In this document: in pieces, positions 1-64,000 of the stretch | Layout: each line of letters starts with the position of its first letter | Numbering within the stretch: the stretch's first letter is position 1 | Assembly (NCBI GenBank): GCA_026708055.1 | Contig: JAPOVS010000038.1 | Span: forward strand, 1 to 64,000 | DNA: 64,000 nucleotides | Source of the DNA: a bacterium | GTDB taxonomy: Bacteria > Actinomycetota > Acidimicrobiia > Acidimicrobiales > CATQHL01 | Reading direction: 5' to 3' | Program-made: the position numbers and the translations under genes | The notes under the pieces: generated by a model | What the model was told of the DNA's origin: nothing | Seen by the model: the letters and a program-made list of their open reading frames with translations, nothing else | The model's database searches: none

Positions 1-672
1 CGCTGTACTGCGCCGAGCCGCCCGTGGGCACCATCACAGTCTTGGAACCCGTTGAGACGCCGTAGTCGCCGCGCTGGGTGACGGTCACCGAGACCGCCAG
101 CGGGGCCTTGGGCGCGGGGCTGGCGCTGACGGTGAAGGAGGCATTGCCGCCCTCGGTTATCCCACTGCCGGCGAGCACGCTGATCTCAGGGGTCGGGGTG
201 GGCGTCGGATCGTCATCGTCGGAGACGGTGACCGATGCCGCGCCCTGGGACGGGGAGACGGTGTAGCCGCTGCCGGTGTTCGCCGTGAGGGTGACCGCGC
301 CGTCTTCCTCGTCGCTACCGTCGTCCACCGTGGCCACGGCATGGCTGACGCTGCCGCTTGTGGGTATGGTCACCGTCTGCACCCCCGTTGAGACGCCGTA
401 GTCGCCGCGCTGGGTGACGGTCACCGAGACCGCCAGTGGGGCCTTGGGCGCGGGGCTGGCGCTGACGGTGAAGGAGGCATTGCCGCCCTCGGTTATCCCA
501 CTGCCGGCGAGCACGCTGATCTCAGGGGTCGGGGTGGGCGTCGGATCGTCATCGTCGGAGACGGTGACCGATGCCGCGCCCTGGGACGGGGAGACGGTGT
601 AGCCGCTGCCGGTATTCACCGTGAGGGTGACCGCGCCGTCTTCCTCGTCGGCGGCGTCGTCCACCGTGGCGA
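1..672 (-). repeat. Two near-identical 336-bp tandem units (recent Calx-beta repeat duplication)
   Basis: The stretch around 61-340 recurs 336 bp further on, around 397-676, with only a few substitutions. 336 bp is 112 codons, exactly one Calx-beta-like unit of the protease. The five other units in the gene are clearly diverged, so this pair is the youngest duplication. Confidence 0.85.
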
Positions 673-3600
673 CGGTGTGGCTGACGCTGCCGCTGGTGGG
701 GATGATCACGGTCTTGGAACCGGTTGTACCCGGCGCGGCGTAGTCGCCCGTCTGGCCGATCGCGACGCGCACGGTCAGCGGTGCCGCGGGCGCGGGGTCG
801 GCGGTCACAGCGAAAGCGGCAGAGCCGCCCTCGGTTATGCCGGTGCCTGCGGTGACGCTGATCCGGGGGGTCGGCGTCCGGCTTCGCGCGTCGTTGTCGT
901 AGACCACGGCGCCGGCCGAGATGCGGGACCGCGAGACGGTGTAGCCGCTGTCTCGTGCCACCATGACGATGATCATGCCGTTCGATTCGGCGACGGCGTC
1001 GTCGTCGGTGGCGACGCTGTGCCGCGCCGAGCCGGAGACGGGGATGGTCACCTGCTGGACGCCGGCGGCTCCCGGCGCCACATGGTCCCCGATCTGCAGC
1101 ACTTGCAGAGAGACCGTCAGCGGAGACGAGGGCGCGGGGCTGGCGGTGACGGTGAAGCGCGCGTCGTCGCCCTCGGTCAGGGAGACGGCGACGGCGGTGA
1201 CGCCGACCTCCGGCCCTGACGTGTCGTTGTCGGCCACGGCCACCGTGGCCGCGCCCTGCGACGACGAGACCGTGTAGCCGCTGCCCGCATTCAGGGTGAC
1301 GGTCACCGAGCCGTCGGGCTCGTCGGCGCTGTCATCCACCGTGGCGACGGTGTGGCTCACCACGCCGCCGATGGGGATCGTCACCGTCTGCCCGCCCGTC
1401 GCCACGCCGTAGCTGCCCGTCTGCACAACGGTCAGCGACACGGTCAGTGGAGCGGACGGGGAGGGAGTTGCGATGAACCTGAAGGAGGCGCTGCCGCCCT
1501 CGGTCACGCCGGGGCCGGCGGTGACGCTGACCACCGGAGGTGGCCGGTCGTCGTCCGCGACGGCCACGCTGGCCGCGCCGTGCGTGGCGGAAACGGAGTA
1601 GACCTGCCCCGTGCTGAGCATCGCACTGATGGCGCCGCGGTCCTCGCCAAGGGAGTCGTCGATGGTCGCCACGGAGTGCTGGACAGCGCCGCTCACCGGT
1701 ATCGTCACCGTCTGCGCGCCCATTGTTCCCGCCGCGGCGTAGTCCCCCCGCTGGAAGACCATCAGCGAGACGCGCATCGGCGCCGTCGGCGCCGGGTCGG
1801 AGGAGACGGTGAAGACCGCGTCGCCGCCCTCGTCGATGGCACCGCCGGCGGTGATGCTGACCACCGGTTCATTGTCCGACACGGCCACGCTGGCCGCGCC
1901 GTGAGTGGCGGACACGAAGTAGCCCTGCCCCGGGTTGAGCATCGCGCTGATGGAGCCGTCGGCCTCGCCGGTGGAGTCGTCGGCAGTCGCCACGGAGTGC
2001 TGGACGGCCCCGCTCGTCGGGATCGTCACCGTCTTTGCGCCGACGGCGCCCGTCGCCGCGTAGTCCCCCCGCTGGGAGACCGTCAGCGAGACCGTCAACG
2101 GGGCCGCCGGCGCCGGGTCGGAGGAGACAGTGAAGACCGCGCTGGCGCCTTCTGTCACAGCGCTGCCCGCCGTGATGCTGACCTCTGGCCCTTGCTGCGC
2201 CGGTGCCGCGTTCTGCACACCGGTCGTCGTGAGCGTGAACGGTCCGGTCCTCCCATTTTGTCGGGTGGTCGCCTCGATGGTGTAATCCCCGGTGGGCAGC
2301 GACTGGCTGATCCGCGCGTCTCGGAGATGGCCGCTGTTATCGTCGGAGTGCAACCACGGGCCGGTTCGTTGTCCCCGCCCGCTCCGCAGGTAGAGGTACG
2401 TATCTCGTATTGGGGCATCGAGGTCGATCGTGACTTGGCGCTGCTCGTCCAGACTGAAGTTGTAGAAGTGGCTGTGTGCGCCGACGTTGGTGGACGGGCA
2501 GACTCCGTACCATCTCCCCTGGACAGTCCCTTCGCCGGTCAGGTCTGTCACGCAACCGACCTCGGGCAGGCCGGTGCCGGGCAGTCGGGCGAACCCATGA
2601 CCCCATTCGTTGTCCGGGCCCTCGGCGCCGTGATCGGCTGCATTGGCCTTGAGATAGTCGGCCACCTGTGTGGGCGTGAAGGCGGGGTTCCGCTGCAGCA
2701 CGAGGGCGGCCAGACCGCCGAGGTGCGGTGCCGCTGCGCTGGTGCCGCAGAAAGGTCGGCTGCCGTAAGAGCCCAGCGAGACGGACCCGCAGCCGAGGGC
2801 GACAAGGTCGGGCTTCATCCGCCCGTCGGGCGTGGGGCCGCGGCTGCTGTAGGTCGCAAGATGAAAAGAACCGAATGTCGGGGCATTCCTCAGTTCCATG
2901 GCGCCGACGGCCAACATCCCCGGACTGGCGCTGTCAGCGGGCGTCATGATGCTGTGGTGCGTGGTGTGATACTCCAGCGGCCGCCACCCCCATGTCCCCA
3001 ATTGCAGCCATGACGGCGCCGCGCTGGCGCCCTTCTTCGTGACGAAGACGGCATACTCGCCCGCGGGACCCTCGTAGTCCACTATCGCCTCATACGGATA
3101 GTCCGTCGACCCGCCGCCCTGGCCGTCCGCACTCGCCGCCACCACTCGAAAGTCATTCTGGCTGTCGGGACGATACAGCAGCCCCAGGTCCAGGTCCTTG
3201 GCCGCGCCGCCCCAGGTGTCGTCCCAGCGCAGGAAGATCGTCATGCGGACTGGGCCGGCGAACCACCGCGCCTGGGTCTCGTCTCTGACGGCGTTGCGAG
3301 GCCCCCACTCGTGATAGCCGTTCATGTCGGTGTCCTTGAATGAGCCGTACCAACCGTGCCCCGCCCCGTTGCCGGCCGCGTTCACCCAGACGATCCCGTT
3401 GTCGGTCGCCCACTTGACGGTGTTCAACGGGCTCGGCGTGAGCGGCGACGTGCCGTCGGCGGCGCCGTGGAAAGTCCAGCCGATGGAATAGACGATCACC
3501 TTCACGCCCTGGGCGTGCATCCATTCGACCGCCCGCTGAAGGTCGGCCCAGGTGGAAGCGTTGGAGATGTACAGCGACGCCCGTGGGGCCATGTCCATCA

Positions 3601-4480
3601 CCGTCTCCGCAACCCGGGTGCCGTGCTGAACTCCCCCCGGCCGGTCGCAGTCGGCCAGATCGAACGTGGCGCTTCCGGGGCCGGGGAAGCACAGTCCTTT
3701 CACGGTCCGCGGCAGCCCGACCCCCATCAAGGCGCGCAGACCAGTGAAACCGTCCGCCCCCCATCTCCTGACGCCGTTGCGGTCCTTCGGCCTCGAGACC
3801 GCATCGATCACGCCGATCTTGACGCCCTGCCCCTCGTACCCCGCGGCATGCCACCGGCCGGCCTGGTGCACAGGCACGCCCTTGGTGAAGACATTGTCCA
3901 GCAGCCGTCGCGGCGTGGGCATCTCGCGCACGCGCGCCACCCCGGTCTGCTCCGCCAGCGACGCCAGCAGCCCCGGCGGCAGCTCGACCTCCAGGTAGTT
4001 GGAGAGGGCGTTGGCCGGTGTGATGCCATGCCCGGCCAGAAACTCGACGACCTCGTCCTGGTTGCCGTCGAGCTGGATCGTGAGCAGCATCGGCTCACTC
4101 GAGTTCAAGGTCGAGTTGGTGCCGCCCGGTGGCGTCGGCGGCCCCGCGCCCTCGGTCATGTCCGTGTTAGGTGGACCCCCCCCTTCAGCGCCGTATTGAC
4201 GAATGTCGGCGGCGACCGCGAGCGCGCTGAGCTGCGAGCCGAGATTGGGATAGGTCTGACCTGAGTCGGATGGGGACATCTCCGGGTCGAGGGTGTCAGG
4301 CAGCAAGCCCTCGTCCGGCGGCGTTGGATCCTCCGCGGTCGAGGAGCTGGAGACGTCCTCGGCCTGGGGCTGCGCCGCAGCGTCGCCGGAACCTGGAGCG
4401 AACACGGCGATGGCCACAACCAACGCCACCGCGGCACGCGGAGTCCGTAGACGAATCGCAACGCGGAGAATCGCCTCCAA
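1..4480 (-). CDS. Secreted subtilisin-like serine protease with Calx-beta-like repeats (C-terminus off window)
   Basis: The open frame runs from 4480 leftward past position 1, so the C-terminus is missing. I chose a TTG start because AGGAGG (4487-4492) lies 6 nt upstream and a signal peptide follows (Arg-rich start, then a hydrophobic stretch at about residues 15-30). Peptidase S8 motifs are visible: Asp in VIDAVSR (about residue 222), His in HGTR (about 282), oxyanion Asn in AAGN (about 368) and the nucleophile in GTSAAAPH (about 579). A pre-peptidase C-terminal-like beta domain follows (about 647-757). From about residue 763 there are at least seven repeats of about 105-118 residues, each starting like VSxTAGxxxTEGG and containing VTIP, HxVATxDD and GYTVS blocks, as in Calx-beta domains. 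It is probably exported and cell-surface or extracellular. The class E sortase at 11955 could anchor it if the missing C-terminus carries a sorting signal; that is inference. Confidence 0.88.
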   Translation of the reverse strand, partial: MEAILRVAIRLRTPRAAVALVVAIAVFAPGSGDAAAQPQAEDVSSSSTAEDPTPPDEGLLPDTLDPEMSPSDSGQTYPNLGSQLSALAVAADIRQYGAEGGGPPNTDMTEGAGPPTPPGGTNSTLNSSEPMLLTIQLDGNQDEVVEFLAGHGITPANALSNYLEVELPPGLLASLAEQTGVARVREMPTPRRLLDNVFTKGVPVHQAGRWHAAGYEGQGVKIGVIDAVSRPKDRNGVRRWGADGFTGLRALMGVGLPRTVKGLCFPGPGSATFDLADCDRPGGVQHGTRVAETVMDMAPRASLYISNASTWADLQRAVEWMHAQGVKVIVYSIGWTFHGAADGTSPLTPSPLNTVKWATDNGIVWVNAAGNGAGHGWYGSFKDTDMNGYHEWGPRNAVRDETQARWFAGPVRMTIFLRWDDTWGGAAKDLDLGLLYRPDSQNDFRVVAASADGQGGGSTDYPYEAIVDYEGPAGEYAVFVTKKGASAAPSWLQLGTWGWRPLEYHTTHHSIMTPADSASPGMLAVGAMELRNAPTFGSFHLATYSSRGPTPDGRMKPDLVALGCGSVSLGSYGSRPFCGTSAAAPHLGGLAALVLQRNPAFTPTQVADYLKANAADHGAEGPDNEWGHGFARLPGTGLPEVGCVTDLTGEGTVQGRWYGVCPSTNVGAHSHFYNFSLDEQRQVTIDLDAPIRDTYLYLRSGRGQRTGPWLHSDDNSGHLRDARISQSLPTGDYTIEATTRQNGRTGPFTLTTTGVQNAAPAQQGPEVSITAGSAVTEGASAVFTVSSDPAPAAPLTVSLTVSQRGDYAATGAVGAKTVTIPTSGAVQHSVATADDSTGEADGSISAMLNPGQGYFVSATHGAASVAVSDNEPVVSITAGGAIDEGGDAVFTVSSDPAPTAPMRVSLMVFQRGDYAAAGTMGAQTVTIPVSGAVQHSVATIDDSLGEDRGAISAMLSTGQVYSVSATHGAASVAVADDDRPPPVVSVTAGPGVTEGGSASFRFIATPSPSAPLTVSLTVVQTGSYGVATGGQTVTIPIGGVVSHTVATVDDSADEPDGSVTVTLNAGSGYTVSSSQGAATVAVADNDTSGPEVGVTAVAVSLTEGDDARFTVTASPAPSSPLTVSLQVLQIGDHVAPGAAGVQQVTIPVSGSARHSVATDDDAVAESNGMIIVMVARDSGYTVSRSRISAGAVVYDNDARSRTPTPRISVTAGTGITEGGSAAFAVTADPAPAAPLTVRVAIGQTGDYAAPGTTGSKTVIIPTSGSVSHTVATVDDAADEEDGAVTLTVNTGSGYTVSPSQGAASVTVSDDDDPTPTPTPEISVLAGSGITEGGNASFTVSASPAPKAPLAVSVTVTQRGDYGVSTGVQTVTIPTSGSVSHAVATVDDGSDEEDGAVTLTANTGSGYTVSPSQGAASVTVSDDDDPTPTPTPEISVLAGSGITEGGNASFTVSASPAPKAPLAVSVTVTQRGDYGVSTGSKTVMVPTGGSAQYS

Positions 4481-4486
4481 TCCGTT

Positions 4487-4492
4487 CCTCCT
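4487..4492 (-). promoter_or_regulatory. Shine-Dalgarno AGGAGG deciding a TTG start
   Basis: A perfect AGGAGG lies 6 nt before the TTG at 4480. No ATG or GTG in frame is better placed ahead of the signal peptide. Confidence 0.75.
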
Positions 4493-4529
4493 GTATCGAT
4501 AAGTCGCTGTCGCCGGGCGCAGGCTAACT

Positions 4530-4552
4530 GTGACAACCCGAGAGGTTGTCAC
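4530..4552 (-). terminator. Perfect 9-bp hairpin at the end of the ccm operon
   Basis: GTGACAACC (4530-4538) pairs with GGTTGTCAC (4544-4552) around a 5-nt loop. It begins 2 nt after the stop of the last ccm gene and precedes the protease gene on the same strand. There is no T-run, so it could be a terminator for the ccm transcript or an operator for the protease. Confidence 0.5.
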
Positions 4553-4554
4553 AA

Positions 4555-5715
4555 CTAGCCGCTCTGCGCGGCGGCTCGGACCTCTTCGGCGAGGCGGGCG
4601 CCCTCGTCCAGCAGGCCGGCGGGGGCCGGGAGTGTGGCCAGATGGTCGAGGTCGGCGAGGGCGTCGTCGAAGAGACCCAGGCGGGCCAGGGCCAGGCCCC
4701 GCCAGAAGCGGGCCTCGGGGTTGTCGGGGGACAGCTCGACGGCCCGGTCCAGGGCACGCATCCCCTCGGCCAGCAGGTCCTCGAAGGCGGCGAAGTCCGA
4801 CCGGGTCAGCAGCGCGCCGCGGCCCACCAGCGCCGCCACGTTGGTGGGGTCGGCCGCCAGGGCGCTGCCGAACAGCCGGGCGGCCAGCACCACCTGCCCG
4901 TCGTCGGCCAGCAGGCGGGCGGCGGTCGCCATGTCGTCGGACGTGGCGCCGGCCAAGAGTGTCTCGACGGCAGCCGTGTCGCCGGCCTCGGTGGCGGCGG
5001 CGAGGCGGCCCGCCAGGATCCGCTCGCGCAGCTCGTAGGACGCCACGAGCTCCACCATGATGGGCGCCGGGTCGAGGCCGTCGAAGACGTCGAGATGGGC
5101 GGCGGCCGCCTCCAGCCAGCCCAGGCGGATCGCCACGACGGCGCCGAAGACCCTGGCGTCGGGATACCGCGGATCGGTCGTGACCGCCGTCTCCAGACGC
5201 TCGGCGGCGGAGGGCAGGTCGCCCCGCAGGAAGTCCAGCCAGCCCCACCAGGCCAGCGCCTCGGCGCTGGAAGGTTGGGCGGCCACCACCGCCGCGTAGA
5301 TCTGCTCGGCCTCGGCGAAGCGGCCGGCGGCCATGTGCTCCTGCGCCTCGAAGAGTTGGCCGCGGGTGCTCTGGCGGATGTCGCCGGTGGCGGTGTCAAG
5401 CGACGAGCGGCTGCCGAGCGCCGACGCCAGCCCCACCCCCAGCCCGCCGCCGACCATGGCCACGATCACCAGAACCGCGACCACGCGGCGCCAGTTTCGC
5501 GGCGACCGAGCCGGGCGGGCCGCGGCGGAGCGGTCCGAAGCGAACCCGGCCGCGGCCCCGCGGCGGCGCACGGCTGCGACGCGTTCGGCGTAGAGCGTCG
5601 AGAGCGAGCGGTAGTCGCCCTCGCTGATGTCGCCGGCGGACCGCTCGGCGTCCAGGTCGTCGAGCGATCGCTCCAGGAACTCCAGCTCCTCCCGGTCGGC
5701 GTCGTGGTCGCTCAC
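4555..5715 (-). CDS. ccmI: CcmI/CycH-type TPR protein, last gene of the ccm operon
   Basis: This 386-residue protein starts with GTG. It has a soluble, acidic and coiled N-terminus (about 1-50), one transmembrane helix (about 78-100) and then Ala-rich tetratricopeptide-like helices to the C-terminus (for example around AGRFAEAEQIYAAV). In System I cytochrome c maturation, the CcmI/CycH TPR domain binds apocytochrome c and delivers it to the CcmF-CcmH lyase. The start is 4 nt after the ccmH stop, so it is co-transcribed. TPR proteins are generic, and the CcmI assignment rests largely on position. The N-terminal domain is also consistent: canonical CcmI has membrane helices and a zinc-ribbon-free linker before the TPRs, although here only one helix is seen. 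Confidence 0.72.
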   Translation of the reverse strand: MSDHDADREELEFLERSLDDLDAERSAGDISEGDYRSLSTLYAERVAAVRRRGAAAGFASDRSAAARPARSPRNWRRVVAVLVIVAMVGGGLGVGLASALGSRSSLDTATGDIRQSTRGQLFEAQEHMAAGRFAEAEQIYAAVVAAQPSSAEALAWWGWLDFLRGDLPSAAERLETAVTTDPRYPDARVFGAVVAIRLGWLEAAAAHLDVFDGLDPAPIMVELVASYELRERILAGRLAAATEAGDTAAVETLLAGATSDDMATAARLLADDGQVVLAARLFGSALAADPTNVAALVGRGALLTRSDFAAFEDLLAEGMRALDRAVELSPDNPEARFWRGLALARLGLFDDALADLDHLATLPAPAGLLDEGARLAEEVRAAAQSG

Positions 5716-5719
5716 GGCA

Positions 5720-6235
5720 TCACCGCCAGCGCCGGAAGGCGAATCCGAGTGCCGCGGCGGCGGTGACGCCGACGGCGGCGGGGAGGATCCAGACCAGGCT
5801 GCCGAACCCGGTGGACGGCGGCGTCAGCAGGATCGCCTCCCCGTAGAGGGTGGCGTAGGCGGTCCTGATCTCGTCGTCGCTCTGACCGGCGTCGACGCGC
5901 CGGGCGATGTCGGCGCGGATCTCCCGCGCCACCGACACGTTGGACTCCGCCACCGACTCGCCGGCGCACTGCGGGCAGCGCAGGGTGCGGGCGATGGCGG
6001 CGGCCCGCTCGGCATCGCTCGGCGTGCCCCGGTCGTCGAGCGACCCGAAGGTCAGCAGGACCGCCAGGGCCACCAGCGCCAGCCCCCAGCCCAGGCGGCG
6101 GGAACGCGCCCGCCGGTCCCCGTGTCCGGATTCCGGCCTTCGCCGGAATGACGACGCCCCCGGGTCGCCGCCATCGGGTTCGGGGGCCCGGCCGACGGAT
6201 TCCGACGGCGGAGGGACGATTCCGGAGGTGCTCAT
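5720..6235 (-). CDS. ccmH: Cytochrome c maturation protein CcmH
   Basis: This is a 171-residue protein. It has an N-terminal membrane helix (about 48-64), the family motif LRCPQC (Cys87 and Cys90), the block YGEAILLTPPS and a C-terminal helix (about 147-166). CcmH reduces or holds the apocytochrome CXXCH cysteines for haem ligation by CcmF. The ATG at 6235 overlaps the ccmG stop (ATGA), indicating translational coupling. Oddly, residues 29-36 (SFRRRPES) in the cytoplasmic tail are encoded by a dispersed dRS3-like palindrome (6130-6149), and the same peptide appears in ValS. CcmH proteins usually have a short N-terminal signal/anchor, so the tail of about 45 residues is an extension. Confidence 0.9.
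   Translation of the reverse strand: MSTSGIVPPPSESVGRAPEPDGGDPGASSFRRRPESGHGDRRARSRRLGWGLALVALAVLLTFGSLDDRGTPSDAERAAAIARTLRCPQCAGESVAESNVSVAREIRADIARRVDAGQSDDEIRTAYATLYGEAILLTPPSTGFGSLVWILPAAVGVTAAAALGFAFRRWR
6130..6149. repeat. dRS3-like palindrome inside ccmH
   Basis: The 8-bp arms ATTCCGGC and GCCGGAAT surround a 4-nt centre. The same 20-bp palindrome occurs at 41787, 41922, 42057, 42192 and 44138. It resembles the dRS3 family of Neisseria (ATTCCC arms), which is established as a dispersed repeat and integration target. Confidence 0.8.
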
Positions 6236-6837
6236 GGTGCGGTCCCGGCGGGATCGGCGAGGGCCTCCAGAGCGGCGATGCGACTGTCGAGCTGGTCGGC
6301 GGTCACCCCGGTGGCGCCGACGAGCTTGTCCACCACGTAGCCGGCCGGCGACACCAGGTAGGTCTCGGGCACGGCGGTCACGCCGTAGTCCACGGGCACC
6401 GAGCCGACGTCGCCGGCCAGCACCGGCCAGTCGCCGCCGGCGCGCTCGAAGAAGCCGCGGACCGCCTCGGGCGAGTCGTCGAAGGCCACCGTCACCACGA
6501 TGGCGTCGCCGATGGCGTGGCGCTCGCTGAAGGCGACCAGCTCGGGGTGCTCGATGATGCAGCCGGTGCACCAGGTGGCGAAGAAGTTGACAACCACCCA
6601 GCGGCCGCGGTGGTCGTCGAGGTCGAAGAAGTCGCCGCCGAGCGTCGGGCCGCTGATCGGCGGCGCCGGCTTGCCGACCGCGGAGCGCCCGATGAGCGTG
6701 CCCCGCTGGGGATCCCCCGCCGCCAACACCGCCACGAGAATCGCCGTGACCGCGGCCACCGCCAGCGCCACGAGGGCCACCGACCGCGCCCTGGGGCGGC
6801 GGGACCGGCCGCCTTCGGCAACCATCTCGGCGCTCAC
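6232..6837 (-). CDS. ccmG: Thioredoxin-like thiol-disulfide oxidoreductase CcmG/DsbE
   Basis: This is a 201-residue protein with an N-terminal membrane anchor (about 20-40) and a periplasm-type thioredoxin fold of the TlpA/DsbE class. The redox motif is WCTGC (Cys90 and Cys93), followed by the cis-Pro region AVPETYLV. In System I, CcmG keeps the apocytochrome haem-binding cysteines and CcmH reduced. The GTG start at 6837 overlaps the ccmF stop (GTGA); an in-frame ATG at 6825 is the alternative. The stop overlaps the ccmH start. Confidence 0.92.
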   Translation of the reverse strand: MSAEMVAEGGRSRRPRARSVALVALAVAAVTAILVAVLAAGDPQRGTLIGRSAVGKPAPPISGPTLGGDFFDLDDHRGRWVVVNFFATWCTGCIIEHPELVAFSERHAIGDAIVVTVAFDDSPEAVRGFFERAGGDWPVLAGDVGSVPVDYGVTAVPETYLVSPAGYVVDKLVGATGVTADQLDSRIAALEALADPAGTAP

Positions 6838-8849
6838 GGCGACCCGCCTCCCTGCCCTCCGGGGCGGGGAGAACCCGTCGCCACGCCTGCAGGAGCCTCG
6901 ACCGGTGCCGAATCGTCCAGCGCCGAGGTGGGGGCGGTGGGACGGCGTCGCCGGCCCGGGAAAGCCGCCAGCACGATGCCCACCAGCATCACCGCGCCGC
7001 CCACCCAGAGCCACACGATCAGCGGCTGCACCGTGATCCGCAGCACCAGGCTCCCGCCGGTCTCGGACGGGAGGCGCACCATCGACAGCTGCACGTCGCG
7101 GCGCGCCGATGTCAGGGTGGCGGGGTGGCCCACCACCTGCCCCCGCAGCGTGTAGCGGCTGATGGCGGGGGCTGCGCAGCAGGCACCGTCGACGGCGATC
7201 TCGGCGCGCACCTCGAGGCGCTCGTCGTGGACCACCTCCCGCACGCCCACGAAGCTGAACTCCTGGCCGGCGAACCGCACCGCCTGGCCCTCGCTGAGGG
7301 CCAGCTCGGCCTGCTGCAGGTAGGACCCGCTGGCCGCCAGTCCGACGGCGATGACAACCACCCCGATGTGGGTGACCATGCCGCCGTTGGCGCGCCCCAG
7401 CAGGCCCCGCCAGCCCTGGCGCCGGGACGCCAGGACAAGCTGCCGGGCCGCCGCCCCGCCGGCGAAACCCCCCAGCGCGAACGCCACCAGCGGCGCCGGC
7501 CCCCGGGCGCCCAGCCCTACCGCCACCGCCAGGGTGCCGACCCCGCACCACATCGGCCACAGCAGGCGCCGACCCAGCAACTCCGTCGAGGCCTTGCGCC
7601 ACGGCAGCACCGGGGCGGCGGCCATCAGGAACAGCAGCAGCATGCCCAGCGGCATCGTCATGCGCTGGAAGTACGGCCCCCCGACGCTGAGCCGCTCGCC
7701 GGAGACGGCCTCGGCGACCAGCGGGAAGACCGTGCCCAACAGCACCACGGCGGCGAAGAGGGCGAACAGCAGGTTGTTGGCCAGGAAGGTGCCCTCGCGG
7801 CTGAAGAACGAGTCGAACCGCCCGGGGGCGCGCAGCCGGTCGCCCCGCCAGCCGATCAGCAGCACGCAGGCGGCGGCCACCACCCCGAAGAAACCCAGGA
7901 TCGCCGGGCCGATGCCGGAGGCTGTGAAGGAGTGCACCGAGTCCAGCACCCCCGAGCGGGTGATGAAGGTGCCGAGGATCGTGAGCGAGAACGTGGCGCA
8001 CACCAGCGACAGGTTCCAGACCCGCAGCATGCCCCGCCGCTCCTGCACCATGGCCGAGTGCAGGTACGCCGTCGCGGTCAGCCAAGGCAGCAGCGAGGCG
8101 TTCTCCACCGGGTCCCACGCCCAGTAGCCGCCCCAGCCCAAGGTGTCGTAGGACCACCAGGCGCCCAGCACGATGCCGGCGGTGAGGAATCCCCAGGCGA
8201 ACAGCGACCAGCGGCGCGTCTCGGCCAGCCAGTTCTCGTCGGTGCGGCCCAGGGCGAGGGAGGACACGGCGAACGCGAACGGCACCGTGAAGCCCACGTA
8301 GCCCAGGTACAGCATCGGCGGGTGCACCGCCATGAGCGGGTTGTCCTGCAGCAGCGGGTTGGGGCCGGGCCCGTCATAGCCCGGCGGCGGGTCGAAGGCC
8401 ACGAACGGGTCGGCGGGTCCGACCATCAGGCCGAAGAAGAACAGCACCACACCCAGCGCGCACATCAGCGCGCAGACGACCAGCGGGTCGTCGCCGCGCC
8501 GCCGGAAGCGCACCGAGGCGGCCACCACGAATCCCGCCAGGACCAGCCCCCAAAGCAGGATCGAGCCCTCCAGTGCCGCCCAGGCGGTGGCGACGTTGAA
8601 CAGCGGGGCGGTGGCCGAGCTGCCGTTGTCCGCCACGTAGGCGACGGTGAAGTCCCGGTTGACGAGCGCCCGCTCCATGGCCGAGAAGGCCAGGGCGGCA
8701 CCCACCAGCACCAGCCAGAGCAGGCCCCGCCCGATCGCCAGGAAGATGCGGTCACGCCGCCACAGGCCCAGCCCGAAGGACACCAGGGCGGCGAAGGCCG
8801 CGGCGACCGCGATCGCGATGCCCAGGTCGCCGAGTATGAGGTTGCTCAC
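6834..8849 (-). CDS. ccmF: Haem lyase subunit CcmF
   Basis: This 671-residue polytopic membrane protein is close to the usual length of about 650. The tryptophan-rich haem-handling signature WGGYWAWDPVEN lies around residues 239-250, with the MAVHPPMLYLGY block (His about 176) and FITRSGVLDSVHSF following. CcmF receives haem from CcmE and forms the thioether bonds with CcmH/CcmG. It starts with GTG, and its 3' end overlaps ccmG by 4 bp. There is a 47-bp gap to ccmE upstream, the largest inside this operon. Confidence 0.96.
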   Translation of the reverse strand: MSNLILGDLGIAIAVAAAFAALVSFGLGLWRRDRIFLAIGRGLLWLVLVGAALAFSAMERALVNRDFTVAYVADNGSSATAPLFNVATAWAALEGSILLWGLVLAGFVVAASVRFRRRGDDPLVVCALMCALGVVLFFFGLMVGPADPFVAFDPPPGYDGPGPNPLLQDNPLMAVHPPMLYLGYVGFTVPFAFAVSSLALGRTDENWLAETRRWSLFAWGFLTAGIVLGAWWSYDTLGWGGYWAWDPVENASLLPWLTATAYLHSAMVQERRGMLRVWNLSLVCATFSLTILGTFITRSGVLDSVHSFTASGIGPAILGFFGVVAAACVLLIGWRGDRLRAPGRFDSFFSREGTFLANNLLFALFAAVVLLGTVFPLVAEAVSGERLSVGGPYFQRMTMPLGMLLLFLMAAAPVLPWRKASTELLGRRLLWPMWCGVGTLAVAVGLGARGPAPLVAFALGGFAGGAAARQLVLASRRQGWRGLLGRANGGMVTHIGVVVIAVGLAASGSYLQQAELALSEGQAVRFAGQEFSFVGVREVVHDERLEVRAEIAVDGACCAAPAISRYTLRGQVVGHPATLTSARRDVQLSMVRLPSETGGSLVLRITVQPLIVWLWVGGAVMLVGIVLAAFPGRRRRPTAPTSALDDSAPVEAPAGVATGSPRPGGQGGGSP

Positions 8850-8896
8850 CGTCGGGCCGGTCCCAACCTCAAGTGCCCAACTTCAAGAGGCCGAAC

Positions 8897-9505
8897 TCAG
8901 CAGCCTGCTGCGGTGCCGCCGGTGCCCGCCGCCTCGAGACGGTCGGGGTAGGTGTCGCGGTACTCGTTGTCGTGCTTCACCAGCATGTGGTCGCTGGCGA
9001 AGTAGTACCCGTCGTTGACACCGCAGGCGAACTCCGCCAGATCGGGGGGGCGGCCCTCGACCCAGCGCCCCTCCAGCACCACCGGCACCCCCGGCGTGAA
9101 CAGGTCCGGTGGGCTGCCGACGTGCACCACGTCGGCGGCGACGCCCTCGAAGGACACCGTGAAGGCCACGGCCTGCTCGAAGTCCAGCTGCGTCGCCAGG
9201 ACGCTGTGGGCCACCGGCGTGCCCTGCATGCGGAACCGCTGACCCGCCAACTCGTCGCGGCGCTCCACCGCCTCGTCGGTGTTCAGGAAGAACAGCGAGG
9301 CGTCGGTCACCAGGCGCACGAGGGCGAACGTGATGCCGCCCACCGCAGCGGCCACGACCAGCAGCGAGATGATCCGCCGCGCCGTCGGTGGCCGGCGGCC
9401 GTGGCGACTCTCGGCGCGGCGGGGCGTGAGATCAAGGCCCGGCGCCGCGTCACCGTCGGTGGCGCCCGCCGGCGGCAGCTCCGGATCGCCGGGAGTCTCG
9501 GGCAC
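8897..9505 (-). CDS. ccmE: Haem chaperone CcmE
   Basis: This is a 202-residue protein with a Pro/Arg-rich cytoplasmic tail, one membrane helix (about 45-67) and an OB-fold domain. The PDLFTPGVPVVLEG block is typical. The haem-attaching histidine is H178 in KHDNEY, four residues before Tyr182, matching the canonical HxxxY (HDENY in E. coli). CcmE carries haem from CcmABCD to CcmF. The GTG start lies 6 nt after the ccmD stop. Confidence 0.93.
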   Translation of the reverse strand: MPETPGDPELPPAGATDGDAAPGLDLTPRRAESRHGRRPPTARRIISLLVVAAAVGGITFALVRLVTDASLFFLNTDEAVERRDELAGQRFRMQGTPVAHSVLATQLDFEQAVAFTVSFEGVAADVVHVGSPPDLFTPGVPVVLEGRWVEGRPPDLAEFACGVNDGYYFASDHMLVKHDNEYRDTYPDRLEAAGTGGTAAGC

Positions 9506-9511
9506 CGCCGG

Positions 9512-9658
9512 TCAGTCCTCGGCGGTCATCCAGCGGCGTCGGCGCGCCGGCACCCTGCCGCTGAGCCGGCGGCCGCGCAGCAGGATCATCACCGCATAGG
9601 ACACCAGCAGCGCGGCGCTGATCGACCACCCGGCGGCGATGTAGCCGGCGTGGGTCAC
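9512..9658 (-). CDS. ccmD: CcmD-like small membrane protein
   Basis: This 48-residue protein has a single hydrophobic helix (about 8-27) and a strongly basic tail (RGRRLSGRVPARRRRW), which is the CcmD architecture. CcmD helps release holo-CcmE from CcmC. The GTG at 9658 overlaps the ccmC stop (GTGA). The assignment rests on size, topology and position between ccmC and ccmE, because CcmD sequences are poorly conserved. Confidence 0.8.
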   Translation of the reverse strand: MTHAGYIAAGWSISAALLVSYAVMILLRGRRLSGRVPARRRRWMTAED

Positions 9659-10473
9659 GGGTTCAGCCCCTCTGCTGCGGCGGCGGCCTCGGCGCGCCGC
9701 TCGGCGAGGGCGGCCTCCAGCCCGGCGCTCTCCGCCTCGGCCTCCAACCAGGCCACCCGGAAGCGGTGCACCGCCAGCCACAGCGCCAGGAGGCCCATGA
9801 CGAGGATGCCCAGCACCAGCGTGAACAGGGTGAGATCCTCGATGCGCAGCTCCTCGAGGGTGGACTGCTGGTGCAGCGTCCGGTTCTCCCACCACTCCAC
9901 GGAGCGGTTCACGATGGGGATGAGGACGGCGCCGCCGGTGCCCAGGATCGCCGCCCGGCGGGCGCGGGCCTCCGGCGCCGCCGGCACCGAGCGCAGCGCC
10001 AGGTAGCCCGCGTAGACCAGGAACAGCACCAGGGTGGTCACGACGCGCACGTCGCCCCACTCCCACCAGGTGCCCCAGACCGGTCGCCCCCAGATCATCC
10101 CCGTGAGCAGGGTGACCCCGCAGAACACCACGCCGATCTCGGCGCACGCATGGGCCAAGCGGTCCCACCAGGGGCCGCGGCGCCACAGGTACACCCCGCT
10201 GGCCAGGGCGCAGGTGCCGAGCGCCACGTAGGTCCAGATGGCGGCGGGAAGGTGGACGTACATGAGCCGCACGGCGTCGAACTGGCCGATGCGGGTGCCC
10301 GCCTCGGGGCCGGGCCGGGAGTCGGGCGGGCTGAAGATGAACGCGCACAGGCAGAGACCCACCAGCCCCGCGAGGGTGGCGACGCCGAGGATCCGCGTGG
10401 TGCGGGAGCCGGTGTCGGCGGGCGCGGCGTCCGGCGAGGAGCGGTCCGGGGAACGGCCCAGCAGGATGCTCAT
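9655..10473 (-). CDS. ccmC: Haem-handling membrane protein CcmC
   Basis: This is a 272-residue protein with about six membrane helices. The first haem-ligand region is LMYVHLPAAIW, followed by the tryptophan-rich loop WGTWWEWGDVRV and the second block NRSVEWWENRTLHQ. CcmC attaches haem to the histidine of CcmE. The loop reads WEWGDVR, while proteobacterial proteins usually read WVWDAR, so there is an apparent one-residue shift of the Asp. The C-terminal cytoplasmic tail (about 235-272) is Ala/Glu-rich and longer than usual. Confidence 0.92.
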   Translation of the reverse strand: MSILLGRSPDRSSPDAAPADTGSRTTRILGVATLAGLVGLCLCAFIFSPPDSRPGPEAGTRIGQFDAVRLMYVHLPAAIWTYVALGTCALASGVYLWRRGPWWDRLAHACAEIGVVFCGVTLLTGMIWGRPVWGTWWEWGDVRVVTTLVLFLVYAGYLALRSVPAAPEARARRAAILGTGGAVLIPIVNRSVEWWENRTLHQQSTLEELRIEDLTLFTLVLGILVMGLLALWLAVHRFRVAWLEAEAESAGLEAALAERRAEAAAAAEGLNP

Positions 10474-10495
10474 GGCGCCGTCGCAGTAAGTGCGA

Positions 10496-11164
10496 TCACG
10501 ACTCAGCCTCCAGCAGCGGACCGTAGGCCAGGGCGCCGAACACCGCGTAGACCAGGGCGAACAGGCCCAGCAACCCGAACCACGCCCAGCCGTTCACCGC
10601 CGCGGTTCCCAGCGCGTCGCCGAAGGCCCGGGTGGCGCCGATGAGCACCGGCGCGAAGACCGGCAGCAACAACACGGGCAGGAGGGTCTCGCGAACTCCG
10701 AGAGGGGCGGCCAGCACGCCGTAGAGGGTACCGGCGGCCGCGATGCCGACCGTCGCCGCGGCGGCCGACGCCACCGCCAGGCCGAAGTGCTCGACGCGGG
10801 CGTCGTACAGCACCACCATGGCCACGCCCAGCAGGGCCTCCAGGACGGCCAGCTGCGCCGCCAGCGCCAGGGCCTTGCCGGCGAAGATGCGGGACGGGCC
10901 GGTGGCGCTCAGCAGCAGCGCGTCGGCGGCGCGACCGGCGTGCTCCACGGCCACAGAGCGCTGGGCGGCCAGCAGGGCCGTGAGCAGCACCGCCACCCAG
11001 AACAGGCCGGGGCTGAAGTTCCGCAGGGCCGCCCGGTCGGCGTCCAGCGCGAAACCGAGCAGCACCAGTGTGGCCACGGCGAACGGCGCCACCTGGAACA
11101 GCAGCACCCGAGAGCGCAACTCGATGCGCAGGTCCTTGCCGGCGACCAGCAGCACCTCACGCAT
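10496..11164 (-). CDS. ccmB: Haem exporter permease CcmB
   Basis: This 222-residue protein has six predicted hydrophobic segments and starts MREVLLVAGKDLRIELRSR, typical of CcmB. It partners CcmA in the ABC complex that, with CcmC and CcmD, releases holo-CcmE. The ATG at 11164 lies inside the 3' end of ccmA (8-bp overlap), so the two are translationally coupled. The length matches the family (about 220). Confidence 0.92.
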   Translation of the reverse strand: MREVLLVAGKDLRIELRSRVLLFQVAPFAVATLVLLGFALDADRAALRNFSPGLFWVAVLLTALLAAQRSVAVEHAGRAADALLLSATGPSRIFAGKALALAAQLAVLEALLGVAMVVLYDARVEHFGLAVASAAAATVGIAAAGTLYGVLAAPLGVRETLLPVLLLPVFAPVLIGATRAFGDALGTAAVNGWAWFGLLGLFALVYAVFGALAYGPLLEAES

Positions 11165-11840
11165 CGGCCGCCTCCGGCGAGGCCGATCCCGCCACAGCGG
11201 CGAGACCGGTGACGATCCCCCCGACGAGGTGGACGGTGCGCGTCGCCACCTCGGCAGCGGCCGGGGCCTCGTGGCTGGCCAGCACCACCGTGGCACCGCT
11301 GCCGGCGGCGTCGAGCACCAGCCGGTTGATGGCGCTGCGCCCGGACTCGTCGAGACCGGCGTGAGGTTCGTCCAGCAACCAGAGGCGCGGGCGGCGCAAC
11401 GCCAGGGCGGCCGTGGCGACCCGCTTGCGCTGACCGGCCGAGAGGCGCCGCAACGAGACGTCACCGAGGCGCGGCGCCACCTCAAGGCGCTCCAGAGCGG
11501 CCCGCGACTCCGTCTCCGATGCGCCCGCCAGGGCGGCGAAGAAGCGCAGGTTCTCAACCACCGTGAGGTCCTCGTACAGCATCAGGTCGTGGCCCAACAG
11601 CCCGACCTGGGGGCGCAGCGCCCGCCGGTCGCTCCGCAGGTCACAGCCCAGCACCGTGCCCCGGCCGCCGTCCAGGGTCGCCAAGCCTGCAAGCAGGCGC
11701 AGCAGCGTCGTCTTGCCCGCACCGTTGGGGCCCCGCAGCAGCAGGATCTCCCCCTCCGCCACGTCGAGGTCGACGCCGGCCAGAGCCGGGAAACCTCCCC
11801 GGCAACTGACGGCATCACGAAGCCAGACAGCAGATTCCAC
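11157..11840 (-). CDS. ccmA: ABC ATPase CcmA of cytochrome c maturation
   Basis: This is a 227-residue ATP-binding subunit. Walker A is GPNGAGKTT (about residues 37-45), the signature is LSAGQRKRVA and Walker B is LWLLDEPHAGLD, with the switch His in ASHEAP. It is the first gene of the ccm operon. The GTG start follows an AAGGGG ribosome site at 6 nt. A TAGCCT -10-like hexamer sits at 11865-11870, giving a short leader. The promoter region is shared with the divergent sortase gene. Confidence 0.94.
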   Translation of the reverse strand: MESAVWLRDAVSCRGGFPALAGVDLDVAEGEILLLRGPNGAGKTTLLRLLAGLATLDGGRGTVLGCDLRSDRRALRPQVGLLGHDLMLYEDLTVVENLRFFAALAGASETESRAALERLEVAPRLGDVSLRRLSAGQRKRVATAALALRRPRLWLLDEPHAGLDESGRSAINRLVLDAAGSGATVVLASHEAPAAAEVATRTVHLVGGIVTGLAAVAGSASPEAADA

Positions 11841-11942
11841 GACGACCCCTTCGGAGAGAACTGCAGGCTACCGGTCCGGGCCACCCGTGCCCCGGTCGCC
11901 GGGACGCCGGTGGCCCGTCGCGGGCGACGCGAGGCGTGTCGG

Positions 11943-11948
11943 TACCAT
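11943..11948 (+). promoter_or_regulatory. -10 hexamer TACCAT, leaderless sortase promoter
   Basis: A TAnnnT hexamer ends 6 nt before the GTG at 11955 and there is no Shine-Dalgarno sequence. The transcript should start at or next to the initiation codon. Confidence 0.6.
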
Positions 11949-11954
11949 CGGGAC

Positions 11955-13745
11955 GTGACGCTGCCGCGGATCCTCAGCGCCGTCGGGCGGACGCTGGCGA
12001 TCCTCGGTGTCGTGATGCTCCTGTTCGTGGTGTTCCAACTCTGGGGCACGGGGCTGCAGCAGGCGCAGGCTCAGAGCAACCTGGAAGACGACCTCGCCGA
12101 GCGTTTCCGGCTGGCCGCCGCAGCCGGCCAGGCCGCCGGCCGGGTCTCCCCTGCGGCGCCTGCGGCTGCCGCAGCATCGCTGGAGCCGGAGGTCGGCCGG
12201 CCCTCCGCCCGGCCCGCCACAGCGGCGCCGGCCACGCCGGAGCCGGTGGTGGGGGAGGCCGGCGGGGCGCCTGCCGGCCCACCGGACGCCGCAGCGGGAG
12301 CCCCGCCGGCGGACGCGGAGACCGCACCGGCGTCGGGACCGGACACCCCGGCGGCGGAGACGGCGGGGCCGGAACTCCCGCGCATCGGCGAGTCCTCCCC
12401 CGAGCGGTCTGCGGCGCCGGCGACGCTCCCCGAGCTGCCGAGCCTCCCCTCGGTGGTCAGCCAGATCTCCGAGCCGGCCGCGGCGCGGGCCGTCGCCCGC
12501 CTCCTCGGGCCGGAGGTGGAGGAGCTGTTGCCGCTGGTCTACCCGGAGGCCGGTGAGGCGATCGCCCGGATCGTGATCCCGTCCATCGATCTCGACGCCA
12601 TCGTCGTGGCGGGCGTCGAGATCGACGACCTCCGCAAGGGGCCCGGCCACTACAGCACCACGCCGCTGCCGGGCCAGCCCGGCAACGCCGCCATCGCCGG
12701 TCACCGCACCACCTACGGGGCGCCGTTCGGACGGCTGGCGGAGCTGAACGCCGGCGACGCGATCATCGTCGAGACGCTGCAGGGCAGGTTCGTCTACCGG
12801 GTGCTGCCCGGCCAGCCGGGTATGGCCGGCCACACCCTGGGGTTCCGGATCGTCGCCCCGACCGCCCTCGAGGTGCTCGACGACGTGGGCGACAACCGGC
12901 TCACGCTCACGACCTGCCATCCCAAGTACAGCTCCAAGAAGCGGCTCATCGTGCATGCCGCTCTCGTCGGCGATCCGGTGGTGCGCCTGCCCCGCCCCGG
13001 TGAGCCAATCGGCGCGGAGTTCGTCCGGCTCGCCCAGCCCGCGGGGCCGCTACCGGTCCCGCTCAACGTCGCCCCGCCGCAGGCGCCCACCCCCGAGGCG
13101 GACGCGCCGCAGGCGCCCGCCCCCGAGGCGGACGCGCCGCAGGCGCCCACCCCCGAGATGGCCGTCCCGGAGGCGGGCACCCCGGAGACGCTCGGACCGG
13201 ACGAGGGCGAGCAGGCCCGCACCAGCCCCGGCACCGCACCCGAACTCGCCGGCGCCGGCGCGACGGCCGACGACGCCGCCGCAGGGCTCGCGGCCGGCGA
13301 GATCGACACGCCCGCAGCCACCGAGGCCCGGGATGACCCCGCAGTCGCCGCCGGGACCGCGGCACCGGGACCAGAGCCACCCAGCCCACCCCCGGAACCC
13401 GGGACACTCCCCTCGGGCGAGGCCATCCCGGCGGCCGCCGGCGACGTCCCCGGCGAGAGCCGGTCGGAACAGGGAGCCCCCCGGCAGGCCGCGGAGCCGG
13501 CAAGCCCGACGGCGCCGCGGGCTCCGGTGACCGACGTCGGATTCGGCGAGGGCCTCAGCGGTGACCGAGGCGCCATCCTGCCGGCGGTGCTGTGGGGGCT
13601 GGCCGCGGCGGCCGTCTGGGGGCTCGGCTGGAGCTTCGGGCGGTCGGGTCGCCGGGCATTGCGGTATACCGTCGCTGTCGTGCCGTTCCTGGTGGTCGTC
13701 TACGTGATGTTCACGTACGTCGACCGGGCCCTGCCCGCCTACTGA
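11955..13745 (+). CDS. Class E sortase with long Pro/Ala/Glu-rich C-terminal extension
   Basis: This is a 596-residue protein. It has an N-terminal membrane helix (about 10-30), a Pro/Ala-rich extracellular linker (about 50-190) and a sortase domain (about 195-345). Catalytic residues are His250 in AGHRTTYG, Cys321 in LTTCHP and Arg330 in KKRLIV. A second low-complexity region (about 370-540) contains a 30-bp tandem repeat, and two C-terminal membrane helices end the chain. Sortases cleave LPxTG/LAxTG-like signals and attach proteins to peptidoglycan. The usual class E length is about 200-300, so the disordered arms are unusual. The GTG at 11955 is chosen because the -10 hexamer is 6 nt upstream; the reading frame itself is open much further. 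Its stop overlaps the next start (TGATG). Confidence 0.9.
   Translation: MTLPRILSAVGRTLAILGVVMLLFVVFQLWGTGLQQAQAQSNLEDDLAERFRLAAAAGQAAGRVSPAAPAAAAASLEPEVGRPSARPATAAPATPEPVVGEAGGAPAGPPDAAAGAPPADAETAPASGPDTPAAETAGPELPRIGESSPERSAAPATLPELPSLPSVVSQISEPAAARAVARLLGPEVEELLPLVYPEAGEAIARIVIPSIDLDAIVVAGVEIDDLRKGPGHYSTTPLPGQPGNAAIAGHRTTYGAPFGRLAELNAGDAIIVETLQGRFVYRVLPGQPGMAGHTLGFRIVAPTALEVLDDVGDNRLTLTTCHPKYSSKKRLIVHAALVGDPVVRLPRPGEPIGAEFVRLAQPAGPLPVPLNVAPPQAPTPEADAPQAPAPEADAPQAPTPEMAVPEAGTPETLGPDEGEQARTSPGTAPELAGAGATADDAAAGLAAGEIDTPAATEARDDPAVAAGTAAPGPEPPSPPPEPGTLPSGEAIPAAAGDVPGESRSEQGAPRQAAEPASPTAPRAPVTDVGFGEGLSGDRGAILPAVLWGLAAAAVWGLGWSFGRSGRRALRYTVAVVPFLVVVYVMFTYVDRALPAY
13071..13160 (+). repeat. 30-bp coding tandem repeat, three units
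   Basis: Three 30-bp units encode APQAPTPEAD-like decapeptides in the linker of the sortase. This is low-complexity wall-spanning sequence and is probably variable in length between strains. Confidence 0.8.
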
Positions 13746-14392
13746 TGCCGCGTCGGCCCGCACGCGGCGACGCCACCCGGCGCAGCAGCCGGACCCGCCG
13801 GCTCCTGGCTGCGGCGACCGCGGCGGTCGCCCTCGCCGGCGTCGTGGCCGCCTGCGGCGAGCAGGAGGAGGAGGCCGGGCCCGACGACCTGTCGCCGGTG
13901 CGGATCCTGCGACCCGACCCCGAAGCCGCCGACGACACCCAGACCCAGCGGCGCGACGGGCTGCCCGTGGTGGAGGGGACCGACCGCCTCGAGGGCCTCA
14001 TCGTCAACCCCTTCGACCTGGAAGCCGGCCAGTGCTTCAACAACTACCTCACGGCACTGGGCGACAACACGTTCCAGGAGCTGACCACAGTCGTGGACTG
14101 CAGCGGACCCCACGACGGCGAGGTGTACTTCCAGGTCTTCCACCCGGCCGAGGCGGGTGAGCCGTACCCCGGCCCCGACGAGATGCCGGCCTGGGCGCAG
14201 CAGCACTGCTACGCCCAGTTCGAGGGCTTCGTGGGCCAGGAGTACGAACTCTCCGAGCTGGACATCGGCATCCTGCATCCCACCGAGCTGACCTGGTCCG
14301 ATCCCATCGGGCGGCACCGGGAGGTGACCTGCTACGTCGAGGCCTGGCGGGGCGGCCGCCTGCTCGGCTCCATGCGCGGGAGCGGCTTCTGA
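13745..14392 (+). CDS. Septum-formation-domain lipoprotein
   Basis: This is a 215-residue protein. A basic N-terminus and hydrophobic stretch end in a lipobox (LAGVVAAC, Cys37), so it should be a membrane-anchored lipoprotein. The mature part has the cysteine pattern and blocks of the actinobacterial Septum_form family (DLEAGQCFNNY, VVDCSGPHDGEVYF, WAQQHCYAQFEGFVG), whose members occur in cell-division and cell-surface contexts. The precise biochemical role is unknown. The ATG overlaps the sortase stop, so the two are coupled and may act together at the envelope. Confidence 0.78.
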   Translation: MPRRPARGDATRRSSRTRRLLAAATAAVALAGVVAACGEQEEEAGPDDLSPVRILRPDPEAADDTQTQRRDGLPVVEGTDRLEGLIVNPFDLEAGQCFNNYLTALGDNTFQELTTVVDCSGPHDGEVYFQVFHPAEAGEPYPGPDEMPAWAQQHCYAQFEGFVGQEYELSELDIGILHPTELTWSDPIGRHREVTCYVEAWRGGRLLGSMRGSGF

Positions 14393-14602
14393 CCCGGTTG
14401 CCTCGACCGGTCGGGGACCCGGGGTGCCGTTCGCTCCTTCGCGCGGGCGCAAGGCGTCGCGAATCGCCCCCCGGTCTCCCTCCCTCGTTTCTTGCGACGG
14501 TCCGGTCGGGGCCGCCGGTGGCCGTCGGCGGATCGTCTGGCGAAATCGATCCGGCGCCGTCCCCCGGCGTCCCCTCCCTCGGTTGTTGCTGCGGGAGATC
14601 CG
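14393..14602. other. Convergent intergenic region with R1 repeat
   Basis: It lies between the lipoprotein (+) and the sulfatase (-). It holds R1 copy 1 at 14502-14580. Before R1, about 14417-14498 resembles, at low identity, the intergenic stretch at 35813-35905. No gene is seen. Confidence 0.6.
14502..14580 (+). repeat. R1 dispersed repeat, copy 1
   Basis: This is a 79-bp element also found at 19828-19906 and 32206-32284, always in plus orientation. An identical 34-bp core (14526-14559 here) contains an imperfect inverted repeat, CGGCGGATCG against CGATCCGGCG, around an 11-nt loop, so it can fold into a hairpin. Confidence 0.85.
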
Positions 14603-16828
14603 TCAGTCGTCGAGGGGGAGGTTGAGGGGGGTTTCCGGTCTGTCGAGTTCGATGGTGACCTTGTGGAGGTTGCCGGCGAAGGGGAACGGGGCGTCGTAGG
14701 AGGTCGAGACGGGGCTGAGGGCGTTGCGGCCGACGTCCGTTCCGCTGAGGGCCAGGAAGGCGAGGGTGCGTGGGATCTCGAACCAAGCGCCGTAGTGGCC
14801 GTTGGCGCCGAGGCGGGCGCGGGCGGAACGGTCGGGGTTGATCTGCATCTCGAAGGTTGCGGTGATGTCGTCGACCTCGGGCAGCGGCAGCGAGGCCGCG
14901 GTGATGTCGCCGGCGGCGTTGTACTCGTAGTGCAGGGCGCCGTCGGCGGCCCAGAGGACGAAGCCCGACTGCACGTTGCCGAAGCTGACGATGACGCCGC
15001 GCTTGTGGCCGGACATCTCGGCGGTGATGCGATGATCGGCGTGGCCGACAGGCGGCGCGGCGCTGGGCTCGATGTGGGAGACCGGGGGGTAGTACTCGAA
15101 GACGGCGCGGGTCTGGGGGGTGCCGGGCGGCGGCGGGGCGCTGAACAGCTCCCGGGAGCGATCGTCGAGCGGCAGGACGTCGTAGCGGCCCGCCTCCCTC
15201 CACCACAGCTCGGTCAGCTCGCGGAGCTTGTGGGGGTGGACGGCGGCCAGGTCACCGGACTCCGAGAAGTCCTCGTCGAGGTGGTACAGCTCCCACTCGC
15301 GCTCGCTGTAGTCGCTGCCGGGGTCGTGGTGCGTGACCACCTTCCAACCGTCGGCCCACAGGCCGCGGTTGCCGAACATCTCGAAGTACTGGGTGCGGCT
15401 CGGCGCCGGGGCCTCGGGGTCCTCGAACGTGTAGGCCAGGCTGCGGCCGTGGATCGGCATCTGCGGCACGCCCCGGTGGCTCTCCGGCGGCGTCACGCCG
15501 GTGACCTCGTAGACCGTCGGGGCGATGTCGATGATGTGGCCGAACTGCGGCAGGATCGCCCCCGGGCGCGCCAGGCGGCCGGGCCACGACACGATCAGCG
15601 GGTCGCGCACCCCGCCGCCGTGGGTGTGGTACTTGTACCAGCGCCCCGGCGTGTTGGAGGCCTGCGCCCAGCCGGTGGCGTAGTGGCTGTCGGCCAGGGG
15701 TCCGCCGATCTCGTCGAGGGCGCCGAGCGTGCGCTCGAAGTCCTCAGCCATGTCGTTGAAGAACCGGATGGCGCTGAACATCCCCAGGCGGCCGCCCTCC
15801 ATGGCGGCGCCGTTGTCGGAGGTCACCACGACCAGCGTGTCCTCCCAGCGCCCGGTGGTGCGCAGGAACTCGAACAGCCGACCCAGGGCGGCGTCGGTGT
15901 GCTCGATGAATGCGGCATAGGCCTCGGCGAGGCGGGCCGCCACCCGCTGCTCGCCGGGCTCCAGTGAGTCCCACGGCGGCACGTCGGGGTTGCCCGGCGG
16001 CAGCTTGGTGCCGGCGGGGACGACGCCGGATGCGAGTTGGCGCTCGTAGCGGCCGAGGCGGATTTCCTCCCAGCCGGCGTCGTAGCGGCCCCGCGCCGCC
16101 TCCATGAACTCCGCGGGGGCGTGATGCGGGAAGTGGGCGGCGCCCAGCGGGACGTAGCAGAAGAACGGGCTGGCGGGCCGGTGGGCGATGTGGTCGGCGA
16201 TGTAGCCGATGGCCCGATCCACGAGGTCGTCGGTGAGGTGGTAGCCGTCGGCGGGCCGCCCCGGCGGGTCGATGGCATGGTTGTCGCGGAACAACTCCGG
16301 GTAGTAGTGGTCGGTGGCGCCGTTCATGAAGCCGTAGAACTGGTTGAAGCCCCGCCCCAGGGGCCACTCCTCGTAGGGACCGGCGCCGGTGACCTGCCGC
16401 ATCGGCGCCACGTGCCACTTGCCGACGGCGAACGTGTTGTAGCCGGCGTCGCGCAGCACTTCGGACATCAGGGCGGCCCGGCGGCTGATGCGGCCCCGGC
16501 CGCTGGGCCAGCCGGAGTCGATGTTGGACAGCATGCGCATCCCGACGGCGTGGTGGTTGCGGCCCGTCAGCAGGCACGCCCGCGAGGGCGAGCAGAGCGT
16601 GGTGGTGTGGAAGTTGTTGTACCGGTGGCCTCCGGCGGCCAGGGCGTCCAGGTGCGGGGTGCGAACCTCCGAGCCGTAGCAGCCCAGGTCGGCGAAGCCC
16701 AGGTCGTCGAAAAGCACGATCACCACGTTGGGGCCGCCGGGAACCTGCGGCTCCGGATACCACGGCTCGCTGTCGCGGTGGGTGCGCCCGAGGTGCCCGG
16801 GGAAGCTCCCGGCGGTGTCGTCGCTCAT
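14603..16828 (-). CDS. Type I (formylglycine) arylsulfatase
   Basis: This is a 741-residue protein. The N-terminal alkaline-phosphatase-fold metal site is in VIVLFDDLGFADLGCYG (Asp residues about 41-42). The sulfatase signature is CSPSRACLLTGR with Cys79 as the residue converted to formylglycine, and GKWH and TSDNG blocks follow. It hydrolyses sulfate esters; the substrate is not deducible. No signal peptide is seen, so it is probably cytoplasmic and acts on imported organosulfates. It is the last gene of a cluster with a complete uptake ABC transporter, a layout like ats loci. The formylglycine-generating enzyme it would need is not in the window. Confidence 0.9.
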   Translation of the reverse strand: MSDDTAGSFPGHLGRTHRDSEPWYPEPQVPGGPNVVIVLFDDLGFADLGCYGSEVRTPHLDALAAGGHRYNNFHTTTLCSPSRACLLTGRNHHAVGMRMLSNIDSGWPSGRGRISRRAALMSEVLRDAGYNTFAVGKWHVAPMRQVTGAGPYEEWPLGRGFNQFYGFMNGATDHYYPELFRDNHAIDPPGRPADGYHLTDDLVDRAIGYIADHIAHRPASPFFCYVPLGAAHFPHHAPAEFMEAARGRYDAGWEEIRLGRYERQLASGVVPAGTKLPPGNPDVPPWDSLEPGEQRVAARLAEAYAAFIEHTDAALGRLFEFLRTTGRWEDTLVVVTSDNGAAMEGGRLGMFSAIRFFNDMAEDFERTLGALDEIGGPLADSHYATGWAQASNTPGRWYKYHTHGGGVRDPLIVSWPGRLARPGAILPQFGHIIDIAPTVYEVTGVTPPESHRGVPQMPIHGRSLAYTFEDPEAPAPSRTQYFEMFGNRGLWADGWKVVTHHDPGSDYSEREWELYHLDEDFSESGDLAAVHPHKLRELTELWWREAGRYDVLPLDDRSRELFSAPPPPGTPQTRAVFEYYPPVSHIEPSAAPPVGHADHRITAEMSGHKRGVIVSFGNVQSGFVLWAADGALHYEYNAAGDITAASLPLPEVDDITATFEMQINPDRSARARLGANGHYGAWFEIPRTLAFLALSGTDVGRNALSPVSTSYDAPFPFAGNLHKVTIELDRPETPLNLPLDD

Positions 16829-16850
16829 GCGGTGGGCCTCCGTGGCGGAT

Positions 16851-16904
16851 CGGCGGATGGTCGGGGTTCGGCGGATGGTCGGGGCTCGGCGGATGGTCGG
16901 GCGG
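16851..16904. repeat. 18-bp tandem repeat, three units, between permease and sulfatase genes
   Basis: Three units of the form CGGCGGATGGTCGGGG start at 16851, 16869 and 16887. The stretch separates the sulfatase from the permease gene within the same operon and holds no gene. Confidence 0.75.
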
Positions 16905-16924
16905 CGGGCGCAGACGACGGGGGC

Positions 16925-17773
16925 TCAGTAGCTGCCGACCCCGGTGAGGTAGCGGCGCAGCACGGTGTTGCCCAGCAGCTTCCAGAGCCGGTCGCAGGTG
17001 AAGCCCAGCACCCCGAAGCAGAAGATGCCCACGAACATGAAGTCGGTGCGGAAGAAGGTCCGGGAGTTCCAGATCAGGAAGCCGATTCCCTCCTGGGCGG
17101 CGATGGCCTCCGCCGCCACGATCACCAGGAAGGCGTTCGCCAGCGCCAGCCGCATCCCCACGAAGATGGACGGGAACGTGGCCGGCAACGCCACCTTCAA
17201 GAACACGTCGCGGCGGTTGGCGCCGAGCGTCTGGGCGCTGTTGACCTTGTCGGGATGCACCGAGGAGGCCCCGGTGGCGGTGGTGATCAGCACCACGAAC
17301 AGTGCTGCGTAGCCCACCAGGTTCACCTTGGAGGTCTCGCCGATGCCGAACCAGAGGATGAACAGCGAGGTGAGCGCCAGGGCGGGCACGAACCGGAAGA
17401 AGTGGATGAAGGGATCCAGGGCGGCGCGGGCGAAGCGGGAGACCCCCGCCAGCAACCCGAGCGGGATGGCGATGCCCGAGCCCAGCAACCAGCCCTTGAA
17501 GACGCGCTCCAGGCTGATGGCGATCGAGTCCCACAGCAGCCCCGAGTCGGAGAGCTCCGCTGTGCCCGTGGCCACCTTGGCCGGCCCGGGCAGCAACTGC
17601 GGGTTGTAGTTCCACGAGCCGACCTGCCAGATACCGATGGTGATCCCCACCACCACCGTCGAGATGAGGATCGCCCCCCGCCGACCGCTCAGGCCGGCGC
17701 GCCAGCCGCCGCCCGCCGGTTCCGGTGTGGCGCCGGGCGCCGCGGCCGCCGTCGAATCGGTCAGTTCTGCCAC
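16925..17773 (-). CDS. SsuC/TauC-type ABC permease
   Basis: This 282-residue protein has about six membrane helices and the BPD_transp_1 EAA-type loop (AQTLGANRRDVFLKVALPATFPSIFVG region). It belongs to the nitrate/sulfonate/taurine transporter class. It overlaps the ATPase gene by 13 bp. With the next two genes it forms an importer, and the sulfatase next door suggests sulfate esters or sulfonates as cargo (inference). Confidence 0.88.
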   Translation of the reverse strand: MAELTDSTAAAAPGATPEPAGGGWRAGLSGRRGAILISTVVVGITIGIWQVGSWNYNPQLLPGPAKVATGTAELSDSGLLWDSIAISLERVFKGWLLGSGIAIPLGLLAGVSRFARAALDPFIHFFRFVPALALTSLFILWFGIGETSKVNLVGYAALFVVLITTATGASSVHPDKVNSAQTLGANRRDVFLKVALPATFPSIFVGMRLALANAFLVIVAAEAIAAQEGIGFLIWNSRTFFRTDFMFVGIFCFGVLGFTCDRLWKLLGNTVLRRYLTGVGSY

Positions 17774-18576
17774 GCCCGGGTCACCTCCTCGACGATCTCC
17801 GCCTCCACGGCACGGGCGACCGTGGCGAACTCGGGGGAGAACTCGTCGCGCGGGTAGCCGATCTCCACGCTGTGCAGCGAGCGGAAGTCGGAATGCGGGC
17901 CGGCGCGCATCACGCCGATGCGCTGGCCCAGCAGCACCGCCTCGCGGATGTCGTGGGTGACGTACACCACGGTGCCGCCCTCGGTCTGCCAGAGTTCGAC
18001 GACCTGACGCTGCAGGATGCGCCGGGTCTGGGCGTCGAGCGCCGCGAACGGCTCGTCCATCAGCACGATGTCGGGTTTCACGGCCAGGATCCGGGCGATC
18101 TGGACGCGCTGCTTCATGCCGCCGGAGAGTTCGTGGGGCAGCTTGCCGGCCGCGCTGGTGAGACCCACCAACTGCAGCCAGTGGTCCACCACGGCGGGGT
18201 CGTACTCGGTGCCCTTGCGTTTGGCCTGCAGCTTGAGGCCGAACGCCACGTTCTGGCGCACCGTCAGCCAGTCCAGCAGCGGCCCGTCGACGCTCTGGAA
18301 CACCATGGCCCGGTCGGGGCCGGGGCCGGTGATCGCCGAGCCGCCGGCGGTGACGGTGCCGCCGTTGGGCTCCAGGAATCCCGCCACCAGGCGCAGCAGC
18401 GTGGACTTGCCGCAGCCGGAGGGCCCGACGATCACGAAGAACTCTCCGGGGGCGATCTCCAGCGACAGGTCGGTGACGACAGGGGGCGAACCCTTGCCGT
18501 AGCGCAACTCCACGCCGTTGAAGGTCACGGAGCGGCCGCGGTCGTCGCCGGGACGCTCGCCGGCCGCTCCGTTCAT
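17761..18576 (-). CDS. SsuB/TauB-type ABC ATPase
   Basis: This is a 271-residue subunit. It has Walker A GPSGCGKST, signature LSGGMKQRVQIARI, Walker B IVLMDEPFAALD and the switch His in VTHDIREAV. The length and sequence are typical of the nitrate/sulfonate/taurine class. It sits between the binding protein and permease genes of the same transporter. Confidence 0.92.
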   Translation of the reverse strand: MNGAAGERPGDDRGRSVTFNGVELRYGKGSPPVVTDLSLEIAPGEFFVIVGPSGCGKSTLLRLVAGFLEPNGGTVTAGGSAITGPGPDRAMVFQSVDGPLLDWLTVRQNVAFGLKLQAKRKGTEYDPAVVDHWLQLVGLTSAAGKLPHELSGGMKQRVQIARILAVKPDIVLMDEPFAALDAQTRRILQRQVVELWQTEGGTVVYVTHDIREAVLLGQRIGVMRAGPHSDFRSLHSVEIGYPRDEFSPEFATVARAVEAEIVEEVTRAWQN

Positions 18577-18613
18577 CGTCGGGGTTGTGTGGGTGCCCTC
18601 GGGGCGCCGCCCG

Positions 18614-19612
18614 CTACAGGTCGGCCTGTATCGATCCCGGCACGGCCTCCTCCATGGCCCGGAAATCGATGAACTCCCGGATGTCGAAGTCGGCCGGCAG
18701 CACGCCGGAGTCGATCAGGAACTGGGCGATGGCGTCGAAGGAGTCGAGTTGAACCTGCGTGAACTCAACCTTGTAGCGCTGGTTCGGCATGATGTTGGCG
18801 AACAGCTCCTCGTTGCCGGACACGGCGTCCGCCACGATCTTCGCCGCGGCAGGGGTCTCGTTCTGGATCACCAGATTGGCCTTGTCGTAGGCCCGGACGA
18901 TGCGCTCGATGATCTCCTGGTTCTCGTTGGCCCACTCCGTGCGAGACACCAGGTAGATGGCGACAGTGTCCAGCACGTTGGAGTCGTCGCCGAGGATCTT
19001 CAGGTCGGGATCCTCCTGAGCCTCGAGCGTGCCGTTGAGCCACACCCAGGCGGCCTGGATGTCGTTGGTGCGCAGCGCCCCGACCAACTCGAACAGTCCC
19101 GGCAGCGGGACCAGCTCGACGTCGTCGAGGCTGATGCCGTTCTGCTGGAGGTGGCGGATCGTCACGAAGTGCTCCGAGGTGCCCTGGACGTATCCGATCG
19201 TCTTGCCCACCAGGTCCTGGGGTCCGTTGATCTCGTTGCGTACCGCCAGACTGTGGAATCCCGGCCTCGGGGCGGCGATCGCCGCCACCACCCGCATGTT
19301 CTCCTCGGCCGCGGCGGCCAGGTTCAGCACGGCGAAGTCCAGCGCCGGGCCGATGTCGGCCTGGCCTGCGATCACCGCCTGGATGGCCTCGATGCCGGTG
19401 CCGTACTGCGACATGGTGACATCGAGGTTCTCCTCGTCGAAGTAGCCCCGGTCGATCGACACCCATGCCTGGGAGCCGAGCAGGAACCCGTCGGCGGCGA
19501 TGCCCACCGAGAGGGTCTCGGGCTCGTCATCCCCGCAGGAGGCCGCCACCAGTGCCACGGCCAGGACCGCAGCCAGAAGGGTGGACCATGTCTTGGTCCT
19601 CTTGAGTCTCAC
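18614..19612 (-). CDS. SsuA/TauA-type substrate-binding lipoprotein
   Basis: This is a 332-residue protein. The basic start VRLKRTKTW is followed by a hydrophobic stretch and lipobox (LVAASC, Cys26). The mature part fits the NMT1/SsuA fold (YFDEENLDVTMSQYGTG, AVIAGQADIG, GKTIGYVQGTSEHF). I chose the GTG at 19612 because AAGGA lies 8 nt upstream and the signal peptide begins there; a longer upstream frame lacks signal-peptide character. It is the first gene of the transporter-sulfatase operon, and a TAGGGT -10-like hexamer near 19768-19773 would give a leader of about 150 nt. Confidence 0.9.
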   Translation of the reverse strand: MRLKRTKTWSTLLAAVLAVALVAASCGDDEPETLSVGIAADGFLLGSQAWVSIDRGYFDEENLDVTMSQYGTGIEAIQAVIAGQADIGPALDFAVLNLAAAAEENMRVVAAIAAPRPGFHSLAVRNEINGPQDLVGKTIGYVQGTSEHFVTIRHLQQNGISLDDVELVPLPGLFELVGALRTNDIQAAWVWLNGTLEAQEDPDLKILGDDSNVLDTVAIYLVSRTEWANENQEIIERIVRAYDKANLVIQNETPAAAKIVADAVSGNEELFANIMPNQRYKVEFTQVQLDSFDAIAQFLIDSGVLPADFDIREFIDFRAMEEAVPGSIQADL

Positions 19613-19827
19613 GTTGTTGTTCCTTTCGTCAGGTTCGGCCTGCCCTGCCCCCAACCCGGGCCACCCGAGCACCTCCTTGCGTCGCCGATGCCTGCGGAGC
19701 CCGCTCCAACCCGGAGCAGGGCACCGGCTCCACCCGCCGCCACGCTGAGGCGGGCACGGCTGACCCTAGTTCGCCTGCGCGGTCACGGAAGCCTGCGGGT
19801 CGCCGGGAGGGGCTGCGCGGCGATCGA

Positions 19828-19906
19828 CCGGTCGGGACCACCGGTGGCCGCCGGCGGATCGTCTGGCGAAATCGATCCGGCGCCGGCTCCCGGCGTCCAC
19901 TCCCTC
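19828..19906 (+). repeat. R1 dispersed repeat, copy 2
   Basis: It has the same 79-bp length and identical 34-bp core (19852-19885) as the copies at 14502 and 32206. Confidence 0.85.
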
Positions 19907-19944
19907 CCGGGTCATCGGTAAGCGAGGGCCGCTCGGTGCGCTCG

Positions 19945-19950
19945 TAGAGT
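19945..19950 (+). promoter_or_regulatory. -10 hexamer TAGAGT, leaderless DinB-like promoter
   Basis: It ends 7 nt before GTG 19958. The earlier in-frame GTG at 19949 overlaps this hexamer, so the later start is preferred. Confidence 0.55.
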
Positions 19951-19957
19951 GGCGGGC

Positions 19958-20524
19958 GTGGAGTTGCGGGACTGGATCCTGGCGGACGTCACCTCGCTGC
20001 GGGGGAAGCTGGCCGGCGGGGTTCTGGGACTGATCCCTGCTGAGCGGCTGCGGGAGCGGGTCGACGGGGGTGGGATCGCGCCGGTGTACGTGCTGTGGCA
20101 CCTGGCCCGGCACCAGGACGTGGCCGTGAACGGGGTGCTGCGGGGCGTCGATGCGGTTGTGGACGGCTGGGTGGACCGTCTCGGCGTCGGTGAGGACCTG
20201 TGGCGGGGGCTGGCCGAGGGTGAGGACGCCGACCTGGTCGAGGTGCTGGACCCTGAAGCTGTGGGCGCCTACGCGCTGGCCACCTGCGACGCCACCGCGG
20301 CGTGGCTCAGCGAGGACGGGCTGCCGGCGATGGACGCCCGGCCCGAGACGGCCGGGCCGCTGGCGGCCATCGGCACGCCCACCGACCGGTTCGACTGGCT
20401 GTACTCCATGTGGGACGGCAAGCCGGCGTCGTGGTTCCTGCAGTGGAGCACCGTGGGCCACGGCATCAACCATCTCGGCGAGCTGGTGTCGATCCGCAAT
20501 CGGATGGGACTGAGCCCCTTCTAG
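19958..20524 (+). CDS. DinB/DUF664-like protein
   Basis: This is a 188-residue helical protein. His residues in YVLWHLARHQ and VGHGINHLGE are placed like the metal-binding histidines of the DinB/YfiT four-helix-bundle superfamily. Actinobacterial members include mycothiol- or bacillithiol-dependent transferases, but no substrate can be read from sequence. GTG 19958 is chosen from the leaderless -10 spacing; GTG 19949 would add three residues. It stands alone between the sulfur operon and the carboxypeptidase. Confidence 0.7.
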   Translation: MELRDWILADVTSLRGKLAGGVLGLIPAERLRERVDGGGIAPVYVLWHLARHQDVAVNGVLRGVDAVVDGWVDRLGVGEDLWRGLAEGEDADLVEVLDPEAVGAYALATCDATAAWLSEDGLPAMDARPETAGPLAAIGTPTDRFDWLYSMWDGKPASWFLQWSTVGHGINHLGELVSIRNRMGLSPF

Positions 20525-20584
20525 CCCCGCCTCGCCGGGGGATCGACCCGATCGATGCTCCCGAGCAACACCACCGGCTCCGGG

Positions 20585-20590
20585 TATCTT
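20585..20590 (+). promoter_or_regulatory. -10 hexamer TATCTT before the carboxypeptidase
   Basis: The hexamer ends 9 nt before GTG 20600, favouring a leaderless start there over the ATG at 20555, which would lie upstream of the promoter. Confidence 0.5.
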
Positions 20591-20599
20591 CTCGCAACT

Positions 20600-22354
20600 G
20601 TGGAGACGGAGAGGTGTCGAGCGGCCCCGCTGATCCGCCGGTTGCTCGCTCTGCTCGCAGCGATCGTGTTCGCTGCGGCGTGCTCGGACGGTCTCCGCCC
20701 GACGCTGGTCGACGAGCCGCCCCGTTCGCTCGCCCCCGCCTCCACCGCCGCGACCACCCCGGAACCCGAGCCGCCGCCGGTGGCGCCGCCGCCGACGGCG
20801 ACGACCACGACCACCGTGCCCCAACCGGAGCCCTCCGGGGAGTCGACGCTGCCGACCGACGGCGACGTGCCCATGGACCGCACCGAGCCGGCCGAACCCG
20901 GCCCGACCGAGCCTCCCGAACCCGAGCCTCCCCAGGTGACCGAACCGGAACCGACCGAGCCTCCCGAACCCGAGCCGGCCGAACCCGAGCCGGCCGAACC
21001 CGAGCCGGCCGAACCCGGACCTCCCGAGGTGACCGAACCCGAGGTGACCGAACCCGACGACCCGGGCACCGACGACGAGCCCCCCGAGGATGCGCTCGAG
21101 GTTCCCCGACTCAGCGGTCCCTCGGGCGGGTCGGCCAGCCCGAGGGACACGGCACTCGTCAGCGCCCTGGATGCGCTGGTGGCCCGGGCACCGGCGGGTG
21201 GATGCCTGGTGGTCCGCCGGGCCAGCGAGACGGTGTTCTCCCGCAACGCCGACGCCATGCTGATCCCGGCCTCGCTGCAGAAGCTGCCGCTCGCCGCGGC
21301 CGCGCTGGAGATCCTGGGCGCCGGCTACACGTTCACCACCGTCGCGCTGGCGGAGACCGGATTGACCGGCGGCGTCCTGGACGGCGATCTGTACCTCGTA
21401 GGCGGCGGCGACCCGCTGCTGTCCACCCCGGACTTCGTAGCGATGCTCGCTGAGCACGACTCGGCGGGAAGCCCGCTGGCCGACCTCGCCGCGGACCTCA
21501 CCGACGCCGGCCTCACCCGCATGACCGGCAGCGTCGTGGCCGTAGCGGACCGCTACGACACCCTCACCACGGTTCCCACCTGGCCGGCCCGGTTCGCCGG
21601 TCAGAGCGTCGCCGGGTCACTGAGCGCGGTCAGCGTGAACCAGGGGTGGCGCACCCCGCCGGGGCTCCTCTCGACCTGGGGGCTGCCACCCGTGCCCCAA
21701 CCGGCGCTCCGGGCGGCGGAGATCTTCGACGACCTGCTGGAGGCTCGCTCGGTGCGCATTCCCCTCGTGCCCCGCGTGGCCGAGGCCGGCGGGGACTACA
21801 GCAACCACGAGGTGCTGGCAACTCTGGAATCGGCACCGCTGGCGGCCAGCCTGCACTGGCTGCTCGCCGAGAGCGACAACACGCTCGCCGAGATGTTGCT
21901 GAAGGAGATCGGCCTCGTGGCGAGAGGCGCCGGCACCTCGGCCGCCGGCGCCCTGGCGGTACACGAGGCGCTGGCCCCCAGGATCGCCGGGCTCGCCGTT
22001 CCGGCCGACGGTTCGGGACTGAGCCCGTCGAATCGCCTGAGCTGCTCGCAGGTGATCGACGTGCTGGAACTCGGCGGTCCCAACGGCCACGTGGGCGTCA
22101 ACCTCGGGGTGGCCGGGCGGACGGGGACGATGGAGAACCGCTACCGGAACTCGCTGGCGAAGGACTTCGTGCAGGCCAAGACGGGGACGCTGGCGGGGGT
22201 GCGCTCGCTCGCCGGATTCGCCCGGGCCGCCAGCGGCGACGTGTTGAGCTTCGCGGTGATCCTCAACAGCGGAACGGAGTGGATCGACAGCGACGCCGCC
22301 TTCGGGTTCTTCGCCGACCTGATGGAGGTTCTGGTGGCCGCCACCGGCGGCTGA
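20600..22354 (+). CDS. dacB: PBP4-type D-alanyl-D-alanine carboxypeptidase lipoprotein (family S13)
   Basis: This is a 584-residue protein from GTG 20600. A lipobox (FAAAC, Cys28) follows a hydrophobic stretch. Residues about 40-175 are a Pro/Glu/Thr-rich spacer with tandem EPAEPEP units. The penicillin-binding motifs are SLQK (Ser225, Lys228), SDN (Ser425, Asn427) and KTG (from Lys527), with the large inserted domain between the first two typical of S13. It trims or cleaves peptidoglycan peptides at the cell surface. The neighbouring amidase suggests an envelope-remodelling group. An ATG at 20555 would add 15 residues. Confidence 0.9.
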   Translation: METERCRAAPLIRRLLALLAAIVFAAACSDGLRPTLVDEPPRSLAPASTAATTPEPEPPPVAPPPTATTTTTVPQPEPSGESTLPTDGDVPMDRTEPAEPGPTEPPEPEPPQVTEPEPTEPPEPEPAEPEPAEPEPAEPGPPEVTEPEVTEPDDPGTDDEPPEDALEVPRLSGPSGGSASPRDTALVSALDALVARAPAGGCLVVRRASETVFSRNADAMLIPASLQKLPLAAAALEILGAGYTFTTVALAETGLTGGVLDGDLYLVGGGDPLLSTPDFVAMLAEHDSAGSPLADLAADLTDAGLTRMTGSVVAVADRYDTLTTVPTWPARFAGQSVAGSLSAVSVNQGWRTPPGLLSTWGLPPVPQPALRAAEIFDDLLEARSVRIPLVPRVAEAGGDYSNHEVLATLESAPLAASLHWLLAESDNTLAEMLLKEIGLVARGAGTSAAGALAVHEALAPRIAGLAVPADGSGLSPSNRLSCSQVIDVLELGGPNGHVGVNLGVAGRTGTMENRYRNSLAKDFVQAKTGTLAGVRSLAGFARAASGDVLSFAVILNSGTEWIDSDAAFGFFADLMEVLVAATGG

Positions 22355-22389
22355 ACGGTCTGAACGCCCCGCCGCGGCGGCGGATGCCG

Positions 22390-23532
22390 TCAGGCCATCA
22401 AGAGGGCCAGACCGGCCCAGCTCTGGGGAATGGCGCCGAGGCCGGCGCCGTCGTCGCTGTCCCAATACTCGGCCAGGCCCGACTTCTCGGCGCCGGCCAC
22501 GATCGCCCGCGCCAGCGTCGCGGCGGCGTCGTGGTGCCCGGCGCGCCGCAGGCCCAGCCACAGCAGGTAGTCGAGCTGCGGCCACGACGGGCCGCGCCAG
22601 TAGGCCCCGGCGGCGAAGGACGGCTCGGCTCGGTGTACCCCGGTGGGGCCGAACGCACCCCCGTAGGCGCGGGAGTCTGTGAGTGCTGCGGCGACCGCGG
22701 CGGTGCGCTCGGCGTCTGATTCGATGAGCAGGCCCAGCAGCCCGTAGGCGGTTCGGGTGCGGCCCGAGCCTCCCTCGGCGTCGCCGGCGTCGGTGTAGCT
22801 GCACAGGTCGGCGTCCCAGCGATCGCGCACTGCGTCGGCCAGGCGGAGGGCGGCAGCTTGTTCGATGGCACCGGTCGCTTCGGCCAGTTCGAGCGCGTTG
22901 AAGGCCACGAGCGCCGAGAAGCCCGCCGAGGCGGCGGCGAACTTCGGATTGACGAGCGGGGCGCCGCCGGCGCTGCGCTCGATGCCGTCCAGCAGCTCCC
23001 CCTTGCGGTCGAACCAGCGCTTCTCGTCGAAGCCGCCGTCGCCGAAGTCGTCCCAGCGCGGATCGTTGTCGGCACCGGACTCCCAGGGATGGCACAGCAG
23101 CACCAGGCCGGACTCCGTGTGGCGCTCCCGGCGCTGCAGCAGGAACTCCAGGCCGCCCGCGGCGGTCGCCAACAGGCGCTCGGGCACATGGGCCCCGCGG
23201 CGGTGCAGCTCGGCGAGGGCGTGGCCGTACATGGGTGGCCCGGTGATGCTCGAAGCGCCCGCACGGCCCCAGAAGTCCTCGTGACAACGCGGATCCAGCT
23301 GGTAGGCCATGTGCGGCACGCAGCCCGAGGCGTCGGCCGCGCCCAGGATCTGCGCCAGTTCGTCGAGGCCGCGGTCGTCGCCCAGCTCCGCCCAGATGAG
23401 GGCGCAGAAGCACGAGTCCCACAGCCACTGCCACGGGTAGCGCACCCGGTTCGGCGCGGTGTAGCCCCCGCCCGGCGGGATGTCGACCCAGTGCCGCCGC
23501 AGCACCGCCAGCACTCGGTCCCGCAACTCCAC
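22390..23532 (-). CDS. GH63/MGH1-like (alpha/alpha)6-barrel glycoside hydrolase
   Basis: This is a 380-residue cytoplasmic protein. The blocks RYPWQWLWDSCF, PPMYGHALAELHRR, WESGADNDPRWDD and YWRGPSWPQLDYLLWLGL match the catalytic barrel of GH63-like enzymes such as mannosylglycerate/glucosylglycerate hydrolases, in which the conserved Asp of WDS and a later Glu are catalytic. The substrate is probably a small glucoside or mannoside such as a compatible solute (family inference). The GTG at 23532 lies 6 nt from a GATAAT -10, so the gene should be leaderless. It is divergent from the amidase gene with only 17 bp between start codons. Confidence 0.8.
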   Translation of the reverse strand: MELRDRVLAVLRRHWVDIPPGGGYTAPNRVRYPWQWLWDSCFCALIWAELGDDRGLDELAQILGAADASGCVPHMAYQLDPRCHEDFWGRAGASSITGPPMYGHALAELHRRGAHVPERLLATAAGGLEFLLQRRERHTESGLVLLCHPWESGADNDPRWDDFGDGGFDEKRWFDRKGELLDGIERSAGGAPLVNPKFAAASAGFSALVAFNALELAEATGAIEQAAALRLADAVRDRWDADLCSYTDAGDAEGGSGRTRTAYGLLGLLIESDAERTAAVAAALTDSRAYGGAFGPTGVHRAEPSFAAGAYWRGPSWPQLDYLLWLGLRRAGHHDAAATLARAIVAGAEKSGLAEYWDSDDGAGLGAIPQSWAGLALLMA

Positions 23533-23537
23533 CGCTG

Positions 23538-23544
23538 TATTATC
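23538..23544. promoter_or_regulatory. Overlapping divergent -10 elements (bidirectional promoter)
   Basis: TATTAT (23538-23543) on plus and GATAAT (23539-23544) on minus occupy the same base pairs. Each ends 6 nt from its GTG (23550 plus, 23532 minus). Both genes should give leaderless mRNAs, and the two polymerases should exclude each other. Confidence 0.7.
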
Positions 23545-23549
23545 CCCCG

Positions 23550-25088
23550 GTGCCTCCGAAGCGAAGCGGCCGCCGCCGGGTGTGGATGGTCGCCCTGATC
23601 GCCGTCGCGGGCGTCCTGGCGACCTCGCTGGTCGCCGCCGCCGAGACAGGGCCGCAACTCCGGCTCCAAGCCCGCGTCCTGAGCAGCGGACAGACCGAGG
23701 TGGCACTGCAGCAACGCCTCGACGGCGGGCAGTGGGGCGACCGCCTGCTTCCCGCGCGGCGCCTCGTGCCGCCCGGCGCCCCGACCTGGCGCTGGGTCCA
23801 GAGCACGCCCCTGGAGGTGCAGACCGCTGCCGGCCCGCGGGAGATGCGCATCGCGGCCCGGCGCCCGGCCGGCGGCGGGCGCATCGAGGTTGGCCTCCAG
23901 CAGCGGCGCCCCGACGGCAGCTGGTCCGAAGTCATCCTGCCCGCCTTGCGGGTCGTGCCCGCGGGCGCCCTGGCGGGAAGGTGGCTGGCAAGCTCGCCGC
24001 TGCACGAGCCGGTGTTCCGGGAACAAGCGATGGAGGCAGGCCCCGCCGATCAACCCGACGACCCAAGCCCCGCCGACCAACCCGACGACCCAAGCCCCGC
24101 CGACCAACCCGACGACCCAGCCCCCGCCGACCAACCCGACGACCCAGCCCCCGCCGACCAACCCGACGACCCAGCCCCCGCCGACCAACCCGACGACCCA
24201 GCCCCCGCCGACCAACCCGACGACCCAGCCCCCGCCGACCAACCCGACGACCCAGCCCCCGCCGATCTGCCCCGCGCTCTGCTGACACCGACCGGCGTGC
24301 CGGTCGCCGTGATCGGGCGCGCCGGCGGCGGCTACCTGGTGCGCACGCCCTGCGGCAACGCCGCTGAGGTCACCGGCGGCGATCCCATCGACGGCATGCG
24401 GGTGGTGCTCGACCCCGGTCACGGCGGGCGGTTCGACGTCGGCGCCGTGGGGCCCAACGGTCTCGCCGAGGATGTGCTGAACCTCACCCTCAGCCGCGCC
24501 ATCCTCGCCGAACTCGCTCGCCGCGACATCCCCGCCGCCGCCGCCCGCACCGGCGACTACGGATCGCTCCTGTCCGTGCGCGCCGCCCTCGCCGACGCCG
24601 TGGGCGCCGACGCACTGATATCGCTCCACCACAACGCGCCGACTCACCGGCTCGGCGACTCGCCCGGCACCGAGGTCTACGTCCAGTCCGACGACGACGA
24701 GACGCCGCGGAGCGACTCGGCCCGCCTCGGGGGCCTGCTCTACGAGGAGATCACCACCGCACTCAGCATGTTCGCCGACGTCAGCTGGAGCCGCCTGCCC
24801 GACGCCGGCGTGCTGCGCGTGCTGTTCCCCTGGGGCGGCGACGCCTACGGCATGATCCGCCGGCCCGCGGTCCCGGCCGTCCTGGTGGAGTACGGCTACC
24901 TGTCGAACCCTTCCGAGGCGGAGCTGTTCGCCACCGACGACTACATCGGCATCGCCGCGACGGCCACTGCCAACGCCATCGAGGACTACCTCAACACGGA
25001 CCGCCCCGGCAGCGGGCTCGTCGAGCGGCCCCGGCGGTTCGATCCCGCCCGCGCGCCCAGCCGCTGCGCCGAGGTCCCCCTGGAGTGA
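23550..25088 (+). CDS. AmiC-type N-acetylmuramoyl-L-alanine amidase (Amidase_3)
   Basis: This is a 512-residue protein with a signal peptide (basic start, hydrophobic about 12-31). An N-terminal region of two related all-beta segments (LQARVLSSGQTEVALQQRLDGG and RIAARRPAGGGRIEVGLQQR regions, each shown in part) follows. Then come eight PADQPDDPx repeats (about 166-237) and a C-terminal zinc amidase domain. Zinc and catalytic residues are visible: His291 in DPGHGG, Glu307 in LAEDVLNL, His360 in SLHHNA and Glu447 in VEYGYL. It cleaves the amide between MurNAc and the stem peptide. The GTG 6 nt from its -10 is the chosen start. Confidence 0.92.
   Translation: MPPKRSGRRRVWMVALIAVAGVLATSLVAAAETGPQLRLQARVLSSGQTEVALQQRLDGGQWGDRLLPARRLVPPGAPTWRWVQSTPLEVQTAAGPREMRIAARRPAGGGRIEVGLQQRRPDGSWSEVILPALRVVPAGALAGRWLASSPLHEPVFREQAMEAGPADQPDDPSPADQPDDPSPADQPDDPAPADQPDDPAPADQPDDPAPADQPDDPAPADQPDDPAPADQPDDPAPADLPRALLTPTGVPVAVIGRAGGGYLVRTPCGNAAEVTGGDPIDGMRVVLDPGHGGRFDVGAVGPNGLAEDVLNLTLSRAILAELARRDIPAAAARTGDYGSLLSVRAALADAVGADALISLHHNAPTHRLGDSPGTEVYVQSDDDETPRSDSARLGGLLYEEITTALSMFADVSWSRLPDAGVLRVLFPWGGDAYGMIRRPAVPAVLVEYGYLSNPSEAELFATDDYIGIAATATANAIEDYLNTDRPGSGLVERPRRFDPARAPSRCAEVPLE
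24045..24260 (+). repeat. 27-bp coding tandem repeat, eight units
   Basis: Eight 27-bp units encode PADQPDDPS/A nonapeptides that form the spacer between the two halves of the amidase. The last six units are nearly identical, implying recent slippage or recombination. The absence of variable spacers excludes a CRISPR. Confidence 0.92.
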
Positions 25089-25180
25089 CCCCCCGGCGCC
25101 CACATCCTCAAGGGCGCCGCCGCCAGGTAGGGCGAGCGACCTCCCCGTGGGGCCGGACCACCCGGCCCAGGTGCCGGCAG

Positions 25181-25186
25181 TAGCGT
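25181..25186 (+). promoter_or_regulatory. -10 hexamer TAGCGT, leaderless glycosyltransferase promoter
   Basis: It ends 7 nt before GTG 25194; no ribosome site is present. Confidence 0.55.
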
Positions 25187-25193
25187 CGCCGCG

Positions 25194-26222
25194 GTGGCCA
25201 CGGTTGCGATCGTCTCGTTCCGGCTGGGCCTGACCGACGGGGTGTCGGTGGCGGCGGGCCGCTGGGCGGTGATCCTCCGGCGGCTGGGTCATCGGGTGAT
25301 CACGGTGGCCGGCGAGGGTCCGGTGGACCGGCCGGTGCCCGGCCTGGAGATCGGCGCCGCGCAGCCACCCGATCCGAGCGCGGTGGCCACCGCGCTCGCC
25401 GGCGCGGACCTGGTGGTGGTCGAGAACCTGTGCACGATCCCGCTGAACCTGCCCGCCGCGCGGGTGCTGGCCGGCGTGCTGGCCGGACGGCCGGCCGTGC
25501 TGCACCATCACGACCCGCCGTGGCAGCGGGAGCGGTTCGCCCACGTCACCGAACTGCCTCCCGACGACGGGGCCTGGCGTCATGTCACCATCAACCGGCT
25601 GACCGAAGCCCAGATGGCCGCTCGGGGGATCGGCGCCGGCACCATCTACAACCCCTTCGAGGTCGCAGACGTGCCGGGCGACAGAGCCGCCACACGGCGT
25701 CTGCTGGAGGTCGCGCCCGCCGAACTGCTCGTCGCCCACGCGGTGCGCGCCATCCCCCGCAAGGACATCCCCCGCGCGCTGCGGGTCTGCGAGGACCTCG
25801 GCGCCACCTACTGGCTGACCGGTGCCGCCGAGGAGGGCTACGAGGCGACCCTCAGGCACCTGCTGGCCGAGGCACGCTGCCGCGTCCTGCGGCACCCCGC
25901 GCCGAGCGCCGCCGACATCTACGCGGCGGCCGACGCGGTGGTGTTCACGTCTCTCTGGGAGGGATTCGGCAACCCCCCGGTGGAAGCGGCAGTCCACGGC
26001 CGCCCCGCAATAGTCAGCCACTACCCCGTGGCCGACGAACTGCGCGCCCTCGGCTTCCGATGGTTCGACCCCGACGACCTCGACCCCCTGCGCGAGCACC
26101 TGGCCGGCGGCGACCCCGGATTGATCGAGCACAACCGCCGGATCGTCCAAGAACATCTGTCCATGGAGGTGATCGGTGCCCAGATCGCCGATCTCCTGGC
26201 GGACATGGGCATCCACGCCTGA
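25194..26222 (+). CDS. GT4-family glycosyltransferase
   Basis: This is a 342-residue GT-B protein. An N-terminal Rossmann half (VAIVSFRLGLTDGVSV) is followed by the C-terminal nucleotide-sugar half with the retaining E-x7-E motif (Glu256 and Glu264 in SLWEGFGNPPVEA). It transfers a sugar from an activated donor; acceptor and product are unknown. The nearby glycosidase of GH63 type may act on the same glycoside (inference). The gene stands alone with its own leaderless promoter. Confidence 0.82.
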   Translation: MATVAIVSFRLGLTDGVSVAAGRWAVILRRLGHRVITVAGEGPVDRPVPGLEIGAAQPPDPSAVATALAGADLVVVENLCTIPLNLPAARVLAGVLAGRPAVLHHHDPPWQRERFAHVTELPPDDGAWRHVTINRLTEAQMAARGIGAGTIYNPFEVADVPGDRAATRRLLEVAPAELLVAHAVRAIPRKDIPRALRVCEDLGATYWLTGAAEEGYEATLRHLLAEARCRVLRHPAPSAADIYAAADAVVFTSLWEGFGNPPVEAAVHGRPAIVSHYPVADELRALGFRWFDPDDLDPLREHLAGGDPGLIEHNRRIVQEHLSMEVIGAQIADLLADMGIHA

Positions 26223-26334
26223 CTCGCGCCGACAACCGAGATCGGGGCAGACAACCGAGGGCGCCGCCCGGTCCACCACCGACCGGCGCAGCGCGGACAG
26301 CGACAGGTTCCCGCCCGCACTGAGAGACCGCCGG

Positions 26335-26340
26335 TAGACT
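26335..26340 (+). promoter_or_regulatory. -10 hexamer TAGACT, leaderless promoter of the ABC exporter operon
   Basis: It ends 7 nt before GTG 26348. The upstream 26231-26270 has two ACAACCGAG copies reminiscent of the R3 repeat edges. Confidence 0.55.
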
Positions 26341-26347
26341 GCCGGAC

Positions 26348-27292
26348 GTGGTGATCGTGGAGTCGGCGGGCGTGGTGAAGCGCTTCGGCTCCACCGTGGC
26401 CCTCGGCGGCGTGGACGTCACGATCGGCGAGGGCGTCACCGGCCTGCTGGGCGCCAACGGCGCCGGCAAGACGACGCTGCTGACCCTCATCCTGGGGCTG
26501 CGCAACCGCGACAGCGGCGAGTTGCGCGTGCTCGGCGCCGACCCCGGCACCGCAGGGCCCGAGGTCCGCCAGCGGCTGGGGTTCGCCCCCGAACACCACC
26601 AACTCCCCGGCGACATGACCGCAGCCGACCTCGTGGCGCACATCGCCCGGTTGCACGGGCTGCCCAAGGTCGGCGCCACGCAGCGGGCCAGCGACACGCT
26701 CTGGGAGGTGGGGCTCGGCGAGGAGCGCTTCCGCCCCATCGGCACCATGTCCACGGGGCAGCTGCAGCGGGTGAAGCTGGCGCAGGCGGTGGCGCACCAT
26801 CCCGAGTTGGTGATCCTGGACGAGCCCACGGACGGCCTCGACCCGATGCAGCGCGCCGACATGCTGGCGCTCATCAGCCGGCTGGCGACCGAGCACGGCA
26901 TCAACGTGCTCATCAGCTCGCACCACCTCACCGAAGTGGAGCGGGTCTGCAACAGCGTGGTGATGCTGGACGCCGGACGGGTGGCTCGTGCCGGGCGGGT
27001 CAGCGACCTCACCGTCGGGGGCACCGGCGTGATCGTGGAGGTGTACGAGCGGGCCGCCGATCTGGCCGCCGCCCTGGTCGGGTCGGGTCTCGAGGCACGC
27101 GCCGAGGGCGACGAGGTGGTGCGGCTGGCGACCGCGGCAGAGCCAACCGGCGAGCCGGCCGACGCCGTGCGCGACGCGGTGGCCGACCTGGGCCTGCGGC
27201 TGCGGTCGATCCTGCCCGAGCACACGTCGCTGGCCGAGGTATTCAGCGCCACCCAGACCGGGCCCGAGGACGGCGGGGGCGGGTCCCCATGA
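26348..27292 (+). CDS. ABC-2 exporter ATPase, first of two
   Basis: This is a 314-residue subunit. It has Walker A GANGAGKTT, signature MSTGQLQRVKLAQAV, Walker B LVILDEPTDGLD and switch His in SSHHLTEVE. The C-terminal regulatory extension (about 220-314) is typical of DrrA/CcmA-like exporters. The next gene, a permease, starts at its stop (ATGA). The cargo is unknown. Confidence 0.9.
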   Translation: MVIVESAGVVKRFGSTVALGGVDVTIGEGVTGLLGANGAGKTTLLTLILGLRNRDSGELRVLGADPGTAGPEVRQRLGFAPEHHQLPGDMTAADLVAHIARLHGLPKVGATQRASDTLWEVGLGEERFRPIGTMSTGQLQRVKLAQAVAHHPELVILDEPTDGLDPMQRADMLALISRLATEHGINVLISSHHLTEVERVCNSVVMLDAGRVARAGRVSDLTVGGTGVIVEVYERAADLAAALVGSGLEARAEGDEVVRLATAAEPTGEPADAVRDAVADLGLRLRSILPEHTSLAEVFSATQTGPEDGGGGSP

Positions 27293-28185
27293 GCACCTCG
27301 ACCGGCGGGCAGCAGGCGCAGATCTTCGAAGGCGGCTTCCGGCCCTATGTGGGTCCCCGGCTGGCGCCCAGGCGCTGCTTCCGCTCGCTGTACACCTACT
27401 CCCTGGGCCGGCTGCTGGGCCGCAAGCGCCGCTTCCGCAGCAAGCTGATCGGCATCGCCGCGTTCTTCGTGGCCTGGATCGGCGCCGTGGTGCAGATCTT
27501 CCTGGCCGGGCTGTTCTCGGAGTTCGGCGACCTGGGCTTCGACACCGTCCGGGACTACTACACGCAGGTGGGTGTGGGGGTGGTGCTGCTCACCGTCCTG
27601 GCCACGCCGATGCTGCTGAACACCGACCGTCGCAGCGGGCTGCTGAGCCTCTACCTGGCATCGCCGCTCAGCCGCCGCAGCTACCTCAACGCCCAGACGT
27701 CGGCCATCTTCTCGCTGCTGATCGTCATGTCGCTGGTGCCGGTGCTGGTTCTCGGCATCGTCTACACGTCGCTGGGCGGGGGGCCGGGACACACCGGGGA
27801 CTTCTTCCTGTTCGTCCTGCGCACGCTGACGGCGGCCCTGGCGCTGGCGGCGGTGCCCACGGCCCTGGCGGTGGCGGTCTGCAGCCTGGTGCGCCGCGCC
27901 GGCATGGCCATCGTGGTCGTCGCCCTGTGCCTGCTGGTGCCGGCGGGCATCACGTCGCTGCTGATCGCCGAGGCCGGCGTTGCCAGCGAGATCGCCGTGC
28001 TGGACCCGCTGCGGCTGTCGCGGGCGCTGGCCAAGCGCTCGCACGCCCTGCCGCTGACCGACGACAGTCCCGGAACCCTGGACGCCGTGGCCACCTGGGT
28101 GGTGGTCCTGGCCAATCTGGCGTGGGTGGCGCTGCTGTCGGCCGTCGCTCACTTGCGCTACGGGCGCATGGAGGTGGAGCGGTGA
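27289..28185 (+). CDS. ABC-2 type permease
   Basis: This is a 298-residue membrane protein with about six hydrophobic helices and a cytoplasmic N-terminus carrying basic residues (RKRRFRSKL). It is paired with the flanking ATPases and has 4-bp overlaps at both ends. There is no sequence hallmark for the cargo. Confidence 0.8.
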   Translation: MSTSTGGQQAQIFEGGFRPYVGPRLAPRRCFRSLYTYSLGRLLGRKRRFRSKLIGIAAFFVAWIGAVVQIFLAGLFSEFGDLGFDTVRDYYTQVGVGVVLLTVLATPMLLNTDRRSGLLSLYLASPLSRRSYLNAQTSAIFSLLIVMSLVPVLVLGIVYTSLGGGPGHTGDFFLFVLRTLTAALALAAVPTALAVAVCSLVRRAGMAIVVVALCLLVPAGITSLLIAEAGVASEIAVLDPLRLSRALAKRSHALPLTDDSPGTLDAVATWVVVLANLAWVALLSAVAHLRYGRMEVER

Positions 28186-29120
28186 ACACCTCCGGCAGGC
28201 CCGGACCGATGCTGGAGGTCACCCGGGTCTCCAAGCGCTTCGGCGACCTGGTGGCCGTCTCGGACGTGTCGTTCCGGCTGGGCGCCGGCGTGACCGCGCT
28301 GCTGGGCCCCAACGGCGCCGGCAAGTCGACGATGCTGCGGATGCTCGCCGGCCCCGCCGCCCCGAGCGAGGGCACCGTCCGCGTCCTCGGCAGCGACCCG
28401 CGCGCCGACGTCGAGCTGCGCCGGCGCATCGGCCTGGTGCCCCAGCAGGAGTCGCTGTTCGAGCACCTGCGGGTGCGGGAGTTCGTGCGGCTCGCCGCCG
28501 ATCTCACGGGCGTCGCCGACGCCGAGGAGGCCACGGAACGGGCGATCGGCACCGTCGGCCTGGACCCCGACGACAAGCGGCGCCTCAACACCTACTCCAA
28601 GGGCATGCGCCAGCGGGCGAAACTGGCCTCGGCGATCGTGAACGGCCCCGACGTGCTGTTCCTGGACGAGCCGCTCACCGGCCTGGACCCCAACCAGCGC
28701 AACCTGATGATCGACCTGTTCCACCGCATCGGCGGCAGCGGGCGCTGCGTGCTGGTGTCCAGCCACGTGCTCGACGAGGTGCAGCGCCTCGGCACCGACG
28801 TGCTGGTGATGGGCAAGGGACGGCTGCTGGCCGAGGGCGACTTCCGCCGCATCCGCGACCTCATGGACGACCGGCCCAGCCGCTTCCGCATCACCACCGA
28901 CGAGCCGCGGGCGCTGGCGGCCGGGCTCATCGCCGAGGGCCTCGCCGTCGGCGTGGAGCTCCACGAGCCGGACGCGCTGACCGTCGCAACCGCCAGCGCG
29001 GGCCGCTTCGCCGCGGCCATCGCCCCGCTGGCCCGCGACAGCCGGGCGAGCCTGCACGAGTTGCGGCCGCTGGACGCCGACCTGGAGTCGGTCTTCCGCT
29101 ACCTGGTGGAGGGACGGTGA
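28182..29120 (+). CDS. ABC-2 exporter ATPase, second of two
   Basis: This is a 312-residue subunit. It has Walker A GPNGAGKST, Q-loop LVPQQES, signature YSKGMRQRAKLASAI, Walker B LFLDEPLTGLD and switch His in SSHVLDEV. The GTG start overlaps the permease stop. Having two distinct ATPases and two distinct permeases suggests a heteromeric exporter or two modules on one transcript. Confidence 0.9.
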   Translation: MNTSGRPGPMLEVTRVSKRFGDLVAVSDVSFRLGAGVTALLGPNGAGKSTMLRMLAGPAAPSEGTVRVLGSDPRADVELRRRIGLVPQQESLFEHLRVREFVRLAADLTGVADAEEATERAIGTVGLDPDDKRRLNTYSKGMRQRAKLASAIVNGPDVLFLDEPLTGLDPNQRNLMIDLFHRIGGSGRCVLVSSHVLDEVQRLGTDVLVMGKGRLLAEGDFRRIRDLMDDRPSRFRITTDEPRALAAGLIAEGLAVGVELHEPDALTVATASAGRFAAAIAPLARDSRASLHELRPLDADLESVFRYLVEGR

Positions 29121-29815
29121 GCAACGCGGCGCGGGTCTTCCGCTTCATGTCCCAGAAGCTGCTGCGCGACTGGGGTCGCATGGCCGTGCTGGTCGTGCTG
29201 GCGGCGCTGGCGATCGTGATCGCCATCGTGATGCGTACCAGCGACGACGGGGTGACGCCCGAGGACGGGGCGGGATTCCTGGTGTGGTACGGCCTGTCGA
29301 TCATCCTGCCGTTCGGCTCGCTGCTGGTGGCCTCCGACGCCTTCGGCGACCTGCGCGACGAGCGCACGCTGGTGTACCTGTGGCTGCGGCCCATGCGGGC
29401 ATGGTCGGCCACCGCCGGGGCAGCCGGCGCGGCGCTGACCGTCGTCATCGTGCTGCTGGTGGTGCCGCTGATCGTGGCCGGCCTGATCCTGGACGTGCCC
29501 GTGGCGGACGGGGCGCTGCTGGCGGCGGTGGCCTACACCGGCGTCTTCCTGGCCTTCGGGCTGCTGCTGTCGCGCCCGCTGCTGGTGGGCCTGCTGGTGC
29601 TGCTGGTGTGGGAGAACGTCATCGGCACACTGAGCGCCGCCACGGCACGCCTGACGATCCGTTCCTACGCCGCCAGCCTGGTGGTCAGCGAGGGCTGGGA
29701 CGTGGGGACACCGGTGGGGCGATCATTCGCCGCCTCGCTGGCCGTGCCGCTGGCGGTGGGCGTCGCCGGGCTGCTGCTGGCGACCTGGGGCTGGCGGCGC
29801 GCCGAGGTGGCCTGA
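29117..29815 (+). CDS. ABC-2 type membrane protein
   Basis: This is a 232-residue protein with about six hydrophobic helices and a start VSNAARVFRFMSQKLLRDWGR. Its GTG overlaps the preceding stop (GTGA). It is the last gene of the four-gene exporter operon. Family assignment rests on topology and context. Confidence 0.75.
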   Translation: MSNAARVFRFMSQKLLRDWGRMAVLVVLAALAIVIAIVMRTSDDGVTPEDGAGFLVWYGLSIILPFGSLLVASDAFGDLRDERTLVYLWLRPMRAWSATAGAAGAALTVVIVLLVVPLIVAGLILDVPVADGALLAAVAYTGVFLAFGLLLSRPLLVGLLVLLVWENVIGTLSAATARLTIRSYAASLVVSEGWDVGTPVGRSFAASLAVPLAVGVAGLLLATWGWRRAEVA

Positions 29816-29834
29816 GCCCGGCCGGGCCGCGCTC

Positions 29835-30593
29835 TCAGCCCACCACCGAGGGGTCGGGGATCAGCGAGTTCACGAGCCACTGGAACCTCTTCCAACCGTC
29901 ACCGGGCCCCAGGTCGTCGCGCGTGTAGCGGGCGGCCTCGTCGGGGATCGGCTCGGCCTCGGGGGCCTTGATGTGCGCCTCGGCGGTCCGCTCGGCCATC
30001 ACGAACCAGCCCACCGCCTCGTCCACCGAGGCGCCCACCGTCAGCAGGCCGTGGCTGCGCAGGATGACGGCCCGGTGGTCGCCGAGGGCAACGGCGATGC
30101 GCTTGCCGATGTCGACGCTCTCCACCGACAGCTCGGTGCCCTCGAAGACCCCGTGCCGCTCGAAGAACTGGCAGGCCTCCTGGCAGATGGGCCGGAACGG
30201 CCGGTTGAGCGCCGAGAACGGTGTGCCGTAGGGGGTGTGCGTGTGGGCCGCCGACACCACGTCGGGGCGGGCATCGTGGATGGGGGCATGAATCGCATGG
30301 GCGGCGGGCATGTAGCCGAACTCGGTGTAGCCGTCCACGGCGGCGCCGTCGGGGCCCAGCAGGACCATCTTGTCGACGGTCGCGGCGCCGAACGGCACGC
30401 CGTGGCCCAGCATCCAGAAGTGGTCCGGCCGCTCGGGGTCGCGGGCGGTGATGTGGCCGTCGCTCATCTGGCCCCAGCCGAGAGCGGCGAACACCCGGTA
30501 TCCCAGCGCCACACGCCGCTTCCGGAACAGGCGCAACTCCTCGAGCGAGCCGAAGGTGAGCTCACCGATCAGTGGCTCGTGATAGGAGAACAC
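29835..30593 (-). CDS. Class II aldolase/adducin-family protein
   Basis: This is a 252-residue protein. The zinc-site histidines are visible in AAHTHTPYG and in RSHGLLTVG, and an Asn/Gly-rich substrate region GWGQMSDGHITARD fits the fold of fuculose-phosphate aldolase and related enzymes. Members cleave or epimerise sugar phosphates or decarboxylate; the reaction is not determinable here. The GTG start has a GGAGG ribosome site 7 nt upstream. It is convergent with the exporter operon. Confidence 0.85.
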   Translation of the reverse strand: MFSYHEPLIGELTFGSLEELRLFRKRRVALGYRVFAALGWGQMSDGHITARDPERPDHFWMLGHGVPFGAATVDKMVLLGPDGAAVDGYTEFGYMPAAHAIHAPIHDARPDVVSAAHTHTPYGTPFSALNRPFRPICQEACQFFERHGVFEGTELSVESVDIGKRIAVALGDHRAVILRSHGLLTVGASVDEAVGWFVMAERTAEAHIKAPEAEPIPDEAARYTRDDLGPGDGWKRFQWLVNSLIPDPSVVG

Positions 30594-30921
30594 GGCGTCA
30601 CCTCCTCCGGGGCGGCCGCGGCGGCCCCGTACGATCCGAACAATCTACTCGTGGGCGGCAATGCACAAGCAGCGCCCGCGGCGGCGCCGGGCGCAGGAAA
30701 TATGCGTGCTCTCAGGCGACGCCGACCCGATCACCCCCCAGCACGCGCCCGGCACGAGACACGTCACCAAGTAATACCACCACTGGATATCTAGCGAACT
30801 ACCTGGCCAGCGATTATCGGATGCACTCGATGCGTTCGTTCGATAGTCTCAAACGCGCAGTTCCATCCGCGAGAGGTAAAGAAAAGCACCGACACGCGAG
30901 CGTGTCGAGTGGGAGGAAGAC
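30594..30921. other. Divergent regulatory region before aapJ
   Basis: This 328-bp stretch is less GC-rich than the rest. It contains the aldolase ribosome site at its left end, a TAGTCT hexamer at 30844-30849 as a possible aapJ -10, and a GGGAGGAAG ribosome site next to the aapJ ATG. No gene or clear operator is seen. Confidence 0.5.
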
Positions 30922-32103
30922 ATGATCATTCGAAAGACCGTTCTCTTGGCGGCGGCCGTGGCTGTGGCTCTGCTGGCCGCGGCCTGCGGGGGTGACGACG
31001 GGGAGACGACCACCCCGGCGCCGCCGCCCGCCACTGAAGCGCCGGCGCCGCCGCCGGCCACCGAGGCAGCGGCACCCCCGCCCGACACCGAGGCGCCGGC
31101 AGCGCCCGCCGACACCGCGGCACCCGACGAGGACGCCGTCGAGCTGTCGCAAGCCGGCGGCCGCCTCGCCGAGGTGCAGGCCCGGGGCGACGTGCGCTGC
31201 GGCGTGCGCGACGCCCTGCCGGGGTTCAACTTCCTGACCCCCGACGGCGAGCACGAGGGCTTCGACTCGGACTTCTGCCGGGTCATCGCGGCCGCCGTGC
31301 TCGGCGACGCGAACGCCGTGGACTTCGTGGACCTCGCCACTGCGGACCGCTTCACGGCGCTGCAGTCCGGCGAGATCGACGTGCTGGTGCGCAACACCAC
31401 CTTCACCGCCAGCCGCGACGGCAAGGAAGCCGCCAACTTCGTGTACACGACGCTCTACGACGGCCAGGGTGTGGTCGTCCCGGCGTCGACGGGCATCACC
31501 GACCTGGAGGGCTTGGCGGACGCCAACATCTGCGTGGCGCAGGGCACCACCACCGAGCTGAACCTCACCGACGTGATGCGCTCGCGGGGCATCCCGTTCA
31601 ACCCGGTCACCTTCGGCGAGTCCTCCGAAGCCCGCGTGGGCTACACCGCCGGGCAGTGCGAGGCGTTCACGTCGGACAAGTCATCCCTGGCTGTGTTCAA
31701 GTACGAGATCGAGAACGGCGGCGGTGAGGATCAATTCATCCTGCCCGAGACGATCTCCAAGGAGCCGCTCGGTCCGGCCGTGCTCGACGGTGACACCGAG
31801 TGGGCCCAGGTCGTGCAGTGGGCCGTCATGGCCACGATCCAGGCCTGGGAGTTCGGCCTGGACTCCGGCAACATCACCTCGGCCACCGGCGACAACCCCG
31901 CCCTCGCCCGGTTCCTGGGCGAGGAGGGCTTCGATCCGGGCCTCGGCCTGCCCAGCGACTTCGCCGTGCAGGTCGTCGCTCAGGTCGGCAACTACGAGGA
32001 GATCTACCGCCAGCACCTCGAGCCACTGGGCCTGCCGCTGGACGGCTCGGTCAACGACCTGTGGACCAACGGCGGACTGCTCTACGTGCCGCCCTACCGG
32101 TAG
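30922..32103 (+). CDS. aapJ: General amino-acid ABC transporter binding lipoprotein (AapJ-like)
   Basis: This is a 393-residue protein. A lipobox ends at Cys22 (LLAAAC), followed by a Pro/Ala/Thr-rich spacer (about 30-70). The solute-binding domain has AapJ/BztA-like blocks (RCGVRDALPGFNF, GFDSDFCRVIAAAVLGD, RFTALQSGEIDVLVRNTT, each family typical). It should capture L-amino acids outside the membrane for AapQMP. A strong ribosome site (GGGAGG) precedes the ATG. A hairpin and an R1 repeat separate it from aapQ. Confidence 0.92.
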   Translation: MIIRKTVLLAAAVAVALLAAACGGDDGETTTPAPPPATEAPAPPPATEAAAPPPDTEAPAAPADTAAPDEDAVELSQAGGRLAEVQARGDVRCGVRDALPGFNFLTPDGEHEGFDSDFCRVIAAAVLGDANAVDFVDLATADRFTALQSGEIDVLVRNTTFTASRDGKEAANFVYTTLYDGQGVVVPASTGITDLEGLADANICVAQGTTTELNLTDVMRSRGIPFNPVTFGESSEARVGYTAGQCEAFTSDKSSLAVFKYEIENGGGEDQFILPETISKEPLGPAVLDGDTEWAQVVQWAVMATIQAWEFGLDSGNITSATGDNPALARFLGEEGFDPGLGLPSDFAVQVVAQVGNYEEIYRQHLEPLGLPLDGSVNDLWTNGGLLYVPPYR

Positions 32104-32140
32104 GAAAAAGTTCCGGGGCCATTGTCGGCCCGCACAACTG

Positions 32141-32186
32141 AACGCCCGCCCGTGCGGTTCTCCTCAGGGGAGCCCGGGCGGGCGTT
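32141..32186 (+). terminator. 12-bp GC hairpin between aapJ and aapQ
   Basis: AACGCCCGCCCG (32141-32152) pairs perfectly with CGGGCGGGCGTT (32175-32186) around a 22-nt loop. It lies 38 nt after the aapJ stop and probably terminates or stabilises the aapJ transcript, allowing excess binding protein over permease. Confidence 0.75.
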
Positions 32187-32205
32187 CCGCTTCACCCGGC
32201 GATGA

Positions 32206-32284
32206 CCGGGCGGGGCCGCCGGTGCCCGTCGGCGGATCGTCTGGCGAAATCGATCCGGCGCCGGCCCCCGGCGTCCCCGCCCTC
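32206..32284 (+). repeat. R1 dispersed repeat, copy 3
   Basis: It has the same 79-bp length and identical 34-bp core (32230-32263) as the copies at 14502 and 19828. It sits inside the aap gene cluster. Confidence 0.85.
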
Positions 32285-32341
32285 GCGCGCGGTGCGTGTC
32301 CGGGAGGCAGTGCCGGACCCCTGTACTAACTTGCGAATCCG

Positions 32342-33580
32342 ATGTCGCTGAGCAGCCGGAGCGCTCCTTCGCCGGTCGCCGGTGGGCCGTCGGCGCCGGC
32401 CATGAGCAGTTGGTGGCGGCGCACCGGGTTCCTGTCGGCGGTCGGCCAGGCGGCGCTGGTGGCGGGGATCTGCCTCGCCGGCTGGTGGCTCTACGGCAAC
32501 CTCGTCGACAACCTCACCCGCACCCGGATCCCGACCGACTTCGACTTCCTGACCCAGCCCACCGGGTTCGCAATCCCGGAGAACTTCGGCTTCGACCCGG
32601 ACCTGCCGATCTGGCGCATGGTGCTGATCGGCGTGCAGAACACGTTCCTGGCCGGACTGGTGGGCGTGCTGCTGGCCTCCATCGTGGGGCTCGTCGTGGG
32701 CATCGCCCGGCTCTCCAGCAACTGGCTGGTGGCCCGGCTGGCGCAGGTCTATGTAGAGGGGTTCCGCAACACGCCGCCGCTGGTGGTCATCGTGTTCTTC
32801 AGCTTCGCGGTGTTCAGCTTCGGGCCGCTGCCGGTCTTCCCCGAGGCGCTGGACCTGAAGCTGCCCGGCAGCGACAGCAACTGGCTGGTGCTGTCCAAGA
32901 GCCGGATCGGCATCCCCAGCCTGTCGGCCGAGCGCCACGTGGGACTGTTCTGGATCGTCGTGCTGTGCGGCGCCGTCGCCGCGGCCGGGGTGTGGATCTG
33001 GCGCAGCCGGCGCCACGTCCGGACGGGGGAACCCCACCACCGGGTGCTGTGGGCCCTCGGCACCTTGGGGCTCGTGGTACTGGTGGCCTTCGTGTCGCTC
33101 GGCGGGCCCTACGCCTGGTCGTGGCCGGCCCGATCGGAGAACGGGCGACGGCTCATCTCGGGGTTCGGAACCAGCGCCGCCTACCTGTCACTGACCCTGG
33201 CGCTGGCGCTGTACACCGCCAGCCACATCGCCGAGGTGGTGCGCGCCTCCATCCTGGCGGTGCCCAAGGGCCAGAGCGAGGCCGCCGGGGCGCTGGCGCT
33301 GTCACCGTTCCAGCGCTACCGCCACGTGATCCTGCCCCAAGGGCTGCGCATCGCCGTGCCGCCCACCATCAACCAGTACCTCAACCTGGTCAAGAACACC
33401 TCGCTGGGCACCGTGGTGGGCTACGCGGACGTCACCAACCTCACCCGCACCTCCATCGGCAACGCCAACCCGGCGCCGCAGTCCATCGCCGTCCTCATGG
33501 GCGTGTACCTGGTGTTCTCGCTGGTGATCTCGCTGCTGCTGAACGTCTACAACCGCACCGTGCAACTCCGCGAACGATGA
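32342..33580 (+). CDS. aapQ: Amino-acid ABC permease AapQ-like
   Basis: This is a 412-residue polytopic protein. The large periplasmic insertion between early helices and the C-terminal permease domain with the EAA-type loop ([20 protein letters not shown], shown in part) match AapQ/BztB. It has its own likely promoter: TAACTT at 32327-32332 lies 9 nt before the ATG. It is therefore expressed separately from aapJ at least in part. It overlaps aapM by 4 bp. Confidence 0.9.
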
Positions 33581-34995
33581 CCGCCACCGTCCCCTCCGAT
33601 CCGCACGCATCGGGCGATCAGCCAGGCCCGCCGCCGCGGCAGACCGCCGGCGCCTGGGCGCGGGAGAACCTCTTCAACAACCGGCACAACTCGGCGCTGA
33701 CGGTGCTGCTCGGCGCCGGCCTGGTGGTGCTGGCGATCTACGGCGCCCGCTTCCTGTTCGTCACCGGGCAGTGGGAGCCGGTGCGCACCAACCTCACGCT
33801 GCTGATGATGGGCACCTTCCCGCGGGAGGAGCAATGGCGGATCGTGGTGCAGGTGTACCTGCTCTGCGCCTCCGTCGGGCTCCTCTGGGGCGGCCTGACG
33901 GCGTCGTCGCGCGACCACGCCCGCGACGCCGGCGTCCCGTTCAGCCGCGCCCGCCTGCGCGACGGCGTGCGGCGCTGGTGGCCCGTCTTCGTGCTGCTGG
34001 CGGTGCTGCTGGGCATGACCCGCACCTGGCTGCCCCTGGCGTTCACAGCCTCGGCGCTGGCTCTGGGAGTGGTGGCCCGGCGGCTCATGGAGGCGCTGCC
34101 CGAAGCGGGGCGCCGCGGCGCCTGGTTCGGTGCCGGCGTCTGCGCCCTCGCCGGCTGGCAGGTTCTCTCCGGCACCGGCGGCATCGCCTGGTGGTGGGGG
34201 TCCGCGCTCGTGGCGGCGGCGGCGGTTCGCCTCACCCGCAACGTGCGCACCGACGCCCGCTGGCAGCCGGCGGCGCGCCTGGCCCTGGTCGCCGGCTCCG
34301 TCGCCGCGGTCCGGGCGATCTACGCGCAGTTCGACTTCGGCGGCGTGGGCTGGGACGACTGGTCCGGATTCCAGCTCAACCTCGTGGCGGCGGCCGCCGC
34401 CATCGTGCTGGCCTTCCCGGTCGGCCTCCTCGCCGCCGTCGGCCGGCGCTCGCAGCTGCCCGCCGTGCGCTGGCTGTCGGTCGGCTACATCGAACTGATC
34501 CGCGGCGTGCCGCTGATCACGCTGCTGTTCATGGGCGACCTGTTCCTCGGCTTCTTCCTGCCCACCGAGGATCCCCTCTCGAAGGTCACCCGTGCCATCG
34601 CCGTGATGACGCTGTTCACCGGCGCCTACCTCGCCGAGATCGTGCGCGGCGGCCTGCAGGCCGTGCCCCGAGGCCAAGTGGAGGCCGCCCAGGCGATCGG
34701 CCTCAGCGCGCCCCGAGTCCTGAGCCTCATCGTGCTGCCTCAAGCCCTGCGAGCGGTCATCCCCGCCCTCGTCGGGCAGTTCATCAACCTGTTCAAGGAC
34801 AGCACGCTGCTCTCCATCATCGCCCTCACCGAGATCCTGCGGATCCGCGAGAGCATCCACGGGCAGCGGGAGTTCCTCATCGTCGGCATCGCCGAGACGC
34901 TGGTCTTCGTGGCCTTCGCGTTCTGGGCGCTGGCGTTCACCATGTCACGCGAGAGCCAGCGGCTGGAACGCCGGCTGGGAGTGGGAGAGAGATGA
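33577..34995 (+). CDS. aapM: Amino-acid ABC permease AapM-like
   Basis: This 472-residue protein is the longer of the permease pair, as in AapM/BztC. Several hydrophobic helices precede a C-terminal permease domain with the EAA loop ([20 protein letters not shown] region) and [18 protein letters not shown] overlap with aapQ and with aapP shows coupling. Confidence 0.9.
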
Positions 34996-35753
34996 CGAAC
35001 ACCGCACCGACCAACGGGGCCGCACGGCCCATGGTGACCCTCGAAGGGGTCGACAAGTTCTTCGGCACGTTCCAGGCGCTGCGCAACATCGATCTCGAGG
35101 TCGCCCGCCAAGAGGTCGTGGTCGTGCTGGGCCCCTCCGGCTCCGGCAAGTCCACGTTGATCCGCTGCATCAACCGCCTCGAGCACCACGACCGCGGCCG
35201 CATCACCGTCGACGGCATCGAGCTGAGCAATGACGTGAAGGCCATCCGTCAGGTGCGGCGGCTCACCGGCATGGTCTTCCAGCAGTTCAACCTGTTCCCG
35301 CACCTCACCGTGCTGGACAACATCACGCTCGCCCCCCGGCAGGTGCGGCGCATGCCGCGGCACGAGGCCGAGGAACTGGCCATGCAACTGCTGGAGCGGG
35401 TGAAGATCCCCGAGCAGGCCCGCAAGTATCCCGGCCAGCTCTCCGGCGGCCAGCAGCAGCGTGTCGCCATCGCCCGGTCACTGGCCACCGAGCCCCATGT
35501 GATGATGTTCGACGAGCCCACCTCGGCGCTGGACCCCGAGATGATCAAGGAGGTCCTCGACGTCATGCAGGAGCTGGCCCGCAGCGGCATGACCATGATC
35601 TGCGTGACCCACGAGATGGGCTTCGCCCGGGAGGTGGCCAGCCGGGTCGTCTTCATGGACGAGGGCGAGATCGTGGAGGTCGGCGCGCCCGAGCATTTCT
35701 TCACCGACCCAACCGAGGAGCGCACCAAGCGCTTCATGGAGCAGATCCTGTAG
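34992..35753 (+). CDS. aapP: Amino-acid ABC ATPase AapP-like
   Basis: This is a 253-residue subunit of the polar amino-acid class. It has Walker [11 protein letters not shown]-loop [13 protein letters not shown], signature [15 protein letters not shown], Walker [16 protein letters not shown] and switch His in VTHEMGFA. Its ATG overlaps the aapM stop. The length is typical. Confidence 0.95.
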
Positions 35754-36118
35754 CCGCCTGCGGGGCTCTCGGCTCGCCACTCGTCGGCAATCACCAATCG
35801 GTGGCGCCTGGGGTCGGGGTGCCGCTCTGCTCCTCCACGCGGGGCGAAGAGTCGTCGCAGCCCGGTCCCCCGACCCCGGCCTCATCCCGCGTTCTTCCGC
35901 CACCCTCGTCCGTCTCGCAGCGGCCCGGGCAGGGACGCCAGTGGCGCTCCGGGACTGCAGGGTTTCAAAGCGGGCGCGGTCATACCGTGGATTCGTAGCA
36001 CAGCAGCTTGCGTACAAGTAGTGTAGCGAGACGTGAATTAGTAGTGCTGCAATACGTGGCATGGTAGCGTCAAGAGAGTGAGGCGCAGCCGAGTGCCGCG
36101 GGCGAGAGTACGGATCCG
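35754..36118. other. Intergenic region before the first DUF4143 ATPase
   Basis: The left part (35754-35990) is GC-rich with no gene; 35813-35905 weakly resembles 14417-14498. The right part is unusually AT-rich for this genome and carries the 23-bp iteron array and promoter of the ATPase. Confidence 0.6.
35994..36070 (+). promoter_or_regulatory. 23-bp iteron array and promoter of DUF4143 ATPase A1
   Basis: Units start AGTAGTG at 36017 and AGTAGTG at 36040, with GGTAGCG at 36063 and a poorer CGTAGCA at 35994, all exactly 23 bp apart. The last unit contains a -10 hexamer, TAGCGT (36065-36070). Confidence 0.6.
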
Positions 36119-36125
36119 ATGGTGA
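36078..36125 (+). CDS. Possible leaderless 15-codon leader peptide before ATPase A1
   Basis: GTG 36078 lies 7 nt after TAGCGT and opens a 15-codon, Arg-rich frame (VRRSRVPRARVRIRW). Its TGA (36123-36125) overlaps the ATPase ATG (36119). The ATPase itself lacks a ribosome site, so translation could be coupled through this leader. No homology is known. Confidence 0.35.
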   Translation: MRRSRVPRARVRIRW

Positions 36126-37408
36126 AGGCCGACAGCCGGGCGTACGTCCGGCGCGTCGTCGACGAGGAACTCGACGCGTTGCTGGACGGGCTGCCCGCCA
36201 TCTGCATCGAGGGGCCGCGTGCGGTCGGAAAAACGCGAACCGCTCGCCGGCGCGCCCGCACGGTGCACGATCTGGACGACCCCGAGACGCTGGCGCTGGC
36301 TCTGGCGGAACCCTCCCGCCTCGTCCGGGGAGCAGAACCGATCCTCATCGACGAATGGCAGCGCTATCCGCCCTCGTGGGACCTGGTGCGCCGAGCAGTG
36401 GACGACGACCCCCGGCCCGGTCGATTCCTGCTCACCGGTTCGACCGGGCCGGACGTGCCGCCGACCCACTCGGGCGCGGGCCGGATCGTCACCCTCCGAA
36501 TGCGACCCATGAGCCTCTTCGAACGAGGCTTGCAGGAGCCGACCGTGAGCCTTCGGCACCTGTTCACCAGCGACCGCCCGGCCGTCGACGGCCGGACCGA
36601 CGTTGCCCTCGATGACTACGTCGCGGAGATCGTCGGGGGCGGGCTGCCCGGATGGCGAGCGGGTGACGCCCGGACACGGCAGGCCGCACTCGACGGGTAC
36701 CTGAACCGCGCGGTCGACCACGACGTGGCATTGATGGGTTACCGGGCTCGACGGACGGGCGTGATGCGACGGTGGCTGACCGCATACGCCGCGGCCACCG
36801 CCACCACCGCCACTTACGAGACCATCCGCGACGCCGCCACAGGAGACGAGGGAGACAAGCCGGCCAAGACGACGACAATGGCCTACCGAGACCTGCTGGA
36901 GGTGATGTGGCTGGTGGATCCGGTGCACGCCTGGTGGCCCGTCGGCAACCCGCTGGGCCGGCTCAAACAGTCGCCCAAACACCATCTCGCCGATCCGGCG
37001 CTGGCATGTCGACTGCTGGAACTCGGCGCCGACGATCTCCGCGCCGCACACCCGGGCGCGACGGTCGACCTCCCGCGGAACCAACCGTTGCTTGGCGCCC
37101 TCTTCGAGTCGCTGGTCACCCTCGACGTGCGCGTCCACGCCCAGAACGCCGGGGCCGCCGTCAGCCACCTTCGGACCTGGAGCGACGACCGGGAAATCGA
37201 TCTGATCGTCTCGGCCGGTCGGCGACTCCTCGCAATCGAGGTCAAGCTGGCAGCCGTGCCCGACCGGCGCGACACCCGCCACCTCAGATGGTTCCGCGAT
37301 CAGGCCGCTCCCGATCCGGTGGACGCAATGATCATCACCACGGGCCGCTACGCCTACCGAGACCCCGACGGAATAGCCGTCGTCCCCGCGGCCCTCCTGG
37401 GCCCCTGA
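36119..37408 (+). CDS. AAA_14/DUF4143-type ATPase (A1)
   Basis: This is a 429-residue protein. Walker A is GPRAVGKT (32-39) and Walker B ILIDEW (75-80), with the sensor-type TGST and the family block HSGAGRIVTLRMRPMSLFE. The C-terminal DUF4143 part has PKHHLADPALA, LFESLV and a nuclease-like EIDLIV...AIEVKL pattern, ending VVPAALLGP. Related COG1373 ATPases are abundant, often multi-copy and of unknown role, and have been linked to mobile or defence regions. Two paralogues lie in the window (38168 and 60998). A1 differs by an extra Thr/Ala-rich segment near residue 220-250. Its upstream region holds a 23-bp iteron array. Confidence 0.88.
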   Translation: MVKADSRAYVRRVVDEELDALLDGLPAICIEGPRAVGKTRTARRRARTVHDLDDPETLALALAEPSRLVRGAEPILIDEWQRYPPSWDLVRRAVDDDPRPGRFLLTGSTGPDVPPTHSGAGRIVTLRMRPMSLFERGLQEPTVSLRHLFTSDRPAVDGRTDVALDDYVAEIVGGGLPGWRAGDARTRQAALDGYLNRAVDHDVALMGYRARRTGVMRRWLTAYAAATATTATYETIRDAATGDEGDKPAKTTTMAYRDLLEVMWLVDPVHAWWPVGNPLGRLKQSPKHHLADPALACRLLELGADDLRAAHPGATVDLPRNQPLLGALFESLVTLDVRVHAQNAGAAVSHLRTWSDDREIDLIVSAGRRLLAIEVKLAAVPDRRDTRHLRWFRDQAAPDPVDAMIITTGRYAYRDPDGIAVVPAALLGP

Positions 37409-37497
37409 TCCCGCAGCGCCGACGAGCCGCCGTAGACGGCGCGCCGCGCGCGCGGCGGCCAGAATTGCGATGGCCCCCAACGCAGGAGGGCCACTAG

Positions 37498-37971
37498 TCG
37501 GAAACCAGCGATGCCTGCGGTTCGGGCGCGGCGGCCGTGACGGGCAGCTCGCCGGACCCCAGCGCCCTGGCGCGGCGGTTCTCGCCGCGGTCGGGCCGAG
37601 ACCAAGTGGCCCCCGGCGAAGAACTGCGGGTCCTCGTCTCGACCGACGTGCTCTCGGATGGCCAGAACCTCCAGGATTCCCGCATCGTCGTCAACGACGA
37701 CCTGCCCTGGGCTGTGGTGCGCCTCGTGCAACGCGCCGGGCGGGTAGACCGGATCGGTCAGCAGGCCGCCATCAACGAACGCCCCCTGCTCGAGTCCGCC
37801 ACGCAGCGGTTCGCCAACGCGATCCGGGAACGATCCCCAACCGACGTCGCGGCGCTCCTCGTCGAACTCTGGCGAGACGACCGTCTGTGCGTCCCACCCG
37901 AGGATGCCGGTCCCACAGAACCGTCGATCATCTGCTCGATGGGACTGCAGCTCCAGCAGACCGGTGGGTAG
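37498..37971 (+). pseudogene. Truncated SNF2/DEAD-type helicase, C-terminal motifs only
   Basis: The frame opens after a stop at 37495 and ends at 37971. It encodes helicase motif V (VLVSTDVLSDGQNLQD) and motif VI (VRLVQRAGRVDRIGQ), plus a C-terminal tail ending in EPSIICSMGLQLQQ. The N-terminal ATPase lobe (Walker A and DEAD box) is absent from the preceding sequence, where ATPase A1 stands instead. The motif spacing matches large helicases of phage-defence and restriction-like systems. It is probably a deletion remnant and not a functional gene. A short expressed protein from GTG 37537 is possible but would lack enzymatic activity. Confidence 0.75.
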
Positions 37972-38038
37972 TCCCCGAATCCAGCGTTTTCCGGCCGCAA
38001 GATCCCCGATTGGAGCATTCGGTATCGGCCACACAGCC

Positions 38039-38107
38039 TGTAATTCTTCGAGTGATATGACTGCAAACCTATGGGTGAAATCGCTGTAATTCTTCAAGTA
38101 GACTGGC
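38039..38107 (+). promoter_or_regulatory. 23-bp iteron array and promoter of DUF4143 ATPase A2
   Basis: TGTAATTCTTCGAGT (38039), TGCAAACCTATGGGT (38062) and TGTAATTCTTCAAGT (38085) start exactly 23 bp apart. The first and third match at 14 of 15 positions. A TAGACT -10 hexamer lies at 38099-38104 in the same phase. The leader before the ATG is about 57 nt. Confidence 0.7.
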
Positions 38108-38167
38108 AGCGACAGCCACACCGAAGTCGGACCAGAGGACTCGGCGCGCCGCCGATGAGGGGTTGCC

Positions 38168-39463
38168 ATGAGCATCCTGCCAGAGCACTTCGAGTACCGC
38201 AACCGGGTGGTCGACGCTGAGGCGGAGCGATTCCTGCGGCTGCTGCCCACCCTGGTCATCGAGGGCCCGCGTGGCTGCGGCAAGACCACGACGGCGCGCA
38301 GGCTGGCCGAACGGGAACTCCACCTCGAGACCGACCCGAGCGCGCGCGGCCACGCCGAGCACGGCACGCTTCCACTCGGTGACGGCCCCTACCCGTTGCT
38401 GATCGACGAGTGGCAGTTGGCGCCCGCTGCATGGAATGCGGTGCGTCATGCGAGTGACCTGCTCCAGGGGCCGGGCCGTTTCATCCTGACCGGCTCGGCC
38501 AGCCCTAGCGACGAGGTGACCCGCCACTCCGGAGCGGGCAGAGTCGCGCGCGTCCGGATGCGCCCGATGTCCCTCTTCGAGTCGAGTGACTCGACCGGTG
38601 ACGTGAGCCTCGGCGCCCTCCTCGACGGCGGATCGTGCTCGGCCCTGAACTCCCGTGAACATGACCCCAGAAATCCCGACACCCAGTTGCGCCGCGTCAT
38701 CGATGCCCTGTGCCGGGGAGGGTGGCCGGCTTGCGGCGACCTGTCACCTGCCGAGGCGCAGGAGTTCCTGCACCTCTACCTCGAGGAGTTGTGCCGCGTG
38801 GACGTTCGCAGGGTCGCGGGCACGCGGCACGATCCACTGCTGGTGCGCCGGGCGGTCACCTCGCTGGCGCGCAATACGGCTACCTCTCCCAGCAGCGCCA
38901 CGCTGGCGGCAGACATCGGTGTGCAACGCCCGGTCGCTCCCGACACCCTCGCCGGCTACCTCGACGCCCTGACCCGCAACTTCATTCTCGAGGACCAACC
39001 CGCATGGACTCCCCGGCTGCGCTCGCGCGCCCGCCTGCGGAGAGCCCCCAAACGTCACCTGGTAGACCCGGCCCTGGCCGTTTGCGCCCTCGGTGCCGGC
39101 CCGAGCCAACTGTTCAACGACCGGGAGACTCTCGGATTCCTGTTCGAGTCGCTGGCAGTCCGCGACCTGAGGGTCTACGCCGGGAGCGCCGGGGCGACCG
39201 TCTCCCACTATCACGACAGCAACCACCTCGAAGTGGACATCATCGTCCAGCGACGTGACGGGGCGTGGCTGGCCGCGGAAGTGAAGCTCGGCCGCCCGGC
39301 GGCCGTCGACCAAGCCGCCGACGCGCTGGCGCGGCTGCGCCGTCAGATAGACGTCGACCGCATGCCCGAGCCGGCAAAGCTGCTGGTCATCACTGCCACC
39401 GGGCACGCCTACGAACGCCCCGACGGCATCGCCGTGGCACCGCTGACCATGTTGGGCCCGTGA
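38168..39463 (+). CDS. AAA_14/DUF4143-type ATPase (A2)
   Basis: This is a 431-residue paralogue of A1 and A3. Walker A is GPRGCGKT (33-40) and Walker B LLIDEW (77-82), followed by LTGSASPSDE and HSGAGRVARVRMRPMSLFE. The DUF4143 half carries PKRHLVDPALAV, LFESLAVRDLRVY, LEVDIIV...AAEVKLG and ends VAPLTMLGP. A GAGGGG ribosome site lies 7 nt before the ATG. The C-terminal D...ExK arrangement resembles restriction-endonuclease folds. The function is unknown; the upstream iterons suggest self-regulation or a dedicated regulator. Confidence 0.88.
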   Translation: MSILPEHFEYRNRVVDAEAERFLRLLPTLVIEGPRGCGKTTTARRLAERELHLETDPSARGHAEHGTLPLGDGPYPLLIDEWQLAPAAWNAVRHASDLLQGPGRFILTGSASPSDEVTRHSGAGRVARVRMRPMSLFESSDSTGDVSLGALLDGGSCSALNSREHDPRNPDTQLRRVIDALCRGGWPACGDLSPAEAQEFLHLYLEELCRVDVRRVAGTRHDPLLVRRAVTSLARNTATSPSSATLAADIGVQRPVAPDTLAGYLDALTRNFILEDQPAWTPRLRSRARLRRAPKRHLVDPALAVCALGAGPSQLFNDRETLGFLFESLAVRDLRVYAGSAGATVSHYHDSNHLEVDIIVQRRDGAWLAAEVKLGRPAAVDQAADALARLRRQIDVDRMPEPAKLLVITATGHAYERPDGIAVAPLTMLGP

Positions 39464-39489
39464 GGGGGCGCCCGGCGGCGAGTCCGGCT

Positions 39490-39640
39490 CTCGCCCCCGT
39501 CGTCGATCTTGAGGGCGACGGCAGGATCACACGCCGGCTCGACGCCGTGTACGGCACGCAGGACTCCCGCTCGGATGCCGGCCTGCTCGCTGCACAGGCC
39601 GAAGCGGTTCGCGAGCAGCGGTTTGGGCGGGGACGCCGGG
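39490..39640 (+). pseudogene. Antitoxin-like C-terminal remnant before valS
   Basis: In one frame the sequence reads LEGDGRITRRLDAVYG, then TQDSRSDAGLLAAQAEAV. This has the look of the C-terminal tail of small ribbon-helix-helix antitoxins (ITxxLDxVYxxxDSxxD). No DNA-binding N-terminus or start codon precedes it, because ATPase A2 ends at 39463. I regard it as a possible fragment only. Confidence 0.3.
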
Positions 39641-39656
39641 GGACGGGCGGCGCCGG

Positions 39657-39662
39657 TAGCTT
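39657..39662 (+). promoter_or_regulatory. -10 hexamer TAGCTT, leaderless valS promoter
   Basis: It ends 7 nt before ATG 39670; there is no ribosome site. Confidence 0.55.
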
Positions 39663-39669
39663 TCTTGCG

Positions 39670-42600
39670 ATGGATCAGCCTGCCGGTGCGAGGCGTGTTC
39701 CGGAGCGGCCGACTCTGGACGGGTTGGAGGCTCGGTGGGGGGAGTGGTGGGAGGCTGAGGGGGTCTACCGGTTCGACCGGCGCCGGGAGCGGTCGGAGGT
39801 GTTCTCGATCGACACGCCGCCGCCGACTGTCAGCGGTTCGCTGCACGTGGGGCATGTGTTCAGCTACACCCACACCGACCTCGTCGCCCGCTACCAGCGG
39901 ATGCGGGGGCGGGAGGTGTTCTACCCGATGGGCTGGGACGACAACGGCCTGCCCACCGAGCGCCGGGTGCAGAACTACTTCGGCGTCCGGTGCGACCCGT
40001 CGGTGCCGCACGACGATGATTTCCAGCCGCCCGCGGAGGCCACCGGTGAGCCGGTGCCGGTGGGCCGGCGGAACTTCATCGACCTGTGCCTTCAGCTCAC
40101 CGAAACCGACGAGCAGGCCTTCGAGAACCTCTACCGGCGCCTCGGCGTGTCGGTGGACTGGAGCCTGACCTACACGACGATCGGCGAGCGCTGCCGGCGG
40201 GTGTCACAGCGGGCCTTCCTGCGCAACCTGGCCCGCGGCGAGGCCTACCAGGCCGAGGCCCCGTGCCTGTGGGACGTCACGTTCCGGACCGCCGTGGCGC
40301 AGGCCGAATTGGAGGACCGCCCCCGCCAGGGCGCCCTGCACCGCCTGACCTTCGCCCGCGTGGGCTCGGCCGCCGGCGAGGGCAGTGCCGGCAGTGGGAA
40401 GGCCCGCGGGGACCCCGCCGACGACGGAGATGCCGGCGGGGGCAGCGGCACCGGCGGGAGCAGCGGGAACGGCGGCACCGGCGGGAACGGGCACGTCCTC
40501 ATCGAGACGACCCGGCCGGAGATGCTGGCCGCCTGCGTGGCGCTCGTGGCGCATCCCGACGACGAGCGTTACCGGCCGCTGTTCGGCTCGACGGTGCGCA
40601 CGCCGCTGTTCGGCGCCGAGGTGCCCGTGGTGGCACACGCCCTCGCCGAGCCCGGCAAGGGCACCGGCATCGCCATGATCTGCACCTTCGGCGACACCAC
40701 CGACGTCACCTGGTGGCGAGAGCTGGAACTGCCGGTGCGCCCCATCATGGGGCCCGGCGGGCGGCTCCTTCCCGAACTGCCCGACGCCGCCTGGGGCAGC
40801 GGCGCCCGGGCCGCCTACGCCGAGATCGCCGGGCTCACCGCGAACGCGGCCCGCCGGCGCATCACCGAACTCCTCGAGCAGTCCGGGGAACTCGTCGGGG
40901 AGCCGCGGCCCACCGAGCAAGCCGTGAAGTTCTTCGAGAAGGGCGACCGGCCGCTGGAGATCATCACCACCCGCCAGTGGTACCTCCGCAACGGCGGGCG
41001 CGACCTGCCGCTGCGCGCCGAACTGCTGGACCGCGGCGTGGAGTTGGCCTGGGTGCCGGACTTCATGCGCACCCGCTACAGCAACTGGGTGGAGGGTCTC
41101 AACGGCGACTGGCTGGTGAGCCGCCAACGCTGGTTCGGGGTGCCGATCCCCGTTTGGTACGCCCTCGACGGCGACGGGCGGCCGCAGTACGACCGGATGC
41201 TGGTACCCGCCGAGGCGTCACTGCCGATCGATCCCGCCTCCGACGCCCCGCCGGGCTACGAGGAGTCGCAGCGGGGCCGGCCGGGCGGGTTCATCGGCGA
41301 CCCCGACGTGATGGACACGTGGGCGACCTCGTCGCTCAGCCCGCAGATCGCCTGCGGCTGGGAGGAGGACCCCGACCTGTTCGCCCGCACCTTCCCGATG
41401 GACGTGCGCCCGCAGGCACACGAGATCATCCGCACCTGGCTGTTCTCCACGGTGGTGCGCGCCCACCTGGAGCACGACTCGTTGCCCTGGCGGCGGGCGG
41501 CCATCTCGGGGTGGGTGCTGGACCCCGACCGCAAGAAGATGTCCAAGTCGAAGGGCAACGTCGTCACGCCGATCGGGCTGCTGGAGACCTACGGCGCCGA
41601 CGCGGTGCGCTACTGGGCAGCCTGCGGGCGCCCCGGCACCGACACCGCCTTCGACGAGTCACAGATCAAGGTGGGCCGCCGCCTGGCCATCAAGCTCCTC
41701 AACGCCGCCCGCTTCGTCCTGGGCCTAGCGGGCGCCGCAACCGACGACGACCCGACGACCTCCACGGCCGCCGCCCGCTCCCCGTCATTCCGGCGCAGGC
41801 CGGAATCCACCGGCACCGACGACCAGGCCGGCGGCGCGGGCGACGTGACCGAGCCGATCGACCTGGCGCCCACTGACGGCGCCGACTCGACGACCTCCAC
41901 CACCGCCGCCCCCTCCCCGTCATTCCGGCGAAGGCCGGAATCCACCGGCACCGACGACCAGGCCGGCGGCGCGGGCGACGTGACCGAGCCGATCGACCTG
42001 GCGCCCACTGACGGCGCCGACTCGACGACCTCCACCACCGCCGCCCCCTCCCCGTCATTCCGGCGAAGGCCGGAATCCACCGGCACCGACGACCAGGCCG
42101 GCGGCGCGGGCGACGTGACCGAGCCGATCGACCTGGCGCCCACTGACGGCGCCGACTCGACGACCTCCACCACCGCCGCCCCCTCCCCGTCATTCCGGCG
42201 AAGGCCGGAATCCACCGGCGACGGTCCGACGACCGGTGCCGACGCCGTCACCGAGCCGATCGACCTGGCGCTGCTCGCCGGCGTGGGCGAACTCATCGAC
42301 GCCGCCACGGAGGCCTTCGAGGCCTTCGACTACGCCCGGGCGCTGGAGCGCACCGAGCGGCTCTTCTGGGACTTCACCGACGACTACGTGGAGCTGGTGA
42401 AGAACCGGGCCTACCGGGACGGCGCCGACGGGGCGAGCGCCCGGGCCGCCCTGCAGATCGCCCTGAGCGCCCTGCTGCGGCTGTTCGCACCCTTCCTTCC
42501 TTTCGCCTGCGAGGAGGCGTGGTCGTGGTGGCAGGAGGGCTCCATCCACCGGACGTCGTGGCCCGAGCGGGATGAACTGCCCGCCGAAGGCGACCCCGCC

Positions 42601-42834
42601 GTGCTCGCCGCGGCCTCAGTGGTCCTCGGCCAGGTGCGCCGGGCCAAGAGCGAGGCCCGCCGCAAGCTGCGCACCCCCGTCGAATCGGCGCACGTGCAGG
42701 CGGGCTCGGAATTCCTGTCCGCCCTGGCGGCGGCTCAACAGGACCTCTGCGACGCCGGGAACATCCTGGATCTCCAACTCAGCGCTGACGGCGATAGCGG
42801 TCCGACCGTCCAGGTTCAACTCGCCGCCGAGTAG
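39670..42834 (+). CDS. valS: Valyl-tRNA synthetase with repeat-derived insertion
   Basis: This is a 1054-residue class I synthetase that charges tRNA-Val. HVGH (59-62) and KMSKS (623-627) form the ATP site, with MGWDDNGLPTERRVQ after the first motif. The CP1 editing domain is present (ETTRPEML) but contains a Gly/Ser-rich insert (about 233-275). Between the catalytic core and the anticodon-binding domain (starting about GVGELIDAATEAFEAF), about 150 residues come from a 135-bp tandem array that embeds the dRS3-like palindrome (about 705-853). The C-terminal part is a short helical domain. The frame stays open, so the gene is presumably functional, being essential and apparently single in this window. 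The start is fixed by the leaderless -10. Confidence 0.93.
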   Translation: MDQPAGARRVPERPTLDGLEARWGEWWEAEGVYRFDRRRERSEVFSIDTPPPTVSGSLHVGHVFSYTHTDLVARYQRMRGREVFYPMGWDDNGLPTERRVQNYFGVRCDPSVPHDDDFQPPAEATGEPVPVGRRNFIDLCLQLTETDEQAFENLYRRLGVSVDWSLTYTTIGERCRRVSQRAFLRNLARGEAYQAEAPCLWDVTFRTAVAQAELEDRPRQGALHRLTFARVGSAAGEGSAGSGKARGDPADDGDAGGGSGTGGSSGNGGTGGNGHVLIETTRPEMLAACVALVAHPDDERYRPLFGSTVRTPLFGAEVPVVAHALAEPGKGTGIAMICTFGDTTDVTWWRELELPVRPIMGPGGRLLPELPDAAWGSGARAAYAEIAGLTANAARRRITELLEQSGELVGEPRPTEQAVKFFEKGDRPLEIITTRQWYLRNGGRDLPLRAELLDRGVELAWVPDFMRTRYSNWVEGLNGDWLVSRQRWFGVPIPVWYALDGDGRPQYDRMLVPAEASLPIDPASDAPPGYEESQRGRPGGFIGDPDVMDTWATSSLSPQIACGWEEDPDLFARTFPMDVRPQAHEIIRTWLFSTVVRAHLEHDSLPWRRAAISGWVLDPDRKKMSKSKGNVVTPIGLLETYGADAVRYWAACGRPGTDTAFDESQIKVGRRLAIKLLNAARFVLGLAGAATDDDPTTSTAAARSPSFRRRPESTGTDDQAGGAGDVTEPIDLAPTDGADSTTSTTAAPSPSFRRRPESTGTDDQAGGAGDVTEPIDLAPTDGADSTTSTTAAPSPSFRRRPESTGTDDQAGGAGDVTEPIDLAPTDGADSTTSTTAAPSPSFRRRPESTGDGPTTGADAVTEPIDLALLAGVGELIDAATEAFEAFDYARALERTERLFWDFTDDYVELVKNRAYRDGADGASARAALQIALSALLRLFAPFLPFACEEAWSWWQEGSIHRTSWPERDELPAEGDPAVLAAASVVLGQVRRAKSEARRKLRTPVESAHVQAGSEFLSALAAAQQDLCDAGNILDLQLSADGDSGPTVQVQLAAE
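40365..40493 (+). other. Gly/Ser-rich insert in the ValS editing domain
   Basis: About 43 residues dominated by Gly, Ser, Ala and Asp (for example GGSGTGGSSGNGG) lie just before the ETTRPE motif of the editing domain. It is probably a flexible surface loop. Confidence 0.65.
41784..42228 (+). repeat. 135-bp in-frame tandem array with dRS3-like palindromes inside valS
   Basis: Starts of the GTCATTCC motif lie at 41784, 41919, 42054 and 42189, exactly 135 bp (45 codons) apart: three full units plus a partial. Each carries the 20-bp palindrome and encodes SPSFRRRPESTG followed by GAGDVTEPIDLAP. The VTEPIDLA part is the native start of the next domain, so the unit is native sequence plus the mobile palindrome. 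Confidence 0.92.
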
Positions 42835-42849
42835 GCAGCACCGGCACCC

Positions 42850-42898
42850 CGACCGGACCCGACCAGAGCCCGACCGGACCCGACCGGAGCCCGACCGC
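42850..42898. repeat. 21-bp tandem repeat between convergent valS and mscS
   Basis: Two units of CCCGACCGGACCCGACC plus GAG/AGAG and a partial third fill the 76-bp gap. No terminator hairpin with a T-run is seen. Confidence 0.6.
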
Positions 42899-42910
42899 GG
42901 AGACCGAGGC

Positions 42911-44023
42911 TCAGTCGCCGTCGGCGTCGGAGACGACGGTCTGGTGGCGGGGGGGCTCGACGGTCTTGATCGTTGAAGGATCCGGGGCCTCGCCAAGCTG
43001 GTGCTGTCCCTGGTCGCGCAGCCACAGCGTGCGCTGCGGGAACGGGATCTCGATGCCGGCCTCGTCGAAGGCCTCCTTGATGCGCAGCCGCAGCTCCCGC
43101 TCCACCTTCCACTGCACCGACGGCTCGGTCTTGACGACGAGGCGGATGGCGATGCCGCTGGCGCCGAGGCTCTGGATGCCCCACACCTCCGGCGCCTCCA
43201 TCAGCTCGTCGCCGCCCCATTCGGGGTCGTCCCACATCTCGTTGGCGACCCGCTGGATGACCCCCTCGGCGAAGCGCAGGTCGGTGTCGTAGGCCACTTC
43301 GATGTCCAGCAGCGCCCGCGACCAGAGTTGGGAGTAGTTGCCGACCCGGGCGACCTCGCCGTTGGGAACGTGCCAGACGGTGCCCGAGACGTCACGGACG
43401 GTGGTGGTGCGCAGCGACACCGCCTCCACGGTGCCCGTCACGGGACCCACGTCGATCACGTCGCCCACGCCGAACTGGTCCTCGATCAGCATGAACAGAC
43501 CCGACATGAAGTCCTTCACGATGGTCTGGGAGCCGAAGCCGATGGCCACGCCGACGATGCTGGCACCGGCCAGCAGCGGGCCGATGTTGATGTCGAAGAC
43601 CCCGAGCATCATGAGGATCGCCACACTCCAGACGACGGCGGTGATCACGCTGGACAGCACCGAGGTGAGCGTCTGGGCGCGCGCCGCCGAGCGCTTGTTC
43701 TCCTCCGCCTCGGTCAGGAGCCGCACCGGCCCCTGGTTGCGGATCCTCGCGAGCCGGTCGCTGGTGGTGGCCGACATGATGCGATTGGCCACCAGCTTCA
43801 CGCCACGGCGCGCCAGGCGGTTCACGATGTAGGCCCCGAGGCCGATCAGCACCACCTTCAAGGGTCGCTCGACCGCCCACTCGGTGGCCGCGGCGAGGAA
43901 ACCGTTGCTCGTCTGGTCGTAGACCCAGTTGCAGATCCGCGACGGATCCTGGCCGCAGGCGTCGAGCAGCCCGGCGGCGTCGTCGATCTCGGTGGCCTGG
44001 GCCAATTGTGCGGCAGTGCTCAT
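42911..44023 (-). CDS. MscS-family mechanosensitive channel
   Basis: This is a 370-residue protein. N-terminal helices are followed by the pore-lining TM3-like segment rich in Gly/Ala (LAGASIVGVAIGFGSQTIVKD) and then the MscS beta domain (DQFGVGDVIDVG, GTVEAVSLRTTTVRD, VPNGEVARVGNYS). It opens on membrane tension to release solutes during hypo-osmotic shock. I chose the ATG at 44023 because GAGGAG lies about 7 nt upstream; a longer frame to 44068 has no ribosome site. It is convergent with valS. Confidence 0.92.
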   Translation of the reverse strand: MSTAAQLAQATEIDDAAGLLDACGQDPSRICNWVYDQTSNGFLAAATEWAVERPLKVVLIGLGAYIVNRLARRGVKLVANRIMSATTSDRLARIRNQGPVRLLTEAEENKRSAARAQTLTSVLSSVITAVVWSVAILMMLGVFDINIGPLLAGASIVGVAIGFGSQTIVKDFMSGLFMLIEDQFGVGDVIDVGPVTGTVEAVSLRTTTVRDVSGTVWHVPNGEVARVGNYSQLWSRALLDIEVAYDTDLRFAEGVIQRVANEMWDDPEWGGDELMEAPEVWGIQSLGASGIAIRLVVKTEPSVQWKVERELRLRIKEAFDEAGIEIPFPQRTLWLRDQGQHQLGEAPDPSTIKTVEPPRHQTVVSDADGD

Positions 44024-44094
44024 GGTGGCACTCCTCAAGGTGGGTGGAGAAGCCCCGCCCGGGGGCACTCCGGTCGAATGGGTCGGTCCGACAC

Positions 44095-44213
44095 CCTAGG
44101 AGACTGCTGAGCAATGCTCCCGACGCCCTGACACGTCATTCCGGCGAAGGCCGGAATCCAGGAGCTGGCCACCCGACCGGCGCTGCCAGTGGATTACTCA
44201 GCACACTCCTAAG
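44095..44213. mobile_element. MITE-like 119-bp element carrying a dRS3-like palindrome
   Basis: The terminal inverted repeats are 44095-44115 and 44193-44213, 17 of 21 positions paired (GCTGAG core, AGGAG end). The dRS3-like palindrome sits inside at 44138-44157. There is no coding frame. It lies in the divergent gap between mscS and the molybdate regulator. Confidence 0.6.
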
Positions 44214-44270
44214 CACCGGAGACGTTCCGATGTGCGTCGCCTCGAAGCGGCGCTTACTGGCTTTTCGTCC

Positions 44271-44276
44271 TAGAAT
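44271..44276 (+). promoter_or_regulatory. -10 hexamer TAGAAT, leaderless promoter of the mod cluster
   Basis: It ends 6 nt before ATG 44283; no ribosome site is present. Confidence 0.6.
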
Positions 44277-44282
44277 CCTACT

Positions 44283-44789
44283 ATGACCGAGTTATTTGTC
44301 GACCAAAGCTCCGAAGAGCCAGACTCTGCGGATCTCCGTCCCACAGTGGCGGGCGGCGAAGGGGGCGCTGCCGGGACGCCGGCTTCGCAGCAGGATCCCC
44401 TCTACCGGATCGGACACGCCGCCGAACTCCTGGGCGTCTCAGTGGACACCGTGCGGCGCTGGGCCGACGAGGGCCAGCTCGCAGTGGTGCGCAGCGCCGG
44501 CGGCCAGCGGCTGGTGCGCGGCGGCGACCTGGCCCGCATGGCCACCGAGCGATCCGAGGATCCCGGCGAGGGCCGCGCCACCACCTCGGCGCGCAACCGC
44601 TTCGGCGGGCTCGTGACCAGGGTTCGGGCCGACGAGTTGATGGCGCAGGTGGAGATCCAGGCCGGGCCCTACCGGGTGGTCTCGCTCATGACGCGCGAGG
44701 CGGCCGAGGACATGGGACTGGCCCCGGGCGTCGAGGCGGTGGCGGTGGTCAAGTCCACCAACGTCGTGGTGGAACGCGTCCGCGCGTGA
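44283..44789 (+). CDS. HTH plus MOP/TOBE-domain molybdate-responsive regulator
   Basis: This is a 168-residue protein with a disordered start. A MerR/excisionase-type helix-turn-helix (YRIGHAAELLGVSVDTVRRW, about 39-58) is followed by a TOBE/MOP domain (NRFGGLVTRVRADELMAQVE and VEAVAVVKSTNVVVERV, about 100-165). The MOP domain binds molybdate in ModE and ModC families, so it is a plausible molybdate sensor for modABC. Its stop overlaps a GTG that could start modA (GTGA). Confidence 0.85.
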   Translation: MTELFVDQSSEEPDSADLRPTVAGGEGGAAGTPASQQDPLYRIGHAAELLGVSVDTVRRWADEGQLAVVRSAGGQRLVRGGDLARMATERSEDPGEGRATTSARNRFGGLVTRVRADELMAQVEIQAGPYRVVSLMTREAAEDMGLAPGVEAVAVVKSTNVVVERVRA

Positions 44790-45703
44790 GTCCCCCACCG
44801 AAGGAGTGCCCGCCATGGCCCTCCCCCGCCCGCAATGCCCCCGAGCGTGGGCCGCCCATGCCTCGCACCTCCCCGCCGCGCCCGCGCCGCCTGCTGGCGA
44901 CCCTGCTCACGGCGGCGCCGGCTGCGTGCGGCACCGCCCACCGGCGGCGACAGGCGCGTCCAACTCGGCTGCCTCTGCGCGCGCTGGCGCTGGCTGCGTG
45001 CGGCGCGGCGCTGGCAGCCGCAAGTTCCTGCGCCGACGGGGGGAACGGGCCCGCGACCAGCCACCGCGGCGTGACCGTCTTTGCAGCCTCCTCGCTGACC
45101 GACGTGTTCGGCGACATCGCCGGCGCCTTCGAGGCGGTCCATCCGGGCGTCGAGGTGACGCTGCAGTTCGCCGGCAGCAGCCGCCTGGCCACCCAGATCA
45201 ACGCAGGCGCGGCCGCCGATGTGTTCGCCGCGGCCGACGAGCGGACCGCGGCCCAGGTGGACGCCCGGCAGGTGACGGTCTTCGCCCGCAACCGGCTGGC
45301 CATCGCCGTGCCGTCGGGGAATCCCGCCGGCGTGACCGGCCTGGACTCGCTCAGCGCCGACGACCTGGTGCTGGCCCTGTGCGCCCCCGACGTGCCCTGC
45401 GGCGCCCTGGCGGAGCAGGTCGGCGGGCCGCAACTGGTGGCGGCGGCCGACACGCGCGAGCCCAACGTGCGGGGCGTGCTCACGAAGGTGCTGCTGGACG
45501 AGGTGGACGCCGGCGTCGTGTACGTGACCGACGTGCGAGCCGCCGGTGAGGCCGTGACGGGAATCGACATCGACCACCCCGCCAGCACGGCCTACCCCGT
45601 GGCGCTGCTCAGCGACAGCCCCACCGCCGCCGAGTTCGTGGCGTTCGTGCTGTCGCCGTCGGCGCAGGAGTTGCTCGCCGCGGCCGGCTTCGGGGCGCCG
45701 TGA
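44786..45703 (+). CDS. modA: Molybdate-binding protein ModA
   Basis: This is a 305-residue protein from GTG 44786, or 281 residues from ATG 44858. The ModA fold is clear: VTVFAASSLTDVFGDIAGAFE, QFAGSSRLATQI, AADVFAAAD, FARNRLAIAVP and the C-terminal PVALLSDSP. It captures molybdate or tungstate outside the membrane. The N-terminus is odd, with two lipobox-like sites (TAAPAAC and LAAASSC) about 50 residues apart. GTG 44786 preserves GTGA coupling with the regulator, while ATG 44858 gives a better signal peptide. A good ribosome site before ATG 44815 is out of frame. Confidence 0.9.
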   Translation: MSPPPKECPPWPSPARNAPERGPPMPRTSPPRPRRLLATLLTAAPAACGTAHRRRQARPTRLPLRALALAACGAALAAASSCADGGNGPATSHRGVTVFAASSLTDVFGDIAGAFEAVHPGVEVTLQFAGSSRLATQINAGAAADVFAAADERTAAQVDARQVTVFARNRLAIAVPSGNPAGVTGLDSLSADDLVLALCAPDVPCGALAEQVGGPQLVAAADTREPNVRGVLTKVLLDEVDAGVVYVTDVRAAGEAVTGIDIDHPASTAYPVALLSDSPTAAEFVAFVLSPSAQELLAAAGFGAP

Positions 45704-46575
45704 GTGCCACCGACCCCGGGGTATTGGGCCGTGGGGCGTTCGATGCGCCCGCACCGGCACCGTCCCCCGGCAGGTCGCCGCGGCGGCGGGAACTGCGCCG
45801 GCGCGCCGTGGGCGGGCTCTGGCTGCCGGCGGGGGTCGGGCTGGCGCTGCTCGTGGTGCCGGTGGTCGGCCTGCTGCAGCGGGCCCCCTGGAGCGACCTG
45901 CCGTCGCTGCTGGGCTCGGCGCGCCTGCGCGACGCCCTGGTGATCTCGGCTGTCACCAGCGCGGTCGCAGCGGGGGCCTCGGTGCTGCTGGGGCTGCCGC
46001 TGGCGCTGGCGCTGTCACGCTGCGGAGTGTCGCTGCGGCGCCTGCTGCGGGTGGCCGTGCTGCTGCCGATGGTGCTGCCGCCGGTGGTGGGCGGCACCGC
46101 CCTGCTGTTCGCCCTGGGGCGGCGCGGGCTGGTGGGGCAATGGCTGGACGCCTGGTTCGGCTGGTCGCTGCCGTTCAGCACCGCCGGCGTGGTGGTGGCC
46201 GCCACCTTCGTGGCCATGCCGTTCTTCGTGATCACCGCCGAGGCGGGTCTGCGCAGCGCCGACGCCGGGCTCGTCGAAGCCGCCCGAACGCTGGGGGCCC
46301 GCAGGTCGGTGGCCTTCCGGCGGGTCATGCTGCCGCAGGTGGCACCGTCGCTGGCCGCCGGCGCGGCGCTGGCCTGGGCGCGGGCCCTGGGCGAGTTCGG
46401 AGCCACCATCACCTTCGCCGGCAACCTGCGGGGCCGCACGCAGACGCTGCCCCTGGCCACCTTCGAGGCCCTGGAGGCGGGACGGCCGGCCGAGGCCGTG
46501 GCCCTCAGCGTGGTGCTGCTGGCCGTCTCGATCGTGGTCCTGGTGGCCCTGCGCGACCGCTGGCTGACCCGATGA
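45700..46575 (+). CDS. modB: Molybdate ABC permease ModB
   Basis: This is a 291-residue permease with about five to six helices. The EAA loop (EAARTLGARRSVAFRRVMLPQ region) and ARALGEFGATITFAGNLRG and TLPLATFEALE blocks are hallmarks of ModB. It overlaps modA by 4 bp (GTGA) and modC by 4 bp (ATGA). Confidence 0.94.
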   Translation: MSATDPGVLGRGAFDAPAPAPSPGRSPRRRELRRRAVGGLWLPAGVGLALLVVPVVGLLQRAPWSDLPSLLGSARLRDALVISAVTSAVAAGASVLLGLPLALALSRCGVSLRRLLRVAVLLPMVLPPVVGGTALLFALGRRGLVGQWLDAWFGWSLPFSTAGVVVAATFVAMPFFVITAEAGLRSADAGLVEAARTLGARRSVAFRRVMLPQVAPSLAAGAALAWARALGEFGATITFAGNLRGRTQTLPLATFEALEAGRPAEAVALSVVLLAVSIVVLVALRDRWLTR

Positions 46576-47396
46576 GGTGGGGGGGTGGCCGGCGGGGCGC
46601 CGGTCGTCGCGCGGGTGTCCGGGCGGCGCTGCCGGTGGCGCTCCGGCGGCCACGGAATGGCCGCCTGCGCCGGCCCCCGGCACCCCCACCCTCGCGGGTT
46701 CGTCAGGATGGCGCAGCCGCCGACAGTGGAGGGGTTGGAGAATGTATTGGGGAGAACGGTGGGATCGAAGCGGATGTCCGTTTGCGCCTCGGCGAGTTCA
46801 CCCTTGAACTGGAGCTGCACGTCCCGGCCGGGTCGATCACCGCGATCATGGGCCCCAACGGATCGGGCAAGACCACGCTGCTGCGGTGCCTTGCGGGGCT
46901 CGAGGCCACCGAGGCGGGCCGGATCAGTCTTGCGGGATGTGTCGTGGACGACCCCGCCGAGGGGATCTGGGTGCCGCCCGAGCGGCGGCGCGTCGGCTAC
47001 GCCTATCAGGACGTGCGGCTGTTCGGGCACCTCAGCGCGCTCGAGAACGTGGCGTTCGGCCCGCGCTGCCGGGGCGCCGGCCGGGCCGCAGCACGTCGCA
47101 GCGCCTCGACGGCCCTGGACGCCGTCGAGATGACCGCACTGGCCCGGGCCAAGCCGGCCCGGCTGTCGGGCGGGCAGTCACAGCGCGTGGGTCTGGCACG
47201 GGCGCTCGCCGTCGGACCAGAGGTGCTGCTGCTGGACGAGCCGTTCTCCGCCACCGACATAGACGTGCGGCCGCTGCTGCGCCGCCATGTCCGCGACGCC
47301 GGTGCCACCGCCGTGCTCGTCACCCACGATCCCGCCGACGCCGAGGACCTGGCCGACGAACTGCTCGTCCTGGAGGCAGGCCGTATCGCGCCCTGA
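46572..47396 (+). CDS. modC: Molybdate ABC ATPase ModC with repeat-derived N-terminal extension
   Basis: This is a 274-residue protein. Walker A is GPNGSGKTT, the signature LSGGQSQRVGLARAL and Walker B LLLDEPFSATD, with switch His in VTHDPADAE. The C-terminal MOP domain usual in ModC is missing; the MOP domain sits instead in the regulator at 44283. The only ATG in frame is at 46572 and overlaps the modB stop. From there about 70 Arg/Pro-rich residues precede the ATPase fold, and they are encoded by the R3 repeat. A TTG at 46792 is an alternative start without the extension. Confidence 0.88.
   Translation: MRWGGGRRGAGRRAGVRAALPVALRRPRNGRLRRPPAPPPSRVRQDGAAADSGGVGECIGENGGIEADVRLRLGEFTLELELHVPAGSITAIMGPNGSGKTTLLRCLAGLEATEAGRISLAGCVVDDPAEGIWVPPERRRVGYAYQDVRLFGHLSALENVAFGPRCRGAGRAAARRSASTALDAVEMTALARAKPARLSGGQSQRVGLARALAVGPEVLLLDEPFSATDIDVRPLLRRHVRDAGATAVLVTHDPADAEDLADELLVLEAGRIAP
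46594..46690 (+). repeat. R3 repeat, left copy (inside modC 5' end)
   Basis: A 51-bp core at 46615-46665 matches, in inverted orientation, 47455-47505, with only a few mismatches. The two copies flank the conserved part of modC. The right half holds a GCGGCC/GGCCGC-type hairpin. Confidence 0.8.
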
Positions 47397-47400
47397 GGCG

Positions 47401-47523
47401 CCCGCCCCGGACACCGGCCGACAACCGGGGGCGGGGATGCCGGTGCACGCCGTGGGCGGCCATTCCGAGGCCGCCGGAGCGTCACCGGCAGCGCCGCCCG
47501 GACACCGGCCGACAACCGGGGGC
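47401..47523 (-). repeat. R3 repeat, right copy (after modC)
   Basis: This is the inverted counterpart of 46594-46690. It is bounded by two direct copies of ACACCGGCCGACAACCGG (about 47410 and 47502). It begins immediately after the modC stop. Confidence 0.8.
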
Positions 47524-47611
47524 GCCACCCATCGCGCGAACCGTCCGCGAAGCCGTCACCGCCTGGATCGCCGGCGCGGCGAACCCCTGAGCAGCACATT
47601 CACCTCCCCGC

Positions 47612-47641
47612 TTGATTCGGGGCGCGGGCGCAAATTACAAT
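47612..47641 (+). promoter_or_regulatory. Sigma-70-like promoter of nrdAB
   Basis: TTGATT (47612-47617), an 18-bp spacer and TACAAT (47636-47641) stand out in an AT-rich patch. The predicted start is near 47648, and a GGGAGG ribosome site precedes GTG 47721. Confidence 0.65.
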
Positions 47642-47646
47642 CCTGC

Positions 47647-47664
47647 AACTACACGTAGGTAGTT
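47647..47664. promoter_or_regulatory. Palindrome at the nrd transcription start (possible NrdR-type operator)
   Basis: AACTAC and GTAGTT arms (6 bp) surround ACGTAG, right at the predicted start. Its position suits a repressor. It only loosely resembles the NrdR box, and a second box was not found. Confidence 0.4.
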
Positions 47665-47720
47665 CCGGAGGCGGGCCAGAGCCACTCTCCGGGCTCTGGC
47701 CGGGAGCGGGAGGCATCGGG

Positions 47721-50153
47721 GTGACCGTCGTCGAGCATTCAGGCAAGCAAAGCGCCGACGCGGCGACGGATCCGGCAGCCAACAGCCGCACCGCCCGGGT
47801 GGCGATCGATCCCGGCCCGCCCGAGGCCCGGCCGATCAACTCCCCGATGCGGGTACGCAAGCGCGACGGCAGCCTCGAGCCCGTCGACGTCACCAAGATC
47901 GTGCGGCGCGTGGAGCGCTGCAGCAGCGGCCTCGACAGCGTCGACTGCATGCGCGTCGCCACCCGCACGATCAGCGGGCTCTGCGACGGCGCCAGCACCA
48001 CCGAACTCGACGAGTTGGCGATCCGCACCGCCGCCTCGCTGATCTGCGAGGAACCCAGCTACTCCCGGCTGGCCGCCCGGCTGCTCGCCACCTACACCGA
48101 GGAGGAGGTCCGCAACCAGCGCATCGGCAGCTTCTCCCAGTCCATCGCCGCCGGCCGCCTGCTGGGGCTCATCGGCGACGAGGCGGCCGACTTCGTGGAG
48201 GCCAACGCCGGCGTGCTGAACGAGGCCATCGACAACGAGCGCACCGACCTCTTCGAGTTCTCCGGCCTGCGCACCGTCTACGACCGCTACCTGCTCCGCC
48301 ACCCCGAGACCAGGCGGGCCATCGAGACGCCCCAGTACTTCCTGATGCGGGTCGCCTGCGGGCTGTCCACCGAGCCGGCCGAGGCCATCGACTTCTACCG
48401 GTTGATCTCCTCGCTGGAGTACCTGCCGTCGAGCCCGACGCTGTTCAACTCCGGCACGGCGCACCCCCAGATGTCCTCGTGCTACCTGCTGGACTCGCCG
48501 GCCGACGACCTGGAGGCCATCTACAACCGCTACACCGACGTGGCCAAGCTCTCCAAGCACGCCGGCGGCATCGGGCTGTCCTACAGCCGGATCCGCAGCC
48601 GGGGCTCGCTCATCCGCGGCACCAACGGCCTGTCCAACGGCATCGTGCCGTGGCTGAAGACGCTCGACAGCTCGGTGGCGGCGGTCAACCAGGGCGGCCG
48701 CCGCAAGGGTGCCTGCTGCGTCTACCTGGAGACCTGGCACGCCGACATCGACGAGTTCCTGGAGCTGCGGGAGAACACCGGCGACGAGGCTCGCCGCACC
48801 TACAACCTCAACATCGCCAACTGGGTGCCGGACCTGTTCATGCAGCGGGTCGAGAACGACTGGCAGTGGTCGCTGTTCGACCCCAAGAAGGTGCCCCACC
48901 TGGTGGACCTCTACGGCGAGGACTTCGAGCGCGCCTACGTGGAGGCCGAGGAGGCGCGCCTATACGAGCGGCAGGTCCCCGCCCGGCACCTCTACAGCAA
49001 GATGATGCGCACCCTCGCCCAGACCGGCAACGGCTGGATGACCTTCAAGGACGCCTCCAACCTGAAGTGCAACCAGACCGGCGGCGAGGGCCGGGTGGTG
49101 CACCTCTCCAACCTGTGCACGGAGATCCTGGAGGTGACCAGCGCGGACGAGACGGCGGTCTGCAACCTGGGCTCGGTGAACGTCGGGCGCCTGGTGCGCG
49201 ACGGCCGCTTCGACTTCGACCGTCTGGGCGAGGTGGTGCAGACCGCGGTGACCTTCCTCGATCGGGTCATCGACATCAACTTCTACCCCACCGAGGAGGC
49301 CAGGGCCTCCAACGAGGTGTGGCGCCCGGTGGGGCTCGGGCTGATGGGCCTGCAGGACGTGTTCTTCAAGCTCCGGCTGCCTTTCGACGGCGACGAGGCG
49401 CGCGAGCTGTCGCGACGCATCTCCGAGGAGATCTACTACTGGGCGCTGTCCACCTCGGCGGAGTTGGCGAAGCGCTTCGGCGCACACCCCAACTTCGCCG
49501 AGACCCGTGCCGCCGACGGGCAACTGCAGATGGACCTCTGGGGCGTCGGCGTCAGCGACGAGGCCCGCTGGGACGCCCTGCGGGAGCGCATCGCCGCGCA
49601 CGGGCTGCGCAACTCGCTGCTCATCGCCATCGCCCCCACCGCCACCATCGCCTCCATCGCCGGCTGCTACGAGTGCATCGAGCCGCAGGTCTCCAACCTG
49701 TTCAAGCGCGAGACCCTCTCGGGGGAGTTCCTGCAGATCAACCACTACCTGGTGCGCGACCTGCAGTCCCGGGGGCTGTGGACCGGCGGGATGCTGGAGG
49801 CGCTGAAGCGTTCCCAGGGCTCGATCGCCGAGATCCCCGGCCTCCCCGAGGACGTGAAGCTGCTCTACCGCACCGCCTGGGAGCTGCCGCAGCGGGCGCT
49901 CATCGACCTGGCCGCCGACCGGGGCGCCTTCATCGATCAGAGCCAGTCGCTGAACCTGTTCCTGGAGACGCCCACCATCGGGAAGCTCTCCTCGATGTAC
50001 GCCTACGCCTGGCGCAAGGGCCTGAAGACCACCTACTACCTGCGCTCCCGGCCGGCCACCCGCATCAACCAGGCCACCCTCGCCAACGGCAACGGCGCGG
50101 CCGCGGTGACCTGCTCGCTGGAGAACCCCGAAAGCTGCGAGGCCTGCGAGTAG
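47721..50153 (+). CDS. nrdA: Ribonucleoside-diphosphate reductase large subunit NrdA
   Basis: This is an 810-residue protein. An N-terminal ATP-cone (RKRDGSLEPVDVTKIVRRVE, about 45-130) provides allosteric control. Active-site residues are visible: Cys254 in SSCYLL, the N-x-C-x-E triad Asn464, Cys466 and Glu468 in NLCTE, and Cys481 in AVCNLGS. The C-terminal redox pair is Cys806 and Cys809 (CEAC). It reduces NDPs to dNDPs with NrdB. The start GTG has a GGGAGG site upstream, and the operon has its own promoter. Confidence 0.96.
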   Translation: MTVVEHSGKQSADAATDPAANSRTARVAIDPGPPEARPINSPMRVRKRDGSLEPVDVTKIVRRVERCSSGLDSVDCMRVATRTISGLCDGASTTELDELAIRTAASLICEEPSYSRLAARLLATYTEEEVRNQRIGSFSQSIAAGRLLGLIGDEAADFVEANAGVLNEAIDNERTDLFEFSGLRTVYDRYLLRHPETRRAIETPQYFLMRVACGLSTEPAEAIDFYRLISSLEYLPSSPTLFNSGTAHPQMSSCYLLDSPADDLEAIYNRYTDVAKLSKHAGGIGLSYSRIRSRGSLIRGTNGLSNGIVPWLKTLDSSVAAVNQGGRRKGACCVYLETWHADIDEFLELRENTGDEARRTYNLNIANWVPDLFMQRVENDWQWSLFDPKKVPHLVDLYGEDFERAYVEAEEARLYERQVPARHLYSKMMRTLAQTGNGWMTFKDASNLKCNQTGGEGRVVHLSNLCTEILEVTSADETAVCNLGSVNVGRLVRDGRFDFDRLGEVVQTAVTFLDRVIDINFYPTEEARASNEVWRPVGLGLMGLQDVFFKLRLPFDGDEARELSRRISEEIYYWALSTSAELAKRFGAHPNFAETRAADGQLQMDLWGVGVSDEARWDALRERIAAHGLRNSLLIAIAPTATIASIAGCYECIEPQVSNLFKRETLSGEFLQINHYLVRDLQSRGLWTGGMLEALKRSQGSIAEIPGLPEDVKLLYRTAWELPQRALIDLAADRGAFIDQSQSLNLFLETPTIGKLSSMYAYAWRKGLKTTYYLRSRPATRINQATLANGNGAAAVTCSLENPESCEACE

Positions 50154-50178
50154 CGGGCCGGAACGGAAGGAAACCCTC

Positions 50179-51261
50179 GTGACCATCCTCGAGTTCCCGA
50201 TCCGGGAGATCGCCCCCCAGCCGGCGCAGGCGCCGGAGGGCCAGGCCGCGCCCGGGAAGGCCAACCTGCTGGACCCGGGCTTCGAACTGACGCTGCGGCC
50301 GATGCGCTACCCGGTGTTCTACGAGATGTACCGCGACGCCATCAAGAACACCTGGACGGTGGACGAGGTGGACTTCTCCGACGACATCGTGGACCTGGAC
50401 CGCAAGCTGCTGGCCTCGGAGAAGCACCTGGTGCAGCGGCTAGTGGCGTTCTTCGCCACCGGCGACTCGATCGTGGCCAACAACCTGGTGCTGAACCTGT
50501 ACAAGCACATCAACGCCCCCGAGGCCCGCATGTACCTGTCGCGGCAGCTCTACGAGGAGGCGCTGCACGTGCAGTTCTACCTCACGCTGCTGGACAACTA
50601 CATGCCCGACCACGCCGAGCGCCACGCCGCCTTCGCCGCGGTCGAGAACATCCCCTCGATCCGGCGCAAGGCCGAGTTCTGCTTCCGCTGGATGGGCTCC
50701 ATCGACAGCCTGGACCGGCTGGAGGGGGACGAGGACCGGCGCAGGTTCCTGCTGAACCTCGTCTGCTTCGCCACCTGCATCGAGGGGCTGTTCTTCTTCG
50801 CCGCCTTCGCCTACGTGTACTTCCTGCGCTCCAAGGGGCTGCTGAACGGGCTGGCGGCCGGCACCAACTGGGTGTTCCGCGACGAGAGCTGCCACATGAA
50901 CTTCGCCCTGGAGGTGGTGCGCACCGTGAAGGAGGAGCAGCCGGAGCTCTTCGACGACGACCTGGCGGCCGAGATCGGCGAGATGCTGGCCGAGGCCGTG
51001 GACTGCGAGCACCAGTTCGCCGAGGACCTGCTCGGCGAGGGCGTGCCGGGCATGTCGGTGGCCGACACCCGCCAGTACCTCGAGTACATCGCCGACCAGC
51101 GGCTGACCCAGCTGGGCCTGCCCCCCCGCTACGGCGCCCGCAACCCGTTCTCGTTCATGGAGCTGCAGGACGCCCAGGAGCTGACCAACTTCTTCGAGCG
51201 CACCGTCTCGGCGTACCAAATGGGCGTCACCGGGGCCATCAGCTTCGACGAGGACTTCTAG
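50179..51261 (+). CDS. nrdB: Ribonucleoside-diphosphate reductase small subunit NrdB
   Basis: This is a 360-residue ferritin-fold protein. Predicted metal ligands are Asp96, Glu127, His130, Glu202, Glu236 and His239, and the radical tyrosine fits Tyr134 (ExxHxxxY pattern in EALHVQFY). It generates the radical used by NrdA. A GGAAGG ribosome site precedes the GTG start, 25 nt after nrdA. Confidence 0.96.
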   Translation: MTILEFPIREIAPQPAQAPEGQAAPGKANLLDPGFELTLRPMRYPVFYEMYRDAIKNTWTVDEVDFSDDIVDLDRKLLASEKHLVQRLVAFFATGDSIVANNLVLNLYKHINAPEARMYLSRQLYEEALHVQFYLTLLDNYMPDHAERHAAFAAVENIPSIRRKAEFCFRWMGSIDSLDRLEGDEDRRRFLLNLVCFATCIEGLFFFAAFAYVYFLRSKGLLNGLAAGTNWVFRDESCHMNFALEVVRTVKEEQPELFDDDLAAEIGEMLAEAVDCEHQFAEDLLGEGVPGMSVADTRQYLEYIADQRLTQLGLPPRYGARNPFSFMELQDAQELTNFFERTVSAYQMGVTGAISFDEDF

Positions 51262-51322
51262 AAGACGGCCCGACCGCACAGTCGAGGCCCGACAGATCGC
51301 CTCTCTCCCCCAAGAGGCAAAC

Positions 51323-51359
51323 GGCCAGGCTCGGTTCTCACCCCCGACCGGGCCTGGCC
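51323..51359. terminator. Bidirectional hairpin terminator between nrdB and meaB
   Basis: A 13-bp stem (GGCCAGGCTCGGT with its complement, one G-U pair) with an 11-nt loop lies in the convergent gap, followed by pyrimidine-rich DNA. It should end the nrd transcript and possibly the opposite one. Confidence 0.75.
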
Positions 51360-51393
51360 CTCTCTCCGGGTCGGCTCCCCGCAGCCAGCGGTC

Positions 51394-52428
51394 TCAGGTG
51401 CCAGCGGCGCCGACGAGCCGGGTGAGTCGGGCGGCGGCTCGGGCGGGTTGGAGTCGGCCGGTGCGGACCTGCTCGGTGAGGTCGGGGAGCAGGACTTGGA
51501 CATCGGGGTCCTGGCGCAGGGCGGCTAGGAGCTGTTGGTTGGTGAGGTGCCACATCCAGCGGACGCGCTGGTCGCCGCGGCGCGTGGACCACTCGCCAGC
51601 GGCCCGCAGCGCCTCGGCGTGGGCCTGCACCTGTGCCCAGACATCATCCGGACCGCTGCCTTCGAGAGCGCTGGCGGCCAGCACCGGGGGCGCCCAGCCG
51701 GACTCGGTGGACTCGCCGGACCCCCTCGGATGCAGCAGCCGCAGGGCGGCGGCGTAGTCGGCGACCGCACGCCGCGCGGCCGAGGCCAGGTCGCCGTCGG
51801 CCTTGTTGACCACCAGCACGTCGGTCACCTCGAACAGGCCCCGCTTGATGCCCTGCAACTCGTCGCCGCCGGCGGGGGTGGTGACCGTCAGCACCGTGTC
51901 GCAGATGTCGGCGACGCCGGCCTCTGACTGGCCCACGCCGACGGTCTCGATGAACACCACGTCGTAGCCGGCGGCCTCGGTCACCTCGACGGCCTCCAGG
52001 GTGGCGCCGGTGACCCCGCCCAGCGCCCCGCCCGACGGTGACGGACGCACGAACGCCTCCGGGTGCGCCGCGAGGTTGGCCATGCGGGTCTTGTCGCCCA
52101 GGATCGAGCCGCCGCTGACGGCGCTGGAGGGGTCCACCGCCAGGACCGCCACGCGGTGGCCCTGCTCGCAGAGACGGGTCCCGAGCGCGTCGATGAGGGT
52201 GCTCTTGCCGGCTCCCGGCGGGCCGGTGACACCCACCCGGTGAGCGTCGGCGGTGTGCGGGGCCAACCGCTCCAGCACTTCGCCGGCGACGGCGCGGTGG
52301 TCCGGGTGGGTGCTCTCGACCAGCGTGATGGTGCGCGCCAGCCAGGTTCGGTCACCGGCCAGCACGCCGGCCACGTATGCGCCCGCCGTCTCCCCCGCCG
52401 GCGGCCCGGGGTGCGCCGGGTCGCTCAC
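51394..52428 (-). CDS. meaB: MeaB/ArgK-type G-protein chaperone of methylmalonyl-CoA mutase
   Basis: This is a 344-residue GTPase. The P-loop is GPPGAGKST (69-77), followed by [20 protein letters not shown], the switch block ETVGVGQSE and the base-specifying NKAD. MeaB gates cobalamin loading and protects the mutase from inactivation. Its GTG overlaps the mutB stop (GTGA), so it is translated with the enzyme it serves. Confidence 0.95.
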
Positions 52429-54587
52429 GCCTGCCGGGCGGCGAGGGCGTCGAGCAGCTCGCCGGCGGCCTCGGTGAGTGGCGTGCCGGGGCCGAACACC
52501 GCCGCGGCGCCGGCCTCGAACAGCACCGGCCGGTCCCGCTCGGGGATGACGCCACCCACGACGACCATGATGTCGGGCCGGCCGAGAGCGGCCAGGTCGG
52601 CGATCAACTCCGGCACGTGGGTGAGGTGACCGGCGGTCAGCGACGACACCCCCACGATGTGCACGTCGTTCTCGACGGCCTGGCGGGCCACCTCGGCAGG
52701 CGTCTGGAACAGCGGGCCGATGTCCACGTCGAAGCCCAGGTCGGCGTAGCCGCTGGCGACGACCTTCTGCCCCCGGTCGTGGCCGTCCTGGCCGATCTTG
52801 GCAACCAGGATGCGGGGCCGGCGACCACCTCGGGCGGCCAGCTGCTCGATCCGGCGGCGCACCGCCGTCACGGACTCGTCGGCACCGGCGGCCTGGCTGT
52901 ACACACCGGAGATCGTACGGACTTCGGCGGTGTGGCGGCCCCATGCCCGCTCGAGGGCGTCGCTGATCTCGCCCACGGTGGCCCACGCCCGGGCCGCCCG
53001 GACCGAGAGGTCCAGCAGGTTGCCGTCGCCGGCGTCGGCGCAGCGGGTGAGCGCCGCCAGGGCGGCGGCGCAGGCTTGCTCGTCGCGCGCGTCCCGCACC
53101 TCGGCCAGCCGGGCGGTCTGGGCGGCCAGGACCTCGGCGTTGTCGACGGCCAGCAACTCCACCGACTCCCGCACCTCGGGGCGGTAGCGGTTCACGCCGA
53201 TGAGGGCCTGCGTGCCGGCGTCGATGCGGGCCTGAGTGCGGGTGGCGGCCTGCTCGATGCGGGCCTTGGGCACGCCAGCCTCGATGGCGGCGGCCATGCC
53301 GCCCATGCCGTCGATCTCGTCGATGTGGGCCGCGGCCCGGCGGGCCAGCCGGTCGGTGAGCCACTCCAGGTAGTAGCTGCCGCCCCACGGGTCCACCGGG
53401 GCGCAGGTGCCGCTCTCGTGCTGCAGCACCAGTTGGGTGTTGCGGGCGATGCGGGCGGAGAAGTCGCTCGGCAGCGCCAGCGCCTCGTCGAAGGAGTTGG
53501 TGTGCAGCGACTGGGTGTGGCCCTGGGTGGCGGCCATGGCCTCGATGCAGGTACGCGCCACGTTGTTGTAGACGTCGTCGGCGCTGAGGCTCCAGCCCGA
53601 GGTCTGGCAGTGGGCGCGCAGCACCGACGAGCGGGGGTCGGCCGGGCGGAACTGCCGCATCAGGCCAGCCCACAGCAGCCGGGCGGCCCGCAGCTTCGCC
53701 ACCTCCATGAAGAAGTTCATGCCGATGCCCCAGAAGAAGCTGAGCCGGGGGGCGAAGTCGTCGATGTCCAGGCCGGCGTCGAGGCCGCAGCGCACGTACT
53801 CCAGGCCGTCGGCGATGGTGTAGGCCAACTCCAGGTCGGCGGTGGCCCCGGCCTCCTGCATGTGGTAGCCGGAGATGGAGATGGAGTTGAAGCGCGGCAT
53901 CTCCGCGGCGGTGTAGGCGAAGATGTCCGACACGATCCGCATGGAGGGCCGCGGCGGGTAGATGTAGGTGTTGCGGACCATGAACTCCTTGAGGATGTCG
54001 TTCTGGATGGTCCCGGTGAGCGCCGAGTGCACCACGCCCTGCAGTTCGGCAGCCACGATGTACATGGCCAGCACCGGCAGCACCGCGCCGTTCATGGTCA
54101 TCGACACGCTCATGCAGTCCAGCGGGATGCCGTCGAAGAGGATCTGCATGTCGGCGACCGAGTCGATGGCCACGCCGGCCATGCCCACGTCGCCGGTCAC
54201 CCGGGGATTGTCGGAGTCGTAGCCCCGGTGGGTGGGCAGGTCGAAGGCGACCGACAGGCCCCGCTGGCCGGCCGCCAGGTTGCGCCGGTAGAAGGCGTTG
54301 GACTCCGCAGCGGTGGAGAAGCCGGCGTACTGGCGGATCGTCCAGGGGCGGGTGAGGTACATGGTGGGGTGCGGGCCGCGCAGGTAGGGGGCGAGGCCGG
54401 GATAGCCGTGGGGGGCCTGGAGATCGGCCACATCGGCCGCGGTGTAGAAGGGCTGCAGGTCGATGCCCTCGGGCGTCCGGTGCGGTTGGCCGTCACCGTT
54501 GGACGACCCGCCGGCGGCGGTGCCCGGCGGTCTCGACCGGGACCCCTCCGAGGAGGCCGGCGCAGCGAAGTCGGGGATCGAACTCAC
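52425..54587 (-). CDS. mutB: Methylmalonyl-CoA mutase large subunit
   Basis: This is a 720-residue protein. The TIM-barrel half has [18 protein letters not shown], the substrate loop [20 protein letters not shown] and [19 protein letters not shown]-like blocks (here [18 protein letters not shown]). The C-terminal cobalamin domain has the base-off motif GQDGHDRG near residue 600 and GG loops. It interconverts methylmalonyl-CoA and succinyl-CoA. A disordered Ser/Pro/Gly N-terminus of about 35 residues precedes the fold. GTG 54587 overlaps the mutA stop. Confidence 0.95.
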
Positions 54588-56050
54588 GCCGGCGCCTCGG
54601 GACGGCGCAGCGGCAGCGGGGGGATCCGCACGGCGGCATCGGTGGGAGCGGCCGCGGCGACCGGCGGCGACGCGGGGCTCGCGGGCTCGGAGCCGGCACC
54701 GTCCGGTGGCGGGTAGCACGTGACACCCACGACGTGCTCGTCGCCGCCGGCCAGGCGTTCGCTGCGGTGCCCGGCGGCCTCGGTGATCGTGCCGGCCAGC
54801 GAGCCGTCCAGCAAGGTCTCGGCGATGCCGCCGGCGGCCTCGATCTCCCGGAACTGCTCCCAGGCCACCTCGACGAGGCGGGCCGTGCGATCCTCGACGT
54901 ACCACGAACCGCCCGCCGGATCGATCACGGCGCCGAGGTGGGTCTCGTCCGCCAGCAGGTGACTGATGTTCCGGGCCAGCCGCCGCCCTCGCTCACCGGC
55001 GGGACCCACGGCAACGTCATGTGGCAGGACCGTGAGGCAGTCCGCCCCACCGGCGGCCGCGGCGAACGCCGCCGTCGTGGCCCGAACCAGGTTCACGAAC
55101 GGATCCTGCGCCACGAAGGCGGCCTCGGAGGTGACCGCCCAGCAGCGCAGCCCCCGCCGCTCGGGATCCGCCGTGCCGCAGGCTGCCAGGAGGCGATCCC
55201 AGAGCGCCCGGGCGGCGCGGAACTTGCAGATCGTGGCGAACTGGTCCTCGGTCGCGCCCAGGCGCGCCTCGATGTGCCGCGCCGCCTGCGACGGCACGAC
55301 GCCGCCGTCCTCCAAGGCCCGCAGGTAGGCCACGCCGGTCCCCAGCATGCACGCCAGCTCGAGCGCTGGCGGCGCACCGGCGTCGCCGTAGACGGTGACA
55401 TCGACGGTGACCGCCCTGCCCCCTGCCGGCCCGGCAGACCCGCCGTTGCACTCCACCGCCCCGATCGCCTGCACCGGTGGGGCCAGTCCGGCGAGCGTCT
55501 CGTCGAGGTCGCGCAGCAGGAACCCGTCGCGTGCCAGCGCACCGAGCGGGTCGGCGCCGGCGACCAACCCGCCGGGCGGTGCGGCCGCGGCCAGCGCGGC
55601 GGCGGCCTCGCCGGCGGCGGCGAACCACGGGCCACCGTCGACGAAGACGGAGGTCTCGCCGAGATTCACCCTGGCGAGGGCGGCCAGCAACTCTCCGGGG
55701 ACCGGCGGGCGCCGCAGCCGCAACCAGACGCCGGAGACGCCGCCGGCAACGTCGGTCCTGATGGCGTCGCCCGTCTCGGCGGGGTCGCCGAGATCGTGGC
55801 GCTGGCGCAGCTCCCAGCGCTTCGGGCGTGCGCCCGCGCCGCGTGTGAACGGCGCCAGCCCGGGCAGGCCCGCGGCGTCACCGCCGGAGGGCGCGGCGGT
55901 GTACAGCGGTTGGATGTCGAGGCCGTCCGCGGTGCGGCGGACGAGACTGTCCAGCGGGTCGCCGCGCAACGAGCGCCGCACCAGGTCCTCCCAGTCACGG
56001 CGCGGGGGAGCATCGAACCGCAACTGCGACGCCACACCGTCGGAAGTCAC
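54584..56050 (-). CDS. mutA: Methylmalonyl-CoA mutase small subunit
   Basis: This is a 488-residue homologue of the barrel half of MutB ([32 protein letters not shown], shown in two parts: [10 protein letters not shown] and [10 protein letters not shown]) without a cobalamin-binding motif, as in heterodimeric actinobacterial mutases. It ends in a Pro/Ala-rich tail. GTG 56050 is fixed by TACCCT at 56058-56063, 7 nt upstream, implying a leaderless mRNA for the whole mutA-mutB-meaB operon. No cobalamin riboswitch is possible on such a transcript. Confidence 0.92.
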
Positions 56051-56057
56051 CCACCCA

Positions 56058-56063
56058 AGGGTA
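56058..56063 (-). promoter_or_regulatory. -10 hexamer TACCCT, leaderless mutA promoter
   Basis: It ends 7 nt before GTG 56050 on the minus strand. The divergent gene starts only 47 bp away at 56098. Confidence 0.6.
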
Positions 56064-56097
56064 CGACCGTCGCCGGCCGGCGCGCGAGAATTCGCCG

Positions 56098-57726
56098 GTG
56101 CCCCCCGTCGCGACGCGCCGAGCCCGCCGAGCATCGCCCCGGCGCGCCGTGCCGGCCGCCCTCCTGGCCGCGGCGGTGGCTGCGGCAGCGTGCGCGGCAC
56201 CTCCGATGAGCCCGACGGGCTCGCAACGCAAATCGTCGTCAGGAGCCCGCAGCGAGCCGCAGCCGGCGGCTCCGGCGCAGCCCCGACGCGACAGCGGGCA
56301 GGGCACCGCCGGCGATCAAGCGGGCGGTCGAGCGGGCGGTCAAGCGGGCAATCAAGCGGGCGGCGACGGGCAGTTCGAGCCCTCGCCGGGCCAAGACGGC
56401 CCGGGCCCGGATGTCAGCCCCGCCGGCGAAGTCACCGGCGCGGCGCCGGACGACGGCACCGGCGCGGCCGGCGGCGGGGCGAGCGACGACGACGGACCCC
56501 GACGTGACGGCGGCGGCACTCCCCCGGCGGGTTCCAGTGCCGCGGGCGGCACGAGCGGCACCGACGACGCCGGCGCCGGCGACGCCGCCTCTGCTCCGCC
56601 GATCACGTCCCCGGGGGCGCGCTTCCCCGAGCCCGTGGGCCTGACGCTCACCCGCCTGGCCGAACTCCCGGTGCCGCTGGCGCTCGCCTTCCGGGCCCAG
56701 GAGCCGGAGTCGCTCTACGTGGCCCTGCGCCACGGCGAGGTGGTACGCCTCACCGCCGACGGCGGTCGCGCCGACTCCGCGGCAGTGCTGCACCGCGACG
56801 TCGAGGCGGTCCTGGACATGAGCGCCCGGGTGGACACCCGGGGCGAGATGGGCCTGCTCGGCCTCACCTTCTCGCCGGCAGGCGACAGGCTCTACACGTC
56901 CTCGGTGAACCGCCGGCAGGTCAGCGAACTCTGGGAGTGGCCGGTGGCGCCCGACGGCAGCGTGGACGCCGGCGGCGGCCGCCTCGTGCTGAGTCTGGAA
57001 CAGCCCTTCTGGAACCACAACGGCGGCGACGTGACCTTCGGCCCCGACGGCTACCTGTACCTGGGATTCGGCGACGGCGGCGGCGGCGGCGATCCGCTGC
57101 GAGCCGGGCAGGACCCCCACGACTGGCTGGGCACGATCCTGCGCATCGACCCCCGTCCCGGCCCCGCCGGCGAGCCCTACACCATCCCCGCCGGCAACCC
57201 CTTCGCCGACGGTGCCGCCGGGGCACCGGAGGTGTGGGTGTGGGGGGCGCGCAACCCGTGGCGCTTCTCCTTCGACCGGATCACCGGCGACCTGTGGGTG
57301 TCCGACGTGGGCCAGGACCTGCTGGAGGAGATCAACCGCCTGCCCGCTGCAGATGGCGGAGCCGGACGGGGCGCAAACCTGGGCTGGAGCGACTACGAGG
57401 GCAGCGCCCCGTTCTGGTCGAACACCGAGCCGCCGGGACACGTCCGCCCCGTCGTGGAGTACCGCCACGGCGCCGACGCCCGCTGCTCGGTCACCGGCGG
57501 CTACGTCTACCGGGGCAGCCGGCTGCCGGGCCTCAGCGGCGTCTACCTCTACAGCGACTTCTGCGACGGCACCCTCTGGGGCTACAGCGACACCGCCGGC
57601 GCCCATCCGATCCCGCTGGCGAACGGCGCGCCACCCAAGTCTGTGCTGTCCTTCGGTCAGGGCCCCGACGGCGAGATCTACGTCCTCACCGGCAACGCCC
57701 TCTGGCGCCTCGAGCCGATCCGGTGA
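56098..57726 (+). CDS. Glucose/sorbosone dehydrogenase-like (PQQ-type beta-propeller) lipoprotein
   Basis: This is a 542-residue protein. A lipobox ends at Cys32 (VAAAAC). Residues about 40-175 are a Gly/Ala/Gln-rich low-complexity linker. The C-terminal beta-propeller has GSDH-family blocks (RGEMGLLGLTFSP, WNHNGGDVTFGPDGYLYLG, WVWGARNPWRFSFDR, VSDVGQDLLEEIN, GGYVYRG). Related enzymes oxidise sugars with PQQ, but many family members have no proven activity. It overlaps the MFS gene (GTGA), so the two are coupled. Confidence 0.85.
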   Translation: MPPVATRRARRASPRRAVPAALLAAAVAAAACAAPPMSPTGSQRKSSSGARSEPQPAAPAQPRRDSGQGTAGDQAGGRAGGQAGNQAGGDGQFEPSPGQDGPGPDVSPAGEVTGAAPDDGTGAAGGGASDDDGPRRDGGGTPPAGSSAAGGTSGTDDAGAGDAASAPPITSPGARFPEPVGLTLTRLAELPVPLALAFRAQEPESLYVALRHGEVVRLTADGGRADSAAVLHRDVEAVLDMSARVDTRGEMGLLGLTFSPAGDRLYTSSVNRRQVSELWEWPVAPDGSVDAGGGRLVLSLEQPFWNHNGGDVTFGPDGYLYLGFGDGGGGGDPLRAGQDPHDWLGTILRIDPRPGPAGEPYTIPAGNPFADGAAGAPEVWVWGARNPWRFSFDRITGDLWVSDVGQDLLEEINRLPAADGGAGRGANLGWSDYEGSAPFWSNTEPPGHVRPVVEYRHGADARCSVTGGYVYRGSRLPGLSGVYLYSDFCDGTLWGYSDTAGAHPIPLANGAPPKSVLSFGQGPDGEIYVLTGNALWRLEPIR

Positions 57727-59273
57727 GGCGCGACGGCGGGGGCTCGCCGGACCCGGAGGTCGAGCCGCACCCGCGGCGCTGGTTGATCCTGTACATCCTG
57801 TGCCTGTCCCTGACGATGGTGGTCATCAGCATGAGCTCGCTGAACGTGGCCCTGCCGTCGATCCAGCGGGAGCTCGACGCCAGCGGGTCGGACCTGCAGT
57901 GGATCGTGGACGCCTACGTGCTGGTCTTCGCGGGCCTGCTGCTGCCGTTCGGGGCTCTCGGCGACCGCTGGGGACGCAAGCGGGTGCTGCTCGTCGGCAT
58001 GACCCTCTTCGGGGCGCTCTCCGCCCTCGCCGCCTTCTCGACGAGCCCGGCGCAGATCATCGTGTACCGGGCCGGCCTGGGGGTGGCGGCGGCGCTCGTC
58101 ATGCCCGCCACGCTGTCGATCGCCACGGTGATCTTCCCGCGCTCCGAGCGCCCCAAGGCGGTCGCCGTCTGGGCGGCGTTCGCCGGGGCGGGCGGTGCCA
58201 TCGGACCGCCGATCAGCGGGATCCTGCTCAACTTCTTCTGGTGGGGGTCGGTGTTCCTCGTGGCGGTGCCGGTGGCGGCCGTCGTCCTGATCGGCACCCT
58301 CTGGATCGTGCCGGAGTCCCAGGACGACGAGCGGCGGCCGCTGGACGTGGTCGGCGCGCTGGTGTCCATCGCCGCCCTGGGGAGCCTCCTGTTCGCGGTG
58401 ATCGAGGGCCCCGAACTCGGCTGGGGAAGCCCTCCGGTGCTGGGAATGTTCGCCGCCGCTGTCGTGCTGGTCTGGGGGTTCGTGCGCTGGGAGCGCCGCG
58501 TGCGCTATCCCATGCTCGACCCCGACTACTTCGGGAACCGCCTGTTCAGCCTGGGCGCGGCCAGCATCACGCTGGTGTTCTTCGGGATGGTCGGCATGTT
58601 CTTCGTGCTCACGCAGTACTTCCAGTTCGCGCAGGGACACACGCCGCTCGACGCCGGATTCCGCAACGTGCCGCTGGCGGCCACCATGATGATCCTGGCG
58701 CCGCGCAGCCCCGCCTTCACCCAGCGCTACGGCGCCCGCGCCTCGATCAGCGGCGGGCTCCTGCTCACCGGCGCCGGTCTGGGCATCATGGCCGCGCTCA
58801 CGCCGGCCACGCCCTACTGGATCATGGTCATCGCGCTGGTCACGACGGCGACCGGGCTGTCCCTGTTCATGCCGGCGTCGACGCACATCGTCGTGACGTC
58901 ACTGCCGAAGCACAAGGCCGGCGTGGGATCAGCCGTCAACGACACCACCCGGGAGGTCGGCGCAGCCATCGGCATCGCCGTGCTGGGCACGCTGCTGACG
59001 GTCGGCTACCGGGACGTGATGCGCTCACGAGTCGGCGGCCTGCCCGAGGCGGCGGCGGACACCGCCTCAGACTCCATCGGCGCCGCCCTGCGGATCGCTG
59101 GCGAACTGCCCGCTGAGCGCGCCGCCGCGCTGACCGAGAGCGCCGTCGACGCCTTCAACCGGGGCATGACCCTGGCCATGGGCGTATCCGCGGCGCTGCT
59201 GGCGCTGACCGCCGCGGGCACATACCTGCTCTACCCACGCGAGATAACCGGTGGCCGGCACCGGCAGGAATAG
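57723..59273 (+). CDS. MFS transporter, DHA2 (14-helix) family
   Basis: This is a 516-residue polytopic protein. LNVALPSIQRELDAS in helix 1, motif A-like GDRWGRKRVLL and the motif C-like region GAGGAIGPPISG mark it as a DHA2 drug:H+ antiporter. The substrate is not known. GTG 57723 overlaps the upstream stop. A fragment of a DUF4143 ATPase on the other strand directly abuts its 3' end. Confidence 0.9.
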   Translation: MRRDGGGSPDPEVEPHPRRWLILYILCLSLTMVVISMSSLNVALPSIQRELDASGSDLQWIVDAYVLVFAGLLLPFGALGDRWGRKRVLLVGMTLFGALSALAAFSTSPAQIIVYRAGLGVAAALVMPATLSIATVIFPRSERPKAVAVWAAFAGAGGAIGPPISGILLNFFWWGSVFLVAVPVAAVVLIGTLWIVPESQDDERRPLDVVGALVSIAALGSLLFAVIEGPELGWGSPPVLGMFAAAVVLVWGFVRWERRVRYPMLDPDYFGNRLFSLGAASITLVFFGMVGMFFVLTQYFQFAQGHTPLDAGFRNVPLAATMMILAPRSPAFTQRYGARASISGGLLLTGAGLGIMAALTPATPYWIMVIALVTTATGLSLFMPASTHIVVTSLPKHKAGVGSAVNDTTREVGAAIGIAVLGTLLTVGYRDVMRSRVGGLPEAAADTASDSIGAALRIAGELPAERAAALTESAVDAFNRGMTLAMGVSAALLALTAAGTYLLYPREITGGRHRQE

Positions 59274-59274
59274 T

Positions 59275-59532
59275 CTGCGAACTTCGCGGCTGCGCCGACC
59301 CCGTGAAGATGAAGAAGCCGTTGAGATGCCCGGAGTCCACTATGTGGCGGGCGCTGTTCCAGAGCCCCGGCGCCAGCTGCCACTCGTCCACCAGCCTGGG
59401 GCGGTCCCCCTCAAGCGTCTTGGCCGGCAGCAGGCGTGACGCGGCGCGGAGCTCGACGTCGTCGCCGAGGCGCACCTGGCTGCGCGCATGATTCAGGCCC
59501 GTCCACGTCTTGCCACAACCTCTGGTGCCCTC
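59275..59532 (-). pseudogene. Truncated DUF4143-type ATPase fragment
   Basis: On the minus strand the frame reads REGTRGCGKTWTGLNHARSQ (Walker A), then RLVDEWQLAPGLWNSARH (Walker B region) and FFIFTGSA. This matches residues of about 25-130 of the intact paralogues. Both ends are missing: the 3' side abuts the MFS gene and the 5' side joins a deacetylase fragment. Confidence 0.8.
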
Positions 59533-59635
59533 TCGCGCAGCGGCCCAGTCTCCTCGGGGCCGGAGCGGCTATCCCGCCTCGCCGCTGACCACGAGGGCGT
59601 AGCGGACATCCGGGCCCGCCGCAGTCCAGCGGGAC
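59533..59635 (-). pseudogene. Duplicated internal fragment of the PIG-L deacetylase gene
   Basis: About 100 bp here match 61648-61753 of the intact deacetylase gene in the same orientation (encoding SRWTAAGPDVRYALVVSGEAG-like sequence, given in part as DVRYALVVSGEAG). It joins the ATPase fragment at about 59533. Confidence 0.75.
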
Positions 59636-59744
59636 ACCGAAATCGGCCTCGGGGAAGCCGCCGACGCCAAGGGTCGATCAAGAGCAAGGTGCCGACCCCG
59701 AGATCCTCGAAGTTCTCGGTCCCGGTGCGGCGGCGGTGGAGGGG

Positions 59745-60998
59745 TCAGGGGCCGAGGGCGCCGATCGGGACGACCGCCACGCCGTCGCGGCGTTCGTGGC
59801 TGTAGTCGCCCACCGCGGTCACCACGATCAGCTTGGTCGGCTCGCCCGCGGCGACCGTGTCTACGCGGTCCCGTAGTTTGAGCAGGCTGCGGGCGGCTCC
59901 TTCGATCGCCGCGTCGCCGCCGAGTTTCACTTCGACCGCCAACCATTCGCCCGCCGCGGTCTCGAGGACCACGTCCACCTCCAGGCTGGTGTTGTCGCGG
60001 TAGTGGTAGACCTCGGCGTCGCAGGCATCCGCAAAGACCCGCAGGTCGCGCACCACCAGCGACTCGAACAGCAGGCCCAGGAACCCGAGATCGCGCCCGA
60101 GGCGTTCGGGCCCGGCGCGGAGTGCTGCCACCGCCAGCGACGGATCCACGAAGTGCCGCTTGCCGGCTCGGCGCAGGCGAGACCGCGACCTGAGGCGCGC
60201 GGACCAAGCGGGCTGGTCCTCGACGACGAAGACCCGCTCCAGTGCGTCGAGATAGGAGCGCACCGTGTCGCGGTGCAGCGGTTCGTCGCCGCCGGCGTCG
60301 GCGCACAGGCTCGCCAAGCTCGCCTCAGTGGAGGTATGGCGGGCCATCGATCTCAGCAGTCGCCGCATGGCCGCGGGGTTGCGGCGCGAACCGGTGGCCA
60401 AGCCCACGTCGATTCGAACGGTCTCCTCAAAGTAGTCCCGCACGTACTGTTGCGCCTCGGCCGGCGGACTGGTGCGGCGGGCCGGCCATCCGCCACGACA
60501 GAGCGCTTCAATCACGTCGGTGAGGCCGATGCCGCTGGCCTGACCCGCGACGCGCTCGGAGGCCAGCAGGCTGCGCAGCGACACCGAGCCGTTGGAGAGG
60601 CCCGTCTCGTACAGCGTCATCGGACGCAGCCGGATCCTGGAGATTCGCCCGGCGCCGCTGTGCCTGATCTCGTCGTCAGCAGGCACCGCGGAACCCGTAA
60701 GGATGAAGCATCCCGCCCGTCCCCTGGTGTCGCTGGCGCGACGCACATGATTCCAGAGCGGCGGCACATGCTGCCACTCGTCGAGCAGTCGGGGCTCGGG
60801 ACCGTTCAGGATCGCATCAGGGTCGAGTTCGGCCAGTGCGCGGGCCCGGCTGTCGGTGTCGAACCGCACCTCGCTCTGCGCCCGTTGCCGAGCGCTCTCG
60901 GTCTTGCCCACGCCTCGGGCACCCTCCAGAACCACTGTCGGAGAGGACCGGAGGCGAGAAGCCATGATGTCGTCGACCACCCTTGGGGCATAGCCCAT
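59745..60998 (-). CDS. AAA_14/DUF4143-type ATPase (A3)
   Basis: This is a 417-residue paralogue of A1 and A2. Walker A is GARGVGKT (26-33) and Walker B RLLDEW (70-75), followed by LTGSAVPADDEIRHSGAGRI (family block). The DUF4143 half has KRHFVDPSLAV, LLFESLVVRDLRVF, LEVDVVL...AVEVKLG and ends VVPIGALGP. ATG 60998 is chosen because TACGCT (61005-61010) lies 6 nt upstream with a TTGCAG -35 at 17 bp; the frame is open further upstream but would include the promoter. The iteron array is upstream. The function is unknown. Confidence 0.88.
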   Translation of the reverse strand: MGYAPRVVDDIMASRLRSSPTVVLEGARGVGKTESARQRAQSEVRFDTDSRARALAELDPDAILNGPEPRLLDEWQHVPPLWNHVRRASDTRGRAGCFILTGSAVPADDEIRHSGAGRISRIRLRPMTLYETGLSNGSVSLRSLLASERVAGQASGIGLTDVIEALCRGGWPARRTSPPAEAQQYVRDYFEETVRIDVGLATGSRRNPAAMRRLLRSMARHTSTEASLASLCADAGGDEPLHRDTVRSYLDALERVFVVEDQPAWSARLRSRSRLRRAGKRHFVDPSLAVAALRAGPERLGRDLGFLGLLFESLVVRDLRVFADACDAEVYHYRDNTSLEVDVVLETAAGEWLAVEVKLGGDAAIEGAARSLLKLRDRVDTVAAGEPTKLIVVTAVGDYSHERRDGVAVVPIGALGP

Positions 60999-61004
60999 AC
61001 AGCG

Positions 61005-61033
61005 AGCGTAGGGTCGCCGAACACATTCTGCAA
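61005..61033 (-). promoter_or_regulatory. Promoter of ATPase A3, leaderless
   Basis: TTGCAG (-35, 61028-61033), a 17-bp spacer and TACGCT (-10, 61005-61010) end 6 nt before ATG 60998. The -35 is itself part of the first iteron. Confidence 0.75.
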
Positions 61034-61102
61034 CACTTCGGACCAACGTTCTGCAACTATTGCAACCGTCACTCTGCAATAGTTTGAACCAGCATTCTGC
61101 AA
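61028..61102 (-). promoter_or_regulatory. 23-bp iteron array upstream of ATPase A3, four units
   Basis: TTGCAG (CTGCAA on plus) starts at 61028, 61051, 61074 and 61097, exactly 23 bp apart, each followed by a GGTyC-type half (consensus TTGCAGAAyG then TGGTyC). The unit nearest the gene provides the -35. Confidence 0.85.
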
Positions 61103-61125
61103 CACTGCTGCGCCGGAGACAGCGC

Positions 61126-61851
61126 TCAGGCGAAGACCACCTCGAAGCTCACCGCGTGTCGGACGCCGAGCCGTTCCCCGTCGGCTTCGGCGTTCGGGCG
61201 CAGGAACGCCTCGGGATCGGCCATCGGGCCTTCGAGCGTCGCCAGATAGACGGCGTGCGCCGCCAGCGAGGCGAATCCGGCCTCGAGGTGGCCGGTGACG
61301 TCGACGGCGTGGGTGGGCTCGGGCGAGCCGCCGAAGGCGATGAACCGCACGCCGCCCCAGGCCTCGAGACCATTGGCGGCCAGTTCGGGGAACATCCACG
61401 GGTTGGCGGCGTCGCGCACGGCGTCGATGAGGGCGCGCCCCACGTTCCGGTGGTCGACGTGGTTCCACGAGCCGCCCCCGAAGGAGTCCCGATAGTTGAT
61501 GGACAGAACCGCCTCGGGACGGTGGCGGCGGATGCAGGCGGCAAGGGCGCGGCGCAGGTCCAGGTCGGCCATGACGCAGCCGTCGGGAAAGCCGAGGAAC
61601 TCCACGTCGCTGACACCCACGGCGGCGGCCGAGGCCCGCTGCTCCGCTTCGCGCAGCGGCCCGGTCTCTTCGGGGGCCAGCGCGGCTATCCCGGCCTCGC
61701 CGCTGGTCGCGAGGGCGTAGCGGACGTCCTTGCCCGCCGCGGTCCAGCGAGCGACGGCCGCCGCCACCCCGTACTCCAGGTCGTCGGGATGCGCCACCAC
61801 CGCGAGCGCCCGCTCCCAGTCCTCGGGCAGGTGCAGCAGATCCCCGGCCAT
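61126..61851 (-). CDS. PIG-L/LmbE-family N-acetylglucosaminyl deacetylase
   Basis: This is a 241-residue zinc hydrolase. The AHPDDLE motif (His21, Asp23, Asp24) and the later NHVDH (His131 and His134) give the metal site. Relatives include MshB of mycothiol synthesis and LmbE, but the substrate is not readable. The ATG is fixed by TATCGT (61858-61863) 6 nt upstream. A partial duplicate of the gene lies at 59533-59635. Confidence 0.9.
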   Translation of the reverse strand: MAGDLLHLPEDWERALAVVAHPDDLEYGVAAAVARWTAAGKDVRYALATSGEAGIAALAPEETGPLREAEQRASAAAVGVSDVEFLGFPDGCVMADLDLRRALAACIRRHRPEAVLSINYRDSFGGGSWNHVDHRNVGRALIDAVRDAANPWMFPELAANGLEAWGGVRFIAFGGSPEPTHAVDVTGHLEAGFASLAAHAVYLATLEGPMADPEAFLRPNAEADGERLGVRHAVSFEVVFA

Positions 61852-61857
61852 CCCACG

Positions 61858-61863
61858 ACGATA
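61858..61863 (-). promoter_or_regulatory. -10 hexamer TATCGT, leaderless deacetylase promoter
   Basis: It ends 6 nt before ATG 61851 on the minus strand. The divergent gene uses TACAAT at 61915. Confidence 0.55.
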
Positions 61864-61914
61864 GGCGGACCCGCCGGCCGCGGCGCCGGCGGGCGGCAGA
61901 TACCGGCGGGGGCG

Positions 61915-61920
61915 TACAAT
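61915..61920 (+). promoter_or_regulatory. -10 hexamer TACAAT, leaderless NTase-HEPN promoter
   Basis: A near-consensus -10 ends 6 nt before GTG 61927. Confidence 0.65.
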
Positions 61921-61926
61921 GGGCTC

Positions 61927-62952
61927 GTGACGGTTCTGGCCCCGCCGCCGGCGGGGCCTTCGATTCGGGATGCCGAGCGCGCCGCGGAGGCGTTGGCGGA
62001 GGCGGGGGTTCCGGTGGTGCTGCTGCACGGGTCGGTGGCGCGAGGCGAGCAGCACGCCGACAGCGACATCGACATGGTGGCGGTGCTGGACGACTTGGAC
62101 TACTCCGACCGCTGGCGGCGGCGGTACGAGTTGGAGACACTGGCTTCTGAGGCCGCAGGGTGGCCGGTGGAGGTGTTCGTGACCGACCGCCCGGAGTGGC
62201 GCCACCGCAGCCTGCGGGTGCGCACATCGTTCGAGGCGGGCATCGCTCCTGCGGCGGTCGTGATGCGCGAGCTGCCGCCGGATGGCGTGGACTGGACCAA
62301 GGAGATCGGCATGCCCGCCAGCGACTTCGATGAGGCAGCGGCCTCGCTGCAGAACACGAACCAGGGCCTCAGCGAACTTCGCAACGAACTCGAGCCGGGC
62401 GGCAGCGAAACAGAAGCGCACGCCGCGGGCGACGCGCTCGATTATTCAGTCGAGGTTGCAGGTCGCTTGAGGGGCGTGTGTTCCCGGTCGCAGTCGGCGA
62501 TGGAGAACTCACTGAAGGCCTTGGTGCATCTGTACGCCGACGAGGCTCCCGGGAAGGCGCACTCCCTGAATGGACTGGCGCACAGGATTCCCCAGCGGCT
62601 GCGGCCCGATGTCGCCGATGCGACGGCGGGCCTCGACCTGCCTGAGGTCTCGAAGTGGCGTCAGAGGGGCACCTACCCGGCGGACTTTCCGGACACGCCC
62701 CTAGAGGACCTGGTCGTCGCCGCCCACGCCTTCGCCTCGGCGGCGTGCGCCCTCGGCAGGCTGGCCGCGCAGCACGTCGCCGCCGCCGCGCCCGCCACGC
62801 CAGCGGGGACGCGCCCCGCTGCGGGCGCCGCGGACTGGGAGGCGGCGAGAGCGGCGAGGCTCTGCGCAGGAATCGAGTCGGTCCTGGCGGGCTGGGACCT
62901 TGCGCGGGACACGCCGACGGCGCAGATGGGGATACCCGAGCCTCCCGAATAG
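61927..62952 (+). CDS. MNT-type nucleotidyltransferase fused to a HEPN-like domain
   Basis: This is a 341-residue protein. The N-terminal minimal nucleotidyltransferase motif is GSVARG (35-40) with DSDID (Asp47 and Asp49) as metal ligands. The C-terminal half (about 175-290) is helical with HEPN-like blocks (SQSAMENSLKALVHLYAD and KAHSLNGLAHRI). MNT and HEPN proteins usually form two-gene toxin-antitoxin pairs (MntA-HepT), or are fused in some resistance-type NTases. The RNase motif R-x4-6-H is not evident, so the HEPN part may bind substrate and not cut RNA. It neighbours ATPase A3. Confidence 0.78.
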   Translation: MTVLAPPPAGPSIRDAERAAEALAEAGVPVVLLHGSVARGEQHADSDIDMVAVLDDLDYSDRWRRRYELETLASEAAGWPVEVFVTDRPEWRHRSLRVRTSFEAGIAPAAVVMRELPPDGVDWTKEIGMPASDFDEAAASLQNTNQGLSELRNELEPGGSETEAHAAGDALDYSVEVAGRLRGVCSRSQSAMENSLKALVHLYADEAPGKAHSLNGLAHRIPQRLRPDVADATAGLDLPEVSKWRQRGTYPADFPDTPLEDLVVAAHAFASAACALGRLAAQHVAAAAPATPAGTRPAAGAADWEAARAARLCAGIESVLAGWDLARDTPTAQMGIPEPPE

Positions 62953-62987
62953 CCCGTTTTGCTAGCGCAGGACTCGCCGGTAACATT

Positions 62988-63039
62988 CTGCAACACTTGA
63001 GACCAACATTCCGCAAACTTTGCAACCGGGATTCTGCAA
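62988..63039 (-). repeat. Orphan 23-bp iteron array, a decayed copy of the A3 promoter
   Basis: TTGCAG or TTGCGG starts at 62988, 63011 and 63034 (23-bp steps), with flanks matching the A3 array. Continuing left on the minus strand, GGCGA and CGCT blocks and GGGCTATTC align with the A3 -10 and MGYA start. The start codon is ACG in place of ATG and the frame is then lost. Confidence 0.75.
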
Positions 63040-63157
63040 CATTCTGGGTTTCTCCCGCTTGTTCGGCACCACCACACCCCGCCGATACCCAAGCGCCCGA
63101 TCACGGTCCCAGCGCCGTGAGGGGGAGCACGGTGCGTCACAGGACATTCGAGCAGGC

Positions 63158-63272
63158 AGTCGCCCTGTAAAGCCCATATTGCAGGCAATCCACCGCCCAC
63201 TTTGCCGGCAATCTACTGTCCACTTTATGGGTGCTGTAGGCCCCATGTTGAGGGGCGATTGGAACCCAGATT
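63158..63272 (-). repeat. Second orphan 23-bp iteron array, five units
   Basis: Five units of exactly 23 bp end to end (63158, 63181, 63204, 63227 and 63250). Read on minus, they begin AAAGTGGAC, AAAGTGGGC, AATATGGGC, AACATGGGG and AATCTGGG. The two central units share 18 of 23 positions. No ATPase gene follows. It could instead be the end of a lost insertion sequence. Confidence 0.7.
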
Positions 63273-63333
63273 GCAGATCTCGGTCAGCCTGGCCGCAGGA
63301 CGCTCTGCCCGCGGCGCCGGCCGGGGCGGCGGG

Positions 63334-63339
63334 TACCGT
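63334..63339 (+). promoter_or_regulatory. -10 hexamer TACCGT, leaderless promoter
   Basis: It ends 7 nt before ATG 63347; no ribosome site is present. Confidence 0.55.
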
Positions 63340-63346
63340 TGCGCCG

Positions 63347-64000
63347 ATGGCCGGCGCGGGCGACGTGTTCGCCGAGTTCTGGGACACGAAGGGCTACGTC
63401 GTGGCCGACGGTGCCATGGGCACGCGGCTGTTCGCCCTGGGGCTGACCTCCGGCGACGCGCCGGAGCGCTTCAACCTGCTGGCCCCCGGGAGGATCCGCG
63501 ACGTGCACCGCGGTCACGTGCGGGCGGGTGCCGACCTAGTGCTGACCAACAGCTTCGGCGCCAACCGCGCCCGGCTGCGCCTGCACAACCTCCACGAGCG
63601 CACCCTGGACTTGAACGAGGCCGCCGCCCGCATCGCCCGGGAGGCCGCCGAGGCGGAGTGCCGCCGCGACCCCCGGACCGTGCTGGTGGCCGGCTCGATG
63701 GGGCCGACGGGCGAACTGCTGGAGCCGCTGGGAGCCATGACCGCGGCCGACTGCGAGCAGACCTTCGCCGAACAGGCCGAAGGTCTGGCGCAGGGCGGCG
63801 TCGACCTGCTGTGGATCGAGACGATGAGCGACCTCGGGGAGGTGGAGGCCGCCGTGCGCGGTACCCGCCGGGTCTGCGACCTACCGGTGGCGGTGACGAT
63901 GAGCTTCGATGTCGCCGGACACACGATGATGGGGACGACCGGGACGGAGATGGCCGAGCGGCTCGGCCCGCTGGAGCTGGCCGCCCTCGGCGCGAACTGC
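63347..64000 (+). CDS. Homocysteine S-methyltransferase domain protein (N-terminal part; runs off window)
   Basis: 218 codons are visible before the window ends. VVADGAMGTRLFALGL, LTNSFGANRARL, GSMGPTGELLEPLG, WIETMSDLGEVEAAV and the final GANC (first zinc-ligand Cys block) are diagnostic of the homocysteine S-methyltransferase fold found in MetH module 1, BHMT and MmuM. Whether it is a full MetH or a short betaine-type enzyme cannot be told. The ATG is chosen from the -10 at 63334-63339. Confidence 0.88.
   Translation, partial: MAGAGDVFAEFWDTKGYVVADGAMGTRLFALGLTSGDAPERFNLLAPGRIRDVHRGHVRAGADLVLTNSFGANRARLRLHNLHERTLDLNEAAARIAREAAEAECRRDPRTVLVAGSMGPTGELLEPLGAMTAADCEQTFAEQAEGLAQGGVDLLWIETMSDLGEVEAAVRGTRRVCDLPVAVTMSFDVAGHTMMGTTGTEMAERLGPLELAALGANC

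Follow-up and report, generated by a model that had tools for sequence, protein, structure and literature searches.

What reads the array of 23-bp iterons that lies in front of a DUF4143 ATPase gene in this genome, and does the array control that gene? The array occupies positions 61023–61106 (minus strand) of the window, the 64-kb stretch of DNA analysed here, and is the putative operator of the gene to its left. Inspection of the sequence placed its CTGCAA cores (TTGCAG on the minus strand) at 61028, 61051, 61074 and 61097, in agreement with the original prediction of four cores spaced 23 bp apart. The further proposal that the proximal core doubles as the −35 box of a TTGCAG-17-TACGCT promoter was borne out on the minus strand: the last iteron core (−35 box TTGCAG, 61033–61028) is followed by 17 bp and the −10 box TACGCT (61010–61005), and 6 nt separate the end of this predicted promoter (61005–61033, minus strand) from the ATG at 60998. 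Judged from its sequence, it has the layout of a leaderless actinobacterial promoter. Because the window array precedes the predicted transcript start, we dropped the reading of the array as a transcribed RNA element. Two related proposals held for this array but not throughout the family: the period equals the −35 to −10 distance here and in some, but not all, relatives, and the phasing of the array with the promoter seen here does not hold generally. A search of the whole 3.9-Mb genome for exact CTGCAA-N17-CTGCAA pairs returned the three overlapping pairs of the window array and two further pairs at C81:13535–13586, which precede another DUF4143 gene; the reversed control pattern had no match in the same 3.9 Mb. 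The gene itself (59745–60998, minus strand) is intact and encodes a 417-residue AAA_14-wHTH-DUF4143 ATPase-nuclease of the PDC-S01 type with the Walker A motif GARGVGKT. A decayed N-terminal fragment of another DUF4143 gene lies at 59179–59592 (minus strand); its nearest relative is the CTGCAA-array gene at C81:12214–13458.

The window was scanned by log-odds at lags 14–32 with a threshold of at least 16 bits, lags divisible by 3 being set aside owing to coding periodicity. Exactly five arrays were found at lag 23 and two at lag 14, with none at lags 16, 17, 19, 20, 22, 25, 26, 28, 29, 31 and 32. None of 1000 dinucleotide shuffles matched the lag-23 score of any of the five arrays; when any lag from 12 to 35 was allowed, 0/200, 0/200 and 3/200 shuffles matched the scores of the three arrays at genes. 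Besides the array at 61028, these are an array of GTAGTG... units at 36017–36070 (scored part 36017–36067; plus strand), belonging to the intact AAA_14-DUF4143 ATPase-nuclease gene at 36119–37408 (plus strand), and an array with CTGTAA/CTGCAA cores at 38038–38107 (scored part 38038–38093; plus strand), belonging to a second such gene at 38168–39463 (plus strand). Both are genuine and weaker than the 61028 array. All three intact DUF4143 ATPase genes of the window thus carry an array, as had been claimed, and two orphan arrays, absent from the original prediction, occur besides. The first orphan (62967–63043, minus strand) is homologous to the 61028 array, has the same orientation and has no DUF4143 gene beside it; the second (63172–63273, no strand assigned) is built of a different unit and has a counterpart array in the relative L323. 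No intact DUF4143 gene was found for either.

The same period recurs throughout this genome. It contains 47 DUF4143 matches, 39 of them with a readable Walker A motif, and comparison of lags 8–45 in the 260 bp upstream of these 39 genes gave lag 23 as the best in 25. Averaged over all 39 genes, 26.3 of 46 positions matched at lag 23, against 17–20 at every other lag. Comparison of the units confirmed that each array has its own sequence while the period stays the same. We then considered 1.22 Mb of stretches from contigs picked for their DUF4143 genes, so that the array rate obtained is that of an enriched sample. Lag 23 yielded 25 hits at a threshold of 16 bits and 18 at a threshold of 25 bits; for eighteen other single-period lags the corresponding numbers were 0–10 and 0–5, and the double period, lag 46, was also prominent. 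By position, the majority of the 25 hits lie directly upstream of DUF4143 genes, the hit at C23:85916 and two at C56:48509–48699 adjoin decayed DUF4143 genes, and two are the orphan arrays of the window. Set aside as unrelated were a perfect three-copy repeat within a reading frame (C75:114021) and a poly-C tract (C50:42459). Units of CCATCGCGGTT at a 23-bp lag (C59:55791–55868, L087) precede a reading frame without DUF4143 and look unrelated as well.

The number of these genes reflects a strong lineage-specific DUF4143 expansion: several same-genus genomes have 2–11 DUF4143 matches and most of the order have none, against 47 here. No two array-bearing paralogues exceed 63% identity, which suggests that the expansion grew by import instead of recent duplication.

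Across at least ten bacterial phyla, genes of this family nearly always carry an array just upstream. A scan of genome contigs supplied 80 homologues, 76 of them with sufficient upstream DNA, from Acidimicrobiia and other Actinomycetota, Gamma- and Deltaproteobacteria, Gemmatimonadota, Rhodothermales, Nitrospirales, Cyanobacteria, Elusimicrobia, Chloroflexi, Spirochaetes, Acidobacteria and Bacillota. This 76-locus set derives from a closer alignment, a 29-sequence alignment having proved too diverse, and it leans to the cluster of the window gene; the array loci compared are all bacterial, and the family is enriched in archaea. Arrays consist of three to five direct repeats with a spacing of exactly 23 bp, or of 22 bp in some branches. 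The original prediction of 23-bp enrichment upstream of homologues, already apparent in this genome, was thereby confirmed in divergent homologues: lag 23 was the best of lags 12–35 in 72 of the 76, with a mean of 30.1/46 matches; other lags averaged 17–19, and lag 23 averaged 17.65 in 343 control windows drawn from these loci. A score of 26/46 matches or more was reached by 64/76 upstream regions and by 0/343 controls. An array of 14 bits was present at lag 23 in 70/76 loci, whereas lags 20, 21, 22, 24, 25 and 26 gave such arrays in 1, 1, 1, 4, 0 and 0 loci. The register is maintained at lag 46 in 53 of the loci and at lag 69 in 22. The median array comprises about 3.5 units and spans −127 to −48 relative to the start. 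Collectively, these data demonstrate that the array exists, that its period is exactly 22/23 bp, where it lies and that it is linked to the family. Culturable carriers include Bacteroides ovatus (a plasmid copy with 43/46 matches at lag 23), B. uniformis pBUN1, Collinsella aerofaciens, Prosthecochloris aestuarii, Lentilactobacillus hilgardii, and Actinomyces oris, Azotobacter salinestris and Mycobacterium riyadhense plasmids; the Thermus pHC11 and Aminobacter copies have no array.

The precise period depends on the branch of the family. When the proteins were clustered into subfamilies, 71 of 78 genes in the large cluster that contains the window gene had 23-bp arrays (random windows give arrays at about 1%). 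In a second cluster 18/32 had 23-bp and 10 had 22-bp arrays, in a third 13/18 had 23-bp and 3 had 24-bp arrays, and in a small cluster 4/5 had 22-bp arrays. Rhizobial, Agrobacterium, Sphingomonas and Marinobacter copies display the 22-bp form, in which TTGGACG is a frequent core. Because 22 or 23 bp follows the protein clusters, the period is a trait of the protein lineage. A cluster with GPRQSGKT-type Walker motifs had arrays in 0/14 members, and several small subclades in the protein clustering also lack one; for this reason the array is dispensable for some members. Individual 22-bp arrays were noted on alphaproteobacterial and Marinobacter plasmids (L292, L294, L297, L298, L301, L302 and L303), with cores that are often TTGGACG or TTTCAA-TGGTCAT.

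The sequence of the array is private to each gene and yet inherited with its protein. Among 123 arrays, motif similarity rose with protein identity from 0.23 at 25–30% through 0.31 at 60–65% and 0.48 at 70–80% to 0.70 above 90%, while the reverse-complement control stayed at 0.22–0.32 throughout. In pairs of 65–70% identity, the array was more conserved than its flanks in 42 and less conserved in 7. The unit of the window array is almost identical to that of a Gammaproteobacterial MAG (TTGCAGAA followed by GGTT-AAACTA), the two proteins being 56% identical. Arrays of paralogues within this genome differ about as much as those of unrelated members. Among paralogue pairs of 50–55% identity, 0/51 had similar arrays where about 1 was expected, which makes this an underpowered test of insulation. 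These comparisons demonstrate that the array sequence is gene-specific and conserved with the protein, so that the idea of an ATPase with a private operator is well supported. A gene-specific array that tracks the protein suggests, at the level of sequence, that each protein may read and control its own promoter. Protein columns tracked the motif with a best r of 0.17, compared with 0.09 in the reverse-orientation control, which is too weak to name the reading domain; the weak covariation signals are spread over the nuclease hairpin (residues 328–342), the helix 362–378 and position 244.

The confident AlphaFold model of the window protein (pLDDT 95.5, pTM 0.94) predicts an AAA+ core, a helical lid, a winged helix (helices 208–220, 228–235 and 243–255, wing 259–283) and a C-terminal PD-(D/E)XK domain. 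The fold comparison of the whole protein spans residues 1–327, and the nuclease part was folded and searched separately. Residues 1–294 resemble the archaeal STAND NTPases PABY2304 (2qen; Z 14.8, rmsd 4.2, 252 aligned residues) and SSO1545 (2fna; Z 13.2, rmsd 4.6, 248 aligned), as well as CED-4 and plant NLRs (Z about 12); the AAA+ core, lid and winged helix of the model correspond to those of NB-ARC/STAND proteins. Unlike in these proteins, a C-terminal PD-(D/E)XK domain replaces the repeat sensor. The closest match of this domain alone is McrC (Z 10.8, rmsd 2.7, 112 aligned), followed by the immune nucleases Can2, Card1 and NucC. Glu340, Asp342, Glu356 and Lys358 are invariant in 64 sequences; with both the fold and the E-x-D...E-x-K residues of PD-(D/E)XK enzymes present, the predicted nuclease is intact. 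The model thus describes a predicted STAND-like ATPase of the AAA+ class that contains a winged helix and whose PD-(D/E)XK nuclease is intact. All proteins tested match the PADLOC PDC-S01 models (best-model E 1e-59 to 1e-176), and the PDC-S01 profile matches over the full length (residues 2–413 of 415, E 1.9e-73). A phmmer search against solved structures gave no match for the DUF4143 ATPase-nuclease, and NCBIfam assigns no family to it.

What, then, is the array for? We regard it as probable that it is a private multi-site operator bound by the product of its own gene, most likely acting as a cooperative autorepressor at the promoter; self-regulation is the best inference. The ATPase-nuclease, with its AAA+ core, winged helix and PD-(D/E)XK domain, would bind the repeats side by side, one protomer or dimer per 23 bp, and three to five units reaching the −35/−10 region would most likely close the promoter. 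The promoter would reopen when the protein becomes scarce, is drawn away or is rearranged, for example during phage infection. Binding by the gene's own product, cooperative assembly, and repression instead of activation are the parts that we infer; activation is possible. The sites overlap the core promoter, and those of Rhizobium come within 8 bp of the start codon. Among the annotated neighbours of 20 plasmid loci, no partner is common to most loci; the ATPase is therefore the only factor always linked to the array. Against binding by the ATPase, the winged helices of STAND proteins often do not bind DNA.

An extension of this scheme, which we consider unlikely, would make the system a one-gene immune sensor, with the array as its assembly platform and its safety catch; the protein row would silence the gene and hold the nuclease inactive until phage takeover releases both. 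ATPases would line up on their private 23-bp sites at about 2.2 helical turns per unit, and each step would therefore be turned by 60–70 degrees, like neighbours in five- or six-fold AAA+ spirals. Takeover of the DNA or of transcription by a phage would break the row and free both promoter and nuclease. If so, dozens of insulated units could coexist per genome.

We also consider it unlikely that the arrays are operators of another regulator, co-encoded or host-encoded, that controls the ATPase gene. Small separate regulators with direct-repeat operators do exist in defence loci, as exemplified by RptR (PMC12255303), and a small HTH gene adjoins the DUF4143 gene in Collinsella, Sinorhizobium chiapasense and L. 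hilgardii. Such a regulator is, however, not apparent as a common neighbour in most of the 20 annotated loci, and a single host factor can account neither for unrelated arrays before about 25 genes of one genome nor for a unit that is common to two phyla and tracks the ATPase. RptR, a 79-residue autorepressor of an Escherichia coli defence island (PMC12255303), demonstrates that direct-repeat autorepression occurs in such islands, but the protein and its site are unrelated to those described here. In both cases direct repeats lie over the gene's own core promoter, three of them over the −10 region for RptR. RptR is a separate four-helix repressor that recognizes one conserved 6-bp palindrome, TAGCTA, whereas the candidate binder here is the 417-residue ATPase-nuclease itself and the units are 22–23 bp long with a gene-specific sequence; their cores (TTGCAA, TTGGACG, AATCCCTACA and others) differ from TAGCTA.

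A further alternative, on which the locus comparison bears, sees the array primarily as a site of recombination or insertion (att-like or transposon-end-like) for a mobile ATPase module and secondarily as part of the promoter. A segment of 1.87 kb (59243–61112, no strand assigned), containing the DUF4143 fragment, the intact gene and the array, is absent from the same site in two same-genus relatives, L325 and L326, in which the left gene directly joins PIG-L and then metH; no DUF4143 gene or array was found there. The array forms the right edge of the segment to within about 10 bp, and two arrays of the same sequence and orientation flank the PIG-L and nucleotidyltransferase-HEPN genes. The notion of a mobile module thus stands as far as the empty site is concerned; on the other hand, neither a mobility gene (a linked integrase or transposase) nor a target duplication was seen in the comparison. 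Moreover, the array occurs 5′ only, control windows with downstream sequence showing none, and about 600 bp downstream of the orphan at C23:85916 lies a decayed DUF4143 C-terminus, as expected of a promoter remnant. We therefore judge an insertion site to be a distinctly improbable explanation; the comparison shows gain and loss but no transposition mechanism.

Traces of loss were found at further sites. At the locus of the 62967 orphan, an internal deletion in L323 has joined the array to a remnant with 95% DNA identity to the 3′ end of the gene. In L324, an array of 80 bp closely resembling the window array lies beside a decayed gene. Given the decayed genes near orphans and the fused remnant, orphan arrays are best read as tombstones. 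Arrays that outlast their genes can be used to trace lost copies.

That the repeats are slippage-derived minisatellites or repeated −10/−35 elements without a dedicated binder is barely credible: the period does equal one hexamer plus a 17-bp spacer and a −10-like TAnnnT occurs in some units, but only parts of the units are kept while the period is base-exact in at least ten phyla, other promoters of the genome (1.22 Mb) lack it, alphaproteobacterial relatives have a 22-bp period, in many cases with a TTGGACG core, and array conservation tracks the protein.

Direct repeats of about two helical turns with an autoregulatory function are known beside the winged-helix Rep genes of iteron plasmids. 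The autoregulatory operators proposed here share with them this repeat length and the adjoining winged-helix protein gene; they differ in being mostly chromosomal and in that the protein is an ATPase-nuclease. Neither a replication gene nor an origin was recognized at the window locus, and no rep gene was recognized at the inspected loci on chromosome-scale contigs. The arrays also differ from CRISPR arrays, as their degenerate 23-bp units are contiguous, with no alternation of repeat and spacer. PDC-S01, the PADLOC phage-defence candidate whose models the proteins match, is an arCOG03166-like AAA+ ATPase fused to an HTH and a nuclease. In PMC12988326, this ATPase–PD-(D/E)XK fusion is listed as a candidate and ranked fourth in frequency among prokaryotic defences, and most PDCs, PDC-S01 included, are said to still await validation. 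The PDC-S01 literature found contains no mention of a promoter array. In line with the original prediction, we found no described 23-bp operator for the family in open-access PMC articles, preprints excluded. We group the arrays with direct-repeat autoregulatory operators, as an apparently new form with an unusually broad base. They offer a first handle on a common candidate defence family, giving each of thousands of proteins a predicted binding site, and the natural protein–operator pairs make it possible to learn how specificity is encoded. Private arrays may also explain how about 40 paralogues per genome exist without cross-regulation.

Several minor features were observed alongside. An NTP_transf_2-HEPN fusion gene (nucleotidyltransferase plus HEPN; 61928–62952) lies near the window copy, between PIG-L and metH, which are joined directly in L325 and L326; PMC12988326 gives this architecture for the candidate defence PDC-M05. 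A CRISPR Cas3 gene adjoins the A. oris copy. Elsewhere in the window, 41748–42271 contains four tandem 135-bp units with CCCGTCATTCCGGCGAAGGCCGGAATCCA, a REP-like inverted repeat, and similar sequences occur upstream of other DUF4143 genes (L002 and L024). A nearly perfect 27-bp tandem repeat of 8.5 copies lies at 24037–24265, and 336-bp repeats (2.7 copies) occupy 47–950.
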